Below, piece after piece: positions 1 to 64,000 of a DNA stretch of 64,000 bases. The DNA comes from Sedimenticola sp. GTDB lineage: Bacteria; Pseudomonadota; Gammaproteobacteria; Chromatiales; Chromatiaceae. The translations under genes were made by a program, and so were the position numbers. The notes beneath the pieces were generated by a model that was not told the DNA's origin, ran no database searches, and saw only the letters and a list, made by a program, of their open reading frames with translations. The DNA is taken from NCBI GenBank assembly GCA_002869585.1, contig PKUO01000002.1, positions 190,556 to 254,555 on the forward strand, read 5' to 3'. Positions within the stretch are counted from its first letter, which is position 1. Every line of letters begins with the position of its first letter.

Positions 1-20
1 GTAGGATTATGGGTGGGGAA

Positions 21-2714
21 TTAGTTTTTACCGCCTTTCCCCTTCTCGTTTCCTTTTGGTGCATTGCTGTTTCTCTTGCCTTTCCAGATGATCTCGTCCT
101 CTGTGTAACCCAGAACGGCATAGTTTGGAGCATATTTTACGATAGGTTCAAGGACTGGCATCCAGGAGCCCCCATTACTGGATAGCTGGTCGCTGCTGAG
201 CCCGACCTCTGTGAGAACCTCTTCTGTTTGTGCGGGTACATATCCTGTCACCCTCGGGTCCTTGGGGCTGAACCAGTTGATGATAATCTCCTTGCTGCTG
301 GTTTTTACCAGGTCTGCATTGCCTTCGATGTCGATTATCTGTGGCAACGCAACGACCTCTTCGTTTTCGGTCAGCAATCCAAGATCGACCAGTTGATGCA
401 TGTTGTAATAGCGCCATTGGTATTTAGGGAATTCCAACACACCCATATCACCCATTTCCAGAGGCACTTTTTCAGTAACTGGGATAGGCTGGGTCATAAC
501 CCCATTACTGCCATGACAGCTGATGCATCCATTGTTGCCGGCCCCGAGCGCCTCCTCTTTAGGACGAACGCCATGCCCACCCAGGGTGACACCATTGGAG
601 AAGGCCGGGTAGTTTTCGACGGCAGCAAGGTATGCGGGTACAGCTTCCGGTGGTAGTTGTGCCGCCTGCATCTGCATGAACATCTTCATCAGGCTGCCGT
701 CAGGCAGTTTCATGGTGACCAGATCGGAAGGCTGTCCAAAGAATGGGTACCACTGATAGTCGGCCGGCAGTCCCATCGGGCCATTGAATCCCATGAACTT
801 CATCAGGCCGATATTGGACGCTTCAAGCAGATCAAAGTGGAAAGGCTTGCCTGTATCCAGAATGCCGTTGGCATCGGCGTCCAGTTCGACCAGATTGCTG
901 CTGATCATGTAGTGCTCATAGCCATAGCTCGCCTTGTCGAAGTTGATCATGTTAGGGAAGATCTGCATCATCGCCATCGCCTGTCTGTCAGGATCGGGCG
1001 ACATGAAGTCCATGAGGGTGATGTTTCGTACCTCTTCAGGCGTCAGGTCGGACATGTCCATGGCGTAGAACACTTCGGCATTTCCCATGCCGGTGTCGCT
1101 GTCCTGGTTTGCATAGAACCGATACATTGAGTGTGCGTTGTAAGGCGCGCCCGCTGCATTGGTTGTGTAGACCTCGTCGAAGAATCTGGCGTCAAACACC
1201 ATGCCGTTCGCCATGGGTTTGAATGGTGTGATCATGGCGCCGGGTGAGCCTCTGACTGACAGTGATTGCGCCAGGAAGGAGACGCCACCGTTATACCAGA
1301 CCAGCGCGGGTAGAGCCTGATAGGCCGTATAGTCGGCTGCGATATCCGCTGCGTCTTCTGCACGCATGTGATCTGCGGTGATCAGCTTGGTATCCTTGCC
1401 TTCAGCATTCCGGCCAAAGGAGATGTGTGCTCCGTCACCGTAGAGCGAGTAGGTGATTCCGCCGCTGTAGGGGATGTGGCAGGTTTCACAGGCGATGCTC
1501 TCCAGATGCCGCTGATCATGGACTGACCCTTTTTTACCTGCGGCCTTCTGTTTACCTTTGTCTGACCCGGTGACGGCCTGCTGTATCTCATCCAGCCTGT
1601 GGCAGGTGGTACACATGATGTTGGTCGGGTCATCCGGATCTGGTACGACGCCGGGAGGCGGCGGTGGATAATCGGCCGCTGCCAGATCACCGCCTACATT
1701 GTGGCCCCTGACAAACTTGTGGTCTGAGGCTGTGTGGCAGACGGTGCAGCGGTTATGGCTACCCGTGAATGGCTCGATATCGGCAGAGGCGTGAACATCG
1801 TAGCCCTCTTCGAACAGTGTTGCCCGTTTATAGCCGGTACGTGCATGTTCATGGCACCGCAGGCAGGTTTCGGTCGTGGTTGGCCCGATCGAGAGCACTG
1901 CTTCCGGGCTGCGATCCTGGGCAATGGTCGGCCAGGGTGTGTCAGGCATGCTGTCGCCATCGGTATCCATCATCATCGGCATATCGAGAACGCCGTCGCC
2001 ATCCAGATCTATCTGGGCATCGGGGATACCGTCCTGATCGAAATCGCCGTTGTCATGGGCTGCTCTGGCATAACCCAGGGGCGAGGGTGATGCGCCATCC
2101 TCGGCGGCGTGCTGCGATACCTGCAGAAAATCCCCGCTGGGCACGGATTTGTAGGTTTCGGCGTGGCAGATCAGGCAGTCGATGCCGGATTCGACGATAT
2201 GCTGCGCTTGCTGTGCCGGTTCAGGCAGTCCCATCTGCTGAAACATGCTGGCAAATGCCCCTTCCATCACCGGCGGATAACGTCCGGTATGACATTTTCC
2301 ACACTCGCCTAGATTGACATCACTGGTGTAGTTGATCAGTCCGGAGGTGCCGGGCAGACCGCAGGCACGGTCAAGCATGCCGTGGGCGCCGCCACCCGGG
2401 AACATCACCCGGTCGGTGCGCGCGGCGAGGGTGTAGTGGACAGAGTTTTTTACTTCCCCGACCTCGGAGGCATGGCACTTGCTGCACAGCGCACCTGCCA
2501 GATCGCGTTTTACATCAGCTTCCGGGATGCGTAGTCCCTTGATCTGATAAGACTGTTTTTTAGCGTTGTAGTGGAAGTTGTGATAATTGCTGTTCCCTGC
2601 TTTGTCGGCCTTGGCGCTGAATGCAGGCCCGGATATAAGCAAACTTCCCAGTGTGATGGCTACAGTGATTAAGTGTTTCTTACTGAAAAATGTAAGTGGA
2701 TTTCGCGCTTGCAT
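21..2714 (-). CDS. Secreted octaheme c-type cytochrome
   Basis: This is an 897-residue exported multihaem cytochrome. The N-terminus is a Sec signal peptide (basic start, hydrophobic residues about 15-30, likely cleavage after AFSA). Eight CxxCH haem motifs are visible near residues 77, 138, 180, 284, 323, 368, 409 and 730. The first seven lie in the N-terminal half. The eighth follows a Met-rich stretch of about 315 residues. Between haems 3 and 4 (about 224-260) are three Asp-rich DxDxDG-type repeats like calcium-binding thrombospondin type 3 repeats, and a related motif lies near 611. No C-terminal membrane anchor is seen; the end is Gly/Lys-rich. A GGGGAG ribosome site precedes the ATG. 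The spacing of the haems and the ITPFKPM segment recall octaheme tetrathionate-reductase-like cytochromes, but the protein is almost twice as long, so electron transfer or sulfur/nitrogen oxyanion reduction is inference. It is a single gene, with no maturation or quinol-oxidase partner beside it. Confidence 0.85.
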   Translation of the reverse strand: MQARNPLTFFSKKHLITVAITLGSLLISGPAFSAKADKAGNSNYHNFHYNAKKQSYQIKGLRIPEADVKRDLAGALCSKCHASEVGEVKNSVHYTLAARTDRVMFPGGGAHGMLDRACGLPGTSGLINYTSDVNLGECGKCHTGRYPPVMEGAFASMFQQMGLPEPAQQAQHIVESGIDCLICHAETYKSVPSGDFLQVSQHAAEDGASPSPLGYARAAHDNGDFDQDGIPDAQIDLDGDGVLDMPMMMDTDGDSMPDTPWPTIAQDRSPEAVLSIGPTTTETCLRCHEHARTGYKRATLFEEGYDVHASADIEPFTGSHNRCTVCHTASDHKFVRGHNVGGDLAAADYPPPPPGVVPDPDDPTNIMCTTCHRLDEIQQAVTGSDKGKQKAAGKKGSVHDQRHLESIACETCHIPYSGGITYSLYGDGAHISFGRNAEGKDTKLITADHMRAEDAADIAADYTAYQALPALVWYNGGVSFLAQSLSVRGSPGAMITPFKPMANGMVFDARFFDEVYTTNAAGAPYNAHSMYRFYANQDSDTGMGNAEVFYAMDMSDLTPEEVRNITLMDFMSPDPDRQAMAMMQIFPNMINFDKASYGYEHYMISSNLVELDADANGILDTGKPFHFDLLEASNIGLMKFMGFNGPMGLPADYQWYPFFGQPSDLVTMKLPDGSLMKMFMQMQAAQLPPEAVPAYLAAVENYPAFSNGVTLGGHGVRPKEEALGAGNNGCISCHGSNGVMTQPIPVTEKVPLEMGDMGVLEFPKYQWRYYNMHQLVDLGLLTENEEVVALPQIIDIEGNADLVKTSSKEIIINWFSPKDPRVTGYVPAQTEEVLTEVGLSSDQLSSNGGSWMPVLEPIVKYAPNYAVLGYTEDEIIWKGKRNSNAPKGNEKGKGGKN

Positions 2715-2986
2715 GATCGTCTCCCCTTTTAATCAGGGATACTGAGATACGGCATGCGATGGGCATTGCATGCGACAATTTGAACCTGAACTCAATATCG
2801 GCTGCTCTATACGTCCGGCTCCCGCGTTACCAGGAAGCCAACTCCCCGCTAAGACAATTCACTTCGTCTTACCTTAACGAATAGCTGTGGTAGCTGGGGT
2901 ATGGCAATTGCGATTTTCCAATCAAACTGATGTCAAGGCTCGCTGCAGGCGATAATTTGATGCAGATCAGTATCTTTTGAATAAAC

Positions 2987-3625
2987 TCAATCGCTGATAT
3001 ATGGAAAGGGACTTAGATTTTGCCACTGGTTGATGATCTGGCAGAAAAGCTCTGCGGTCTTCAGGGTGTCATACAGGGCGGAGTGAGCCTGGTCGTTGTC
3101 CCAGTCGATGCCGGCGGCCTGTACCGCCTTGGCAAGCACTGTCTGGCCATAGGCAAGGCCGGCCAAAGAGACTGTGTCAAAGGTGCTGAAGGGGTGGAAT
3201 GGGGAGTGCTTGAGCTGAGTGCGCTCAACGGCGGCATTGACAAAGCCGAGATCGAAAAAGGCGTTGTGCCCGACCAGAATCGCGCGCGTACAACCACTCG
3301 CCTTGACCGCTTTGCGAATGGGGGTGGCAATCTCTTTCAGTGCCTCTTTTTCAGGGAGCGCCATGCGAAATGGGTGTGAGGGGTCAATACCGTTGAATGC
3401 CAACGCTTTGGGGTCCAGATTGGCGCCAGGAAAGGGCTCCACATGACGGGAGAATGACTCATGGATATGCAACTGCCCGCTCTCATCCAGGCGCAGGGTG
3501 ACCGCGGCAATCTCCAGCAGAGCATCGGTTTTCGCATCAAAGCCGCCGGTTTCCACATCCACCACCACCGGCAGAAAACCGCGGAAGCGCTGGGCGATAG
3601 CTGGGTTGTATAGGGTCTCGTTCAT
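2987..3625 (-). CDS. rnt: Ribonuclease T
   Basis: This is a DEDDh 3'-5' exoribonuclease that trims the 3' ends of tRNA and other stable RNAs in the cytoplasm. At 212 residues it matches the length of the family. The catalytic set is visible: Asp23 and Glu25 in VDVETGG, Asp125 in GHNAFFD, and His181 and Asp186 in HSALYD. The N-terminal order (start, [15 protein letters not shown]) is typical of gammaproteobacterial RNase T. The start is an ATG without a strong ribosome site. It is transcribed divergently from the TraB-family gene, with about 90 bases between them. Confidence 0.95.
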
Positions 3626-3718
3626 GGCGGTGAAGCATACTTGAAAGCGCTTTTTATTTCGAACAAAGATCGATTGGGGTTATAGTCTGGTGATCTCGGA
3701 CGATCAGGTTGATTGTGC

Positions 3719-4612
3719 ATGAAGCTTCCAGCGTTTCTGGCCTTACGGTGTAACACCCTGTTTTTTCTCCTGCTGTTCTCTATTTCCCTGGCGGTCCAGG
3801 GGGAGGGTTCCGGCTATTCCTCCGGGCTGTTGTTTCAGATACACAAGCCCGGGACAGAGCAAAGCTACCTGTTCGGCACCATGCACTCCGAAGATCGGCG
3901 GGTTCTTGAGTTAGCCAAGCCGGTGCTGGATACCCTGGAACGCACCCGGCGGCTGGTGTTGGAGATGCGACTGGACCCCGAGGCGATGCTGACCTCCATG
4001 ACGGCCATGATCCTGTCGGATGGGAGGGAACTGCAGCAGATTCTTGGCCAGGCGTTGTATGACGAGACCCGGATAGCTGCCGAGAATATCGGTATCCCCG
4101 AGGTGGCGCTGCGCAAATTCAAGCCCTGGGCCGTGGCCACTCTGCTGAGCCTGCCCACCAGTAACACCGGGCTGTTTCTCGATGCAATGCTCTATCAGGA
4201 GGCCATTGCGGGGGGAATGGAGGTGATCGGACTGGAAAACGCCCAGGAGCAACTGGCAGTGTTCGAGGGGATTCCTGAGGCGGATCAGGTGATTCTGCTG
4301 AAAAGCACGCTGGAACATCTTGATCAAATACCGGATACCCTCGATGACCTGCTGGATGCCTACTTGGCGCGGGATCTCAAAAAACTGGTGGATCTTTCGA
4401 ACAGTCTGCAGGGCGAGAGCGATCAGCGGGTGATGCAAGCCTTTCAACAGGCTGTAGTTACCGATCGAAACATCAGAATGGTGCAGCGGCTGATACCCAT
4501 CATCGCCGATGCCCCAGCCGTGATCGCGGTAGGCGCCTTGCACCTTCCCGGGGATGAGGGCCTGTTGGCGCTGCTGCGCAAGCAGGGCTTTACTGTTGAG
4601 AAGGTCTTCTGA
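3719..4612 (+). CDS. TraB/GumN family protein
   Basis: This is a 297-residue secreted or membrane-attached protein of the TraB/GumN (Tiki-like) family, whose members include metalloprotease-like proteins. The N-terminus has a hydrophobic signal segment (about residues 6-25). The family motifs are the early FGTMHSEDRR around residue 45, with the GTMH signature, and the late GALHLPGDEGL near the C-terminus, with its conserved His. A possible TTG start six bases upstream is in frame; I chose the ATG because an AGG lies about 10 bases before it. The substrate is unknown. It stands alone between rnt and mlaA. The family call is firm, the biochemical role is not. Confidence 0.85.
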   Translation: MKLPAFLALRCNTLFFLLLFSISLAVQGEGSGYSSGLLFQIHKPGTEQSYLFGTMHSEDRRVLELAKPVLDTLERTRRLVLEMRLDPEAMLTSMTAMILSDGRELQQILGQALYDETRIAAENIGIPEVALRKFKPWAVATLLSLPTSNTGLFLDAMLYQEAIAGGMEVIGLENAQEQLAVFEGIPEADQVILLKSTLEHLDQIPDTLDDLLDAYLARDLKKLVDLSNSLQGESDQRVMQAFQQAVVTDRNIRMVQRLIPIIADAPAVIAVGALHLPGDEGLLALLRKQGFTVEKVF

Positions 4613-4740
4613 GAATTTTCGGATTGCGGCATAAACCCACTGTTAGTCCAGGGGGGAGGTATGCTAGTGTTCCTATTACAAACACCTAATAAACACCAAC
4701 AATCAAGGTGCACAGAGTAATCTGTGAAGGAAAGATTTGA

Positions 4741-5469
4741 ATGATACTGAATAGAGACAAGGGGCGGTTGCCCCTGCTACTGCCGATACTGCTTTTGAGT
4801 GTGTTGCTAACGGGCTGCACCAGCATTGGCGATTACCGTGATCCCAGAGATCCGCTGGAGAGTTTCAACCGCACTGTCTATAAGTTCAACGACGGTCTGG
4901 ATGAGATGGTAATCAAGCCCTTGTCCAAAGGCTACAAGGCGGTGGTTCCGGTGCCGGTGGATACGGGCATCACCAACTTTTTCGGCAATCTCTCGGATGT
5001 TGGATCAGCGGTCAATAATCTGCTGCAGTTCAAGCTACAACGGGCGGCAACCGATGCCGGACGCGTGATGGTCAATACAACACTGGGTATGCTCGGCTTT
5101 ATCGATGTGGCGAGCAATATGAATCTGGAAAAGTACGGTGAGGATTTTGGCCAGACCCTGGGTTCCTGGGGATTTGGTTCGGGCCTGTACATTGTATTGC
5201 CCGTACTCGGACCCAGCAGCGGCCGGGATGCGATTGGCCGGGTGTTCGATTGGTATCTGGATCCTGTCACCTATGTGGAATCAGATACGGCCCGAAATGG
5301 TCTGCGGATTCTCAAAGCAGTCGACCAGCGGGCGGATCTGCTCGGCGCCAGCCGGGTAATGGATGCAGCAGCCCTGGACCCATACGAATTCGTGCGTGAT
5401 GCCTATCTGCAGAAACGCAACAGTGATGTCTACGACGGCAACCCGCCGTTGGATCTCTACCAGGAATAG
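4741..5469 (+). CDS. mlaA: MlaA phospholipid-transport outer-membrane lipoprotein
   Basis: MlaA (VacJ) sits in the outer membrane and helps remove misplaced phospholipids from the outer leaflet, passing them to the periplasmic Mla carrier. The 242-residue product starts with a lipoprotein signal whose lipobox LLTGC predicts acylation at about Cys22. The family hallmark DPLESFNRTVYKFND follows near residue 38. The central hydrophobic ring-forming region (about 60-170) and the DPVTYVE segment are also typical. AAGGAAAG precedes the ATG. The other mla genes (mlaBCDEF) are not adjacent, which is common. A Rho-independent terminator follows directly. Confidence 0.93.
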   Translation: MILNRDKGRLPLLLPILLLSVLLTGCTSIGDYRDPRDPLESFNRTVYKFNDGLDEMVIKPLSKGYKAVVPVPVDTGITNFFGNLSDVGSAVNNLLQFKLQRAATDAGRVMVNTTLGMLGFIDVASNMNLEKYGEDFGQTLGSWGFGSGLYIVLPVLGPSSGRDAIGRVFDWYLDPVTYVESDTARNGLRILKAVDQRADLLGASRVMDAAALDPYEFVRDAYLQKRNSDVYDGNPPLDLYQE

Positions 5470-5497
5470 CGATACCAATTCACTTCCAAAACAAGAG

Positions 5498-5526
5498 CCC
5501 TCTGAAGTGATTCTGAGGGTTTTTTG
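5498..5526 (+). terminator. Rho-independent terminator after mlaA
   Basis: The stem is CCCTC/GAGGG, then a T-T mismatch, then GAA/TTC closed by a GTGA loop. It is followed directly by seven T's and TT after a G. It lies about 30 bases past the mlaA stop and separates it from the sulfur-globule-like genes. Confidence 0.85.
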
Positions 5527-5574
5527 TTATGCGCAGCCATAAAAATAATTTATCCAGCATAAAAAAGTAAAATT

Positions 5575-5602
5575 TTGTAACTTAAGAAAATGCTAATATA
5601 CT
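5575..5602 (+). promoter_or_regulatory. Sigma70-like promoter for the sulfur-globule-like genes
   Basis: TTGTAA (5575-5580) and TATACT (5597-5602) are separated by 16 bases, in an AT-rich stretch. Transcription would start near 5609 and give a leader of about 75 bases before the ATG at 5685. The call rests on consensus match and position only. Confidence 0.5.
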
Positions 5603-5684
5603 GTTCAACCATGAAGGCACAGTTGTACACGGCTTTCTGTTAACGCAAAGTTCATAATCAAGAAATGAATTATTGGAGATTATC

Positions 5685-6014
5685 ATGAAAAAAATGATTA
5701 AAGCTGCTGCTATTGCTGCAATGATTGCTGCTTCTGGTTCTGCCTCCGCATGGTGGGGTTGGGGTCCTTGGAATGGAAACGGCCTGGGTGATGGCTGGGG
5801 CGACGGTTCTGGCGATTTCAACATGAGCTTCAGTGGCCGTGGTTCTGGTTACGGTTCTGGCTATGGCCGTGGCTATGGTTATGGCAACCCTTACTATGGC
5901 GGCTACGGCTATCCTTACTATGGCGCTCCTTATGGCTATGGCGCACCTTACGGCGCTCCTTATGCGCCTTACGCACCAGTGGCCCCTCAGGCGCCTGCTG
6001 CTGAAGCCAAGTAA
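5685..6014 (+). CDS. Sulfur-globule-type secreted Gly/Tyr-rich protein
   Basis: This is a 109-residue exported structural protein. A short signal peptide (MKK, hydrophobic Ala/Ile core, SASA cleavage site) is followed by a Trp/Gly/Asn start (WWGWGPW) and a [15 protein letters not shown] segment. After that come tandem YG-, GYG- and APYG-type repeats to the end. This matches the SgpC/CV3-like sulfur globule proteins that coat intracytoplasmic or periplasmic sulfur globules in purple and colourless sulfur bacteria. The start was placed at the ATG preceded by TTGGAG; an in-frame TTG upstream would disrupt the signal peptide. A related gene follows 107 bases downstream, probably in the same transcript. 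The low-complexity sequence makes homology by composition risky, so the function is inferred. Confidence 0.75.
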
Positions 6015-6121
6015 GAATACACCTGAATCCTTACAGTCAGGGGAAGGCGTAGAGCACAAGGATGTGCAGGATTCTGAATCAGATACGGGCCTGATGGCCT
6101 GACAGTAAAATGGGTTCAATT

Positions 6122-6709
6122 ATGAAAAAGATGATCAAACTAACTGCGGTTGCAGCACTCGTCGCTACCTCTATGTCAGCGAACGCGTGGTGGGATAATG
6201 GAAACGGTTTTGGTAATGGTTTTGGTGACGGCTGGGCCGACGGTTCATTCAGCATGAACTTCAGTGCTCGCAGCAATTTTGCCGGTCGCGGATACGGTTA
6301 CGGACATCCTGCGTATGGCTATGGCTACGCCCCCTATGGTGCGCCGGTTGCCCCTCTGACTGAAGAGCAGGTAAAGAGCATGCAGGAACAGCAGCAGGCA
6401 TTTGCCGAGCAGCAGAAGGCTTTCGCTGAACAACAGGCGAAGGCTATCCAGGAAGCTGTAGAGGCACAACGCAAGTTTGCCGAACAGTTCTCTGCCGACC
6501 ATGCAGCACCTTTCACTCCAGTGGCTCATACTTTCGAAAGACCGGTACGTGCCGATATGGATGCCCGTCGTGATGAGATGCGTCAGCAGATGCAGACCCG
6601 TCGTGACGAAATGATGAAGCAGGTTGAAGAGCAGCGCAAAATTGCCGAAGAACAGCATGCCGCTGTTCGCAAGGCGATGGAAGAGCGCCGCGCGATGCGC
6701 GATATCTGA
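6122..6709 (+). CDS. Sulfur-globule-like protein with coiled-coil extension
   Basis: The 195-residue product opens with the same signal peptide and WWDNGNGFGNGFGDGW-type motif as the preceding gene, then a short [11 protein letters not shown]-rich part. From about residue 80 it changes completely to a charged Gln/Glu/Lys/Arg-rich helical region predicted to form a coiled coil. This has repeated QQQAFAEQQKAFAEQQ-like units and, later, two RRDEM repeats. The N-terminal half supports targeting to or association with the sulfur globule; the coiled coil suggests oligomerisation or a link to another component. An in-frame ATG at 6110 is possible; 6122 was chosen because it gives a standard signal peptide. 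It is followed by a strong terminator. Confidence 0.7.
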   Translation: MKKMIKLTAVAALVATSMSANAWWDNGNGFGNGFGDGWADGSFSMNFSARSNFAGRGYGYGHPAYGYGYAPYGAPVAPLTEEQVKSMQEQQQAFAEQQKAFAEQQAKAIQEAVEAQRKFAEQFSADHAAPFTPVAHTFERPVRADMDARRDEMRQQMQTRRDEMMKQVEEQRKIAEEQHAAVRKAMEERRAMRDI

Positions 6710-6737
6710 TCCAGATATCAACAGCATCAATGAAAAA

Positions 6738-6775
6738 CGCCCGCCTGGGGGTTCTCCCGGCGGGCGTTTTTTTTT
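6738..6775 (+). terminator. Strong Rho-independent terminator after sulfur-globule-like genes
   Basis: An 8-bp GC-rich stem (CGCCCGCC with GGCGGGCG) extended by an inner GGG/CCC pairs around a short loop and is followed by nine T's. It ends the two-gene unit and isolates aceE. Confidence 0.95.
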
Positions 6776-6957
6776 GCCTGATTAATCGCGACCCCAGTCT
6801 GGCACTGGGTTATTAATTCCTGTATATTGCCGATCTCAATACAAAGTATTGAAAATAGCAATAATAGAGTTTCATGTTATAGATTTGCTTTATGTAATCG
6901 AGCGTCTATACCAAAGTAACTGATATTCGAATCTGTGCACGTTGAGAGAACATCGAG

Positions 6958-9612
6958 ATGGCGACAAAACCTGATATAGATCCTTTAGAGACGCAGGAGT
7001 GGCTGGATGCTCTGGAAGGTGTCCTGGAGAATGAAGGCATCGACCGGGCGCATTTCCTGATTGAACGGCTGGTTGATAAGGCCAGACGGTCGGGGGCCTA
7101 TCTGCCTTTTAGTGCCAACACCGCCTATGTGAACACCATTCCGGTAACGCATCAGGAACGCTTTCCCGGCGATCGGGCGATGGAGCGGCGCATCCGTTCG
7201 ATAATTCGCTGGAACGCCATGGCCATGGTGGTGCAGGCGAATCGCATTTCCAGCGAATTGGGCGGACATATCTCCAGTTTTGCCTCCAGCGCCACCCTGT
7301 ATGACGTCGCCTTCAGCCATTTTTTCAAGGCGAGAAACGAAAATCAGGACGGTGATCTGGTCTTCTTCCAGGGCCATTCCGCGCCTGGGGTCTATGCCCG
7401 AGCCTTCCTCGAGGGAAGGATCAGTGAGGATGAACTGTATAACTTCCGTCAGGAGGTGGATGGTTCCGGCCTCTCCTCCTATCCCCATCCTTGGCTGATG
7501 CGCGGATTCTGGCAGTTTCCGACCGTCTCCATGGGACTGGGACCCATCATGGCGATCTACCAGGCGCGTTTCATGCGTTACCTGAATGATCGCGGCTTCA
7601 AGAATACCGAAAACCGCAAGGTCTGGGCCTTCATGGGCGACGGTGAGATGGATGAGCCGGAGGCCCTGGGCGCCATCTCCCTGGCCGGTCGAGAGCGGCT
7701 GGACAATCTGATCTTCGTGGTCAACTGCAATCTGCAGCGTCTTGATGGCCCAGTGCGGGGCAATGGCAAGATCATCCAGGAACTTGAAGCGGTATTTCGC
7801 GGCGCGGGATGGAATGTGATCAAGGTGATCTGGGGCGGTTACTGGGATCCGCTGCTGGCCCGCGACAAGAAAGGCCTGTTGCTGAAACGCATGGAAGAGT
7901 GCGTCGATGGCGATTACCAGGCCTACAAGGCCAAGGGCGGCGCCTATACCCGTGAGCATTTTTTCGGCAAGTATCCGGAAACCGCGGATATGGTGGCGAA
8001 CATGACCGACGAGGATATCTGGCGTCTGAATCGTGGTGGCCATGATCCTCACAAGGTTTACGCGGCTTATGCCGAGGCGCAGAAACAGACCGGCCAGCCG
8101 ACCGTGATCCTGGCCAAGACGGTCAAGGGCTATGGCATGGGTATTGCCGGCGAAGGGCAGAACATAACCCACTCGCAAAATAAGATGGGCGAGGCGGCGC
8201 TGAAGCAGTTCCGCGACCGCTTCAATATTCCGATTCCCGATGAGCAACTGGCGGCGACGCCCTTCTATAAGCCACCGGCAGACAGCCCTGAACTGAAATA
8301 CATGCAGGAGCGTCGCCAGGCCCTGGGCGGTTATCTGCCTGCCCGATACACCGAGTGCCCCAAATACGAGGTGCCTGGCCTGGAACTGTTCCAGTCGATG
8401 GTTGATGGCAGTGGTGATCGGGATATGTCCACTACCATGGCCTTTGTGCGTATTCTGACCACGCTGATCCGCGACAAGGGCATGGGTAAATATATCGTGC
8501 CAATCATCCCTGATGAAGCGCGCACCTTCGGCATGGAGGGGATGTTCCGTCAGCTGGGTATCTACTCATCGGTCGGTCAGCTCTACACCCCGGTCGATTC
8601 CGATCAGGTGATGTACTACCGCGAGGACAAGAAAGGGCAGATTCTGCAGGAAGGCATCAACGAGGCGGGGGCCATGTCCTCCTGGATCGCGGCGGCAACC
8701 TCCTACAGCAATCATGGCCTGAGCATGATTCCGTTCTATGTCTACTACTCGATGTTCGGATTTCAGCGCACCGGCGATCTGGCCTGGGCTGCCGGCGATA
8801 TGCAGGCGCGAGGTTTCCTCGTGGGCGGCACCGCCGGGCGCACGACGCTGGCCGGCGAAGGTCTGCAGCATCAGGATGGCCACAGCCATCTGCAGGCGGC
8901 GACCATTCCGAATTGCGTCTCCTATGATCCGGTGTTTGCCTATGAATTGGCGGTGATCATTCAGGATGGTCTGCGCCGCATGTACCAGGAGCAGGAGAAT
9001 GTTTTCTATTACATCACGGTGATGAATGAAAACTACATCCAGCCGGCGATGCCCAAGGGCGTCGAGCAGGGCATCCTCAAGGGTATGTACAGTTATCAAG
9101 AGACCAAGGCCAAGACCAGGCACGTGCAGTTGATGGGCAGTGGCACCATTTTCCGCGAGGTGATTGCCGCATCCGAACTGCTGGAGAAGGATTTCGGGAT
9201 CAGCTCTGATGTCTGGAGCGTAACCAGCTTTAACGAGCTGAGGCGTGACGGGCTGGATGTGGAGCGCTGGAATATGCTGCATCCGGATAAAAAGCCCCGG
9301 GTCAGCTATGTCGAACAGTGCCTGGCCAAGCGCAAGGGACCCGTGGTGGCCGCGACTGACTATATGCGCGCCTACCCGGATCAGATCCGCCAGTTCGTGC
9401 CGGGTGTGTTCAGAGTGCTGGTAACCGACGGTTTTGGTCGAAGTGACTCACGCAGTCAGCTACGGAAATTTTTCGAGGTGAATCGATATTACATCGTCAT
9501 AGCGGCGCTGAAATCACTGGCGGATGCCGGTGAACTGGAAGCCGCAGAAGTGACCAAGGCGATCAAGAAATATCGAATCGATCCGGAAAAACCCAATCCG
9601 GTAACTGTCTGA
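6958..9612 (+). CDS. aceE: Pyruvate dehydrogenase E1 component
   Basis: This is the homodimeric, thiamine-diphosphate-dependent E1 subunit. It decarboxylates pyruvate and transfers the acetyl group to the lipoyl arm of E2. At 884 residues it matches the E. coli-type enzyme. The ThDP/Mg motif GDGEMDEPE with the downstream asparagine ([11 protein letters not shown]) lies around residues 227-265. The C-terminal part carries the conserved VTDGFGRSD segment. The ATG follows a purine-rich but weak ribosome site. aceF follows 57 bases downstream. No pdhR-type regulator is in the window. Confidence 0.97.
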
Positions 9613-9669
9613 TCAAGGTTCAACGGCCCCTGTCATCAAGCAGGGGCATGAGAGTGTTGGAGGCCCAAC

Positions 9670-10998
9670 GTGGGTACTGAAACAAAAGTAATCGTTCCTG
9701 ATATTGGTTATTTTTCCGGGGTCGAGGTGATCGAGATCCTGGTCAAGGCCGGTGATCAGATCAGTGTCGACCAGTCGCTGGTCACCCTGGAGAGTGACAA
9801 GGCCACCATGGAGATCCCTTCGCCCTATGCCGGCGAGGTGACACAGGTTGCCATCAAGCTGGGTGACAAGATCAATGAAGGCGATCTGCTCCTGACCATG
9901 CTGACAGAACAACCCGTGGCAGAGGCAGAGCCCGCCGCCGAGACTCCTCCAGCCCCGGCCGCCGAAGAGATCGAGGTGGCGCAGGCGCCCGCTCCGGTCC
10001 CGGTGGAGGGGGCAAGACCTGAACGGCTGCCCGGCGAGAAGCTACCCCAGCACCCACCGGTGCTGGTTCGCCCCTCGGATGTCCCGGAACACAAGGCGCA
10101 CGCCAGCCCCTCGGTGCGGCGTTTTGCCAGGGAGCTCGGGGTAAACCTGCTGCTGGTCAAGGGCAGTGGCCACAAAGGCCGGGTGCTCAAGGATGATATC
10201 CAGAACTTTGTGAAGCATGCCCTCAGTGAAGGGGGTGTAGTACCCCAGCTATCTGGCGGTCTTACCCTTCCGGGGATACCGGAAGTGGATTTCTCCAGGT
10301 TTGGTGAAATCGATGTGCAGCCGCTCAGCCGCATCAAAAAACTCAGTGGCAATCATCTCAGCGCCTGCTGGTTGAATATTCCCCATGTCACCCAATTCGA
10401 CGAGGCGGATATAACGGAACTCGAGGCATTTCGCCAGCAGCAGAAGGATATCGCTGCTAAAAAGGAGATACGCCTCACCTTCATGCCATTCCTGATGAAG
10501 GCCTGTGTGGCCGCGTTGCAGGAGATGCCCTGGTTCAACAGTTCCCTCAGCGCCGACAAGGAGAGCCTGGTCTATAAGCGTTACTTCCATATCGGTGTGG
10601 CCGTGGATACCCCCAATGGTCTGGTTGTCCCGGTTATCCGGGATGTGGACAAGAAGGGCGTCTATGAACTGGCCACTGAGCTGACTGAGGTGAGTGCGCG
10701 GGCCAGGGAGGGTAAATTGTCTCCCGCCGATCTTCAGGGCGGCTGTTTCTCCATTTCAAGCCTCGGAGGCATTGGCGGCACGGCATTTACGCCAATTGTG
10801 AATGCGCCGGAGGTGGCTATTCTCGGGGTTTCCCGCTCTGCAATGAAACCCGTGTGGAACGGCTCGGAGTTTGTTCCCAGCCTGATGCTGCCGCTCTCGC
10901 TCTCTTACGATCACCGGGTGATCGATGGTGCTCAGGCGGCACGCTTTACCACTTATCTCGCAGGTCTTTTAGGTGATATCCGTCGCCTGTTGCTGTGA
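9670..10998 (+). CDS. aceF: Pyruvate dehydrogenase E2, dihydrolipoyl acetyltransferase
   Basis: This is the core subunit of the pyruvate dehydrogenase complex, moving the acetyl group from E1 to coenzyme A. The 442 residues show one lipoyl domain (about 1-80, lipoylated Lys44 in ESDKAT), an Ala/Pro/Glu-rich linker (about 85-140), a peripheral subunit-binding domain (about 145-180) and the catalytic domain. The catalytic domain has HRVIDG near residues 415-420. Many gammaproteobacterial E2 proteins have two or three lipoyl domains, so a single one here is notable given the second lipoyl domain on E3. The start is GTG with a good GGAGG seven bases upstream. Confidence 0.96.
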   Translation: MGTETKVIVPDIGYFSGVEVIEILVKAGDQISVDQSLVTLESDKATMEIPSPYAGEVTQVAIKLGDKINEGDLLLTMLTEQPVAEAEPAAETPPAPAAEEIEVAQAPAPVPVEGARPERLPGEKLPQHPPVLVRPSDVPEHKAHASPSVRRFARELGVNLLLVKGSGHKGRVLKDDIQNFVKHALSEGGVVPQLSGGLTLPGIPEVDFSRFGEIDVQPLSRIKKLSGNHLSACWLNIPHVTQFDEADITELEAFRQQQKDIAAKKEIRLTFMPFLMKACVAALQEMPWFNSSLSADKESLVYKRYFHIGVAVDTPNGLVVPVIRDVDKKGVYELATELTEVSARAREGKLSPADLQGGCFSISSLGGIGGTAFTPIVNAPEVAILGVSRSAMKPVWNGSEFVPSLMLPLSLSYDHRVIDGAQAARFTTYLAGLLGDIRRLLL

Positions 10999-11021
10999 AA
11001 ATATTTAAATAAATCGCCGTC

Positions 11022-11044
11022 GACCATTGTGAATGGTCAATTTT
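11022..11044 (+). terminator. Hairpin, possible weak terminator after aceF
   Basis: GACCATT and AATGGTC form a perfect 7-bp stem with a GTG loop, followed by AATTTTTA. The T-run is short and offset by two A's, so it may only attenuate readthrough into lpdA. Confidence 0.45.
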
Positions 11045-11279
11045 TATCCGGAAAATCGCTGTAATTTGAAAATTGACGGGTAAAAAAGGGTGTTTTTCAT
11101 GGCAAACGGACGTTCTATACTCTCTTTTGAAGAAAAAACGACCTTTTTTCTAAGCTAAAGTGATTATGGGACAATCGTCCGGTATATATGAGATATTGCC
11201 GTTTCATTTTCGTCAAAGATACGTTAGGCTTGCGCAATTGCCATAAAAAAAATCTTTGCACCCATAGAGGATTCGAGAA

Positions 11280-13004
11280 ATGACTGAACTGACTGAGATC
11301 ACCCTCCCCGATATCGGTGATTTCGAACAGGTGGATATCATAGAGGTGCTGGTCTCCGCCGGTGATGAGATTGAAGTCGAAGATCCACTGATTGCCCTGG
11401 AAAGCGACAAGGCGACAATGAGCATACCTTCTCCCCATGCGGGCAAGGTGGCTGAGGTGAAGGTGAGCGTCGGCGACAAGATTTCACAGGGAGGGCTGAT
11501 TCTCACCATGCAATTGGCCGAGGGTGAGTCGGTTGATGTCAAGCATCAGTCAAGCGTTGCGCCGGTATCCGATGTAGTGAAGGGCGCTGCCGATATCCAG
11601 GCGGAAGTGGTGGTGCTGGGTGCCGGACCTGGCGGTTACACCGCCGCCTTCCGGGCTGCGGATCTGGGCAAAAAGACCGTGATGATCGAACGACACGCCG
11701 CATTGGGCGGGGTCTGCCTGAATGTGGGCTGTATCCCATCCAAGGCATTGCTGCATGCCGCGGACGTGATCAATGAGGCGGCGGAACTGGAGCATATGGG
11801 CATCAGTTTCGGCAAGCCGAAGGTGGATCTGGATAAACTGCGCGCAGGCAAGGATAAAGTGGTCAACCGTCTGACCCAGGGACTCTCCGCACTCGCCAAG
11901 CAGCGCAAGGTTGAGGTGGTGCAGGGCAACGGCGTGTTCGAGTCGCCCAACCGCATCGCGGTCACCACGGCCGAGGGCAAGGTATCGATACAGTTCGAGC
12001 ATGCCATCATTGCCTGTGGTTCGCGTCCGGTTGAGATCCCGGGATTTCCCAATGATGACCCGCGTCTGATCAACTCCACCGGCGCACTCGCGCTGGCGGA
12101 TATTCCGAAGAAGATGCTGGTGGTTGGTGGGGGCATTATCGGCCTGGAAATGGCAACCGTGTACAGCACCCTTGGAACCGAAATCGACGTGGTGGAATTG
12201 CAGCCAGGCCTGATTCCCGGATGTGATGCTGATCTGGTCCGTCCCCTGCAGAAACGCATGAAAGAGAAGCTTCAGAGCATCATGCTGGAGACCAAGGTGA
12301 CCGAGATCAAGGCCCAGAAAAGTGGCCTGAAGGTCTTCTTCGAAGGCAAGAATGCACCGGAAAAACCGCAGACCTACGACCGGGTGCTGGTGGCTGTGGG
12401 TCGGGTGCCGAACGGCAAGCTGATCGGCGCTGAGCACGCCGGTGTGAATGTGGATGAGCGGGGTTTTATCGCTACCGATCAGGAGATGCGCACCAATGTG
12501 CCGAATATCTACGCCATCGGTGACGTGGTGGGCAACCCCATGCTGGCACACAAGGCCACCCATGAGGCCAAGGTTGCCGCCGAGGTGATTGCCGGGCTGC
12601 CCTCGCTGTTCGATCCACTGACCATACCTTCAGTGGCCTACACCGATCCGGAAGTGGCCTGGATGGGCCTGACCGAGACCGAGGCGAAGGCCAAGGGTAT
12701 CGACTATGAAAAGGGGGTATTCCCCTGGGCGGCTTCGGGCCGTGCGCTCGGTGTCGGGCGTGAAGAGGGGCTGACCAAGCTGCTCTTCGACCCGGAAACC
12801 AAGCGTATTCTCGGGGCCGGAATCGTCGGCGTGAATGCTGGCGAACTGATTGGTGAAACGGTACTGGCCCTGGAGATGGGGGCGGATGCCGAGGACATCG
12901 GGCTGACAATCCACCCCCATCCGACCCTGAACGAGACCATCTGCATGGCCGCCGAGATGGCGGAGGGCAGTATCACCGACCTGATGCCGCCGAAGAAGCG
13001 CTGA
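11280..13004 (+). CDS. lpdA: Lipoyl-domain-containing dihydrolipoamide dehydrogenase (E3)
   Basis: This is the flavoprotein that reoxidises dihydrolipoamide and reduces NAD+. At 574 residues it is about 100 longer than standard E3 because of an N-terminal lipoyl domain (about 1-80, Lys44 in ESDKAT) and a linker. The enzyme follows, with FAD motif GAGPGG near 114, redox disulfide Cys146/Cys151 in GGVCLNVGC, NAD motif VGGGIIGLE near 280, and the C-terminal catalytic HPHPTLNE. This architecture is known from Neisseria, Ralstonia and other proteobacteria. The 281-base gap after aceF, with a hairpin, suggests its own promoter or partly separate expression. Confidence 0.96.
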   Translation: MTELTEITLPDIGDFEQVDIIEVLVSAGDEIEVEDPLIALESDKATMSIPSPHAGKVAEVKVSVGDKISQGGLILTMQLAEGESVDVKHQSSVAPVSDVVKGAADIQAEVVVLGAGPGGYTAAFRAADLGKKTVMIERHAALGGVCLNVGCIPSKALLHAADVINEAAELEHMGISFGKPKVDLDKLRAGKDKVVNRLTQGLSALAKQRKVEVVQGNGVFESPNRIAVTTAEGKVSIQFEHAIIACGSRPVEIPGFPNDDPRLINSTGALALADIPKKMLVVGGGIIGLEMATVYSTLGTEIDVVELQPGLIPGCDADLVRPLQKRMKEKLQSIMLETKVTEIKAQKSGLKVFFEGKNAPEKPQTYDRVLVAVGRVPNGKLIGAEHAGVNVDERGFIATDQEMRTNVPNIYAIGDVVGNPMLAHKATHEAKVAAEVIAGLPSLFDPLTIPSVAYTDPEVAWMGLTETEAKAKGIDYEKGVFPWAASGRALGVGREEGLTKLLFDPETKRILGAGIVGVNAGELIGETVLALEMGADAEDIGLTIHPHPTLNETICMAAEMAEGSITDLMPPKKR

Positions 13005-13055
13005 GTTCCCAGGGCCTGTCGATCACGGCAGGCCCCGTGATCGCCAAAGACTGCC

Positions 13056-13832
13056 ATGCAACTGATATATCGGGAATATGGTCACTATCAGGAGCAGCAT
13101 TCGACCCTGGTCTTTCTGCATGGACTACTCGGTTCATCAGCCAACTGGCACGGGGTAGCCCGGGCCCTCTCCAGCCATTTTCATATCCTGGTTCCCGACT
13201 TGCGTAATCATGGCCAGTCACCTCACAGCGAGGATATCTCGTATTCCGCCATGGCCAGGGATCTGGCCGGTTTTCTGGATGACCAGGGGTTGGAATCGGC
13301 GACGTTGATCGGGCATAGCATGGGCGGCAAGGTCGCCATGTGGCTTGCCCTGACACAGCCGGAACTGGTGGAGCGGCTGGTCGTGGTGGATATTGCCCCG
13401 GTATCTTACCCGAACCGCTTCGGGGGTATATTCGATGCCCTGCAATCGGTTGATCTCCCCAGGGTCAAACATCGCAGGCATGCGGATCAGATGCTCGCTG
13501 ACCGGCTGACGGATGGGGAACTGCGCCAGTATCTGCTACAGAACCTGATGCTCTCCCACGGCCAGTGGTCATGGCGCATGAACCTGCAGGTGCTGGCGGG
13601 GGAGATGGAGCAGATCATCGGTTTCCCAGATCTGGCGGATACTGCGCCCTACCTCGGTGCGACCCTGTTTATCTACGGCGGTAACTCCAATTACATCACC
13701 GCGGAATACGAAAGCCGGATACATGATCTCTTCCCTTATGCCCGCTTGCGCAGCATAGCCGGGGCAGGGCACTGGGTGTATGCCGAGCAGCCCAAGCTGT
13801 TTCAAGCTGCCTTAACCGGTTTTCTGGGCTGA
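13056..13832 (+). CDS. YbfF-like alpha/beta-fold hydrolase
   Basis: This is a 258-residue cytoplasmic serine esterase-like enzyme. The alpha/beta hydrolase signatures are FLHGLLGSSANW (oxyanion region, about 20-31), PDLRNHGQS (about 47), the nucleophile elbow GHSMGG (Ser near 89) and the C-terminal catalytic His in GAGHWVYAE. The PDLRNHGQSPH and VVDIAPVSY segments are characteristic of the YbfF/acyl-CoA esterase branch. It starts about 50 bases after lpdA and may be cotranscribed. The natural substrate is unknown. Confidence 0.85.
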   Translation: MQLIYREYGHYQEQHSTLVFLHGLLGSSANWHGVARALSSHFHILVPDLRNHGQSPHSEDISYSAMARDLAGFLDDQGLESATLIGHSMGGKVAMWLALTQPELVERLVVVDIAPVSYPNRFGGIFDALQSVDLPRVKHRRHADQMLADRLTDGELRQYLLQNLMLSHGQWSWRMNLQVLAGEMEQIIGFPDLADTAPYLGATLFIYGGNSNYITAEYESRIHDLFPYARLRSIAGAGHWVYAEQPKLFQAALTGFLG

Positions 13833-13975
13833 ATCGACGCTTCAGTCGTCTCTCCGGATCGGCATAAACCTTGAGCTGTTTCCATTAGTTAACCTGCGGG
13901 TATTCTCTTGCATGGGTAATCACTGTTAGTCTTACACTATTCAAACTGACCCCTGTAGCAAAACGGACAATGCTG

Positions 13976-15649
13976 ATGAGTGATGACGCAAACAGTACCC
14001 TGATCGGAACCCTCACTGAAGTACAGGAAAGCAGTATGCGCGCTGTACTTACCTGCGGCGCAAATGGTGAGTTTCCCGTGGTTGAATGCCAGGGGTCGCA
14101 GATCCCGGTAGGGCAACTTGGCTCCTATGTGATTATCCGCCAACGCACTATCGAGGTGGTGGCGATGATCGTGCGCGCCTTCCAGGAGGAAAGCGGGCGG
14201 CGCGGCCAGGAGACGGGAGAGCCGAACACCATCACGCGTGGCAGAATCGATATGGTGCCGTTGGGGGAGCTGGGCAAGGATCGTAACTTCCAGCGGGGCG
14301 TGGTGCACTACCCGACACCCGGGGCCGAAGTGCATGTCATCATGCCCGAAGAGATCGATATTCTGTTCAAAAAATACCGCCAGATGGGGTTTGAGCTGGG
14401 TTATCTGCCATCGCTCACCTCGATGGGGGTGTGTCTCAATCCCACCACCATGTTTGGCCGGCATCTGGCTATTCTCGGGCAGTCCGGTTCGGGTAAGTCG
14501 TGGAGCGTGTCGAGTATTCTCCAGCGCACGGTAGAGACCATGCCCAATGCCCATATCATCCTGCTGGATCTGCACGGCGAGTACGTCTGGACCGATGATT
14601 ACGGCAAGCGGCACTCGGCCTTCGATGAACAGAATTACCGCTACATCGATGCGCGCGAAATGGAGATACCCTACTGGCTGTTGACCTACGGTGAGCTGGT
14701 GGACCTGCTGATTGACCGCGATGACGAGAAGTCATCGACCCAGATGGCGTTTCTGCGCGAGGTGCTGCTGGCACTGCGCAAAAAGGCGAATAAGGATATG
14801 TCCGATGTGCATATCTCCATCGATTCGCCGGTCTATTTCTCTCTCGCTGAGCTGTTTCACCAGTTCAAGCGCGCCAACGAGCAGGTCAGTGACTTCGGCA
14901 AGGTGAAGGGTCCGCTGTACGGCCAGTTCGACGAGTTTCTGGTGAAGATGCAGAGCCGTTTCAATGACGTGCGTTATGATTTTCTGTTCAAGCCGTCGCG
15001 GCGCAAATCCTCCGCCACACTGGGAGATCTGCTGCGGGACTTCGTTGGTCTGGTGAATCCACCCCGCCAGATCACGGTGATCGATTTCAGTTCGGTGCCC
15101 TTCGATGTGCGGCCCACGCTCTCGGCACAGGTCGGGCGTCTCGCGTTCGAGTTCAATTATTGGAACCCGCGCTCAAGGGAATTCCCCATCCTGCTGGTGT
15201 GTGAAGAGGCGCATTCCTATATTCCGCGCGCATCGGGCACCCAGTTTGAAGGCACCCGGCGTTCCATGGAGCGTATCGCAAAAGAGGGGCGGAAATACGG
15301 TGTCGGTCTGGCGGTGGTGAGCCAGCGCCCGCATGAGCTTTCGGAAACAGTGTTGGCGCAGTGCGGCAGTTTTATCTGCCTGCGTGTCACCAACCCGGAT
15401 GACCAGCAATATATCCGTGACCTGGTGCCGGATGCCGAGGCGGGGCTGGTGAGTATTCTCGCCGGGCTCGGCCGGGGCGAGGCGATGGCGCTGGGTGAGG
15501 CTACGCCGCTACCCACCCGGTTCCAGTTCCATATGCCTAACCCCCAGCCCAACAGTAACGATATCGATTACTACAATATGTGGAAAGACGGCCCGCTGGA
15601 TATTGATGTCGATGAGATCGTTCAGCGCTGGTGGCGTCAGGGCCGATAG
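13976..15649 (+). CDS. HerA-like DNA translocase / helicase ATPase
   Basis: This is a 557-residue P-loop ATPase of the HerA/FtsK superfamily (DUF87-type). An N-terminal beta-rich HAS-barrel-like region (about 5-70) precedes the helicase core. Visible motifs are Walker A GQSGSGKS near residue 170, the LDLHGEY segment after it, Walker B ILLVCEEAH near 405, and the sensor/arginine-finger region VVSQRPHELSETVLAQC near 448. Such hexamers pump DNA and, in archaea, work with the NurA nuclease in end resection. In bacteria many pair with nucleases in defence. No NurA, SIR2 or DUF4297 partner is adjacent; the neighbours are an esterase and argG. An ATG six bases upstream is in frame; I preferred this one because GGA lies eight bases before it. 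Confidence 0.85.
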   Translation: MSDDANSTLIGTLTEVQESSMRAVLTCGANGEFPVVECQGSQIPVGQLGSYVIIRQRTIEVVAMIVRAFQEESGRRGQETGEPNTITRGRIDMVPLGELGKDRNFQRGVVHYPTPGAEVHVIMPEEIDILFKKYRQMGFELGYLPSLTSMGVCLNPTTMFGRHLAILGQSGSGKSWSVSSILQRTVETMPNAHIILLDLHGEYVWTDDYGKRHSAFDEQNYRYIDAREMEIPYWLLTYGELVDLLIDRDDEKSSTQMAFLREVLLALRKKANKDMSDVHISIDSPVYFSLAELFHQFKRANEQVSDFGKVKGPLYGQFDEFLVKMQSRFNDVRYDFLFKPSRRKSSATLGDLLRDFVGLVNPPRQITVIDFSSVPFDVRPTLSAQVGRLAFEFNYWNPRSREFPILLVCEEAHSYIPRASGTQFEGTRRSMERIAKEGRKYGVGLAVVSQRPHELSETVLAQCGSFICLRVTNPDDQQYIRDLVPDAEAGLVSILAGLGRGEAMALGEATPLPTRFQFHMPNPQPNSNDIDYYNMWKDGPLDIDVDEIVQRWWRQGR

Positions 15650-15675
15650 CGGGGCTTTTGATTCGGTCGATTTCC

Positions 15676-15706
15676 TTGGAGTATCCGGTGGTGACTAAGT
15701 TATAAT
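15676..15706 (+). promoter_or_regulatory. Possible argG promoter
   Basis: A perfect TATAAT (15701-15706) lies upstream of argG. The nearest -35-like hexamer, TTGGAG, is 19 bases away, which is too long for a strong promoter. The -10 sits in the loop of an inverted repeat, CCGGTG/CACCGG, which might be an operator; that part is speculation. Confidence 0.35.
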
Positions 15707-15809
15707 TCACCGGTTCCCGCATGCTTGGGGCGTTTTAATCCCAGAAGTCCCCTGAGTAGTCAGCTAACAGCCTCCCTCGTGCGGCTTTTACAATTTTGGA
15801 GAGAGCGGC

Positions 15810-17030
15810 ATGTCTGTGTCAGGCGTAAAAAAAGTGGTTCTGGCGTATTCCGGTGGGCTGGATACCTCGATCATTCTCAAGTGGCTGAAAGATCAGTATG
15901 ACTGCGAAGTGGTGACCTTTACCGCCGATATCGGTCAGGGTGAAGAGGTTGCTCCTGCGCGGGCCAAGGCCGAAGCCGCCGGCGTAAAGGAGATCTACAT
16001 CGAAGACCTGCGCGAAGAGTTCGCCCGCGATTACGTCTTCCCCATGTTCCGCGCCAATGCCATCTATGAGGGTGAGTACCTGCTCGGCACCTCGATCGCC
16101 CGTCCGCTGATCGCCAAGCGCCTGGTCGAGATCGCCAGGGAGACCGGGGCGGATGCCATCTCCCACGGGGCGACCGGAAAAGGCAATGACCAGGTGCGCT
16201 TTGAACTGGGCGCCTATGCGCTGATGCCGGATGTCAAAATCATCGCACCCTGGCGCGAGTGGGATCTGCTCTCCCGGGAAAAGCTGATGGCCTATGCCGA
16301 GCAGCATGGAATTCCGGTCGAGATGAAGCGCGCCGGTAAAAAATCCCCTTACTCGATGGACGCCAATCTGCTACACATCTCCTATGAGGGTTATGATCTG
16401 GAAGATCCCTGGGCAGAGCCGGGCGAGGACATGTGGCGTTGGACAGTATCACCGGAGCTGGCCCCGGAGAAACCCACTTATGTCGAACTGACTTTCGAGA
16501 AAGGTGATATCGTCGCCATCGATGGCGTGCCAACCAGCCCGGCTGCGGTCATGGAAAAGCTCAATGAGATGGGTGGTGCAAACGGCATCGGCCGTGACGA
16601 CATCGTTGAAAACCGCTATGTTGGCATGAAGTCGCGCGGTTGCTACGAGACACCTGCCGGAACCATCATGCTTAAAGCGCATCGCGCGATGGAGTCGCTC
16701 ACCCTGGATCGCGAGTCGGCCCACCTGAAAGACGAACTGATGCCGCGTTACGCCAAGATGGTCTATAACGGCTACTGGTGGAGCCCGGAGCGCGAAATGC
16801 TGCAGGCGGCTATCGACAAGACCCAGGAGGTCGTGAATGGCGTTGTCCGGGTCAAGCTCTACAAGGGCAATGTCATGGTGGTGGGCCGCAAGTCAGAGAC
16901 CAACAGCCTGTTCGATGAGTCGATCGCCACTTTTGAAGACGATGCCGGCGCTTATGATCAGGCAGATGCCGGCGGCTTTATCAAGCTGAACGCCCTGCGG
17001 TTGCGCGTGGCGGCACGCCGGAAGCGTTAA
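15810..17030 (+). CDS. argG: Argininosuccinate synthase
   Basis: This enzyme joins citrulline and aspartate using ATP, the penultimate step of arginine synthesis. At 406 residues it is of normal type-I length. The N-terminal ATP pyrophosphatase motif is AYSGGLDTS (about residues 10-18), followed by the characteristic [13 protein letters not shown] and [15 protein letters not shown] segments. GGAGAG lies before the ATG. It is transcribed alone and ends at a strong terminator. argD and argF lie separately at 38-40 kb. Confidence 0.97.
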
Positions 17031-17055
17031 TTTTCCGCGCAATGACCAGAACACC

Positions 17056-17083
17056 AACCCGGCCTTGCGCCGGGTTTTTTTAT
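17056..17083 (+). terminator. Rho-independent terminator after argG
   Basis: AACCCGGC pairs perfectly with GCCGGGTT around a CTTGC loop. The T-run reaches seven bases, starting within the stem. Confidence 0.93.
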
Positions 17084-17250
17084 TTACGTTATAGGGATAT
17101 GTATGCGAGACCAGTGGGATGGAAGCAGGAGTTCCTGATTAGAGATTTTTACCGTCTATATAAGAAATTTGCATAGCAAAACCTCACCGCTGTCAGTGTT
17201 TGTTATGCAACAATAGCTGTCTCTATTCCTAATATATGGAGTTGCTCCCG

Positions 17251-17805
17251 ATGGTCTCCCTGGAAACCCCGGTTTGTGAATTCAATACACCTGCCATTGA
17301 TTTCAAACTGCCCGGTGTTGATGGCCGGGACTGGACGCTGGAGGAGTGCCGTGGCCCCAATGGATTGCTGGTCATGTTCATCTGCAACCACTGCCCCTAT
17401 GTAAAGGCGGTGCGGGAGCGTATCGTACGCGATGCCAGGGAGTTGAAGACGCTGGGGGTCAACTGCGTGGCGATCATGTCCAATGATGCCTCCCAGTACC
17501 AGGAGGACTCTTTCGACAACATGCGCAAGATCGCCGAAGAGTTCGAATTCCCTTTTCCTTATCTTCTGGATGAAACCCAGGATGTGGCCAAGGCCTATGG
17601 TGCAATCTGTACTCCGGACTTCTTTGGCTACAATGCCGAGCTGGGCCTGCAATACCGGGGGCGGCTGGATGCAAGTCGCAAGGAGACCGCGCCTGAGGGG
17701 GGCAGCAGAGACCTTTTTGTGGCCATGAAACAGGTTGCCGAAACCGGCCAGGGACCTGCCGATCAGATCCCCAGTATCGGCTGCTCGATCAAGTGGAGGG
17801 AGTAA
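17251..17805 (+). CDS. Thioredoxin-like (PRX_like1) family protein
   Basis: This is a 184-residue AhpC/TSA-thioredoxin fold protein. After the LPGVDGRDW start of the fold there is a CNHCPYV active-site-like motif near residue 47. The SND segment and an ICTPDFFGY loop with another Cys follow. This combination is typical of the peroxiredoxin-like PRX_like1 group, whose role is uncertain. No signal peptide is seen, so it is probably cytoplasmic. An ATG 15 bases upstream is in frame, but it lacks a ribosome site. The chosen ATG has GGAG nine bases before it. Confidence 0.8.
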   Translation: MVSLETPVCEFNTPAIDFKLPGVDGRDWTLEECRGPNGLLVMFICNHCPYVKAVRERIVRDARELKTLGVNCVAIMSNDASQYQEDSFDNMRKIAEEFEFPFPYLLDETQDVAKAYGAICTPDFFGYNAELGLQYRGRLDASRKETAPEGGSRDLFVAMKQVAETGQGPADQIPSIGCSIKWRE

Positions 17806-18183
17806 ATCGCATTGTGCGTTGCAGCATAACTGGGGATTTTAAAATAGAAGAAAATACTGATATATCAATGATTTGAAATCGTCATCAGTGATTTTCTTTT
17901 ACCCCCATTAACGCATGTTGGGTTGCTGGTTGACATTGAATGGGGTAAGAATAGCCCTCCTTTTTTAGCAGGGTTTAACAACAGGGGAAGCCGCGGGCCT
18001 GTCTGACAGCATGAATGCAGTCGTATCAGCGGACCGCCAGCACAAGATTCACAAGATACCGGGGATTCTGAAAATACCTGCTTTATCGGAGATACACGGT
18101 GTCTTCACGTTATTCGGGCCCCAGCAATACCGGACCCGAGCCGGAACTGATAATTTCTAACGAGCCTTTGAGGGGAGGGATTT
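17806..18183. other. 378-base gene-free leader before tkt
   Basis: This interval holds a long imperfect hairpin that probably terminates the thioredoxin-like gene (about 17850-17900). Beyond it is a TTGACA (17930-17935) with no convincing -10 at the right distance. A leader of some 200 bases then precedes tkt. No ORF with coding character and no recognisable riboswitch was seen. A CbbR-type site would be expected upstream of a Calvin-cycle operon but could not be identified by eye. Confidence 0.5.
17850..17900 (+). terminator. Probable terminator after the thioredoxin-like gene
   Basis: GAAAAT and CTGAT on the left pair with ATCAG and ATTTTC on the right. The interior contains a further GATTT/AAATC pairing, and TTTT follows the stem. 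The structure is imperfect, so confidence is moderate. Confidence 0.45.
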
Positions 18184-20196
18184 ATGTCCTCACGTAAACA
18201 ACTTGCCAATGCCATTCGTGCCTTGAGTATGGATGCCGTCCAAAAAGCCAACTCAGGTCATCCCGGCGCACCCATGGGTATGGCGGATATCGCTGAAGTG
18301 CTGTGGAATGATTACATGCAGCACAATCCGACCAATCCAAAGTGGGCCGATCGCGACCGCTTCGTGCTGTCCAATGGCCATGGCTCGATGTTGATTTACT
18401 CGCTGCTGCACCTTACTGGCTATGATCTGTCAATCGACGATCTGAAACAGTTCCGTCAACTCCATTCAAAAACCCCCGGCCATCCTGAATATGGTTATGC
18501 CCCGGGTGTTGAGACCACCACCGGTCCCCTGGGTCAGGGCATCACCAACGCAGTGGGTATGGCGATTGCCGAAAAGGCGCTGGCGGATCAGTTCAACCGT
18601 GACGGCCATGCGATTGTCGACCACTACACTTACGTGTTCCTCGGCGACGGCTGCATGATGGAAGGTATCTCCCATGAGTCCTGTTCCCTGGCGGGAACCC
18701 TGGGTCTGGGCAAACTGGTGGCCTTTTACGACGACAACAATATCTCCATCGATGGTGAAGTGCGTGGCGGTCATGAAGCGCCTGCCTGGTTCACCGACGA
18801 CACCCCGGCACGTTTCCGCGCCTATGGCTGGCACGTAATTCCCGTGGTCGATGGCCATAATGCCGATGCCATCAAGACTGCGATTGAAGAGGCCCGCTCG
18901 GTCACCGACAAGCCGACTCTGATCTGCTGCCAGACAATCATCGGCTTCGGTTCTCCCAACAAGCAGGGTAAAGAGGAGTGCCACGGCGCGCCTCTGGGCA
19001 AGGATGAAATCGCCCTGACCAAAGAGACCCTGGGCTGGAATCACGGTGATTTCGAAGTGCCTGCAGATGTCTACGCTGGTTGGGATGCGAAGGCCAAGGG
19101 TCAATCTGCCGAGGCGGATTGGAACAGCCGTTTTGACGCCTATGCAGCCGCCTATCCGGACCTGGCCGCCGAGTTCAAGCGCCGCATGGCCGGTGAGCTG
19201 CCTGCTGATTTTGCTGAGAAGGCAGACGCCTTCATCAAGTCTGTCGATGCCAAGGCGGACAAGATTGCCAGCCGTAAGGCCTCGCAGAACTCAATAGAAG
19301 GCTTTGGCGCCTTTGTTCCTGAGTTCATGGGCGGTTCCGCTGACCTGGCAGGTTCCAACCTGACCATGTGGTCCGGCGCCAAGGGTCTGAGCGCCAGCGA
19401 TTGTTCCGGTAACTACATTCACTACGGTGTGCGCGAGTTCGGTATGTCCGCGATCATGAACGGCATCGAACTGCACGGTGGCTTCAAGACCTACGGCGCC
19501 ACCTTCCTGATGTTCTCCGAATACGCGCGTAACGCACTGCGCATGGCGGCACTGATGAAACAGAGCCCGATCCACGTCTATACCCATGACTCCATCGGTC
19601 TGGGCGAAGATGGTCCCACCCATCAGCCGGTTGAGCAGACTGCCACTCTGCGCATGATCCCGCGCATGTCTGTCTGGCGTCCCTGTGACGCGGTTGAAAC
19701 CGCCGTCGCCTGGCGTGCAGCCCTTGAGCGCAAGGGCGGGCCTACCAGCCTGATCCTGTCGCGTCAGAACCTGGCGCACATGAACCGCAGCGAGGAGCAG
19801 CTCGCGGCTATCAGTAAGGGCGGATATATTCTGTCTGATTGTGATGGCTCTCCTGAGGCGATCATCATCGCCACTGGCTCCGAGGTTGAGATGGCCATGG
19901 ACGCCGCCGGGCAACTGGCCGGCAAGGGTCGCAAAGTGCGAGTGGTTTCCATGCCCTCTACCGACGCATTCGATGCCCAGGATGCGGCCTACAAAGAATC
20001 CGTTCTGCCTGCCAGTATCGCCACGCGCGTGGCGGTAGAGGCCGGTGTAACCGGTTTCTGGATGAAGTATGTCGGACTCAATGGCAAGGTCATCGGTCTC
20101 GATACCTTCGGTGAGTCAGCACCTGCGGGCGAAGTCTACAAGCACTTCGGCATCACTACTGAAAATGTAGTGAAAGCGGTGGAGGAGCTACTCTAA
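18184..20196 (+). CDS. tkt: Transketolase
   Basis: This thiamine-diphosphate enzyme moves two-carbon units between sugar phosphates, serving the pentose phosphate pathway and ribulose bisphosphate regeneration. The 670 residues have the normal length and order: SGHPGAPMG near 25, the ThDP motif [12 protein letters not shown] with its DDNNIS partner (about 155-190), and the transketolase signature around [12 protein letters not shown] near 477. The ribosome site GAGGGGAGGG is strong. It is the first gene of the tkt-gap-pgk-pyk-cbbA cluster, an arrangement typical of autotrophic proteobacteria where the gene is called cbbT. The autotrophic role is inferred from that order, since no RuBisCO gene is present here. 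Confidence 0.96.
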
Positions 20197-20208
20197 AAAC
20201 AGGCGCTC

Positions 20209-20254
20209 AAGCCGGGAGCGCGTTACAATGCGCTCTTGGCTTAACAGCTTTTTT
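20209..20254 (+). other. Hairpin plus T-run between tkt and gap
   Basis: A 13-bp stem (20209-20221 with 20230-20242, two G-T pairs) closes an 8-base loop. Six T's begin six bases after the stem. It may be a leaky terminator or a processing site that sets the ratio of gap to tkt mRNA. Confidence 0.55.
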
Positions 20255-20268
20255 ACCATTCACCCTAA

Positions 20269-21297
<1,029 letters not shown>

Positions 21298-21318
21298 CAG
21301 GCGCTGAACCTGTGGATG

Positions 21319-21350
21319 GCAGGGTGGGTTGAAGCACTGGCCCACCCTGC
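21319..21350 (+). other. Intercistronic hairpin between gap and pgk
   Basis: GCAGGGTGGG (21319-21328) pairs perfectly with CCCACCCTGC (21341-21350) across a 12-base loop. There is no T-run, so mRNA stabilisation or processing is likelier than termination. Confidence 0.6.
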
Positions 21351-21448
21351 ATTTCCAGCGCTGGTGGTAACGGGTCGAGAGGCATTAGTTGAGCACGGTT
21401 TCTGCTAATTCCTTTCAACACCTAAGAACATAACAAGGAGATCATAAT

Positions 21449-22630
21449 ATGTCCGTCATCAAGATGACCGATCTCGATCTCGCTGGAAAGCGAGTGCTGA
21501 TTCGCCAGGACCTGAACGTCCCAATCAAAGACGGCAAGGTCAGCAGTGACACGCGCATACGTGCCAGTATGCCCACCATCGAACATGCCATGAAAGCCGG
21601 TGCCCGGGTGATGCTGATGTCTCATCTCGGACGCCCCACCGAAGGTGAGTACGCGGAAGAGTTCTCGATGAAGCCGGTCGCCGATTACCTCTCGGGTCTG
21701 CTGGGAAAAGAGGTCAAGCTGATCAAGGATTATCTGGATAGCGCACCACAGATGAATGATGGCGATGTGGTGCTGCTGGAGAACTGTCGCTTCAATGCCG
21801 GTGAAAAGAAAAACGATGAAGCCTTGTCCAAAAAGTATGCCGCACTCTGCGACATCTATGTGATGGACGCCTTCGGCACCGCGCATCGTGCCCAGGCATC
21901 CACCCACGGCGCCGGGACATTTGCCCCGGTGGCCTGTGCCGGACCGCTGCTGGCAGGTGAACTGGATGCCTTGGGTAAGGCGCTGAACAATCCCAAGCGG
22001 CCGATGGCGGCCATCGTTGGTGGCTCCAAGGTTTCCACCAAGCTTACCGTGCTCGATTCGCTCAGTTCCATCGTCGATCAGCTGATTCCAGGGGGCGGTA
22101 TTGCCAATACCTTTATCGCCGCCATGGGCTATAACGTCGGCAAGTCTCTCTACGAAGAGGACCTGATCCCCGAGGCGAAGCGCCTGATGGAAGCAGCCAA
22201 GGCAAAGGGTGGCTCTATTCCGGTACCGGTTGATGTGGTCGTCGGTAAGGAATTTTCCGAATCGGCGGTTGCGACCGTGAAAAAAGTCGATCAGGTGGCC
22301 GACGACGACATGATCTTTGATGTCGGGCCGGAGACGGCCGAACAGTATGCCGGGATGATGAAGGCGGCTGGCACGGTAGTCTGGAATGGCCCGGTGGGCG
22401 TGTTCGAGTTTGACCAGTTCGGCAACGGAACCAAGGCGCTGGGCGAGGCGATCGCCGCATCGGATGCCTTCTCCATCGCTGGCGGTGGCGACAACCTTGC
22501 AGCGGTCGACAAATATGGTCTGACCGACCGTATCTCCTATATCTCGACTGGCGGCGGTGCCTTCCTGGAATTCCTCGAAGGTAAAAAACTGCCTGCGGTT
22601 GAAATGCTGGAAAAGCGTGCCGCTGAGTAA
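21449..22630 (+). CDS. pgk: Phosphoglycerate kinase
   Basis: This enzyme transfers phosphate between 1,3-bisphosphoglycerate and ADP. The 393-residue product has the usual two-domain pattern: the N-terminal substrate site [13 protein letters not shown] (about 18-30), the basic HLGRPTEGE, the GGSKVSTK hinge region near 190-200, and the nucleotide-binding GGGDN near 350. AAGGAG lies eight bases before the ATG. It is the third gene of the sugar-phosphate operon. Confidence 0.97.
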
Positions 22631-22645
22631 CTTTATTTGAGATTT

Positions 22646-22663
22646 CCTGCGCTTTCGCGCAGG
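22646..22663 (+). other. Intercistronic hairpin between pgk and pyk
   Basis: CCTGCGC and GCGCAGG form a perfect 7-bp stem with a TTTC tetraloop. It ends 15 bases before the pyk ATG, just upstream of its GGAG site. It could affect pyk translation or mRNA processing. Confidence 0.6.
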
Positions 22664-22678
22664 GGTCTCGGAGTTTGT

Positions 22679-24127
22679 ATGCTGAGAAGAACCAAAATAC
22701 TCGCAACACTCGGGCCAGCCACGGATGACCCGAAAGTGATTGATAATCTGATCGGCGCCGGTGTCGACGTCGTCCGCCTCAACCTCTCCCATGGAACCCA
22801 TGCGGACCATAAGCGCAGAGCGGAAATCGTGCGTGATCGGGCCCAGGCCAGGGGCCGCCAGGTGGGCGTGTTACTGGATCTGCAGGGTCCGAAGATCCGT
22901 ATCGGCAAATTCAAGAACGACCCTGTGAACCTGCAGGAAGGCGCGGCTTTTATCCTCGATGCCGACTGTGATCTGGATGAGGGCGATCAGGAGCGGGTAG
23001 GTATCACCTATAAGTCACTGATAGAAGATGTCAGCCGTGGTGATACCCTGATCCTTGCCGATGGCGCTATCGTGCTTTGGGTTGAAGAGGTTACTGGCGG
23101 CGAGATTCGCTGCAAGGTTGTCGTAGGCGGGGTGCTCTCCAATAACAAGGGCATCAACAAGCAGGGGGGTGGCCTGTCAGCGCCAGCGCTGACGGATAAG
23201 GATAAAGAGGACATCATATTCGCCGCCAGTATCGAAGCGGATTACCTGGCTGTCTCCTTCGTGCAGACGGCGCGGGATGTTGACGAGGCCAGGCGCCTGT
23301 TGCGCGAGGCGGGCGGCAAGGGCGGCATAGTCTCGAAAATCGAACGGGCGGAAGCACTCGACTGCGTCGAAGAGGTGATTATGGCCTCGGAGGCGATCAT
23401 GATTGCCCGTGGTGATCTGGGTGTCGAGATTGGTGATGCAGAACTTCCGGCCGTTCAGAAACGCCTGATCAAGTGTGCCCGCTCCCTCAACAAGGTCGCC
23501 ATTACCGCCACCCAGATGATGGAGTCCATGATCGAGAACCAGATCCCGACGCGGGCCGAGGTTTTCGACGTGGCGAACGCCGTGCTGGATGGAACCGATG
23601 CTGTCATGCTCTCTGCCGAAACGGCTGCCGGGAAATATCCGGTAAAAACCGTCGAGGCCATGGACCGGATCTGTCGCGAGGCTGAGAAGCAACGCAAGGT
23701 GAGAAAGTCCACACACCGCATCAACTCTGTTTTCGGGCGCACCGACGAGGCGATCGCCATGGCGGCCATGTATACCGCCAATCACCTCGGTGTTACCGCG
23801 ATCGCGGCACTCACAGAATCGGGCTCTACCCCAAAGTGGATGTCGCGTATCAGCTCCGGAATCCCCATCTATGCACTGACTCCGCATGTCGCCACGCGCA
23901 GGAAAGTGACGCTGTTTCGCGGTGTCTACCCGATCAGTTTTGATGTCACCGGGTGCGACAGTCAGAAGGCGAATGAAGAGATCATCGATGAGTTGCTGCG
24001 CCGCAGTGCAGTACGAGACGGTGATCTGGTGGTAATTACCAAAGGGGATCTCAATGGCGTCGAGGGTGGCACCAATGTTATGAAGATTCTCAAGGTCGGT
24101 GAGCACAAACGACCGATCAACGATTGA
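22679..24127 (+). CDS. pyk: Pyruvate kinase
   Basis: This enzyme converts phosphoenolpyruvate and ADP to pyruvate and ATP. The 482-residue product begins RRTKILATLGPA and contains the substrate region VRLNLSHG near 35-42, LLDLQGPKIR near 62, and the family signature around IMIARGDLGVEIG near 240. The C-terminal regulatory domain follows. An upstream GTG/TTG-type extension of 14 codons overlaps the hairpin region and was rejected; GGAG sits seven bases before the chosen ATG. A glycolytic enzyme inside a Calvin-type operon is common in sulfur-oxidising gammaproteobacteria. Confidence 0.96.
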   Translation: MLRRTKILATLGPATDDPKVIDNLIGAGVDVVRLNLSHGTHADHKRRAEIVRDRAQARGRQVGVLLDLQGPKIRIGKFKNDPVNLQEGAAFILDADCDLDEGDQERVGITYKSLIEDVSRGDTLILADGAIVLWVEEVTGGEIRCKVVVGGVLSNNKGINKQGGGLSAPALTDKDKEDIIFAASIEADYLAVSFVQTARDVDEARRLLREAGGKGGIVSKIERAEALDCVEEVIMASEAIMIARGDLGVEIGDAELPAVQKRLIKCARSLNKVAITATQMMESMIENQIPTRAEVFDVANAVLDGTDAVMLSAETAAGKYPVKTVEAMDRICREAEKQRKVRKSTHRINSVFGRTDEAIAMAAMYTANHLGVTAIAALTESGSTPKWMSRISSGIPIYALTPHVATRRKVTLFRGVYPISFDVTGCDSQKANEEIIDELLRRSAVRDGDLVVITKGDLNGVEGGTNVMKILKVGEHKRPIND

Positions 24128-24166
24128 TAAACTGAATTTCGACTAGTTACTGATAAGTAGAAGGTT

Positions 24167-25231
24167 ATGGCTCTCATCTCATTGCGCCAGCTTCTGGACC
24201 ACGCTGCAGAGCATGGCTATGGTCTGCCGGCATTTAACGTAAACAACATGGAACAGGTACAGGCCATCATGCAGGCCGCGGATGCCGCCGACAGCCCGGT
24301 TATTCTGCAGGGCTCTGCCGGTGCGCGCTCCTATGCAGGCGAACCCTTCCTGCGTCACCTGATTCTGGCAGCCCTGGAACAGTACCCGCATATTCCCATC
24401 TGTATGCACCAGGACCACGGTGCCTCCCCCGACATCTGCCTGCGCTCCATCCAGTCCGGTTTCAGCTCGGTGATGATGGACGGCTCGCTGATGTCCGACG
24501 GCAAGACCCCTTCATCCTACGAGTACAACGTCGATGTCACCAGAAACGTGGTGCAGATGGCCCACGCCGGTGGTGTCTCGGTTGAGGGCGAACTGGGTTG
24601 TCTGGGTTCTCTCGAAACCGGTGAAATGGGCGAGGAAGACGGCCACGGCGCAGAAGGCAAGCTGGATATGGATCAGCTCCTGACCGACCCGGACGAAGCG
24701 GCTGATTTCGTGAAGAAAACCGGTGTTGATGCCCTGGCTATCGCCATCGGCACCTCCCATGGCGCCTATAAGTTCACCCAGGAGCCGACTGGAAAGATTC
24801 TGCGCATCGACCGGGTGAAAGAGATTCACCAGCGTATCCCCGATGTGCACTTGGTGATGCACGGTTACTCATCGGTTCCCCAGGACTGGCTGAAGATCAT
24901 CAACGATTACGGCGGCGACATGGGTCAGACCTATGGCGTACCGGTCGAAGAGATCGTTGAGGGTATTAAATCCGGCGTGCGCAAGGTGAATATCGATACC
25001 GATCTGCGTATGGCATCCACCGGATCGATCCGTCGTCACCTGAACGACAATCGTTCCAACTTTGATCCGCGCAAGTTCCTCAAGGAAGCCACCAAGGCGA
25101 TGTCTGGAATCTGTAAGGCACGTTACGAATCCTTTGGTTCGGCCGGCATGGCGTCCAAGATCAAACCGATCTCCCTGGAAACCATGTTCCAGCGTTATGC
25201 CTCGGGTGAACTGGAGCCGAAGGTCAACTGA
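24167..25231 (+). CDS. cbbA: Class II fructose-bisphosphate aldolase, Calvin-cycle type
   Basis: This zinc-dependent aldolase joins dihydroxyacetone phosphate with glyceraldehyde 3-phosphate or erythrose 4-phosphate, giving fructose or sedoheptulose bisphosphate. At 354 residues it matches the CbbA/Fba subtype. Zinc-site elements are visible: the catalytic region [10 protein letters not shown] near 80-90, [13 protein letters not shown] near 138, and the late [10 protein letters not shown] and [17 protein letters not shown] precedes the ATG. It is the last gene of the tkt-gap-pgk-pyk-cbbA unit and is followed by a strong symmetrical terminator. Confidence 0.95.
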
Positions 25232-25250
25232 TCGACCCTCACACTCGGCT

Positions 25251-25282
25251 AAACAGGGGCGCCTCGGCGCCCCTGTTTATTT
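25251..25282. terminator. Bidirectional terminator between cbbA and srkA
   Basis: AAACAGGGGCGC pairs with GCGCCCCTGTTT, a perfect stem with a short CTCG loop. A's on the left and T's on the right let it stop transcription from both sides. It sits between the convergent cbbA and srkA stop codons. Confidence 0.85.
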
Positions 25283-25295
25283 CCGGGCTGAAAAA

Positions 25296-26285
25296 TCAAT
25301 AAGCGGGTAGTGACGGCGCTGTAACCGCCTGCAATTGCAACTCCAGCTGGTTGACGTGATCCAGCCAGTACTGGGGGGTGTTGAACCAGGGGAAAGCCCT
25401 GGGGAAGGCCGGGTCGTCCCAGCGGCGGGCAAGCCAGGCCGCGTAGTGGATCATGCGCAGGCTGCGCAGGGGCTCGATCAGGGCGTATTCACGGCAGTTC
25501 AGCTCGGCAAAGGTATCGTAGCCCTCGCGCAGATAACTCAACTGCAGGGCCATCTCATTGCGCTCTCCCGAGAGCAGCATCCACAGGTCCTGAATTGCCG
25601 GCCCATTGCGGCAGTCGTCCATGTCGACAAAATGAGGCCCTTGATCTGTCCAGAGAATGTTTCCGGGGTGACAGTCGCCGTGCAAGCGAATTGGGCGATA
25701 GTCGGTGCGGTCAAAGACATCCCGGATCGCGTCGAGCAGCTGCCCGGCTACCCTTCTGTAGGGATTTGCAATCTCCACTGGCAGCAGATCGTTGTTCAGC
25801 AAATAGTCAACGGGTTCTTGTCCGAATGACTGGAGGTCAAGATTCGGGCGGTGCTCGAACGTACGACTGGCCCCCAGCAGATGAATGCGGCCGATAAAGC
25901 GCCCAATCCATTCCAGGTTGTCAGGGTTTTCCAGTTCCGGCCACCGGCCGCCACTTCTTGTGTAGACGCTGAAGCGAAAGCCCTGGTGGGTATGCAGGGT
26001 CTCTCCCTGTTCATCGGCAATGGGCGGCACCACCGGGATCTCTTCCGCGGCCAATGCCAGGGAGAACCGGTGCTCTTCCCGTATCGCGTCGTCGGTCCAG
26101 CGTTGGGGCCGGTAGAATTTCACGATCAGGGGCGCCGACTCCTCGATACCGACCTGGTAAACGCGGTTCTCATAGCTGTTGAGCGCCAGAAAGCCACCAT
26201 CTGGTTCCAATCCGATGGACTCCAGCGCATTCATGATGACATCGGGAGAGAGGTGCTCGTAGGGGTGGGTGTTCTGGTCAGACAT
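25296..26285 (-). CDS. srkA: SrkA/YihE-type stress-response protein kinase
   Basis: This is a 329-residue cytoplasmic kinase of the RdoA/SrkA family, with the fold of choline/aminoglycoside kinases. In E. coli it phosphorylates proteins and protects against programmed death in stress. Visible motifs are the N-loop LNSYENRVYQV near 37, the lysine strand IVKFYRPQRW near 54, the catalytic loop HGDCHPGNILW near 203, and the metal-binding FVDMDDC near 220. The ATG overlaps the end of the upstream glutaredoxin-like gene by eight bases, so the two are translationally coupled; E. coli couples srkA with dsbA, another thiol protein. Confidence 0.92.
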   Translation of the reverse strand: MSDQNTHPYEHLSPDVIMNALESIGLEPDGGFLALNSYENRVYQVGIEESAPLIVKFYRPQRWTDDAIREEHRFSLALAAEEIPVVPPIADEQGETLHTHQGFRFSVYTRSGGRWPELENPDNLEWIGRFIGRIHLLGASRTFEHRPNLDLQSFGQEPVDYLLNNDLLPVEIANPYRRVAGQLLDAIRDVFDRTDYRPIRLHGDCHPGNILWTDQGPHFVDMDDCRNGPAIQDLWMLLSGERNEMALQLSYLREGYDTFAELNCREYALIEPLRSLRMIHYAAWLARRWDDPAFPRAFPWFNTPQYWLDHVNQLELQLQAVTAPSLPAY

Positions 26286-26535
26286 CAAAGCCGGCCTTCT
26301 TCAAGGCGCTCTTGAGCTGGTCTGGACGATAGCCGTTGATGGTCTGCTCACCGACCACCACGAGCGGGACGCCACGACCCTGCAGGCGTTGAAACTCCAG
26401 AAAGGCGCGCCGGTTCTTGCTGACATCGAATTCGCTGAACGGGACCTTCAGTTGCCGGAGCAGCGCTTTGAGCTGACGGCAGTAGCTGCACTGGCTGGTG
26501 GTGTAGAGGATGACGCGTGGATTGGCTTTTTTCAT
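26278..26535 (-). CDS. Glutaredoxin-family protein
   Basis: This is an 85-residue single-domain glutaredoxin-like protein. The active-site motif CSYC lies in YTTSQCSYCRQLK near residue 14. The cis-Pro loop GRGVPLVVVGEQ near 54 and the final GYRPDQLKSAL helix complete the fold. It probably reduces disulfides or glutathionylated proteins in the cytoplasm. The ATG was chosen over an upstream TTG. It lies directly upstream of srkA and overlaps it. Confidence 0.87.
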   Translation of the reverse strand: MKKANPRVILYTTSQCSYCRQLKALLRQLKVPFSEFDVSKNRRAFLEFQRLQGRGVPLVVVGEQTINGYRPDQLKSALKKAGFDV

Positions 26536-26601
26536 GTCACGCAATGATCCTGCAGATCGGGTAGCCCCCTGTGCAGGGGCGCCCTTGGAGTAAAGAAGTG
26601 C

Positions 26602-27495
26602 TCAGGCCTCGGTGAGGCGGGTTTCCGCCTCGCGGTACTTCTCGGCGGTTTTACTGATCACCTGCTCGGGGAGTTCAGGGCCGGGTGGGGTTTTGTCCCA
26701 ATCCAGGGTCTCCAGGTAATCGCGCACGAACTGCTTGTCGAAGCTCGGTGGGCTGATGCCGGGGCGGTACTCATCCGCTGGCCAGAATCGGGATGAATCG
26801 GGGGTCAGCACCTCATCGATCAGATAGAGTGTACCCTTCTCATCCTGGCCGAACTCGAATTTCGTGTCGGCGATGATGATCCCCTGCTCCAGGGCGTAGG
26901 CGGCGCATTCGGTGTAGATCTTCAGGCTGATGTCGCGCACCTTTTCTGCCAGTTCCCTGCCCAGCAGATCGACGGTCTTTTCGAAGCTGATGTTCTCATC
27001 GTGCTCGCCGACCTCTGCCTTGGTGGACGGGGTGTAGATTGCCTCAGGCAGCTTGTCGGCCTGTTGCAGCCCGGCGGGCAACTGGATGCCGCAGACCGCG
27101 CCGCTCTTCTGGTAGTCCTTCCAGCCGGAACCAATCAGATAGCCGCGCACGATGGCCTCCACCGGAAGTGGCTTGAGTTTCTTTACGACGGTGGCGCGAT
27201 CGCCCAGTGCGGTGCGTTGTGCGCTGTCGGGAACAACCTGCTCCAGAGTCATCTCCGCGAGGTGGTTAGGGATGATGTTGCGGGTACGGCTGAACCAGAA
27301 ATTGGCAACTCGGGTCAGGACCTCGCCCTTGCCCGGAATGGGCTGGGGGAGAACCACGTCAAAGGCGCTGAGTCGGTCGCTGGCGACAATCAGCATGTGC
27401 GCGTCATCTACATCATAGATATCCCGTACCTTACCGCGGTTGAGAAGTTTCAGGTGAGGCAGGTCGGATTGAAACAGTGCGTCTGTCTGGCTCAT
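26602..27495 (-). CDS. purC: SAICAR synthetase (purine biosynthesis)
   Basis: This enzyme condenses CAIR with aspartate in purine synthesis. The 297-residue product shows GKVRDIYDV near 20, [10 protein letters not shown] near 37, the [16 protein letters not shown] segment near 115 and the [14 protein letters not shown] region near 215. Its length and sequence fit the ADE1-like form (about 300 residues) rather than the short E. coli-like form (about 237). The ATG is the second possible start; the upstream extension of 14 codons is not family-like. It is transcribed apart from other purine genes and divergently from the hypothetical gene at 27681. Confidence 0.95.
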
Positions 27496-27680
27496 GATGG
27501 TTAATTCTGTTGATTGAAAACCCAATATTATAACCATGAAGTGCAGTATAAATCAGCATTTTTACGGTCTTGGAGCCTGCGCCGGTGCTGGTAACACCCG
27601 GCCAATATCGATTATGCTTCCGGGTATTTAGAGGCCCGAATCCGGGTTTGACTGACAGCCTGGTACAAACCAAAAGCGAT

Positions 27681-28133
27681 ATGAATACTCAACAAGCAGA
27701 AAAGCCCGACTATATGTCGGCGTTCCGGGGAAGCTTCACCTCGGCCCTGAAATGGCCCAATCTGGATGCCCTCTGGCAGGCCGTGCGTGATCAGCACAGT
27801 GATGACTGGTATATCTACGCGATTGGTCACGAGCCACCGGAATCGCCTGTTTCCCAGTCAAAGCTGGCGGAGTTTATAACTGAGATCGATCAGTTGCTGC
27901 GTAAGGAGCATGATCACGATTACTGCGGCATTGTCTATGCCGATGATCTCAAGCAGCCGGCATTTATCAAGATCTACGATCCGAACAACCTGGGTGTTTC
28001 CTGCGGTTACAGTGATAATCCACCACTGCCCGGTTGGGTGCTGAGTAAGCTGCAACCGGTTGATGTGCCTGCCAATCAGGTCGTTCCCGGCAATCGCCGC
28101 CGCTGGTGGCAGCGGTTGTTCGGCTCAGAATGA
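27681..28133 (+). CDS. Conserved-looking hypothetical protein
   Basis: This is a 150-residue acidic protein that I do not recognise. It has no signal peptide or membrane segment. Recognisable parts are an N-terminal FRGSFTSALKWPNLDALW stretch, a DDWYIYAIGHEPPESP segment near 45, a DHDYCGIVYADD strand near 80, and a basic RRRWWQRLFGSE tail. The mixed alpha/beta pattern and good codon structure argue that it is real. The reading frame extends upstream to 27570, but only through alternative start codons, so the ATG was chosen. Its ribosome site is weak. Neighbours (purC divergent, antitoxin-like gene downstream) give no functional clue. Confidence 0.7.
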   Translation: MNTQQAEKPDYMSAFRGSFTSALKWPNLDALWQAVRDQHSDDWYIYAIGHEPPESPVSQSKLAEFITEIDQLLRKEHDHDYCGIVYADDLKQPAFIKIYDPNNLGVSCGYSDNPPLPGWVLSKLQPVDVPANQVVPGNRRRWWQRLFGSE

Positions 28134-28209
28134 CCAATAACCTTGCTTATTATCTGTAAATTAATCCATGGATTGGTGCTAAAATCCTAGTTAATTAGTA
28201 GGAAATAGC

Positions 28210-28647
28210 ATGAATAGGCATGATCACACCAAGGGGATTACCGCAATGAGCGAGATGACTCAGCAAGACAGATTGACTCTGACCAAGGCGACGATGAGTA
28301 TTCTGGACTCCTGGAAACTGGAGACCGAACAGATGCGCGTGGTTCTCGGGCTTCCCGCTGATGTGCGTGCGCGGGGTTTTCAAAAATACCGCAGTCATGA
28401 AACCTTTCCGGATGACCCCAAGGTGGCCCGCTGTGCCGATTATGTGCTGCGTATCGCCGGTGCCCTGCGAACGGCCTATCCGGTGAACCCGACCATGGGC
28501 GGGCGCTGGCTGAGGCAGAGACATCGCCGCTTTGGCTGCACCCCACTTTCGGTCATGCTCGAAGGTGGTGAAGATGGCCTGGTGGCGGTGCTGGCGGAGG
28601 TGGATTGTACTTTTTCCTGGGATCTCAGCGGCTCCAGGTCGGTTTGA
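28210..28647 (+). CDS. Orphan Xre/MbcA/ParS-type antitoxin-like protein
   Basis: This is a 145-residue protein. A helical N-terminal half (about 20-60, STATUS like an Xre-type helix-turn-helix: LTKATMSILDSWKLETEQMR, VVLGLPADV) leads to a C-terminal part with NPTMGGRWL, TPLSVMLEGGEDGLVAVLAEVD. That part fits the MbcA/ParS/Xre toxin-binding domain (DUF2384). In such systems it neutralises a RES-domain ADP-ribosyltransferase or NADase toxin encoded next to it. No RES gene or any small partner is present on either side. TAGGA lies seven bases before the ATG. Function as a free-standing regulator is possible. Confidence 0.7.
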   Translation: MNRHDHTKGITAMSEMTQQDRLTLTKATMSILDSWKLETEQMRVVLGLPADVRARGFQKYRSHETFPDDPKVARCADYVLRIAGALRTAYPVNPTMGGRWLRQRHRRFGCTPLSVMLEGGEDGLVAVLAEVDCTFSWDLSGSRSV

Positions 28648-28660
28648 TAGCATGTAATCC

Positions 28661-28690
28661 CGCTGAGCGAGAAAATAGTCTCGCTCAGCG
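28661..28690. other. Perfect 12-bp inverted repeat between convergent genes
   Basis: CGCTGAGCGAGA and TCTCGCTCAGCG pair perfectly around AAATAG. It lies 14 bases after the antitoxin-like gene and 28 bases before the end of the MBL-fold gene. There is no T-run on either strand, so it may be a Rho-assisted or bidirectional stop. Confidence 0.6.
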
Positions 28691-28718
28691 CTTAGTATGA
28701 TGTCTCAGCTACAGCGAG

Positions 28719-29660
28719 CTATGCCTGTCGCTGTAGCCAGATCTCAAGCCCCTGCGCACAAAGTCCCAGATCAAGCTCGAGCAACCCCTCGATCTCGCTG
28801 TCGCTCAGTTGACAGCCATGCTCCTCGAGTTTTCTCCTGAAATAGCTGTTTAGCCCGTTGTGTATCGACTGATAGCGATGATCGGGGTCCGCATTCCGGG
28901 CGATATCCACATAGTCATCGATCTGCCGGTGCAGTTCCCTGGCGAATGCTTCTGTCTGCTCGATCCGGCAGAAGTGGGTCAGGTACATCCGTTGGGGTGA
29001 ATAGCTCATCAGGCGATCGAGTGTCTGGTGCCAGGCGTCAGGATCGAATTGCACCGGGGTAGTGGGCAGGAAGACAAAGCCTCCCTGATCGGTGTTGAAT
29101 TCGGGGTAGGAAATACCAAAGGTGTCACCGGTGAAAAATCCCTGGGTCTGCTCATCCCAGAAACAGAGATGGTGGCGCGCATGGCCGGGGGTGTCCAGAC
29201 AGAGTAGCTTGCGTTGGCCAAGGGTCACCTGGTAACCATCTCTGGCCTCGATCACCCGTGATTCCTCTACAGCTTTCAGCTCATCATAATCCCGTTTGAA
29301 GGCCTCCTCGCCATACACGGCAATCGATCCGGCAATCAGTTTGGTCGGATCGATCATGTGGCGTGCGCCATAGGGATGAATGATCAGTTGGGCATTGGGG
29401 AACAGCTCCATCAACTGGCCGGTTGCGCCGGCATGATCGAGATGTACATGGGTGGGCATCACATATTTGACCGCCCCGGGTGAGATGCCTTTCCTTTCCA
29501 GCAACGCCATGATCAGTGGCACCGTGCGAGCGGTACCCGTGTCGATGAATGCTACTTCGCCCTGATCCTCGAGCATGTAGCAGCAGGCCAGGTTGGGGCG
29601 TTGGTAATAGGTTTCAATGCAGGTGATTCCCTGCCCGAGATCCTGATATACGAGTTCCAC
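28719..29660 (-). CDS. MBL-fold metallo-hydrolase
   Basis: This is a 313-residue metallo-beta-lactamase-fold enzyme. The metal motif THVHLDHAG lies near residue 76. The later metal ligands DTPGHARHH near 155 and FTGDTFGIS near 173, with TLTHF-like YLTHFCR near 230, complete the site. A C-terminal helical extension (about 245-313) is unusual in length. The substrate is unknown. The frame is open for 39 more codons, but only to a TTG with no family-like sequence. The chosen GTG has GGAG nine bases upstream. It is divergent from the dodecin gene. Confidence 0.82.
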   Translation of the reverse strand: MELVYQDLGQGITCIETYYQRPNLACCYMLEDQGEVAFIDTGTARTVPLIMALLERKGISPGAVKYVMPTHVHLDHAGATGQLMELFPNAQLIIHPYGARHMIDPTKLIAGSIAVYGEEAFKRDYDELKAVEESRVIEARDGYQVTLGQRKLLCLDTPGHARHHLCFWDEQTQGFFTGDTFGISYPEFNTDQGGFVFLPTTPVQFDPDAWHQTLDRLMSYSPQRMYLTHFCRIEQTEAFARELHRQIDDYVDIARNADPDHRYQSIHNGLNSYFRRKLEEHGCQLSDSEIEGLLELDLGLCAQGLEIWLQRQA

Positions 29661-29824
29661 TGATCTAAGCTCCGCGCCGGTCTGAAATTTATCCACAACC
29701 CTGCCATGAAATGCGGGGGTGAACAAGGGGTGAGCGGTGAGGGAATTGCCAGACTCGATCTGCAGTAGCAATCTCAAGTATCATGCGGCTGTTTAACTGA
29801 TCAATCGTTTACAAAGGATGAGCA

Positions 29825-30031
29825 ATGAGTTCACACACTTACAAGAAAATCGAGCTGGTAGGCACTTCCACGGAGAGTTCAGACAAGGCGGTGGAGAATG
29901 CCTTGGCCAAGGCCGCCGAGACCCTCCATAAAATGGACTGGTTCGAGGTGCAGGAGACGCGCGGCCATATCACGGACGGTAAGGTGGCCCACTGGCAGGT
30001 GGTGATCAAGGTTGGATTCCGGCTCGACTGA
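29825..30031 (+). CDS. Dodecin flavin-binding protein
   Basis: This is a 68-residue protein of the dodecin family, which forms hollow dodecamers that bind flavin pairs as a store or scavenger. The KKIELVGTSTESSDKAVENA start and the ARHWQVVIKVGF-like end (here VAHWQVVIKVGF, with the flavin-stacking Trp) are characteristic. AAAGGA precedes the ATG. Confidence 0.93.
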   Translation: MSSHTYKKIELVGTSTESSDKAVENALAKAAETLHKMDWFEVQETRGHITDGKVAHWQVVIKVGFRLD

Positions 30032-30075
30032 ACGATGTGCTGATCGGCCCGGCGCAGCGGCGCCGGGGTTGATGC

Positions 30076-31713
30076 CTACCCCGTATGAGACGTATCAGGA
30101 TTGAGCGGCGGCAGCTTTTGTACTGAGTGCTTGCGCTTGAGGCGGTTCGCCTGCAATGGGCGGGGCTTGAGCTGCTGCCGAAAGCGTTTTTTCCAATCAT
30201 CGAACTCCACCGGTTTCCCGCCGTACACCGAAGCATCCAGCTCATGCATCAGTTGCGCCATCTGGCGCTGATCGGAGTCGTGAATGGCGGCCAGCTGTTC
30301 TCCCAGCGCGACCAGAGGCAGATAGGGAGATATGCCAAGATGCTTGTTGGCAAGAAACCTGAGCATATAGGTCCAGACCTCGGGGTCGCTCTCGCCATCC
30401 ACCACCTTGACACAGAACCAGAGGCGAAACGAGCGGGGCAGGTTGCGGACGAAGATTTGTCGTACCTTCTGCAGGCGTCGAATCGGCGATATCCAGGCCA
30501 TCAGGTCACGAAACTGACTGAAGGCGAAGGTACCTACAATGGCAACCTCTTCCTCGACCACCTGAACGAAGCGTTTCTTTCTGAGCCAGGCGAGAATCCA
30601 GAAGCCGATGGTGAAAGCGAAGGCGGCCACCAGCGGTGACCAGAGCAGAATGGTTGATGCCCCGGGAAACAGATCCGTGATGGGGTTGTCATCCTCGCCC
30701 AACTCGCCACGGGTGACGATCTGCTTGATCGGCACTGTGGTGATCTCGGCACGGTCGCTGTCTACGTTCCACCAGGGGATACTGAGCTCGGGAATCTGCA
30801 GCTTGCCGCCGTATTGTGGCACCAGGGTAAAGCGTTCGCTGCGGCTGCCCATCAGCAGTTTTCCATCCGGTGAAAGCCGCCCCTTGGACTCGGTCTCTTC
30901 CCGGTATATGCGGAAGGCATCGCTCTTCAGGTGTGGTTCGATGGATGGCAGCTGATTGCCGGTGATGCCAATGGCCGAGATATCTATCACCAGGCCAATC
31001 GGCTTGCCCGCTTCCGGTTTGTCGGCATCCTCCAGATAGGCCTGCAGGAGCAGACCGTTTAGCGGCAGCCAGGGCCTCACCGCATCATTCGCGGGTTTTA
31101 CCTCCAGGCGTATTGGATCACCCGATTCGATAGTGAACGCCTGGCTGGAGGCCGTGGCAAAGTTGCCGCTGACCGACAGGGGCGGGATGATCAGGGTCCC
31201 GGATCGCAGCGGTGTCAGGGAATAATGGTACTGATTGACGATACTTTTCGCCTTTGAACTGGCAATCGGACCATCCAGGAGCTTTATTGCCACACCATCC
31301 AGGGCAGGCAGTTTTACCTGCAGGGCGCCGAGATTACCCTCGCTGATGACACGCAGGGTAAGCACCAGGTTTTGCTGGATGTAGGGAGTGTAACTGGATA
31401 ACTTGGTTTCAACACTGGGCGGTTTTTGACGGGTTTGCGGGGCTGCCTGTTGATAGCCAGGTGCGGCAGGCTGGGTCCACTGTTGATAGGGATATTGTTG
31501 GGGCGCATAGCCTTGTTGCTGGGCAGGGGCTTGCGGCGTCTGGGCTTTGGGTTGCTGCGGTTGCTGTCGTTGGGGCGCATAGGGATAGCCGTAACCCGGA
31601 TAGTAGGGGTAGGGGGCTTGCTGGGCGACGCTGAGCGATCCATAAGCGAACAGGCCCAGGGCCACTATTGCGAACAGATTATGCAGTATCCGATTGCTAG
31701 AGATTGGTTGCAT
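30076..31713 (-). CDS. batD: BatD-like protein with Tyr/Pro/Gln-rich N-terminal region
   Basis: This is a 545-residue membrane-anchored periplasmic protein of the Bat (aerotolerance) system. A signal peptide ending near SVAQQ leads into about 60 residues dominated by Tyr, Pro, Gln and Gly (PYYPGYGYPYAP and later QQYPYQQW). The oxygen-tolerance domain follows, with beta-sandwich segments (VETKLSSYTPYIQQNLVLTL near 100). A transmembrane helix near 360-380 and a charged cytoplasmic tail complete it. It is the last gene of the moxR-bat operon. The ATG follows the upstream stop by five bases; an overlapping GTG is an alternative. Its low-complexity segment resembles the sulfur-globule-like protein at 5685. 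Confidence 0.82.
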   Translation of the reverse strand: MQPISSNRILHNLFAIVALGLFAYGSLSVAQQAPYPYYPGYGYPYAPQRQQPQQPKAQTPQAPAQQQGYAPQQYPYQQWTQPAAPGYQQAAPQTRQKPPSVETKLSSYTPYIQQNLVLTLRVISEGNLGALQVKLPALDGVAIKLLDGPIASSKAKSIVNQYHYSLTPLRSGTLIIPPLSVSGNFATASSQAFTIESGDPIRLEVKPANDAVRPWLPLNGLLLQAYLEDADKPEAGKPIGLVIDISAIGITGNQLPSIEPHLKSDAFRIYREETESKGRLSPDGKLLMGSRSERFTLVPQYGGKLQIPELSIPWWNVDSDRAEITTVPIKQIVTRGELGEDDNPITDLFPGASTILLWSPLVAAFAFTIGFWILAWLRKKRFVQVVEEEVAIVGTFAFSQFRDLMAWISPIRRLQKVRQIFVRNLPRSFRLWFCVKVVDGESDPEVWTYMLRFLANKHLGISPYLPLVALGEQLAAIHDSDQRQMAQLMHELDASVYGGKPVEFDDWKKRFRQQLKPRPLQANRLKRKHSVQKLPPLNPDTSHTG

Positions 31714-31718
31714 CAGGG

Positions 31719-33179
31719 TCACCAGGGTCTGGGTTCATGCAGGGGGCCGCCGCTCTTTTGTATCAGGCGCTGCTCCTCCAGCAGGAACTGTCCCCGCAAC
31801 AGCACGGCCGGATCGCCTTCTATCTGGTTCAGCCATTGTTCCATCAACAGCGTCGTCTGATTCTTGTTGCTGCCCGTGCCATCCTCGCGGCTTTCCCCCT
31901 CGGGCTGGTCGCCTTTCGGGTCGGTCGCCTCTCCCTGCTGGTCGAACTCCTCGGCGGCCTGTTCACCCTTGCCTATCTCGCCAGGTTTGAACTCCTCCGG
32001 CGGTGGCGCCATCATGCCAGGTTTCGGGCCTGCCTGGGATTTGTTGCCTTGCTCTTCGCCTTCCTGTTTGTCGCCCAGGCCCTGCTCTTGCTGATCAGGT
32101 CCCTCCTGCTGGGCTGACTTGCCTTGGTCCTGATTCTCGCCAGGGGATTGTTCGTCGGGTTGATCGCCTTCAGGACCAGGCTGGTTTTCCTCCTCGTCGA
32201 GGCCCTTCTTGGCATCCAGTTGCTGTTGATCCTCGCCAGACGACTGCTCGTCGGGTTGGTCGCCTTCCGGTCCGGGTTTGTTTTTATCCTCATCAGGGTT
32301 TTTCTGGGCATCCTGCTGTTGCTCCTGCTGATCACCAGCAGCCGCCCGATCCTCGGATTGGTCATCCTGGTTCTGGCCCTTGTCGGTGGTCTGATCCCCT
32401 TGGCTTTCGCCCTCCTGCTGTTCCTCGGCGCTACCCTGACTCTCGGTTGCGTCATCACCGGCACTCCCCTCGGACGGTTCCTCCTGCCCCTCTCCGGATG
32501 AGCTTTCCTGCTGTGCGCCGCTTTCTGATGATTCGCTGTCCTGTTGATCGCCGCTGGCGTCCTGTTGTTGCTCACTGCTCTCGCCACTGCTGCTCTGTTC
32601 AGATTCGGATTGATCGCCGGACTGTTTTTGCTCGGATTCCTGATCGCCGGATTCAGATTCTTGCTTCTCAGATTGATCACCGGAATCCTGCTTTTCGCTT
32701 TCTTGCTGTTCCTTCCCCTCTTCCTTTTTCTGCTCCTGCTGCTCTTTCTTCTTCTGTTCCTGCTTCTGTTCCAGTTGTTCCAGGGCCTGCGGGTCTGTCT
32801 GCGCCAGCATGGCCTTGGCGAGCTGCAGGTTGTATTGGGCATCCTCATGGTCAGGCTGGCGATCCAGTGCGGCCAGATAGGCGCTGGCGGAGGCCTCGTA
32901 TTCACCGAGCTGATACTGGGTATTGCCCAGGTTGTAGAGGGCTTCGGTTTTTACCGACTCGCGTTCCACCTGAGAAAACTCCTGGGCGGCGGACGGGTAG
33001 TCTCCATCCCGATAATGGGCAACGCCGCGGCGATAGCTGTCAGCAAAGGTTGAGGCGGCCGCGTTGTACTCACCCTTGGCGAAGTGTTCGAGCCCGAGCT
33101 GTTCGCTGTTCTTCAGCCAGTCGGCCTGAACCAGGGTAGGGCTGGAAACCAGAAGGATCAGTGGGATTAATCGGATCAT
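31719..33179 (-). CDS. batC: TPR protein of the Bat operon (BatC-like) with long disordered acidic region
   Basis: This is a 486-residue exported protein. A signal peptide (IRLIPLILLVSS) precedes two or three TPR-like repeats (about 25-125, for example YNLGNTQYQLGEYEASASAYLAAL). Then comes a region of about 290 residues made almost only of Gln, Glu, Ser, Asp, Gly and Lys, which must be disordered. Within it is a 32-residue tandem duplication. The C-terminus regains order with MEQWLNQIEGDPAVLLRGQF, the conserved tail motif of this Bat subfamily. The ATG overlaps the batB stop (ATGA). A scaffold for Bat protein interactions is inferred. Confidence 0.82.
   Translation of the reverse strand: MIRLIPLILLVSSPTLVQADWLKNSEQLGLEHFAKGEYNAAASTFADSYRRGVAHYRDGDYPSAAQEFSQVERESVKTEALYNLGNTQYQLGEYEASASAYLAALDRQPDHEDAQYNLQLAKAMLAQTDPQALEQLEQKQEQKKKEQQEQKKEEGKEQQESEKQDSGDQSEKQESESGDQESEQKQSGDQSESEQSSSGESSEQQQDASGDQQDSESSESGAQQESSSGEGQEEPSEGSAGDDATESQGSAEEQQEGESQGDQTTDKGQNQDDQSEDRAAAGDQQEQQQDAQKNPDEDKNKPGPEGDQPDEQSSGEDQQQLDAKKGLDEEENQPGPEGDQPDEQSPGENQDQGKSAQQEGPDQQEQGLGDKQEGEEQGNKSQAGPKPGMMAPPPEEFKPGEIGKGEQAAEEFDQQGEATDPKGDQPEGESREDGTGSNKNQTTLLMEQWLNQIEGDPAVLLRGQFLLEEQRLIQKSGGPLHEPRPW
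32136..32327 (-). repeat. Imperfect 96-base tandem repeat inside batC
   Basis: Two consecutive units (about 32136-32231 and 32232-32327) encode closely similar 32-residue blocks containing the shared core PGPEGDQPDEQS. The units differ at many third positions, so the duplication is not very recent. Confidence 0.7.
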
Positions 33180-34204
33180 CCGGCTTTCCCCTTGGGCAGA
33201 TGTCGCGACCGGCGAAAGAACGGTACCAGCAGCAGCATTGCGGCGATCACCAGCCAGTAGAAACGCTCGTTCCAAACCTGGGTGGTCTCCTGTTCCATCG
33301 CCTTGGCATCGGCCTGGGCGGTGATGCTGCGGATGATGGTTTGGGTATCCTCGTCGCGGAAATCAGCGCTGAGGTAGATGCCCCCTCCCGCCTGTGCCAA
33401 GGCCTGCAGGCCGGCCTCATCCAGCGGTGATTCCACGGTCTCGCCCTGGGCGTTGGTCAGAAAGCGTCCCATGACACCTGGAACGGGTCCTCCCCCAGGA
33501 GTGCCGATGCCCAGGACATGAATTCTGATATCTTCCGAAGCCAGTTTCCGTGCCTGCTCGAGAAGTCCCTGATCGGCGAAATCACCGTCACTGATGATCA
33601 GGATGTTGCGGCTGTTCTCTTCGGGCTGGCCGGCCAGCAGGAGTTTCGCCTTCTCCAGTGCATCCGCCAGACGACTACCCTGCAGTTGCACCAGGCTGGT
33701 TGAGATCGCCGGCAGCCGGCTCAGGATCGCATCGCTATCCTCGGTGATGGGCGACATCACATGGGCAATGGAGGCGAAGGCGATCAGGCCGATAGCGATG
33801 CCACGATTCTGGGAGAGCAGGTCCTCCACCTCCTGGCGGGCGCGGGCGATGCGTGATGGCCGCACGTCAGTCACCTCCATGGAACGGGAGATATCCAGCA
33901 ATACCACCAGGTTGGCCCCGGGGCTGAACAGTCGAATCTGCATGGCGTCCCATCTCGGGCCGGCCATGGCCAGTGTCAACAGCACCCAGAGTGCAACCCA
34001 ACGCGAGAAGTGCTGCCAGCGCTCCCGGCTTTTGAGTTCCCGGCTGCCGGTGAGATGGGGCAGCAGGTGCGGGTCGGCATACAGCTTCAGGCGGGCTGCT
34101 CGTCCATGGGCATGACTCCTGCGCAGCCACATCGCCACCGGCAGGATCAGCAGCAGCGCCAGCAGCCACCAGGGTTGGGCAAAGTGAAAACTCCACTCAG
34201 TCAC
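33176..34204 (-). CDS. batB: BatB-like von Willebrand factor A domain protein
   Basis: This is a 342-residue membrane protein. Hydrophobic segments lie near residues 12-28 and 57-75 and again at the C-terminus (about 310-330). In between is a VWA domain with the metal-ion site LDISRSM (DxSxS) near residue 93, and the later GDFADQG Asp. The start is GTG with GGGAGG five bases upstream and overlaps batA by eight bases. It works with BatA, the TPR protein and the MoxR ATPase; the system is tied to stress resistance or metalloprotein maturation in other bacteria. Confidence 0.9.
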   Translation of the reverse strand: MTEWSFHFAQPWWLLALLLILPVAMWLRRSHAHGRAARLKLYADPHLLPHLTGSRELKSRERWQHFSRWVALWVLLTLAMAGPRWDAMQIRLFSPGANLVVLLDISRSMEVTDVRPSRIARARQEVEDLLSQNRGIAIGLIAFASIAHVMSPITEDSDAILSRLPAISTSLVQLQGSRLADALEKAKLLLAGQPEENSRNILIISDGDFADQGLLEQARKLASEDIRIHVLGIGTPGGGPVPGVMGRFLTNAQGETVESPLDEAGLQALAQAGGGIYLSADFRDEDTQTIIRSITAQADAKAMEQETTQVWNERFYWLVIAAMLLLVPFFRRSRHLPKGKAG

Positions 34205-35240
34205 CGGCGCCTCCCGCTGTTCTGACCCGTGCTTCGGGGAGCAGTCCCAGGAGCAACAGGGTCGCCAGAGCCACGCCCAGCGGCCAGCGATAGAGCGGGT
34301 GGGGGATCAGTACGGTACGCTGTTCGGCTTCGGTCTTCTCCAGTGTGTCGATCTCCTCATAGATCTTTTCCAGGGCCTGGGTGTTGGTTGCGCGAAAGTA
34401 GGCGCCGCCGGTCTGTTGGGCAATCTTCTTCAGGGTTGCCTCATCCAGTCCGATATCCGATTCATTGCGGTATTGGCCATCCGAGCCGCGAATCATCACC
34501 TCGGTCTTGTTACTGCCAACGCCGATGGCGTAGATGCGTATCCCTTCCAGGGCGGCCATACGTGCCGACTCCAGCGGTGGGATCAGACCGGCGGTATTCT
34601 CGCCGTCGGTGACCAGCAGCAGCACCCGGGAACCCTCGGGCCGCTCCCGCAGCTTTTTAACCCCCAGGCCGATCGCATCGCCCATGGCTGTGGCATTACC
34701 GGCCATACCCGGTTCGATCTCCTGCAGAATTCGGTGAACGGCCTTGATATCCAGGGTCAGTGGCGACAGGGTAAAAGACTGGTTGCCGAACACTATCAGG
34801 CCGACCCGATCCCCCTGGCGGTTCTGAATGAAGCGGCCCATCACACCCTTGACCACCGCCATGCGGCTGATCGGGCGGCTGTCCTTGCTGAAGTCGAGGG
34901 CAGTCATGGAGCGTGAGGTGTCAACCGCAAGCATCAGGTCATAGCCCTCGGTTTTCAGTTCCGTGTAGGGTTCCAGCCACTGCGGGCGCATGGCAGCCAG
35001 GGTCAGGGTAATCCACAGCAGGGATAACAGCAGCAGATGGGCCTTTCCGGCAATGGCCATCCGCGGGCGGCGGGTATTGAAGCTGGCTTCCAACTGCTGT
35101 AATGCGGGGTGGCGCAAAGTAGTGCGAATACCCGGTTCGCTCTGTTCCTGCTGTCCGCGGGCCAGTCTTGGCCAAAGCAGTGCGGCTGCCACGGGCAGAA
35201 GCAGCAATAGCGCCATCCAGGGCCAGTGGAAACTAAACAT
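34197..35240 (-). CDS. batA: BatA-like von Willebrand factor A domain protein
   Basis: This is a 347-residue inner-membrane protein. It has an N-terminal hydrophobic segment, a second one near 67-85, a VWA domain and a C-terminal helix. The metal-ion-dependent adhesion site reads AVDTSRSMTALDF near residue 106, and LVTDGENTAG carries the later Asp near 212. It starts with ATG and overlaps the DUF4381 gene by eight bases. Two VWA proteins side by side, followed by a TPR and a BatD protein, is the standard Bat layout. Confidence 0.9.
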   Translation of the reverse strand: MFSFHWPWMALLLLLPVAAALLWPRLARGQQEQSEPGIRTTLRHPALQQLEASFNTRRPRMAIAGKAHLLLLSLLWITLTLAAMRPQWLEPYTELKTEGYDLMLAVDTSRSMTALDFSKDSRPISRMAVVKGVMGRFIQNRQGDRVGLIVFGNQSFTLSPLTLDIKAVHRILQEIEPGMAGNATAMGDAIGLGVKKLRERPEGSRVLLLVTDGENTAGLIPPLESARMAALEGIRIYAIGVGSNKTEVMIRGSDGQYRNESDIGLDEATLKKIAQQTGGAYFRATNTQALEKIYEEIDTLEKTEAEQRTVLIPHPLYRWPLGVALATLLLLGLLPEARVRTAGGAGD

Positions 35241-35772
35241 CCTGTGGCTCCGGTTGGCCGGCGATGATCTGTTTTCGGCGGCTGTGTGCGACCAGTTGCA
35301 GTGCCGCTTTGATCAGGCGCTGCAGTTTCTGCTGATGGCTTTCGGCAGGGGGTGGCGCATAGGGCAGGATCAGCAGGATGTCGGCTTCACTGCGCCAGTC
35401 AAAACCGTTCGGATCGGAATTTGCCAGCCAGTTGAGCCAGTCGTTACCGTTCAGGTTGGCGATCTGTTTACGGCCATGCCGGGCGATGGCGATGCGGCGC
35501 AGAATTTCCGAGAGTTCCGCCGCGACCTTTTTGTCAGGCATGGTCCGGGCGTTGCGGCGTAGCCTGACCAGGGCCTTGCGCGCCTCGCCACGCCAGCTCC
35601 CGGGAGGGTATTTGATCAGCCGACGGGTCAGCAGGGTGATGGTTAGCAACAGTACCATTGCGCCGATGATCAGCAGCCACCAGCCCGGGGCCAGCGGCCA
35701 CCAGGAGACGGCGTCGAGACCGTGGATATCGCGCAACTGGGTGATCATGGTGTCGGGCATGACTTCAGCCAT
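35233..35772 (-). CDS. DUF4381-family membrane protein
   Basis: This is a 179-residue protein with one transmembrane helix (WWLLIIGAMVLLLTITLL, about 30-48) following the short LRDIHGLDAVSWWPLAPGWW start typical of DUF4381. The rest is a cytoplasmic helical domain with the LAAELSEILRRIAIARHGR-like segment, then NGNDWLNWLAN. Its molecular role is unknown, but the family is found between the DUF58 and VWA genes in MoxR-Bat operons, as here. The ATG overlaps the DUF58 stop by one base. Confidence 0.85.
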   Translation of the reverse strand: MAEVMPDTMITQLRDIHGLDAVSWWPLAPGWWLLIIGAMVLLLTITLLTRRLIKYPPGSWRGEARKALVRLRRNARTMPDKKVAAELSEILRRIAIARHGRKQIANLNGNDWLNWLANSDPNGFDWRSEADILLILPYAPPPAESHQQKLQRLIKAALQLVAHSRRKQIIAGQPEPQDV

Positions 35773-36692
35773 CAGCGCAGAATCCTCGTTCTGGCGCTCT
35801 GCTTCATGCCGCGCATCAGGGAGTCGTGGACGTCATCGCTGGTGTTGACCGGGATGAAGGGTATGCCCAGCCGGTTGGCCGTGCCGAGCAGGTTGTGCCG
35901 GTTGGTTTGCCAGGTCGCCTGATACCTGGCGGCGCCTTCGGCATCATCGGTATCGATCTCAACCAGGTTGCCGGCACTGTCGCTGAACAGCGCCCGGCCC
36001 ATTTTTGGCAGCGACTTGTCGGCGGGATCATCCACCGGGATCAGAATCAGGGTGTGTCGCTGGCAGAGCCTGCCCAGGGTTGATTCCAGGCTGGCGGTCT
36101 CCCGGTTGAAGTCGGCGATGACAAAGATCAGGCTGCCGGTGGCGGTGCCCTTGTCGGTTCGCTGCAGGGCGTCGAGCAGGGGGTCCTTGATGCTGCTGCC
36201 CTCAGAGGAAGGGCGTGAGAGTGATTCGAGCAGACGCCACAGGGCGCGCCGGTCCTTGGTCGGGCGAAAATGCCTGGGTCCACTGGCGGTGTCGCCAAAC
36301 AGCAGCCCCCCGACCCGGTCATTCAGGCCGCTGGCGGCCCAGCCCAGCAGGGCGGCGGCCCTGGCCGCCTGTATCGATTTGAAGGTGCCGCGGGTGCCGA
36401 AATCCATATGCGGGCCCTGGTCGACGCAGAGTACGACGCTGCGCTCCCGTTCCTCGCGGAAAATCTTGAGGTGGGGGGCATTGGTGCGCGCGGTTACCTT
36501 CCACTCCATGTTGCGGATGTCATCGCCTTCGCGGTACTCCCTTACCTCATCGAAATCGAGGCCGGTGCCCCTGAATACCGAGGCGTAGAGTCCGCTAAAG
36601 GATGAATTGACCAGATGGTGAGATGCCAGCCCCAGGGTATGGGCCTGGTGCCGCAGCTCCAGCAGGTCGTCAAGGCGTGGGTGCAGGGCCAT
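35772..36692 (-). CDS. DUF58-domain protein of the MoxR operon
   Basis: This is a 306-residue cytoplasmic VWA-like protein. The DUF58 signature GLDFDEVREYREGDDIRNMEWKV is present in two halves near residue 45-68. The domain continues with FREERERSVVLCVDQG near 80 and FVIADFN near 198. Such proteins act with MoxR AAA+ ATPases in assembling or activating partner proteins. The ATG has GGGAG six bases upstream and lies 14 bases after the moxR stop. The frame stays open for another 79 codons, but those overlap moxR and are not family-like. Confidence 0.88.
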   Translation of the reverse strand: MALHPRLDDLLELRHQAHTLGLASHHLVNSSFSGLYASVFRGTGLDFDEVREYREGDDIRNMEWKVTARTNAPHLKIFREERERSVVLCVDQGPHMDFGTRGTFKSIQAARAAALLGWAASGLNDRVGGLLFGDTASGPRHFRPTKDRRALWRLLESLSRPSSEGSSIKDPLLDALQRTDKGTATGSLIFVIADFNRETASLESTLGRLCQRHTLILIPVDDPADKSLPKMGRALFSDSAGNLVEIDTDDAEGAARYQATWQTNRHNLLGTANRLGIPFIPVNTSDDVHDSLMRGMKQSARTRILR

Positions 36693-36706
36693 CAGCGACT
36701 CCCGGA

Positions 36707-37663
36707 TCAGGGGATTGCGACCAGTTCCAGCAGACGCGCGACAAAGTCGTCGTTGGTGACGCCTTCGGCCTCGGCCTCGAAGGTCAGCAGTATTCTGTGG
36801 CGCAGGATTTCCGGGGCTACCGCCTGGATGTGCCCCGGCGAGACGAAGTCCTGACCCTCGAGCCAGGCCTGGGCTCTGGCACAGCGGGCGAGGGCAATAC
36901 TGGCGCGGGGCGATGCCCCAAAGCGACACCAGCGTCCCAGGGTTTCATCGTAGCTGCCGGGGTTGCGGGTGGCCTGGACAATATCGACGATGTAGCTGTT
37001 GAGCTTCGGGTCGAGATAGAGCTCAGCAACATTCTTGCGCATGGCAAAAAGCTTGGTCTGGCTGAGCGGAGTCTTGGGTGGTTTGGGCGCTGCCCCCTGT
37101 TGCTGGTTGTCGAGATCGAGAATCGCAAGCTCTTCATCGCGATTCGGATAGTCCACCCATACCTGCATCAGGAAGCGGTCGAGTTGCGCCTCGGGCAGAT
37201 GGTAGGTCCCCTCCTGTTCAATGGGGTTCTGGGTGGCCAGTACCATGAACAGTTCAGGCAGGGGGTAGGTGCGATGTCCGACCGTGATCTGATGTTCACC
37301 CATGGCCTCCAGCAGTGCCGACTGTACCTTGGCGGGCGCGCGGTTCACCTCGTCGGCGAGCAGGATGTTGTGGAACAGGGGGCCGGGACGGAATTCAAAT
37401 TCACCTTTTTCATGGCGGTAGATGTCAGTGCCGACCAGGTCTGAGGGCAGTAGATCGGGGGTGAACTGAACCCGGTGAAAATCGCCTTCAATCGCCTCGG
37501 AGAGGGCCTTTACCGCGGTGGTTTTGGCCAGTCCCGGCATGCCCTCCACCAGCAGATGGCCGTCGCTCAACAGACAGATCAGCATGCTGTCTATCAGTTT
37601 CTGCTGGCCGATTACACGGGATGCAAGGTGCTCCCGCACCGGGTCAAGATCTGTGGGATTCAT
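36707..37663 (-). CDS. MoxR-family AAA+ ATPase
   Basis: This is a 318-residue ATPase. Walker A is EGMPGLAKT near residue 40, Walker B LLADEVNRAP near 101, then the sensor-1 ATQNPIEQEGTYHLPEAQLDRF region near 155. These are hallmarks of the MRP branch of MoxR chaperone-like ATPases. It leads the operon moxR-DUF58-DUF4381-batA-batB-batC-batD, in which the ATPase remodels or inserts cofactors into proteins recognised by the VWA subunits. Confidence 0.93.
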   Translation of the reverse strand: MNPTDLDPVREHLASRVIGQQKLIDSMLICLLSDGHLLVEGMPGLAKTTAVKALSEAIEGDFHRVQFTPDLLPSDLVGTDIYRHEKGEFEFRPGPLFHNILLADEVNRAPAKVQSALLEAMGEHQITVGHRTYPLPELFMVLATQNPIEQEGTYHLPEAQLDRFLMQVWVDYPNRDEELAILDLDNQQQGAAPKPPKTPLSQTKLFAMRKNVAELYLDPKLNSYIVDIVQATRNPGSYDETLGRWCRFGASPRASIALARCARAQAWLEGQDFVSPGHIQAVAPEILRHRILLTFEAEAEGVTNDDFVARLLELVAIP

Positions 37664-37988
37664 AGGCGACTACTGCTGTGTTGTTGTTACTGATGCAGAG
37701 GGGTTATGCGGATCTCTGGCGTATCCTTGTCAGGCCTGTATGTCATCGTTGCCCTTACCTCCCTACCCCTAAATTATCAGGTAATCCTGTGCTTTTCAGG
37801 GGCAGGATGCAAGTACTATTAATAAATCACAGAGTATTAATTTACGGTGGGAGAGTGGCGTGAAATTATGCTGCAGTGCAGCCAATCGGGCGGTTGACGG
37901 ATAACGGTGTTTGTTCCAGGAAAGGTAGGCCTTGTTGTTTTTCCCCTGCCCGAAATCATCTTCGGGCAGGGGAAGGGTTCACGGCCTG
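37664..37988. other. 325-base gene-free interval between argF and moxR
   Basis: The interval holds the perfect 14-bp inverted repeat at 37941-37974 and an AT-rich stretch (about 37810-37850) that may contain the moxR operon promoter. I could not assign -35 and -10 boxes with confidence. No ORF with coding character was seen. Confidence 0.5.
37941..37974. other. Perfect 14-bp inverted repeat downstream of argF
   Basis: TTCCCCTGCCCGAA and TTCGGGCAGGGGAA pair perfectly around ATCATC. It starts 15 bases beyond the argF stop. On the minus strand the hairpin is followed by AAACAACAAGG, not by T's, so it is not a textbook intrinsic terminator, although it may still end argF transcripts. Confidence 0.65.
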
Positions 37989-38915
37989 TTAGTCCTGGCA
38001 GAGCAGGAACTCAAGCAGCGCCTTCTGTGAATGCATGCGGTTTTCCGCCTCTTCCCAGACCACGCTGTCGGCCCGGTCGATGACCGATGCCGTCACCTCT
38101 TCGCCGCGGTGGGCAGGCAGGCAGTGCATGAACAGGGCATCCGGATTCGCCTGGGCCATCAATTGGTCGTTGACCTGGTAACCGCGGAAGGCCTTTTCAC
38201 GTTTCAGTTGCTCCTCTTCCTGGCCCATGCTGGCCCAGACATCGGTCACCAGCACATCAGCGCCGGTCGCCGCTTCCATTGGATCACGGATGATCAGGCA
38301 GTGGTCCCGGGCCGGTTGCAGGATTGAGTCGTCCGGATCGTAGCCTTCCGGGCAGGCGATGTTCAGCTTGAAATTGAACTGGCGCGCGGCGTTGATGTAG
38401 GAGTGGCACATATTATTGCCGTCGCCGATCCAGGTCACGGTTTTGCCGGCAATATCGCCACGGTGTTCGAGATAGGTCTGCATGTCCGCGAGCAGCTGGC
38501 AGGGGTGCAGCAGGTCGGTGAGCGCATTGATCACGGGCACCTTGGAATGGGCGGCAAAGCGTTCGATCTTTTCATGTTCGAAGGTGCGGATCATGATGCA
38601 ATCGACCATCCGCGACAGCACCCGGGCACTGTCTTCGATCGGCTCACCGCGTCCCAGCTGACTGTCTCTGGGCGAAAGGAACAGGGCGTGCCCGCCGAGT
38701 TGCGTCATGCCGGTTTCGAAGGAGACGCGGGTGCGGGTCGAGGATTTTTCAAACACCATCGCCAGGGTTTTGTTGCCCAGCGGGGTATAGCTCTCGCCCT
38801 CGTGCAGCATGCGCTTCAGTTCAATCGCCCGTCTGATCAGCCGATGCAGCTCCTCCGGGGTCAGGTCGAGCAGAGAGAGAAAGTGTCTGGGCAGGTTGTC
38901 GTTCGGATTGCTCAT
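37989..38915 (-). CDS. argF: Ornithine carbamoyltransferase
   Basis: This enzyme makes citrulline from ornithine and carbamoyl phosphate. At 308 residues it has the normal length. The carbamoyl phosphate motif STRTR lies near 57, HPCQLLAD near 135, the ornithine-side [10 protein letters not shown] near 238, and [12 protein letters not shown] with the catalytic Cys near 271. It lies 16 bases after argD and surely shares its transcript. The argG gene for the next step is elsewhere in the window. Confidence 0.96.
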
Positions 38916-38931
38916 GATCTGTTCGCTATCG

Positions 38932-40110
38932 TTACTGTTCCTTGAGGAAACTCTTGATCAGGGTTGTCAGGGCATTCACCAGATGGTCGGCCTCTTCATC
39001 GCTCATAATCAGCGGTGGCAGCAGTCTGATGACCTTTTCCGCGGTGACATTGATCAGCAGGCCCTGTTCCAGTGCCTGGGTGACCAGCGCCTGACAGGGT
39101 CTGTCCAGCTCTATGCCAATCAGCAGACCCAGACCTCTTATCTCCTCGATTCCGGTGACATCCTGGAGCTTGTCGGCAAAATCGGTCAGCAGTTTTGCGC
39201 CGAGCTGTTCGGCGCGCTGGGTAAGGCCCTGATCTTCAAGGGTGCGGATCACGGTCAGTGCGGCCGCACAGGCCAGGGGGTTGCCGCCAAAGGTGGAGCC
39301 GTGATTGCCGGGTCCGAATGTCTCTGCGGCCTTGCCTTTGGCCAGGCAGGCGCCGATTGGCACGCCATTGCCCAGGCCCTTGGCCAGGGTTATGACGTCT
39401 GGATGGATGCCGGTGTGCTGGTAGGCGAACATGCGGCCGCTACGCCCCATGCCGGTCTGGATCTCATCCAGCATAATCAGCCAGTCGTACTCATCGCAGA
39501 TTGCCCGGATCTCGTTCAGGTAATCTTCCTGGGGGATGTTGATGCCGCCTTCGCCCTGGACCGGTTCGACCAGCACAGCGACCGTGCTGTGCGAGTTCTT
39601 GGCCACTGTGCGGATCGCCTCAAGGTCACCGTAAGGGACCCGAATAAAACCGCTTACCAGGGGTTCGAATCCGGCCTGAACCTTGCGGTTCCCGGTAGCG
39701 GACAGGGTGGCCAGGGTGCGGCCATGAAAGCTTTGCTCCATGACCACGATAGTCGGATTTTCAATGCCTTTCTTATGGCCAAACAGCCGCGCCAGCTTGA
39801 TGGCTGCTTCATTGGCCTCGGCGCCGGAGTTGCAGAAAAAGACGCGGTCCATTTCCGCAATGCGTGTCAACCCATCGCCGAGTTGCTGCTGCAACTCAAT
39901 CTGGTAGAGGTTGGATGTGTGAATCAGCTCGCCGGCCTGTTTGCAGATGGCCTCTTTTACGGCGGGGTGTGCATGACCCAAGCCGCAGACCGCGATGCCC
40001 GACAGGGCGTCGAGGTATTTTTTACCGGTGGTGTCCCATACCCAGACACCTTCACCTTTCTGCAAACTGATTGGTAGCCGATTATAGGTAGCCATCAAAG
40101 AGTCCGACAT
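38932..40110 (-). CDS. argD: Acetylornithine aminotransferase
   Basis: This PLP-dependent class III aminotransferase makes N-acetylornithine in arginine synthesis. The 392 residues contain [17 protein letters not shown] near 97, [13 protein letters not shown] near 213, and the PLP lysine in [15 protein letters not shown] near 243. GGAGGA precedes the ATG. It is the first gene of argD-argF. Confidence 0.95.
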
Positions 40111-40286
40111 ACTTCATTCCTCCAGGCGTCTTTTGCGGATCGCGCGCCCATTAAAAACAAAAGGCAGCCCTGCTGATGCGCGGCCACCTCTGGCTTATTT
40201 TCCTGGAAAAGTGCAGGAAAACCGTCGATATTATCGGTTCTCTGTACTGATCGCAACTGCCGCGTGTGGGATTGCTGTGTTTCAGC

Positions 40287-40313
40287 TTGCATCACTTGGG
40301 TGGCTGCTATAGT
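40287..40313 (+). promoter_or_regulatory. Likely rnpB promoter
   Basis: TATAGT (40308-40313) lies about ten bases before the predicted 5' end of RNase P RNA. TTGCAT (40287-40292) is the best -35 candidate but leaves a spacer of only 15 bases; CTTGCA one base earlier gives 16. Confidence 0.45.
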
Positions 40314-40322
40314 CTTGCCGGC

Positions 40323-40678
40323 AGGAGTCGGCCGGATGGTCGCTGCCCTTTAAGGGTGGAGGAAAGTCCGGGCTCCACAGGACGGAACGCCAGGTAACGC
40401 CTGGGGGGCGCAAGCCTACGGAAAGTGCCACAGAAAATATACCGCCGAAGCCTTCGGGCTGGTAAGGTTGAAATGGTGCGGTAAGAGCGCACCGCGCCAC
40501 TGGTAACAGTGGTGGCAGGGTAAACCCCGTTCGGAGCAAGACCAAATAGAGGGGCAGGCGGTTTGATCCGCGACATGTGGTCCACATGGTCCCTGGGTAG
40601 GTTGCTTGAGGCATGCGGTGACGCATGTCCCAGATGAATGGCCATTCTCGACAGAACCCGGCTTACAGGCCGGCTCCT
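40323..40678 (+). ncRNA. rnpB: RNase P RNA (bacterial type A)
   Basis: This is the catalytic RNA of RNase P, which matures tRNA 5' ends. The conserved core segments are all visible: GAGGAAAGTCCGGGCTCC near the 5' end, CCAGGTAACGCCTGGGGG, GGTGCGGTAAGAGCGCACC, and near the 3' end the ACAGAACCCGGCTTA block. The ends were set by the P1 helix, AGGAGTCGGCC pairing with GGCCGGCTCCT with one G-T pair. The length of about 356 bases is normal for type A. No clear separate terminator follows, though a T-rich stretch does. Confidence 0.95.
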
Positions 40679-40856
40679 AATTCTTTATTCTTTACATTTC
40701 TCGATTTTAATTCCTATTATATCTAATAATTCACTTTAAGTGCGTATTTTACTGCACTGATTTAGCGTGAGTTATCTCCGTGTATGCTCTCTTCAAAGGT
40801 TCTCCTAACTCCCTGTCTTTAAAGGAAGTTTTTCCTATTTCTGTGGTTTGATTTTC

Positions 40857-40886
40857 TTGACAAGTGGCGATTCCGGTACCTATTAT
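40857..40886 (+). promoter_or_regulatory. Pmra-type promoter of the dcw cluster
   Basis: A perfect -35 TTGACA (40857-40862) and a -10 TATTAT (40881-40886) are separated by 18 bases. The start site would fall in the MraZ repeats immediately downstream, matching autoregulation by MraZ. Confidence 0.75.
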
Positions 40887-40920
40887 GGGAATAAGTGGGG
40901 GAAAGTGGGGATAAATGGGG
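40886..40920 (+). promoter_or_regulatory. MraZ operator: four TGGGN repeats
   Basis: TGGGA, TGGGG, TGGGG and TGGGG start at 40886, 40896, 40906 and 40916, each separated by exactly five bases. This matches the TGGGN-N5 direct repeats bound by the MraZ ring in E. coli, where three repeats are described. The array begins within the -10 box and ends where the mraZ ribosome site starts. Confidence 0.85.
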
Positions 40921-40930
40921 AGGGTTCGGT

Positions 40931-41386
40931 TTGTTCCGAGGTGTCAACAGGCTCAACTTAGACGCGAAGGGGCGTCTGGCAATACCGACACGATATCGTG
41001 GTCGGTTGCAGGAAGAGTGTGCCTCGCAGTTAATCATTACCGTTGATCCCGAGCGTTGCCTGCTGATCTATCCGATGCCTGAGTGGGTAGAGATCGAAAA
41101 GAATCTAATGGCGCTTCCTACCTTTGATAAAAATACACGTCAGTTGCAAAGACTGTTGGTGGGTCATGCGACTGAGGTGGAGATGGATTCCCAGGGGCGT
41201 GTGTTGCTGCCTCCCCCCTTAAGAGAATTTGCTTCCCTGGAGAAGCATACCGTATTGATTGGACAGGGCAAAAAATTTGAGCTCTGGGAAGAGGAGCGCT
41301 GGACGCGGAAGCGTGATACCTGGCTGGACGAGGTCGATCTGGAGAACCTCGTGCTGCCTGCTGGCCTGGAAAATCTTTCAATTTAA
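40931..41386 (+). CDS. mraZ: MraZ transcriptional regulator
   Basis: This is a 151-residue DNA-binding protein with two AbrB/SpoVT-like repeats that represses the dcw operon. Each repeat shows the family pattern: [18 protein letters not shown] at the start and [21 protein letters not shown] near 75. The start codon is TTG, chosen because the protein then begins like other MraZ proteins (M-FRGVN) and GGGGAGGG lies six bases upstream. The frame is open to 40895, but that would put the operator inside the gene. The TTG start and the operator overlapping the ribosome site should keep its own level low. Confidence 0.93.
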
Positions 41387-41388
41387 TC

Positions 41389-42324
41389 ATGGCAGAGCCT
41401 AAACAACATCTGCCAGTGCTGCACAGCGAAGCACTGCAGGCGCTGACTGTTTCATCTTCGGGTATCTATATAGATGGGACGTTTGGGCGGGGTGGTCATA
41501 GTGCAGCTATCCTGCAGGCGCTGGGTGCCGAGGGGCGATTGATTGCGATAGATAAGGACCCAGAGGCCATTCAGTGTGCCCAGGGTCTGTTTGCGGGAGA
41601 CAAGCGTTTTGGGATTGAACAGGGATCTTTTGCCGAGTTGAAGACAATCGCTGAAAAACACGGGGTTTGCGGGAAAGTCAGCGGGATTCTGCTGGATCTG
41701 GGGGTCTCTTCGCCACAACTGGATCAGTCGCAGCGTGGCTTTAGCTTTCTCCATGAAGGCCCCCTGGATATGCGCATGGACAACTCCTCCGGCATGAGCG
41801 CGGCCACATGGCTGGCGGGTGCCGAGGAGAAGGATATAGCCCAGGTGCTGAAAGAGTACGGAGAGGAGCGCTACGCCAAGCGCATTGCCCGGGCCATTGT
41901 CGCCGGGAGAGAGGCCGCGCCGATCACCACCACCACCCGGTTGGCGGAGATTGTGTCGGCGGCCAATCCTGCCTGGGAAAAGGGCAAACACCCGGCCACC
42001 CGCGCCTTTCAGGCGATCCGGATTTACATTAATAGAGAATTGGATGATCTGCGCGACTGCCTGGGTTTGTCGCTGGAAGTACTCGCCGTCGGTGGTCGCC
42101 TGGTGGTGATCAGTTTCCACTCCCTGGAAGACCGGATAGTCAAGCGCTTCATGCGCGACGAGGAGCGTGGACCGCAGTTACCGATCGGGTTGCCGGTGAC
42201 TCAGGATCAGACCGGTGGTCGGTTGAGGCGCATCGGTAAGGCGATCCATGCAGGGGATGACGAAGTCAGGCAGAACCCGCGCGCGCGCAGTGCCGTGATG
42301 CGCGTTGCCGAGCGTACGGCATGA
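41389..42324 (+). CDS. rsmH: 16S rRNA m4C1402 methyltransferase
   Basis: RsmH (MraW) methylates N4 of cytidine 1402 of 16S rRNA. The 311-residue protein contains the SAM-binding [12 protein letters not shown] near 25, [13 protein letters not shown] near 100 and the conserved [13 protein letters not shown] near 243. It starts two bases after mraZ and overlaps ftsL by four bases. Confidence 0.97.
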
Positions 42325-42593
42325 ACCGGCGGCAGTTCATCACACTGCTGCTGCTCGGCCTGATGGTGCTTTCATCAGCCATAGGCGTGGTCTATGCGAA
42401 GTATGCCTCGAGAAAGTATTTTGTGGAGCTGAAGGTACTGCAGGCCCAGCGCGATGCGATTGAGATCGAGTGGGGGCGTCTGCAGATTGAGCAGAGTACC
42501 TGGGGAACTCATGGGCGAATCGAAAAAATCGCCACCAAGGATTTGAAAATGCACATTCCATCAACCGCTGAGGTTTTGGTGATCAGGCCCTGA
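42321..42593 (+). CDS. ftsL: Cell division protein FtsL
   Basis: This is a 90-residue bitopic division protein that forms a complex with FtsB and FtsQ and activates FtsWI. A very short cytoplasmic start leads to a transmembrane helix (about 6-25, [18 protein letters not shown]) and a coiled-coil periplasmic segment ([21 protein letters not shown]). The position between rsmH and ftsI, with ATGA overlap, makes the assignment secure despite low conservation. Confidence 0.93.
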
Positions 42594-42594
42594 T

Positions 42595-44349
42595 ATGGCT
42601 GATAAGAGACGGCAAAAGCGGGCCGAACAGGCCCTCAAGAGCGAGCAGAGAGCGATGCCCCGTTATCGGGTCAGGCGCTGGGTGTTGCTTGCTCTGTTGG
42701 CTGCGTCGTCTGTCGTTCTGGTTGCCCGTGCCGTCGATCGGCAGATTTTCGAGACCGATTTTCTGCAACATGAGGGGCAGCGTCGTCACCTTCGCGTGGT
42801 CGAGATGCCGGCCTATCGCGGCATGATTACCGATCGCCAGGGCGAGCCCCTGGCCATCAGTACCCCGGTTGATTCGGTGTGGGCCAACCCGCGTGTCTTA
42901 TCCCCCGACGCCAAGACACTGATGCCGCTGGCCAAGATACTGGGCAAGGATGTTGACGAGTTGCGCCGTCTGTTGGCCGAGCGCAGTAACCGCGCTTTCG
43001 TCTATCTGGAGCGCCGGGTAAATCCTGACTTGGCAGCGGCGGTCGATGAGTTGGATACCAAGGGGGTCGAGTTGCAGCGCGAGTATCGCCGCTACTACCC
43101 GGCCGGCGAGGTGTTTGCCCATGTCATCGGTTTTACCGGCGTCGATGATGTCGGTCAGGAAGGTCTTGAACTGGCCTATGAGGAGTGGCTGAAAGGCACC
43201 AACGGCAAGAAGATGGTGATCCGGGACGGGCGTGCCCGGGCGGTGAAGGATGTGGAAAATATCCAGAAGCCCATGCCGGGTAACAATCTCACACTCAGTC
43301 TCGACCGGCGTCTGCAGTTTCTCGCCTACCGGGAGTTGAAGGCCGCAGTCAAGCACAACAAGGCGAAATCCGGCTCCGCTGTGATCCTGGATGCAAGGAC
43401 CAACGAAGTGTTGGCGATGGTCAATCAGCCGGCCTATAACCCCAACGGTTCAAAGCGCGGCAAGGCCGGGCGATTCAGAAATCGCGCGGTCACCGATGTC
43501 TTCGAGCCGGGCTCTACCATGAAGCCGCTGACCATTGCTGCGGCGTTGGAAACCGGGCGCTATAAACCCGACACCGTTATCGATACCACGCCGGGCTATT
43601 ACCGGGTGGGTCGCCACCAGGTCAAGGATTATCGCAATTACGGGGTGATCGATGTTTCTACCGTGATTCTTAAATCGAGTAATGTCGGTGTCAGTAAAAT
43701 CGCCCTGGATATGCCCAAGGAGGATCTCTACAGCTTTTTCTCCAAGCTCGGCTTTGGCGATCCGACCAGTACCGGATTTCCCGGAGAGTCGGGTGGTCAG
43801 CTAACCCCGCCACAACGCTGGGCCAAGATTGATCAGGCGACCCTCTCCTTCGGCTATGGCCTGTCAGTCACGCCGCTGCAGTTGGCCCGTGCCTATTCGG
43901 TGCTGGCCGCAGATGGTGTCAAACGACAGCTTTCCCTGATCAAGCGTGACAAGATTCCTGACGGGGAGCGTGTGATGCGCGCTTCCACCGCCAAGGCGGT
44001 CAGAAAGATGATGGAGGCAGTGGTTTCCTCGGAAGGCACAGCCCCGGCGGCGGCGGTACCTGGGTATCGGGTGGCAGGTAAAACCGGCACGGCGAAAAAG
44101 AGCATTTCGGGTGGCTATGCGGACGACCGCTATCTCGCGGTTTTTGCCGGCATAGTGCCTGCCAGCGACCCGCGCCTGGTGATGGTGGTGATGATCGATG
44201 AGCCCAGTGCCGGTAAGTATTACGGAGGGCAGGTGGCCGCGCCGGTCTTTTCAAAGGTGATGACCGGGGCCTTGCGGCTATTGAATATCCCGCCGGACGA
44301 CCTTCCTGAAGAGAGTGTCCGTTTGGCAAGTCTGGGAGGCGAGAAATGA
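42595..44349 (+). CDS. ftsI: Septal peptidoglycan transpeptidase FtsI (PBP3)
   Basis: This class B penicillin-binding protein crosslinks septal peptidoglycan with FtsW. The 584 residues show a cytoplasmic tail, a transmembrane helix (about 27-46), the pedestal domain, and the transpeptidase motifs STMK with active Ser307, SSN near 362 and KTGT near 498. The start codon follows the ftsL stop by one base. Confidence 0.97.
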   Translation: MADKRRQKRAEQALKSEQRAMPRYRVRRWVLLALLAASSVVLVARAVDRQIFETDFLQHEGQRRHLRVVEMPAYRGMITDRQGEPLAISTPVDSVWANPRVLSPDAKTLMPLAKILGKDVDELRRLLAERSNRAFVYLERRVNPDLAAAVDELDTKGVELQREYRRYYPAGEVFAHVIGFTGVDDVGQEGLELAYEEWLKGTNGKKMVIRDGRARAVKDVENIQKPMPGNNLTLSLDRRLQFLAYRELKAAVKHNKAKSGSAVILDARTNEVLAMVNQPAYNPNGSKRGKAGRFRNRAVTDVFEPGSTMKPLTIAAALETGRYKPDTVIDTTPGYYRVGRHQVKDYRNYGVIDVSTVILKSSNVGVSKIALDMPKEDLYSFFSKLGFGDPTSTGFPGESGGQLTPPQRWAKIDQATLSFGYGLSVTPLQLARAYSVLAADGVKRQLSLIKRDKIPDGERVMRASTAKAVRKMMEAVVSSEGTAPAAAVPGYRVAGKTGTAKKSISGGYADDRYLAVFAGIVPASDPRLVMVVMIDEPSAGKYYGGQVAAPVFSKVMTGALRLLNIPPDDLPEESVRLASLGGEK

Positions 44350-45875
44350 TGACGGCCTCCCTTCTGCATTCCACCTGTCGGTTATCTGATTTGCTTGCGG
44401 ACCTGGCGCAGTTGCCGATGGCCCAGGATCGGGAGATCAGTGCGATAACACTGGACAGTCGTCTGGTCTCTCCCGGTAGCGCCTTTCTGGCCTGTGCCGG
44501 AACCTTCAAGCATGGCCTGGTGTATCTGCAACAGGCGCTGGAACGTGGTGCGGTTGCTGTCATTTATGAACCGAATGAAGAGTGGAGCGCAGAACGTGTC
44601 GCAGCGTCTGCCGAACAGATTGGCGTGCCCTTTATCGCGGTTGCCGGTCTGCGCCGTCAGGTCAGCCGTATTGCAGGGCGTTTTTTTGGGCATCCCTCGG
44701 AATCGCTCTATCTGGCGGGTTTTACCGGCACCAATGGCAAAACCAGTTGCACGCAGTTCCTGGCCCAGGCCCTGGCGCCCGACACCCGCTGTGGTGTGAT
44801 CGGCACCCTGGGCAGCGGTCTTCTCGGGGCGCTCAGACAGGGCCTGCATACCACTCCGGACCCGATCGAGGTGCAGTCACTGTTGGCGGAGATGCGCGAG
44901 GCTAATGCCAGCGCTGTGGCAATGGAGGTCTCCTCCCATGCGCTGGATCAGGCGCGGGTCGAGGATCTGCGCTTCGATATCGCGGTATTGACCAATCTCA
45001 GCCGCGATCACCTCGATTATCACGGCAGCATGGATCAGTACGCGAGCGCCAAAAAACGCCTGTTTGAGATGCCAGGCCTCTCGGCGGCGGTGCTGAATAT
45101 GGACGATGAGTTTGGCCTGCAACTGCAGCAGACCCTGCAGGGCCGCCTGCCGGTTATCGGTTACAGCCTGGAGAGCATGTCGGGGAAAGGGCTGGAGCAG
45201 TGGATAGGTGTCAGCCGTCTTCAGGCTGATAGTGACGGTCAGCATATTGCTATCGAAAGCAGTTGGGGTAAAGGTGAACTTCGGACCCCTCTGCTGGGAC
45301 AGTTCAATGTGAGTAATCTGCTGGCGGTTCTGGTCGTGCTGCTGCATCGCGGTTTGTCCCTTGGCGAGGCGCTCAGCCGCCTGTCACGGGTGCAGACAGT
45401 TGCCGGGCGCATGCAGCGTTTCGGTGGTGCCGGACAGCCCTTGGTAGTGGTCGATTACGCCCATACGCCGGATGCCTTGTCGCAAACGCTGCAGGCGTTG
45501 CGCGCCCACACCGCAGGCCGCCTGATCTGCCTGTTTGGTTGCGGGGGTGAACGTGACCGGGGTAAGCGACCCGAGATGGGCAGGATCGCCGAGGAGTATG
45601 CCGATCAGGTCTATGTCACCGATGACAATCCACGTGGTGAAGCCAGTGAAGCCATTATTGAGGAGATTCTCGGGGGCATGTTGAATGCTTCCGAGGCGGT
45701 TGTGATCGCCAATCGTGCGGCCGCCATCGAGGGCGCTCTCCGTTACGCCTCTCCTGGTGATGTCGTATTGATCGCCGGCAAGGGGCACGAGGATTATCAG
45801 CAAATCGGCGATCTGCGCATTCCCTACAGCGACCGTCACCAGGTGGCGAAGGTACTTGGGGAGGTGCGCCCATGA
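44346..45875 (+). CDS. murE: UDP-MurNAc-tripeptide ligase MurE
   Basis: This enzyme adds meso-diaminopimelate to UDP-MurNAc-L-Ala-D-Glu. The 509-residue protein has the Mur ligase ATP loop GTNGKTSC near 128. The DNPRGE motif near 430 indicates specificity for meso-diaminopimelate rather than lysine. The gene starts ATG-ATG within the ftsI stop region and overlaps murF by four bases. Confidence 0.97.
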   Translation: MMTASLLHSTCRLSDLLADLAQLPMAQDREISAITLDSRLVSPGSAFLACAGTFKHGLVYLQQALERGAVAVIYEPNEEWSAERVAASAEQIGVPFIAVAGLRRQVSRIAGRFFGHPSESLYLAGFTGTNGKTSCTQFLAQALAPDTRCGVIGTLGSGLLGALRQGLHTTPDPIEVQSLLAEMREANASAVAMEVSSHALDQARVEDLRFDIAVLTNLSRDHLDYHGSMDQYASAKKRLFEMPGLSAAVLNMDDEFGLQLQQTLQGRLPVIGYSLESMSGKGLEQWIGVSRLQADSDGQHIAIESSWGKGELRTPLLGQFNVSNLLAVLVVLLHRGLSLGEALSRLSRVQTVAGRMQRFGGAGQPLVVVDYAHTPDALSQTLQALRAHTAGRLICLFGCGGERDRGKRPEMGRIAEEYADQVYVTDDNPRGEASEAIIEEILGGMLNASEAVVIANRAAAIEGALRYASPGDVVLIAGKGHEDYQQIGDLRIPYSDRHQVAKVLGEVRP

Positions 45876-47236
45876 TCCGTTTCGCCATGAGTGAAATCAG
45901 CGATCGTCTGAACGCCAGGCATCTCGGCGCAGATGTGAGCTTCGATGCCGTCTCCACCGACACGCGTCGGATCAATCCCGGGCAGCTGTTTGTCGCCCTC
46001 AAGGGGCCGAACTTCGATGGCCACGATTACCTGGACAAGGCATTGGCGCAGGGTGCGGCAGGCGCCATGGTCAGCCGGGATACAGCGATTAACATGCCGC
46101 GGCTGCTGGTACATGACACGCGTATCGGCCTGGGGCGTCTCGCTGCCATGTGGCGGGAGAGCAGCGCTGTGCCGGTGGTGGCCATTACCGGCAGCAATGG
46201 TAAAACAACAGTGAAAGAGATGGTGGCGGCCATTCTCTCGACCCAGGGCAAGGTGCTGGCCACCCAGGGTAATCTGAATAATGATATCGGTCTGCCACTG
46301 ACCCTGTTGCGTCTCCAGGAGCATGATTTCGCTGTGGTCGAGATGGGCGCCAATCATGTGGGCGAGATCGACTACCTGAGCCGTATTGCCCAGCCGGATT
46401 GCGTGCTGATCAACAATGCGGGTCGTGCCCATCTGGAAGGCTTTGGCAGCGTCGAGCAGGTGGCACGCGCCAAGGGTGAGATTATCAACGGCCTCAAAGC
46501 GGATGGCTGCATTATCTACAACGGCGATGATCTGATGTCGGGTATCTGGAGAGAGTTGAGCGCCGGCAAGAGAAGCCTGCGTTTCGGTACTTCACCTAGC
46601 GCGGATGTCCTGTTGCTCAGCGACAGCAGCGAGTTTTGCTGGAACGATCAGGGCTTTGTTAACCGTTTTGTGATTGCCACGCCGATGGGTGAGATCGCTA
46701 TCTCCATGTCACTGGCGGGATATCACAACCAGCTGAACGCGGCGGCTGCCACGGCGGTATCGCTGCAACTTGGCGCTACGGCGGAACAGATTCAGCAGGG
46801 CCTCGCCTCGATCAGTCCGGTGGCGGGCCGTCTGCAGTTCAGGCAAGCCAGGCAGGGTGTATACCTGGTCGATGACAGCTATAACGCCAATCCTGAATCG
46901 GTAAGCGCGGCCATTGCGGTGCTTGCTGCCGCACCGGGTCAGCGTTTCCTGGTGCTTGGACCACTTGCCGAACTGGGCGAGGGTGAGGCGGATTTCTATC
47001 GGGAACTGGGTAATGCCGCCAGATGTCAGCAGATCACCCGTTTGTATGCAGTAGGTAACGCCGGACTTGCCGCCGAAGCATTTGGGCACGGGGGGCGTGT
47101 TTTTCGGGATAACGCCGAGCTGATAGCTGCCCTGCAGGGTGAGCTAGGTGCCGGGGACGCGGTGCTGGTCAAAGGATCCAGGAGTGCCGGGATGGAGCAG
47201 GTAGTGAATGCGCTTATCAATGGGGAGGGTGTCTGA
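45872..47236 (+). CDS. murF: UDP-MurNAc-pentapeptide synthase MurF
   Basis: This enzyme attaches D-Ala-D-Ala to the UDP-MurNAc tripeptide. The 454 residues show [18 protein letters not shown]-type N-terminal binding (here [13 protein letters not shown]) near 26, the ATP loop [12 protein letters not shown] near 107, and [12 protein letters not shown] near 337. It overlaps murE by four bases (ATGA) and mraY by one. Confidence 0.97.
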
Positions 47237-48318
47237 TGCTGCTGCTTCTGTCTGAATATCTGGCGGAGATCAACACAGGGTTTAATGTTTTCCAGTACCT
47301 GACCCTGCGGGCGATTCTTGGCGTTTTGACGGCGCTGGTGATCTCGTTTCTGGTGGGGCCGGTGATGATCCGGCGTCTCACCTTCCACCAGATCGGCCAG
47401 ACGGTGCGTGATGATGGCCCGCAGACCCACCTGTCAAAGGCAGGAACGCCGACCATGGGTGGCGCACTGCTGCTGGTGGCCGTCTCGATTAGTACCCTGC
47501 TCTGGTCGGACCTGAATAACCGTTATGTCTGGGTCGTGATCATTGTCACTTTGGTGTTTGGCGTGATCGGTTTCTACGACGACTATAAGAAACTGGTGCT
47601 GAAAGATCCCAAGGGGCTGGCTGCCCGCTATAAATATTTCTGGCAGTCGGTGGCTGGGTTGGGTGCGGCTTATGCGCTCTATGCCACCGCGGCACTTCCC
47701 GCCGAGACCCAGCTGATCATCCCTTTCATCAAAAGCATCGTGATCGACATGGGTCCCTGGTTCGTGGTGCTGACCTACTTTGTCATCGTCGGCTCAAGCA
47801 ATGCGGTCAATCTCACCGACGGTCTGGACGGCCTGGCGATCATGCCGACGGTGCTGGTGGCCGGAGCTCTGGGCATCTTTGCCTATGTCTCGGGTCATGC
47901 CCAGATCTCCAATTATCTGTTGATCCCGTTTCTGCCCGGTGTCGGTGAAGTGGCGGTCTTCTGTGGCGCCCTGGTGGGCGCAGGTCTCGGTTTTCTCTGG
48001 TTTAACGCCTATCCGGCCCAGGTCTTCATGGGTGATGTGGGCGCGCTGGCGTTGGGTGCCGCGTTGGGCGTGGTGGCGGTGGTGGTTCGCCAGGAGTTGG
48101 TGTTGCTGATTATGGGTGGTGTGTTCGTCATGGAGACGGTCTCGGTGATGCTGCAGGTCGCATCCTTCAAGCTGACCGGTCGCCGGATTTTCCGCATGGC
48201 GCCCCTGCATCACCATTTTGAATTGAAGGGCTGGCCCGAGCCGCGGGTGATTGTGCGCTTCTGGATTGTGACGGTGATCCTGGTGCTGGTCGGGCTGGCG
48301 AGTCTGAAGATTCGCTGA
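47236..48318 (+). CDS. mraY: Phospho-MurNAc-pentapeptide translocase MraY
   Basis: This integral membrane enzyme transfers phospho-MurNAc-pentapeptide to undecaprenyl phosphate to make lipid I. The 360-residue sequence has about ten transmembrane helices. The catalytic cytoplasmic motifs are FYDDYKKL near 114, [10 protein letters not shown] near 192 and [12 protein letters not shown] near 321. It overlaps the murF stop (TGATG). Confidence 0.97.
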
Positions 48319-48358
48319 GTTTTATTGCTATCGATTCTGATTGAGAGAGCAGAAGCAG

Positions 48359-49705
48359 ATGAAGGCAAATACAGATCAAAAGGTGTTGATCGTAGGTCTG
48401 GGAAAGACCGGGCTTTCCTGTGCGCGTTTTCTTTCGGAGCAGGGGCTGTCGGTGGCCATCACCGATAGCCGCGAAACTCCCCCCGGCCTGGAGCAGTTGC
48501 GCGAAGAGTTACCCGATACGGCCCTGTTCCTCGGTGGCTTCGATGAAGCGGCCTTTCAGGCGGCCGATCTGCTGGTGGTCAGTCCGGGGGTTTCGATACG
48601 TCATCCGCTGATATCCGAGGCGAGTCGCCGCGGCATTGAGATCATTGGCGATATCGAGTTGTTTGCGCGGCATGTCAATGCCCCGGTCGCGGCGATTACC
48701 GGCTCCAATGGCAAGAGCACGGTGACTACACTGCTGGGACAGATGGCCGCCCAGGCGGGCCGGAAAGTCCGGGTCGGTGGCAATCTGGGCGAGCCGGCGC
48801 TGGATATCCTCGATCCTGAAGCCGATCTCTATGTGCTGGAACTGTCGAGTTTTCAGTTGGAGACCACCTTTGCCTTGACCCCGGATGCGGCTGTGGTGCT
48901 GAATGTCTCGGCAGATCATCTGGATCGATACGCGAGCATTGATGAGTATGCCAATGCCAAGGCGACGCTTTACTGGCGGGCCAGGTACCGGATATTGAAT
49001 CGTGATGATGCGATGGTCATGGCCATGCCCCAGGGTGATGGCGATGACCTGTTCTTTACCCTCGGCGAGCCCGGCGAAAAGACCTTCGGCCTGCGTCAGC
49101 TGGATTCAGGACTCTGGATCGGCTACGAAGAGCAGAATCTGTTGCCAGTCGCCGCAGTGAAAATCCCAGGGCGGCATAATCTTGCCAATGCAATGGCGGC
49201 CCTGGCCCTGGGCATGGCGCTGGAGCTGCCTATGTCGGCCATGCTCCAGGCGCTGGGCGAGTTTCGTGGATTGCCACATCGCACCGAGTTCGTGGCAGAG
49301 CATAACGGGGTGTGCTGGTACAACGATTCCAAGGGCACCAACGTCGGCGCCAGCATTGCGGCGTTGAACGGTTTTCTGTCCGATGACGACAGCCGTACCG
49401 TGCTGATCGCCGGTGGGCAGGCAAAAGGCGCTGATTTTTCTGCGTTGACCCCGGTAGTCGAGGCGTCAGCGCGGGCGGTGGTGCTGATCGGTGAGGCCGC
49501 GGGGCTGATCGAGACGCAACTCGGTGGTGTCGTGCCGGTAGTACACGCCGCCAGTATGGATGAAGCGGTTGCAAGGGCGGCTGAACTGGCCCGTGCAGGT
49601 GATCGGGTGCTGTTGTCACCGGCCTGCGCCAGCTTCGATATGTTCAGGAACTATGAGCATCGGGGTGAAATGTTTATCGCTGCCGTACAGGGGCTGACGC
49701 AATGA
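48359..49705 (+). CDS. murD: UDP-MurNAc-L-Ala D-Glu ligase MurD
   Basis: This enzyme adds D-glutamate to UDP-MurNAc-L-alanine. The 448-residue product has the N-terminal nucleotide fold LIVGLGKTGLS near 11, the ATP loop ITGSNGKSTVTT near 115 and the C-terminal LLSPACASFDMF near 417. A TTG 18 bases upstream is in frame; the ATG was preferred. The gap after mraY, about 40 bases, is one of the few non-overlaps in the cluster. Confidence 0.96.
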   Translation: MKANTDQKVLIVGLGKTGLSCARFLSEQGLSVAITDSRETPPGLEQLREELPDTALFLGGFDEAAFQAADLLVVSPGVSIRHPLISEASRRGIEIIGDIELFARHVNAPVAAITGSNGKSTVTTLLGQMAAQAGRKVRVGGNLGEPALDILDPEADLYVLELSSFQLETTFALTPDAAVVLNVSADHLDRYASIDEYANAKATLYWRARYRILNRDDAMVMAMPQGDGDDLFFTLGEPGEKTFGLRQLDSGLWIGYEEQNLLPVAAVKIPGRHNLANAMAALALGMALELPMSAMLQALGEFRGLPHRTEFVAEHNGVCWYNDSKGTNVGASIAALNGFLSDDDSRTVLIAGGQAKGADFSALTPVVEASARAVVLIGEAAGLIETQLGGVVPVVHAASMDEAVARAAELARAGDRVLLSPACASFDMFRNYEHRGEMFIAAVQGLTQ

Positions 49706-50889
49706 CGACGCTGGCTCGCAAGCAGGCGACAGTCGGTCAGAACTCTCTGAGTATGCCCGATCTCGACTATCTGCTGATCGCGGCGGCGGTTGCGCTATTG
49801 GGTCTGGGACTGGTGATGGTGGCCTCTGCTTCCCTGCACCGCATTGCTCCGGCGCCTTTCTATTATGTCAATCGCCATCTGATTGCCATTGTGCTGGGTT
49901 TCATCGGTGCGCTGCTGTTGCTGCGCATCCCCGTGGTCCAGTGGCAGAAGGCCGGGGGTGCTCTGTATCTGCTTGGCCTGTTTCTGCTGATGCTGGTGCT
50001 GGTGCCGGGACTGGGGCGCGAGGCCAACGGGGCGATTCGCTGGATTCCCATCGGACCCTTCAATCTGCAAAGCTCGGAATTCATGAAGGTGTTCATGGTG
50101 GTGTATATCGCCGGCTATCTGGTGCGCCGTCAGGTTGAGGTTACGCACAGCATTTGGGGTTTCATCAAGCCGATGCTGCTGCTCGGCGTGGCCTGTTCCC
50201 TGATTATGTTTCAGCCCGATTTTGGCACCACCGCGGTGCTGCTGGCGACAGCGCTCGGCATGCTGTTTCTCGGTGGCGTGGCTGTCTGGCAGTTTGCGGT
50301 GTTGCTGGGTCTGGTCGGCTCGATGCTGGTGGTGATGGTGATCTTCTCCCCCTACCGACTGCAGCGGGTTACCGCATTTCTCGATCCCTGGGCGGATGTC
50401 GAGGGTAGTGGTTATCAGCTTGCCCAGGCGTTGATCGCCTTTGGTCGCGGTGAGTGGTTCGGCGTTGGTCTGGGCAATGGCATTCAAAAACAGTTTTATC
50501 TGCCGGAGGCGCACACCGATTTCCTGATGGCGGTAATTGGTGAGGAGTTCGGACTGGTGGGTACGCTGATGGTGGTCCTGCTGTTCGCGGTGATCGTCTG
50601 GCGGGGGTTCCGTATTGGCGCCCGCGCCGAGCAGATGAACCAGCGTTTTGCCTCCTATGTGGCGCAGGGGTTGTCGCTGTGGATCGGTATGCAGGCGTTT
50701 ATCAATATCGGCGTCAACGTGGGACTGCTGCCTACCAAGGGGCTGACCCTGCCGCTGATGAGCTACGGTGGCAACAGTATTATCGTCGCCTGCATGGTTA
50801 TTGCGATGCTGGTGCGAATCGACTTTGAACTGCGCAACCCGGCGCAGGCAGAAACAGGATCCGGAGGCGAGCCATGGAAGGGCGAGTGA
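49702..50889 (+). CDS. ftsW: Septal peptidoglycan glycosyltransferase FtsW
   Basis: This is a SEDS-family polymerase that works with FtsI at the septum. The 395-residue protein has about ten transmembrane helices. SEDS features include the EFMKVFMVVYIA helix near 130, the large extracellular loop, and the late PTKGLTLPLMSYGGNS near 343. It overlaps murD by four bases and murG by 16. Confidence 0.96.
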   Translation: MTTLARKQATVGQNSLSMPDLDYLLIAAAVALLGLGLVMVASASLHRIAPAPFYYVNRHLIAIVLGFIGALLLLRIPVVQWQKAGGALYLLGLFLLMLVLVPGLGREANGAIRWIPIGPFNLQSSEFMKVFMVVYIAGYLVRRQVEVTHSIWGFIKPMLLLGVACSLIMFQPDFGTTAVLLATALGMLFLGGVAVWQFAVLLGLVGSMLVVMVIFSPYRLQRVTAFLDPWADVEGSGYQLAQALIAFGRGEWFGVGLGNGIQKQFYLPEAHTDFLMAVIGEEFGLVGTLMVVLLFAVIVWRGFRIGARAEQMNQRFASYVAQGLSLWIGMQAFINIGVNVGLLPTKGLTLPLMSYGGNSIIVACMVIAMLVRIDFELRNPAQAETGSGGEPWKGE

Positions 50890-51965
50890 TGATCATGGCC
50901 GGTGGGACAGGGGGGCATGTGTTTCCAGCCCTGGCGGTTGCCGATGAGCTGCGCTCCAGGGGCGCGGATGTGTTCTGGTTGGGCACGCCGAACAGTTTCG
51001 AATCGCGCGTTGTGCCTGAACATGGCTATTCGCTGGAGTGGATCAGGATCAAGGGGTTGCGCGGCAATGGTCTGCTGCGCTGGTTGGCTGCGCCGTTCAA
51101 GATGGCGATCGCCATGTCTCAGGCACTGGCAGTGATCCGAAGAAGAAAACCGGATCTGGTGGTCGGCATGGGTGGCTTTGCCTCCGGCCCGGGTGGATTG
51201 GTCGCGAGACTGATGGCCAGGCCGCTGCTGATTCACGAACAGAATGCCGTTCCGGGTCTGACCAACCGTTGGCTGGCGCGCATCGCCACCGTTGTACTCG
51301 AGGCCTTTCCCGGGAGTTTTTCCGCCGATCGTGGCGCCAAGGTGACAGGCAACCCGGTGCGCCCGGAAATCGCCACGATTGCTCCGCCGGTCGAGCGTCT
51401 GGCCGGTCGCGAGGGACCTTTGCGACTGCTGGTGCTGGGCGGTTCCCAGGGGGCGCAGATATTGAATGAAATGTTGCCAGCGGCCATTGCCGGACTGGCT
51501 GCCGATGTCCGACCGCTGGTTCGTCATCAGGCTGGCCGTGACAAGGTTGAGGCGACCACGGCCGCTTATCGGTCGGTGGGCGTGGAGGCGGAAGTAAGCG
51601 CATTCGTCAACGACATGGCCGAGGCCTACGGTTGGGCCGACCTGGTGGTCTGTCGGTCGGGCGCCCTGACGGTCGCCGAGCTGGCCGCCGCTGGTGTGGC
51701 TTCGGTGCTGGTCCCATACCCCTATGCGGTGGATGATCACCAAACCCTGAATGGCCGTTATCTGGCGGATCAGGGCGCGGCGCTGCTGATACCCCAGGCG
51801 CGATTCACCCAGGTTGCCCTGCAAGCGGTTCTGCTTGACCTGGACCGGGATAGAAACAAGGTGCTGCAGATGGCCGAATCGGCCCGCTCACTGGCGCTGA
51901 TCAATGCAACTGCAGATGTGGCGGATCATTGCCAGGCGGTTTTGGAGAAAGAGGTGACACGCTGA
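50874..51965 (+). CDS. murG: MurG N-acetylglucosaminyltransferase
   Basis: This membrane-associated glycosyltransferase converts lipid I to lipid II. The 363 residues show the [12 protein letters not shown] loop near 10, [12 protein letters not shown] near 96, [12 protein letters not shown] near 121 and the sugar-nucleotide site [12 protein letters not shown] near 257. The start lies within the end of ftsW, and the gene overlaps murC by one base. Confidence 0.97.
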
Positions 51966-53407
51966 TGAACCAGACCAAGCGTCAACAGCGTCGATTGGCG
52001 GAAACGATGGGTCGCATGCGTCACCTGCACTTTATCGGTATCGGCGGATCGGGGATGAACGGCATTGCTCAGGTGATGCTCAATCTCGGTTACCGGATTT
52101 CCGGTTCGGATCTGAAAGAGAACGCCGCGACACGTCGTCTGGCGGAACAGGGTGCGGACATCCATATCGGACATCGCACCGATAATATCCTGGGTGCGGA
52201 TGCGGTGGTGATTTCCAGCGCGGTGCGGGATGAAAATCCCGAGGTAATGGCTGCCAGAGAACATCGCATACCCGTTGTACCGCGTGCAGAAATGCTTGCG
52301 GAGATCATGCGTTTTCATTACGGCATAGCGGTAGCCGGCACCCATGGCAAAACCACCACCACCAGCCTTGTGGCCAGTCTGCTGACCGAGGGTGAACTGG
52401 ACCCGACATTCGTGATCGGCGGTAAGCTCAACTCGGCCGGTACCTACGCGCACCTGGGCGCCAGCGAGTACCTGGTGGCCGAGGCGGATGAGAGCGATGC
52501 CTCTTTCCTCTATCTGCAGCCGATGATCTCTATCGTCACCAATGTCGATGCCGATCATATGGCTACCTATGGCGGAGATTTCAACCGCTTGCGCCAGACC
52601 TTCGTGGAGTTCCTGCATCATCTGCCGTTTTACGGTCTGGCGGTGTTGTGTATCGATGACCCCGAGGTCAGGGACATGCTGCCGGAGATTACCCGTCAGG
52701 TGATCACTTATGGTGTTTCGGATGATGCCGATCTGCGGGCGACGGATATTCGTCAACAAGGTCCACAGACCCACTTCAAGGTGGCGCCGCCGGAAGGCGA
52801 GGCATTTGCGGTCAGTCTCAACATGCCGGGCGTACATAATGTTCTGAACGCCTTGGCTGCGATTGCCGTTGCGCTGGAACTGGGTGTCCCGGTGGCGATG
52901 ATCCAGAAGGCGCTAAAAGACTTTCAGGGAATCGGCAGGCGCTTCCAGGTGACCGATGCCAGACTCTCCGATGGCCGTAATCTGATGTTGGTCGATGATT
53001 ATGGGCACCACCCCAATGAGGTTGCCGCGACTCTGGATGCGGTGCGTGGTGGTTGGCCGGGTCGTCGCCTTGTCCTGGTGTTCCAGCCACACCGCTACAG
53101 TCGTACCCAGGAGCAGTTCGACGACTTCGTGCAGGTGTTGTCGCGTGCCGATGTTCTTATTCTTGGCGAGGTGTTTGCCGCGGGTGAAACACCTATTCCC
53201 GGTGCTGATGGCCGTTCTCTGAGCCGCGCGATACGTATCCGTGGCCAGGTTGATCCGGTGTTTGTCGATCCTATCACCGAGGTTCCGGAACTGCTGGAGC
53301 GGCTGGTGCTGGAGGACGATATCGTGATGCTGTCCGGGGCCGGGGATATCGGCGCGGTGGCCGCCAGTCTGGCCGAACAGTGGTCAACTGCGGGAGCGGA
53401 TCAATGA
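51965..53407 (+). CDS. murC: UDP-MurNAc L-alanine ligase MurC
   Basis: This enzyme adds the first residue, L-alanine, to UDP-MurNAc. The 480-residue protein has [16 protein letters not shown] near 22, the ATP loop [11 protein letters not shown] near 122 and DDYGHHPNE near 343. The ATG overlaps the murG stop (TGATG). Its stop overlaps the start of a 54-codon ORF. Confidence 0.97.
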
Positions 53408-53561
53408 ACCCGGGTATTTGCAGAAAATTGCACATGGGTTGCGGTGAGTCCCTGAGTCGACTGCTGCTGCCAGAAGTAAAGACGACGCCTAAACCTGCAC
53501 CGCCTCAGGCGACGGATAATCCCGTGTCGATGCTGAAGCGAAGCAAGAGGAGAAAACCACA

Positions 53562-53565
<4 letters not shown>
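53404..53565 (+). CDS. Candidate 54-codon small ORF between murC and murB
   Basis: This ORF has an ATG overlapping the murC stop (ATGA) and a TGA lying inside the murB start region. It thus fills the murC-murB gap in the coupled style of the rest of the cluster. The product, [20 protein letters not shown] to start with, is basic and Pro-rich and has no signal peptide. I recognise no family. The murB ribosome site AGGAG lies within its last codons. It may be a real small protein, a spacer that keeps ribosomes on the mRNA, or chance; expression evidence is absent. Confidence 0.35.
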
Positions 53566-56226
<2,661 letters not shown>

Positions 56227-57462
56227 ATGACCAAGAAAGCGGAGAAAAATCTGATCGTCGGGCTTGATATCGGCACCTCCAAGGTGGTGGCGATCGTCGG
56301 TGAGGTGCGACCGGATGGCGAGATCGAGATTATCGGCATCGGCTCTCACCCCTCGCGCGGCATAAAGAAAGGCGTGGTGGTGAATATCGAATCCACAGTG
56401 CAGTCCATCCAGCGTGCGGTTGAAGAGGCTGAATTGATGGCCGGTTGTGAGATCCATTCGGTGCATGCCGGGATCGCCGGAAACCATATCCGCAGCCTCA
56501 ACTCCCACGGTATCGTCGCGATCAAGGATCGCGAGGTGACCCATGGAGATGTCGAACGGGTGATCGATGCGGCGCGTGCCGTGGCTATCCCGGCAGACCA
56601 GAAGATCCTGCACATCCTGCCCCAGGAGTTCATCATCGATCAGCAGGAGGGTATTCGGGAGCCGATCGGCATGTCCGGGGTGCGTCTCGAGGCGCGGGTG
56701 CATATGGTCACCGGCGCGGTGAGCGCGGCGCAGAACATCATCAAGTGCGTGCGGCGCTGCGGCCTCGAGGTGGATGATCTGATCCTTGAACAACTCAGCT
56801 CCAGTTATGCGGTGTTGAGCGACGATGAGAAGGATCTCGGCGTTTGCCTGGTGGATATCGGCGGAGGTACCACCGATATTGCCGTTTTCACCGAAGGCTC
56901 TATCCGGCACACCGCGGTGATTCCGATCGCCGGGGATCAGGTGACCAACGACATCGCCGTAGCGTTGCGCACCCCTACCCAGCATGCCGAAGAGATCAAG
57001 ATCAAGTATGCCTGTGCGCTGACCCAACTGGCCACCAGTGACGAGAGCATCGAGGTGCCGAGCATCGGCGACCGTCCGGCCCGTCGGCTGTCACGCCAGA
57101 CCCTGGCTGAGGTGGTCGAGCCCCGTTACGAAGAGCTGTTGACGCTGATCCAGTCCGAATTGCGTCGCAGCGGTTTTGAAAATCTGATCGCCGGAGGCGT
57201 GGTGTTGACCGGCGGCAGTTCCAAGATGGAAGGATTAATCGAACTGGCTGAGGAGGTGTTCCACATGCCGGTTCGACTGGGTGTGCCCCACTATGTGACC
57301 GGACTGGTCGATGTGGTGCGTAACCCGATTTATGCGACCGGAGTCGGTCTGTTGCTGTTTGGTCAGCAGAACCGTAACACACGCTTGCAGGACATACCGT
57401 CGGGGGGCGGCATGAAAGCGGTGTGGGAGCGGATGAAGAGTTGGTTTCAGGGGAATTTTTAA
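56227..57462 (+). CDS. ftsA: Cell division actin homolog FtsA
   Basis: FtsA is an actin-fold ATPase that tethers FtsZ filaments to the membrane. The 411-residue protein has VGLDIGTSKVVAIVGEV near 12, the LVDIGGGTTDIAVF phosphate loop near 207 and VLTGGSSKMEGL near 327. It ends in an amphipathic membrane-binding helix (WERMKSWFQGNF). Confidence 0.97.
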   Translation: MTKKAEKNLIVGLDIGTSKVVAIVGEVRPDGEIEIIGIGSHPSRGIKKGVVVNIESTVQSIQRAVEEAELMAGCEIHSVHAGIAGNHIRSLNSHGIVAIKDREVTHGDVERVIDAARAVAIPADQKILHILPQEFIIDQQEGIREPIGMSGVRLEARVHMVTGAVSAAQNIIKCVRRCGLEVDDLILEQLSSSYAVLSDDEKDLGVCLVDIGGGTTDIAVFTEGSIRHTAVIPIAGDQVTNDIAVALRTPTQHAEEIKIKYACALTQLATSDESIEVPSIGDRPARRLSRQTLAEVVEPRYEELLTLIQSELRRSGFENLIAGGVVLTGGSSKMEGLIELAEEVFHMPVRLGVPHYVTGLVDVVRNPIYATGVGLLLFGQQNRNTRLQDIPSGGGMKAVWERMKSWFQGNF

Positions 57463-57533
57463 TACCCGCTGAGAATGGATGATTTTTAGAATTTCAATTG
57501 GCAAAACTGCCATGTGAATGAGGAGAGAGGCAA

Positions 57534-58718
57534 ATGTTCGAGTTAATGGATGCATACAGTCAGAATGCTGTGATCAAGGTTGTTGGCGTGGGTGGCGGTG
57601 GCGGCAATGCCATCAACCATATGCTGAATGCCAACATCGAGGGTGTTGAGTTCATTTGTGCCAACACCGACGCCCAGGCGTTGAAAAACAGCCACGTGCG
57701 TACCTTGCTGCAACTGGGTAACAACATTACCAAGGGTCTGGGCGCCGGTGCCGATCCGATCATTGGTCGTGAAGCGGCTATGGAAGACCGCGACCGTATC
57801 TACGAAGCGCTGCAGGGTTCGGATATGGTATTCATCACAGCGGGCATGGGCGGCGGTACCGGTACCGGTGCGGCGCCCGTGGTGGCCGAGGTGGCCAAGG
57901 ACCTCGGGATTCTCACCGTTGCGGTTGTCACCAAGCCGTTCCCGTTTGAAGGCGGCAAGCGCATGCAGATCGCCAACAAGGGCATCGAGGAGTTGACTGC
58001 GTATGTCGATTCGCTGATCACCATCCCGAATGAAAAACTGCTGGCGGTGCTGGGCAAAGAGATGAGCCTGATCAACGCCTTCAAATCCGCAAACGATGTG
58101 TTGCTGGGTGCGGTACAGGGCATTGCCGAGCTGATTACGCGGCCGGGCCTGATCAACGTTGATTTTGCCGACGTTCGCACGGTCATGTCGGAAATGGGCG
58201 TGGCGATGATGGGCTCGGGTTCAGCACGGGGCGAAACGCGTGCGCGTGATGCCGCCGAACAGGCGATCAACAGCCCGCTGCTGGAAGATATCAATCTCTC
58301 GGGTGCGCGTGGCATTCTGGTCAATATCACCGCCGGCCTGGATCTCTCCATTGGTGAATTTGACGAAGTGGGCAATACGGTCAAGGAGTTTGCCTGTGAT
58401 GATGCGACAGTGGTGGTTGGAACGGTTATTGATCCGGATATGACGGACGAGTTGCGGGTCACAGTGGTTGCAACCGGTCTCGGTCAGGTTGCGGCGCAGG
58501 TGCAGAAACCGCAACTTCAGGAAGCCGCGCCCGTGCGTCTGGTCAATTCGGATGTGGCGGCTGAGCACGCTTTTGGCGCAGTGGATTATCGCGACATGGA
58601 CAGCCCGACGGTGGTCAGAAAGGATCGTCAGGCTGCGCGTTCATACGTTGAAGCGGCACAGAGCAAGGATATGGATTATCTGGATATACCGGCGTTTTTG
58701 CGTCGTCAGGCAGATTGA
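57534..58718 (+). CDS. ftsZ: Cell division tubulin homolog FtsZ
   Basis: FtsZ polymerises into the Z ring. The 394 residues contain the GTP-binding start [13 protein letters not shown] near 18, the tubulin signature [13 protein letters not shown] near 105, and the conserved C-terminal peptide [14 protein letters not shown] that binds FtsA and ZipA. GAGGAGAGAGG precedes the ATG. A spacer of 71 bases follows ftsA. Confidence 0.98.
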
Positions 58719-58762
58719 TGGAGGTGTAATAATCTTGCAAAATCCTGTAAGAACTGGTACAT

Positions 58763-58780
58763 ATTAGGGTATTCCCTAAT
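58763..58780. other. Short perfect hairpin between ftsZ and lpxC
   Basis: ATTAGGG and CCCTAAT form a perfect 7-bp stem with a TATT loop. It has no T-run. A -10-like TACTAT lies further on at 58875, with a poor -35, so lpxC may have its own promoter. Confidence 0.5.
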
Positions 58781-58930
58781 GAAGCTGAGGTCGGCATGAG
58801 GAATCGCCTTCCTGAACGACGGGTTGTGCGTGCAGCAATGGCAGAAAGATTGCCTAAATTCTGTGTGGCTGTGCTACTATTTCAAGGATTTACGCCAGAT
58901 TCTGTTTGAATACAGGGGACAAGAGATAAA

Positions 58931-59842
58931 ATGATACGGCAGCGAACGCTCAAAAATGTCATTCGTGCGACCGGTGTGGGATTGCACACGGGAGAAAAAG
59001 TCTATCTCACGCTCAGGCCGGCAGCACCCGACACCGGGATTATTTTTCGGCGTATCGATTTGGAAGAGCCGGTCGAGATTCGGGCCTGTCCCAACAATGT
59101 GGGTGATACACGCCTCTCCACCACATTGGTTCAGGATGGTGTACGGGTCTCCACCGTGGAGCATCTGCTGTCTGCCTTTGCCGGGCTTGGCATCGACAAC
59201 GCCTATGTTGATGTCAGCGCACCGGAGGTCCCTATCATGGATGGTAGCGCGGGGCCTTTTGTATTCCTGATTCAATCGGCCGGTGTCGAAGAGCAGAATC
59301 GGGCGAAAAAATTCATCAGAATCAAGAAGAAAGTGGTTGTCGAAGACGGTGACAAGCGTGCTGCCTTCGAGCCCTTCGATGGTTTTAAGGTGGCGTTCGC
59401 CATCGAATTCGATCATCCCGCCTTCGCCGAGCGAACCAAGTACTCGGCAATCGATTTTTCCTCCACCTCGTTCGTCAAAGAGGTCAGCCGGGCACGCACC
59501 TTCGGTTTTCTGCGCGACATCGAGATGCTGCGCGAACGCAAACTGGCCTTGGGCGGCAGTATGGATAATGCCATTGTCGTTGACGATTACCGGGTCCTGA
59601 ATGAAGACGGACTGCGCTACGAAGACGAGTTCGTCAAGCATAAAATCCTGGATGCAATAGGAGACCTGTATCTTCTGGGTCATAGCCTGATCGGTGCTTT
59701 CAGTGGCAAAAAATCCGGCCACGAGCTGAATAACAAGCTGCTGAAAACCCTGATGGCGGACAAGACCGCCTGGGAAGAGGTGACTTTCGAAGAGGGCGAT
59801 GCGGTCCCCATCTCCTACATGAAGCCGGTTCACTCCAGCTAA
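58931..59842 (+). CDS. lpxC: UDP-3-O-acyl-N-acetylglucosamine deacetylase LpxC
   Basis: This zinc amidase carries out the committed step of lipid A synthesis. The 303-residue sequence has the metal-ligand region [15 protein letters not shown] near 76, the [11 protein letters not shown] segment near 102, and the late [17 protein letters not shown] near 237-253 with further zinc ligands. The stop overlaps the stop of the convergent dciA gene by four bases. Confidence 0.97.
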
Positions 59843-60303
59843 GATTTAACGGTGACATGCCGGCTGAGCCGTTTTAAAGCCGCGCTCAGCTCAAGGTCAC
59901 CAAGATTTTCGGCGACCTCATTGATCAATTTCGCATTGTCGGCTGTCAGGTGGCGCGGTTTTCTTGGGATCGTCTTACCCGGACCACGCGTAATCAGCAC
60001 CTTGACTGAGACCTTTCCGACAGAGACCCCTGAATCCTCCATTCTGGATTTCAGCTGGCGCGAGAAAAAGCGCAAACGACTGGCCCAGGCGGAGGATTCA
60101 GTATAAAGTATCAAGCTGTTTTTGCCGTTAACAACGGCAAGGCAGTGGCTATCCAGCGGTTCCGGCAACAGCGAGCGAACAAGCTCGAGGAGCTGGTTTA
60201 GCCTTTTTCCCTCGGCAGTCAGGGATCTGATAGTAGATCCGGGTAGCGACTGGGAACCGAGCAGAGTGCCGATGGCTTTGGGATAGCGGGGCTTGGATTG
60301 CAT
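59839..60303 (-). CDS. dciA: DciA-like DUF721 protein
   Basis: DciA is the ancestral loader or activator of the replicative helicase DnaB in bacteria that lack DnaC. The 154-residue product has the DUF721 domain, with [19 protein letters not shown] near 72 containing the conserved Trp-x-x-Arg-Leu-Arg. The C-terminal half is basic and Pro-rich. Position between lpxC and secA is the usual place for this family in gammaproteobacteria. The ATG was chosen over an upstream start that adds 23 unconserved codons. Confidence 0.85.
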
Positions 60304-60389
60304 GGAAGCTCTTGAGTTACGGATAACCCTGAAGTTGAGATTGTCAGCCTGGGCTGGCAGTGAGACCTTCAAAGGTAACAGATTTATCC

Positions 60390-61322
60390 ATGAAAATTAT
60401 TTTCCTTTCCAAATTGTGCCATAAAACTGGCAGCCGGTCGCTCTCCCTGGTGTCACTCGGACTGGGTTTGATAGCTGTTCTTAGCCTTGTCAGCGGTGGA
60501 TCGCTGTGGCTCGGCTACGAGCTTGGGCGTCAGAACCAGGTTGTGGTGGAAGACCCGGATCGCGCCAACGAGATGCTCGAAGATCTCATCGAAGCACAGC
60601 AGGATTTACTGGATACCACCCGCCAGAGTACCCGAGACCATCTCGATGCCCTGGCGTTACGTCTGGGTGAGATGCAGTCGAGGATTCTGCGCCTGGATGC
60701 CCTCGGTGAGCGCCTGACAGAATTGGGCGAGCTGGACGCCGAGGAGTTCAACTTCTCCGAATCCCCCGCACGGGGCGGTGCAGAGACCCCCGAATCGACA
60801 GAATCGGTCGAGCTGAATGATCTGGTTGCCGAGATGGAGCAGTTGTCGCGGATACTGGCAGACCGTGAACAGAAACTCGATCTGCTGGCCGGACTGATTA
60901 CCAGCGCCAAGGTGCAGGATCAGATGGCCCCCCAGGGTCGGCCGGTAAAAAAGGGCTGGATTTCATCCCATTACGGCAAGCGAAAAGACCCGTTCACCGG
61001 TAAAAAGGCATTTCACCATGGTGTGGATATTGCCGGTAAAAAGGATTCCGAGGTGATGGCAGTGGCGTCCGGACTGGTGACCTGGGCCGGTAAGAAGAGC
61101 GGTTTCGGCTACATGGTCGAGGTTAAGCACGCCGATGGTTTTGTTACCAAATATGCCCATAACAGCAAGATTTTTGTTGCCGAGGGCGAGTTGATCAGCA
61201 AAGGGCAGGTGATTGGACTGATGGGTTCCAGCGGTCGTTCAACCGGTCCCCATGTGCATTTTGAAATTGCGCGCAATGGCAAAACCATCAATCCGCTGAG
61301 CTATCTGAAGAAAGCCAAGTAA
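60390..61322 (+). CDS. M23-family (LytM) peptidoglycan endopeptidase or regulator
   Basis: This 310-residue protein has an N-terminal transmembrane segment (about 18-45), a periplasmic coiled coil (about 55-175) and a C-terminal M23 domain. The zinc-binding elements HHGVD (near 207) and HVHFE (near 287) are both intact, so it could be an active endopeptidase. Many division-linked LytM proteins of this layout are inactive activators, so this is not certain. It lies upstream of secA, as in Pseudomonas and relatives. It is divergent from dciA. Confidence 0.88.
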   Translation: MKIIFLSKLCHKTGSRSLSLVSLGLGLIAVLSLVSGGSLWLGYELGRQNQVVVEDPDRANEMLEDLIEAQQDLLDTTRQSTRDHLDALALRLGEMQSRILRLDALGERLTELGELDAEEFNFSESPARGGAETPESTESVELNDLVAEMEQLSRILADREQKLDLLAGLITSAKVQDQMAPQGRPVKKGWISSHYGKRKDPFTGKKAFHHGVDIAGKKDSEVMAVASGLVTWAGKKSGFGYMVEVKHADGFVTKYAHNSKIFVAEGELISKGQVIGLMGSSGRSTGPHVHFEIARNGKTINPLSYLKKAK

Positions 61323-61464
61323 CTTCCCATTGAACCCTTGACCCGGGGTGATCTCTAACAACTGTTCCCGCTAGTCGGAATAGACCCCTCTCCTGTGCAA
61401 TTAGCGGCTGTTTTGCGGTATCATCTGCACTATTTTTTATATCCACAACGGAAAGCTTAATTTC

Positions 61465-64000
<2,536 letters not shown>

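Follow-up and report, generated by a model that had tools for sequence, protein, structure and literature searches.

A gene on the minus strand at 21..2714 of the window (the whole stretch of 64,000 nucleotides analysed) encodes an octahaem cytochrome of 897 aa with an ATG start, placed by alignment and profile comparison in a clade of the octahaem tetrathionate reductase (OTR) superfamily, here the 'Q clade'. The protein is probably an exported terminal oxidoreductase of the OTR type, located in the envelope, that catalyses the reduction of sulfur or nitrogen oxyanions. A periplasmic or membrane partner would feed electrons into the haem chain, which would carry them to haem 2; there Lys296 would act as a displaceable sixth ligand, with Cys118 in the substrate pocket. 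The substrate reduced there would be a soluble sulfur oxyanion (tetrathionate or polythionate type) or a nitrogen oxyanion (nitrite, hydroxylamine). Three features specific to the clade, its Ca-type loops, enlarged haem 7-8 domain and C-terminal extension, most likely serve to stiffen the protein or to dock it in the envelope.

Gene and haem motifs

All eight CxxCH motifs counted in the earlier note are present, whereas 5,000 shuffles of the 897-aa protein give at most one each. Placed by motif and alignment, and on the minus strand like every feature of the gene described below, they are haem 1 CSKCH (residues 77-81; 2472..2486), haem 2 CGKCH (138-142; 2289..2303), haem 3 CLICH (180-184; 2163..2177), haem 4 CLRCH (284-288; 1851..1865), haem 5 CTVCH (323-327; 1734..1748), haem 6 CTTCH (368-372; 1599..1613), haem 7 CETCH (409-413; 1476..1490) and haem 8 CISCH (730-734; 513..527). 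The gene has a GC content of 55.1% and the window one of 57.3%, with no strong compositional sign of foreign origin. AlphaFold gives a pLDDT of 33 for the mature chain (six sequences) and of 50 for the C-terminal extension, too low for the models to be used.

Placement in the OTR superfamily

A search of family models, as proposed in the earlier note, finds NCBIfam TIGR04315 (the OTR family) as the best family match for the window protein and the three orthologues scanned (E 3e-10 to 4e-14), but with scores of 39.6 bits for the window protein and 46.6-52.4 bits for the orthologues, far under the curated cut-off of 375 bits. The model does not name the clade, and automatic annotation would probably yield just 'multihaem cytochrome'. 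PDB sequence searches with the window protein or its alignment do not recover the OTR structure 1SP3, and the link to it is made via intermediate families: hhalign of the eight-member clade gives a probability of 99.3% against OTR including 1SP3 (E 2e-20, 316 columns) and of 99.94% (E 1e-36) against a group of ∼740-aa proteins. Across 30 sequences all eight haem motifs align in the OTR order. In the tree of 30 sequences the clade, the 740-aa group, canonical OTR and a group with 9-10 haems are each split off at 99-100% support, the stem of the clade measuring 3.06 changes per site; with midpoint rooting, the 740-aa group is nearest to the clade (100/99). Judged by these comparisons, the clade belongs to the superfamily in the broad sense, as a remote relative of OTR that had not been filed before. 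Because its TIGR04315 score is so low and its stem so long, its substrate could have changed from that of OTR. The largest homologue, L046 (G507), has a C-terminal domain that by eye resembles the one at the N-terminus of L011 and L012, relatives with nine haems.

The predicted catalytic haem

The OTR numbering comes from aligning 1SP3 with a canonical OTR by phmmer, which puts the Cys at 64 and the Lys at 153; this reportedly agrees with the 2004 paper on the OTR structure, in which Cys64 is said to lie near the active haem. The signature GxK[RH][GA] after haem 4, which includes Lys296 (1827..1829; OTR Lys153), is found in 30 of the 30 sequences, and the Cys aligned with OTR Cys64, Cys118 in the window protein (2361..2363), is kept in 29. 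Seventeen Cys are invariant within the clade: 16 of these are haem-binding, and Cys118 is the sole invariant non-haem Cys. OTR His 38, 171, 190, 226 and 400 align with the invariant H93, H308, H332, H403 and H714, the last of them (573..575) a predicted distal ligand. For two of the seven His presumed to be distal ligands in OTR (one next to Lys153, the other in 'APH' near 218) no counterpart aligns, and six invariant non-motif His are to spare in the clade.

The earlier note had suggested looking for a Lys-ligated active-site haem, and at the level of aligned residues its signature is present in Lys296. By alignment with 1SP3, haem 2 is predicted to be the catalytic haem with Lys296 as its sixth ligand; in OTR this haem is the catalytic one and has a Lys ligand (PMC11024163). 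Catalysis is favoured for the clade because it keeps haem 2, the Lys and the Cys alike, whereas MmcA, a relative that acts as an electron conduit, has lost both the haem 2 motif and the Lys (PMC11024163).

Additions to the core and the cell envelope

The three DxDxDG repeats between haems 3 and 4 and the further one near residue 611 described in the earlier note are indeed seen, at 224, 236, 250 and 612. The first three form tandem Ca-type loops, DFDQDGIPD, DLDGDGVLD and DTDGDSMPD (224-258; 1941..2045), and the fourth is DADANGILD (612-620; 855..881). Four such DxDxDGxxD-type loops compare with at most two in 5,000 shuffles. At the level of the pattern the tandem repeats are thrombospondin type-3-like and are putative Ca repeats; a Pfam scan of the window protein gives no Ca-repeat match. 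The loops (224-258, 612) keep their position in eight sequences, with ligand changes or degeneration in L036 and L037, and the aligned loop segment is missing in the 740-aa group and OTR. No paper turned up in a literature search that paired multihaem cytochromes with thrombospondin type 3 repeats. The C-terminal extension (735-897; 24..512), absent from OTR, is 45-51% identical among orthologues.

At the N-terminus, approximately residues 1-34 (2613..2714) form an apparent export signal without a lipobox Cys, read by eye and by comparing homologue N-termini. Lipobox-like signals are seen by eye in L030-L034, and none in the window protein, L036 or L037, so the clade is probably in part lipid-anchored in the envelope and in part soluble. 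The lipoprotein-like signals of these five orthologues are one reason to consider that the cytochrome is instead an outer-membrane or cell-surface conduit for extracellular electron transfer, its catalysis vestigial as in MmcA. The precedent of MmcA itself points the same way (PMC11024163), as do a Pfam MtrC/MtrF domain match of the window protein above cut-off and, in Cocleimonas, a divergent five-haem neighbour that resembles ExtKL (NF040886, E 2e-11, below cut-off). Against this, 8/8 members keep haem 2 with the Lys and Cys of the active site, the window protein lacks a lipobox, and no outer-membrane porin partner was recognised on reading the ORFs directly beside the gene; a conduit is the strongest alternative to a catalytic reductase, and still an unlikely one.

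Distribution of the clade

Seven full-length homologues of 820-1,120 aa make up the rest of the clade. Five (L030-L034) come from a scan of 84,980 species genomes and are 55-64% identical to the window protein (the five measured): L030 belongs to a Thiotrichaceae MAG, L031 and L032 to Cocleimonas, and L033 and L034 to Planctomycetota MAGs. A profile search adds two members from the host's own family, L036 (G466) and L037 (G507), yet the tree places the window protein, weakly (80/78), nearer to Thiotrichaceae than to these two. The earlier note would have taken a close family of the same length with an assigned function as refuting its reading; a family of that length exists, but an assigned function was found for none of its members.

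Among 369 genomes of the class, searched at E<=1e-40, only the host gives a match, no homologue is found in the genus-mate G001 (94% complete), and plasmids, phages and viral contigs give no matches. Because its occurrence is so patchy (Thiotrichaceae and Cocleimonas, Planctomycetota, the host's family), horizontal transfer of the gene is suggested. A more elaborate reading is an OTR-type enzyme stiffened by Ca and anchored in the envelope or at the surface, whose catalytic Lys-haem would be coupled with electron exchange outside the cell (it might, for instance, reduce an extracellular or insoluble sulfur acceptor) and whose gene would pass horizontally between Planctomycetota and sulfur bacteria; taken as a whole, it is quite improbable.

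Surroundings and host

Upstream of the octahaem gene and on its strand is an RNase T-like exonuclease gene (named by eye); past the 3' end of the octahaem gene, outside the window, there is a Crp/Fnr-type regulator. Such regulators are near the gene in 3/8 genomes (the host, L030 and L045), in differing orientation. The host and L030 also share, within ∼10 kb, a DUF2202 protein and an OmpR-type response regulator with a sensor kinase, and choice-of-anchor F proteins are encoded near the gene in L030 and L031. A catalytic gene cluster was not found beside the octahaem gene, and an explanation by gene cluster is not established, given the differing orientation of the regulators and the few other neighbours that are shared. 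The shared neighbours are hints, and they form no defined system. A site resembling that of FNR lies upstream (2957-2970, one mismatch) but was discarded as evidence, the window holding four such sites against 2.0 expected.

Several other observations concern this neighbourhood. The DUF2202 (ferritin-like) genes occur near the octahaem gene in two lineages (L009:8765-9433; L030:5101-5766 and 13215-13928). The host's sensor kinase gene, outside the window (L009:9550-10854, minus strand), has an in-frame stop beyond which the remaining kinase is open, and its homologue in L030 is intact. Beside the response regulator, three small exported proteins are encoded in a row (L009:11778-12973), one of them very Gly-rich; the one scanned gives no Pfam match. 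Within the window, 5673-6709 encodes two adjacent small secreted proteins, Gly/Tyr/Trp- or Gln/Glu-rich, with similar N-termini.

The host genome contains dsrA and two canonical OTRs, which makes sulfur chemistry plausible. In the second of these OTRs, L048 (G000:C76:92479-93849), the haem 2 motif reads CAQCN (codon AAC) with the active-site Lys kept, whereas the closely related L020 reads CAQCH; the difference may be genuine or an error in the sequence. The presence of dsrA, homologues in sulfur-oxidising lineages such as Cocleimonas and the reversibility common among haem enzymes would also suit an enzyme that runs oxidatively, passing electrons from thiosulfate or another reduced sulfur compound to the respiratory chain. 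However, the known OTR activities are reductive and dsrA alone does not fix the direction, so that an oxidative role is improbable.

The haem 7-8 segment

From haem 7 to haem 8 the window protein has 316 residues, which hold 23 of its 40 Met (7.3% against 3.0% elsewhere; hypergeometric p = 0.003). The earlier note had described a Met-rich insert of about 315 residues: the length and the enrichment hold, but the whole stretch is not an insert, as 1SP3 has 174 residues here (5.2% Met) with the same landmarks. In 1SP3 these are WxNG at offset 53, PFK at 91 and a His before haem 8 at ∼162; in the window protein WYNG (473-476; 1287..1298) is at offset 59, the probable PFK (497-499; 1218..1226, assigned by spacing) at 83 and HG at ∼300. 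The net excess over OTR is ∼140 residues, most simply located after PFK, the greater part of it falling in the Met-containing residues ∼513-700 (615..1178, boundaries approximate). An alternative, global alignment pairs the OTR PFK with ∼587 (586-588), which would split the excess around 587 and leave its size the same.

The Met content is 5.3-7.3% across the clade, with eight invariant Met (501, 505, 530, 580, 583, 647, 668, 676), and 5-7% in the 257-259 residues of the 740-aa group, and because 1SP3 and the 740-aa group are so similar in the Met content of this segment the enrichment is not peculiar to the window protein. Copper binding by Met was dropped as the favoured reading on the same comparison, and the earlier note's suggestion that the Met-rich part binds copper or offers axial ligands found no support; the conserved candidate distal His are numerous enough to make extra Met ligands unnecessary. 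A metal-handling protein, with copper on the Met-rich segment, Ca or other metals on the acidic loops and the haems secondary, could draw on the enrichment and the invariant Met, but the shared Met content and the lack of any copper gene recognised by eye beside the gene make it the most remote of the readings.

Comparison with known systems

The window protein shares with HAO and octahaem nitrite reductase the eight haems and a setting of nitrogen and sulfur chemistry; membership of those families was rejected, as all eight motifs are CxxCH with no CxxCK, and neither an HAO nor an ONR model matches. MmcA of Methanosarcina belongs to the OTR superfamily (PMC11024163) and, in contrast with the clade, has seven haems, without the haem 2 motif and the active-site Lys.

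The ∼740-aa group, from the host's own family (loci L016-L018, L021, L022, L024, L027-L029), is one for which no name was found. It has the long Met-containing haem 7-8 segment, the GAKR motif and the FLA and NHG landmarks in common with the clade, but has an N-terminal membrane anchor and neither Ca-type loops nor the C-terminal extension. At L054:6171-10125 (G023) an octahaem protein of this group is encoded in a tight, operon-like row alongside a seven-haem protein and a membrane protein that from its sequence is probably a cytochrome b, which suggests a quinone-linked complex.

The physiological role of OTR is unsettled and has been described as cryptic (PMC11024163); a deeply separated clade with the Lys-haem and the Cys offers a second, independent test of the catalytic features, and its additions (Ca-type loops, a bigger haem 7-8 domain, a frequent lipid anchor) offer a test of enzyme moves to the outer envelope. 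With OTR itself (Shewanella oneidensis SO4144, PDB 1SP3, TIGR04315) the window protein shares the eight CxxCH in order, the active-site Lys and Cys, five aligned His, and the WxNG and haem 8 landmarks. It differs in being twice as long, and the clade differs in its score far under the family cut-off and in the lipoprotein-like signal of five orthologues; the earlier note's view of an octahaem protein with blocks beyond those of the ∼450-550 aa enzymes is borne out by the loops, the ∼140 extra haem 7-8 residues and the C-terminal extension.
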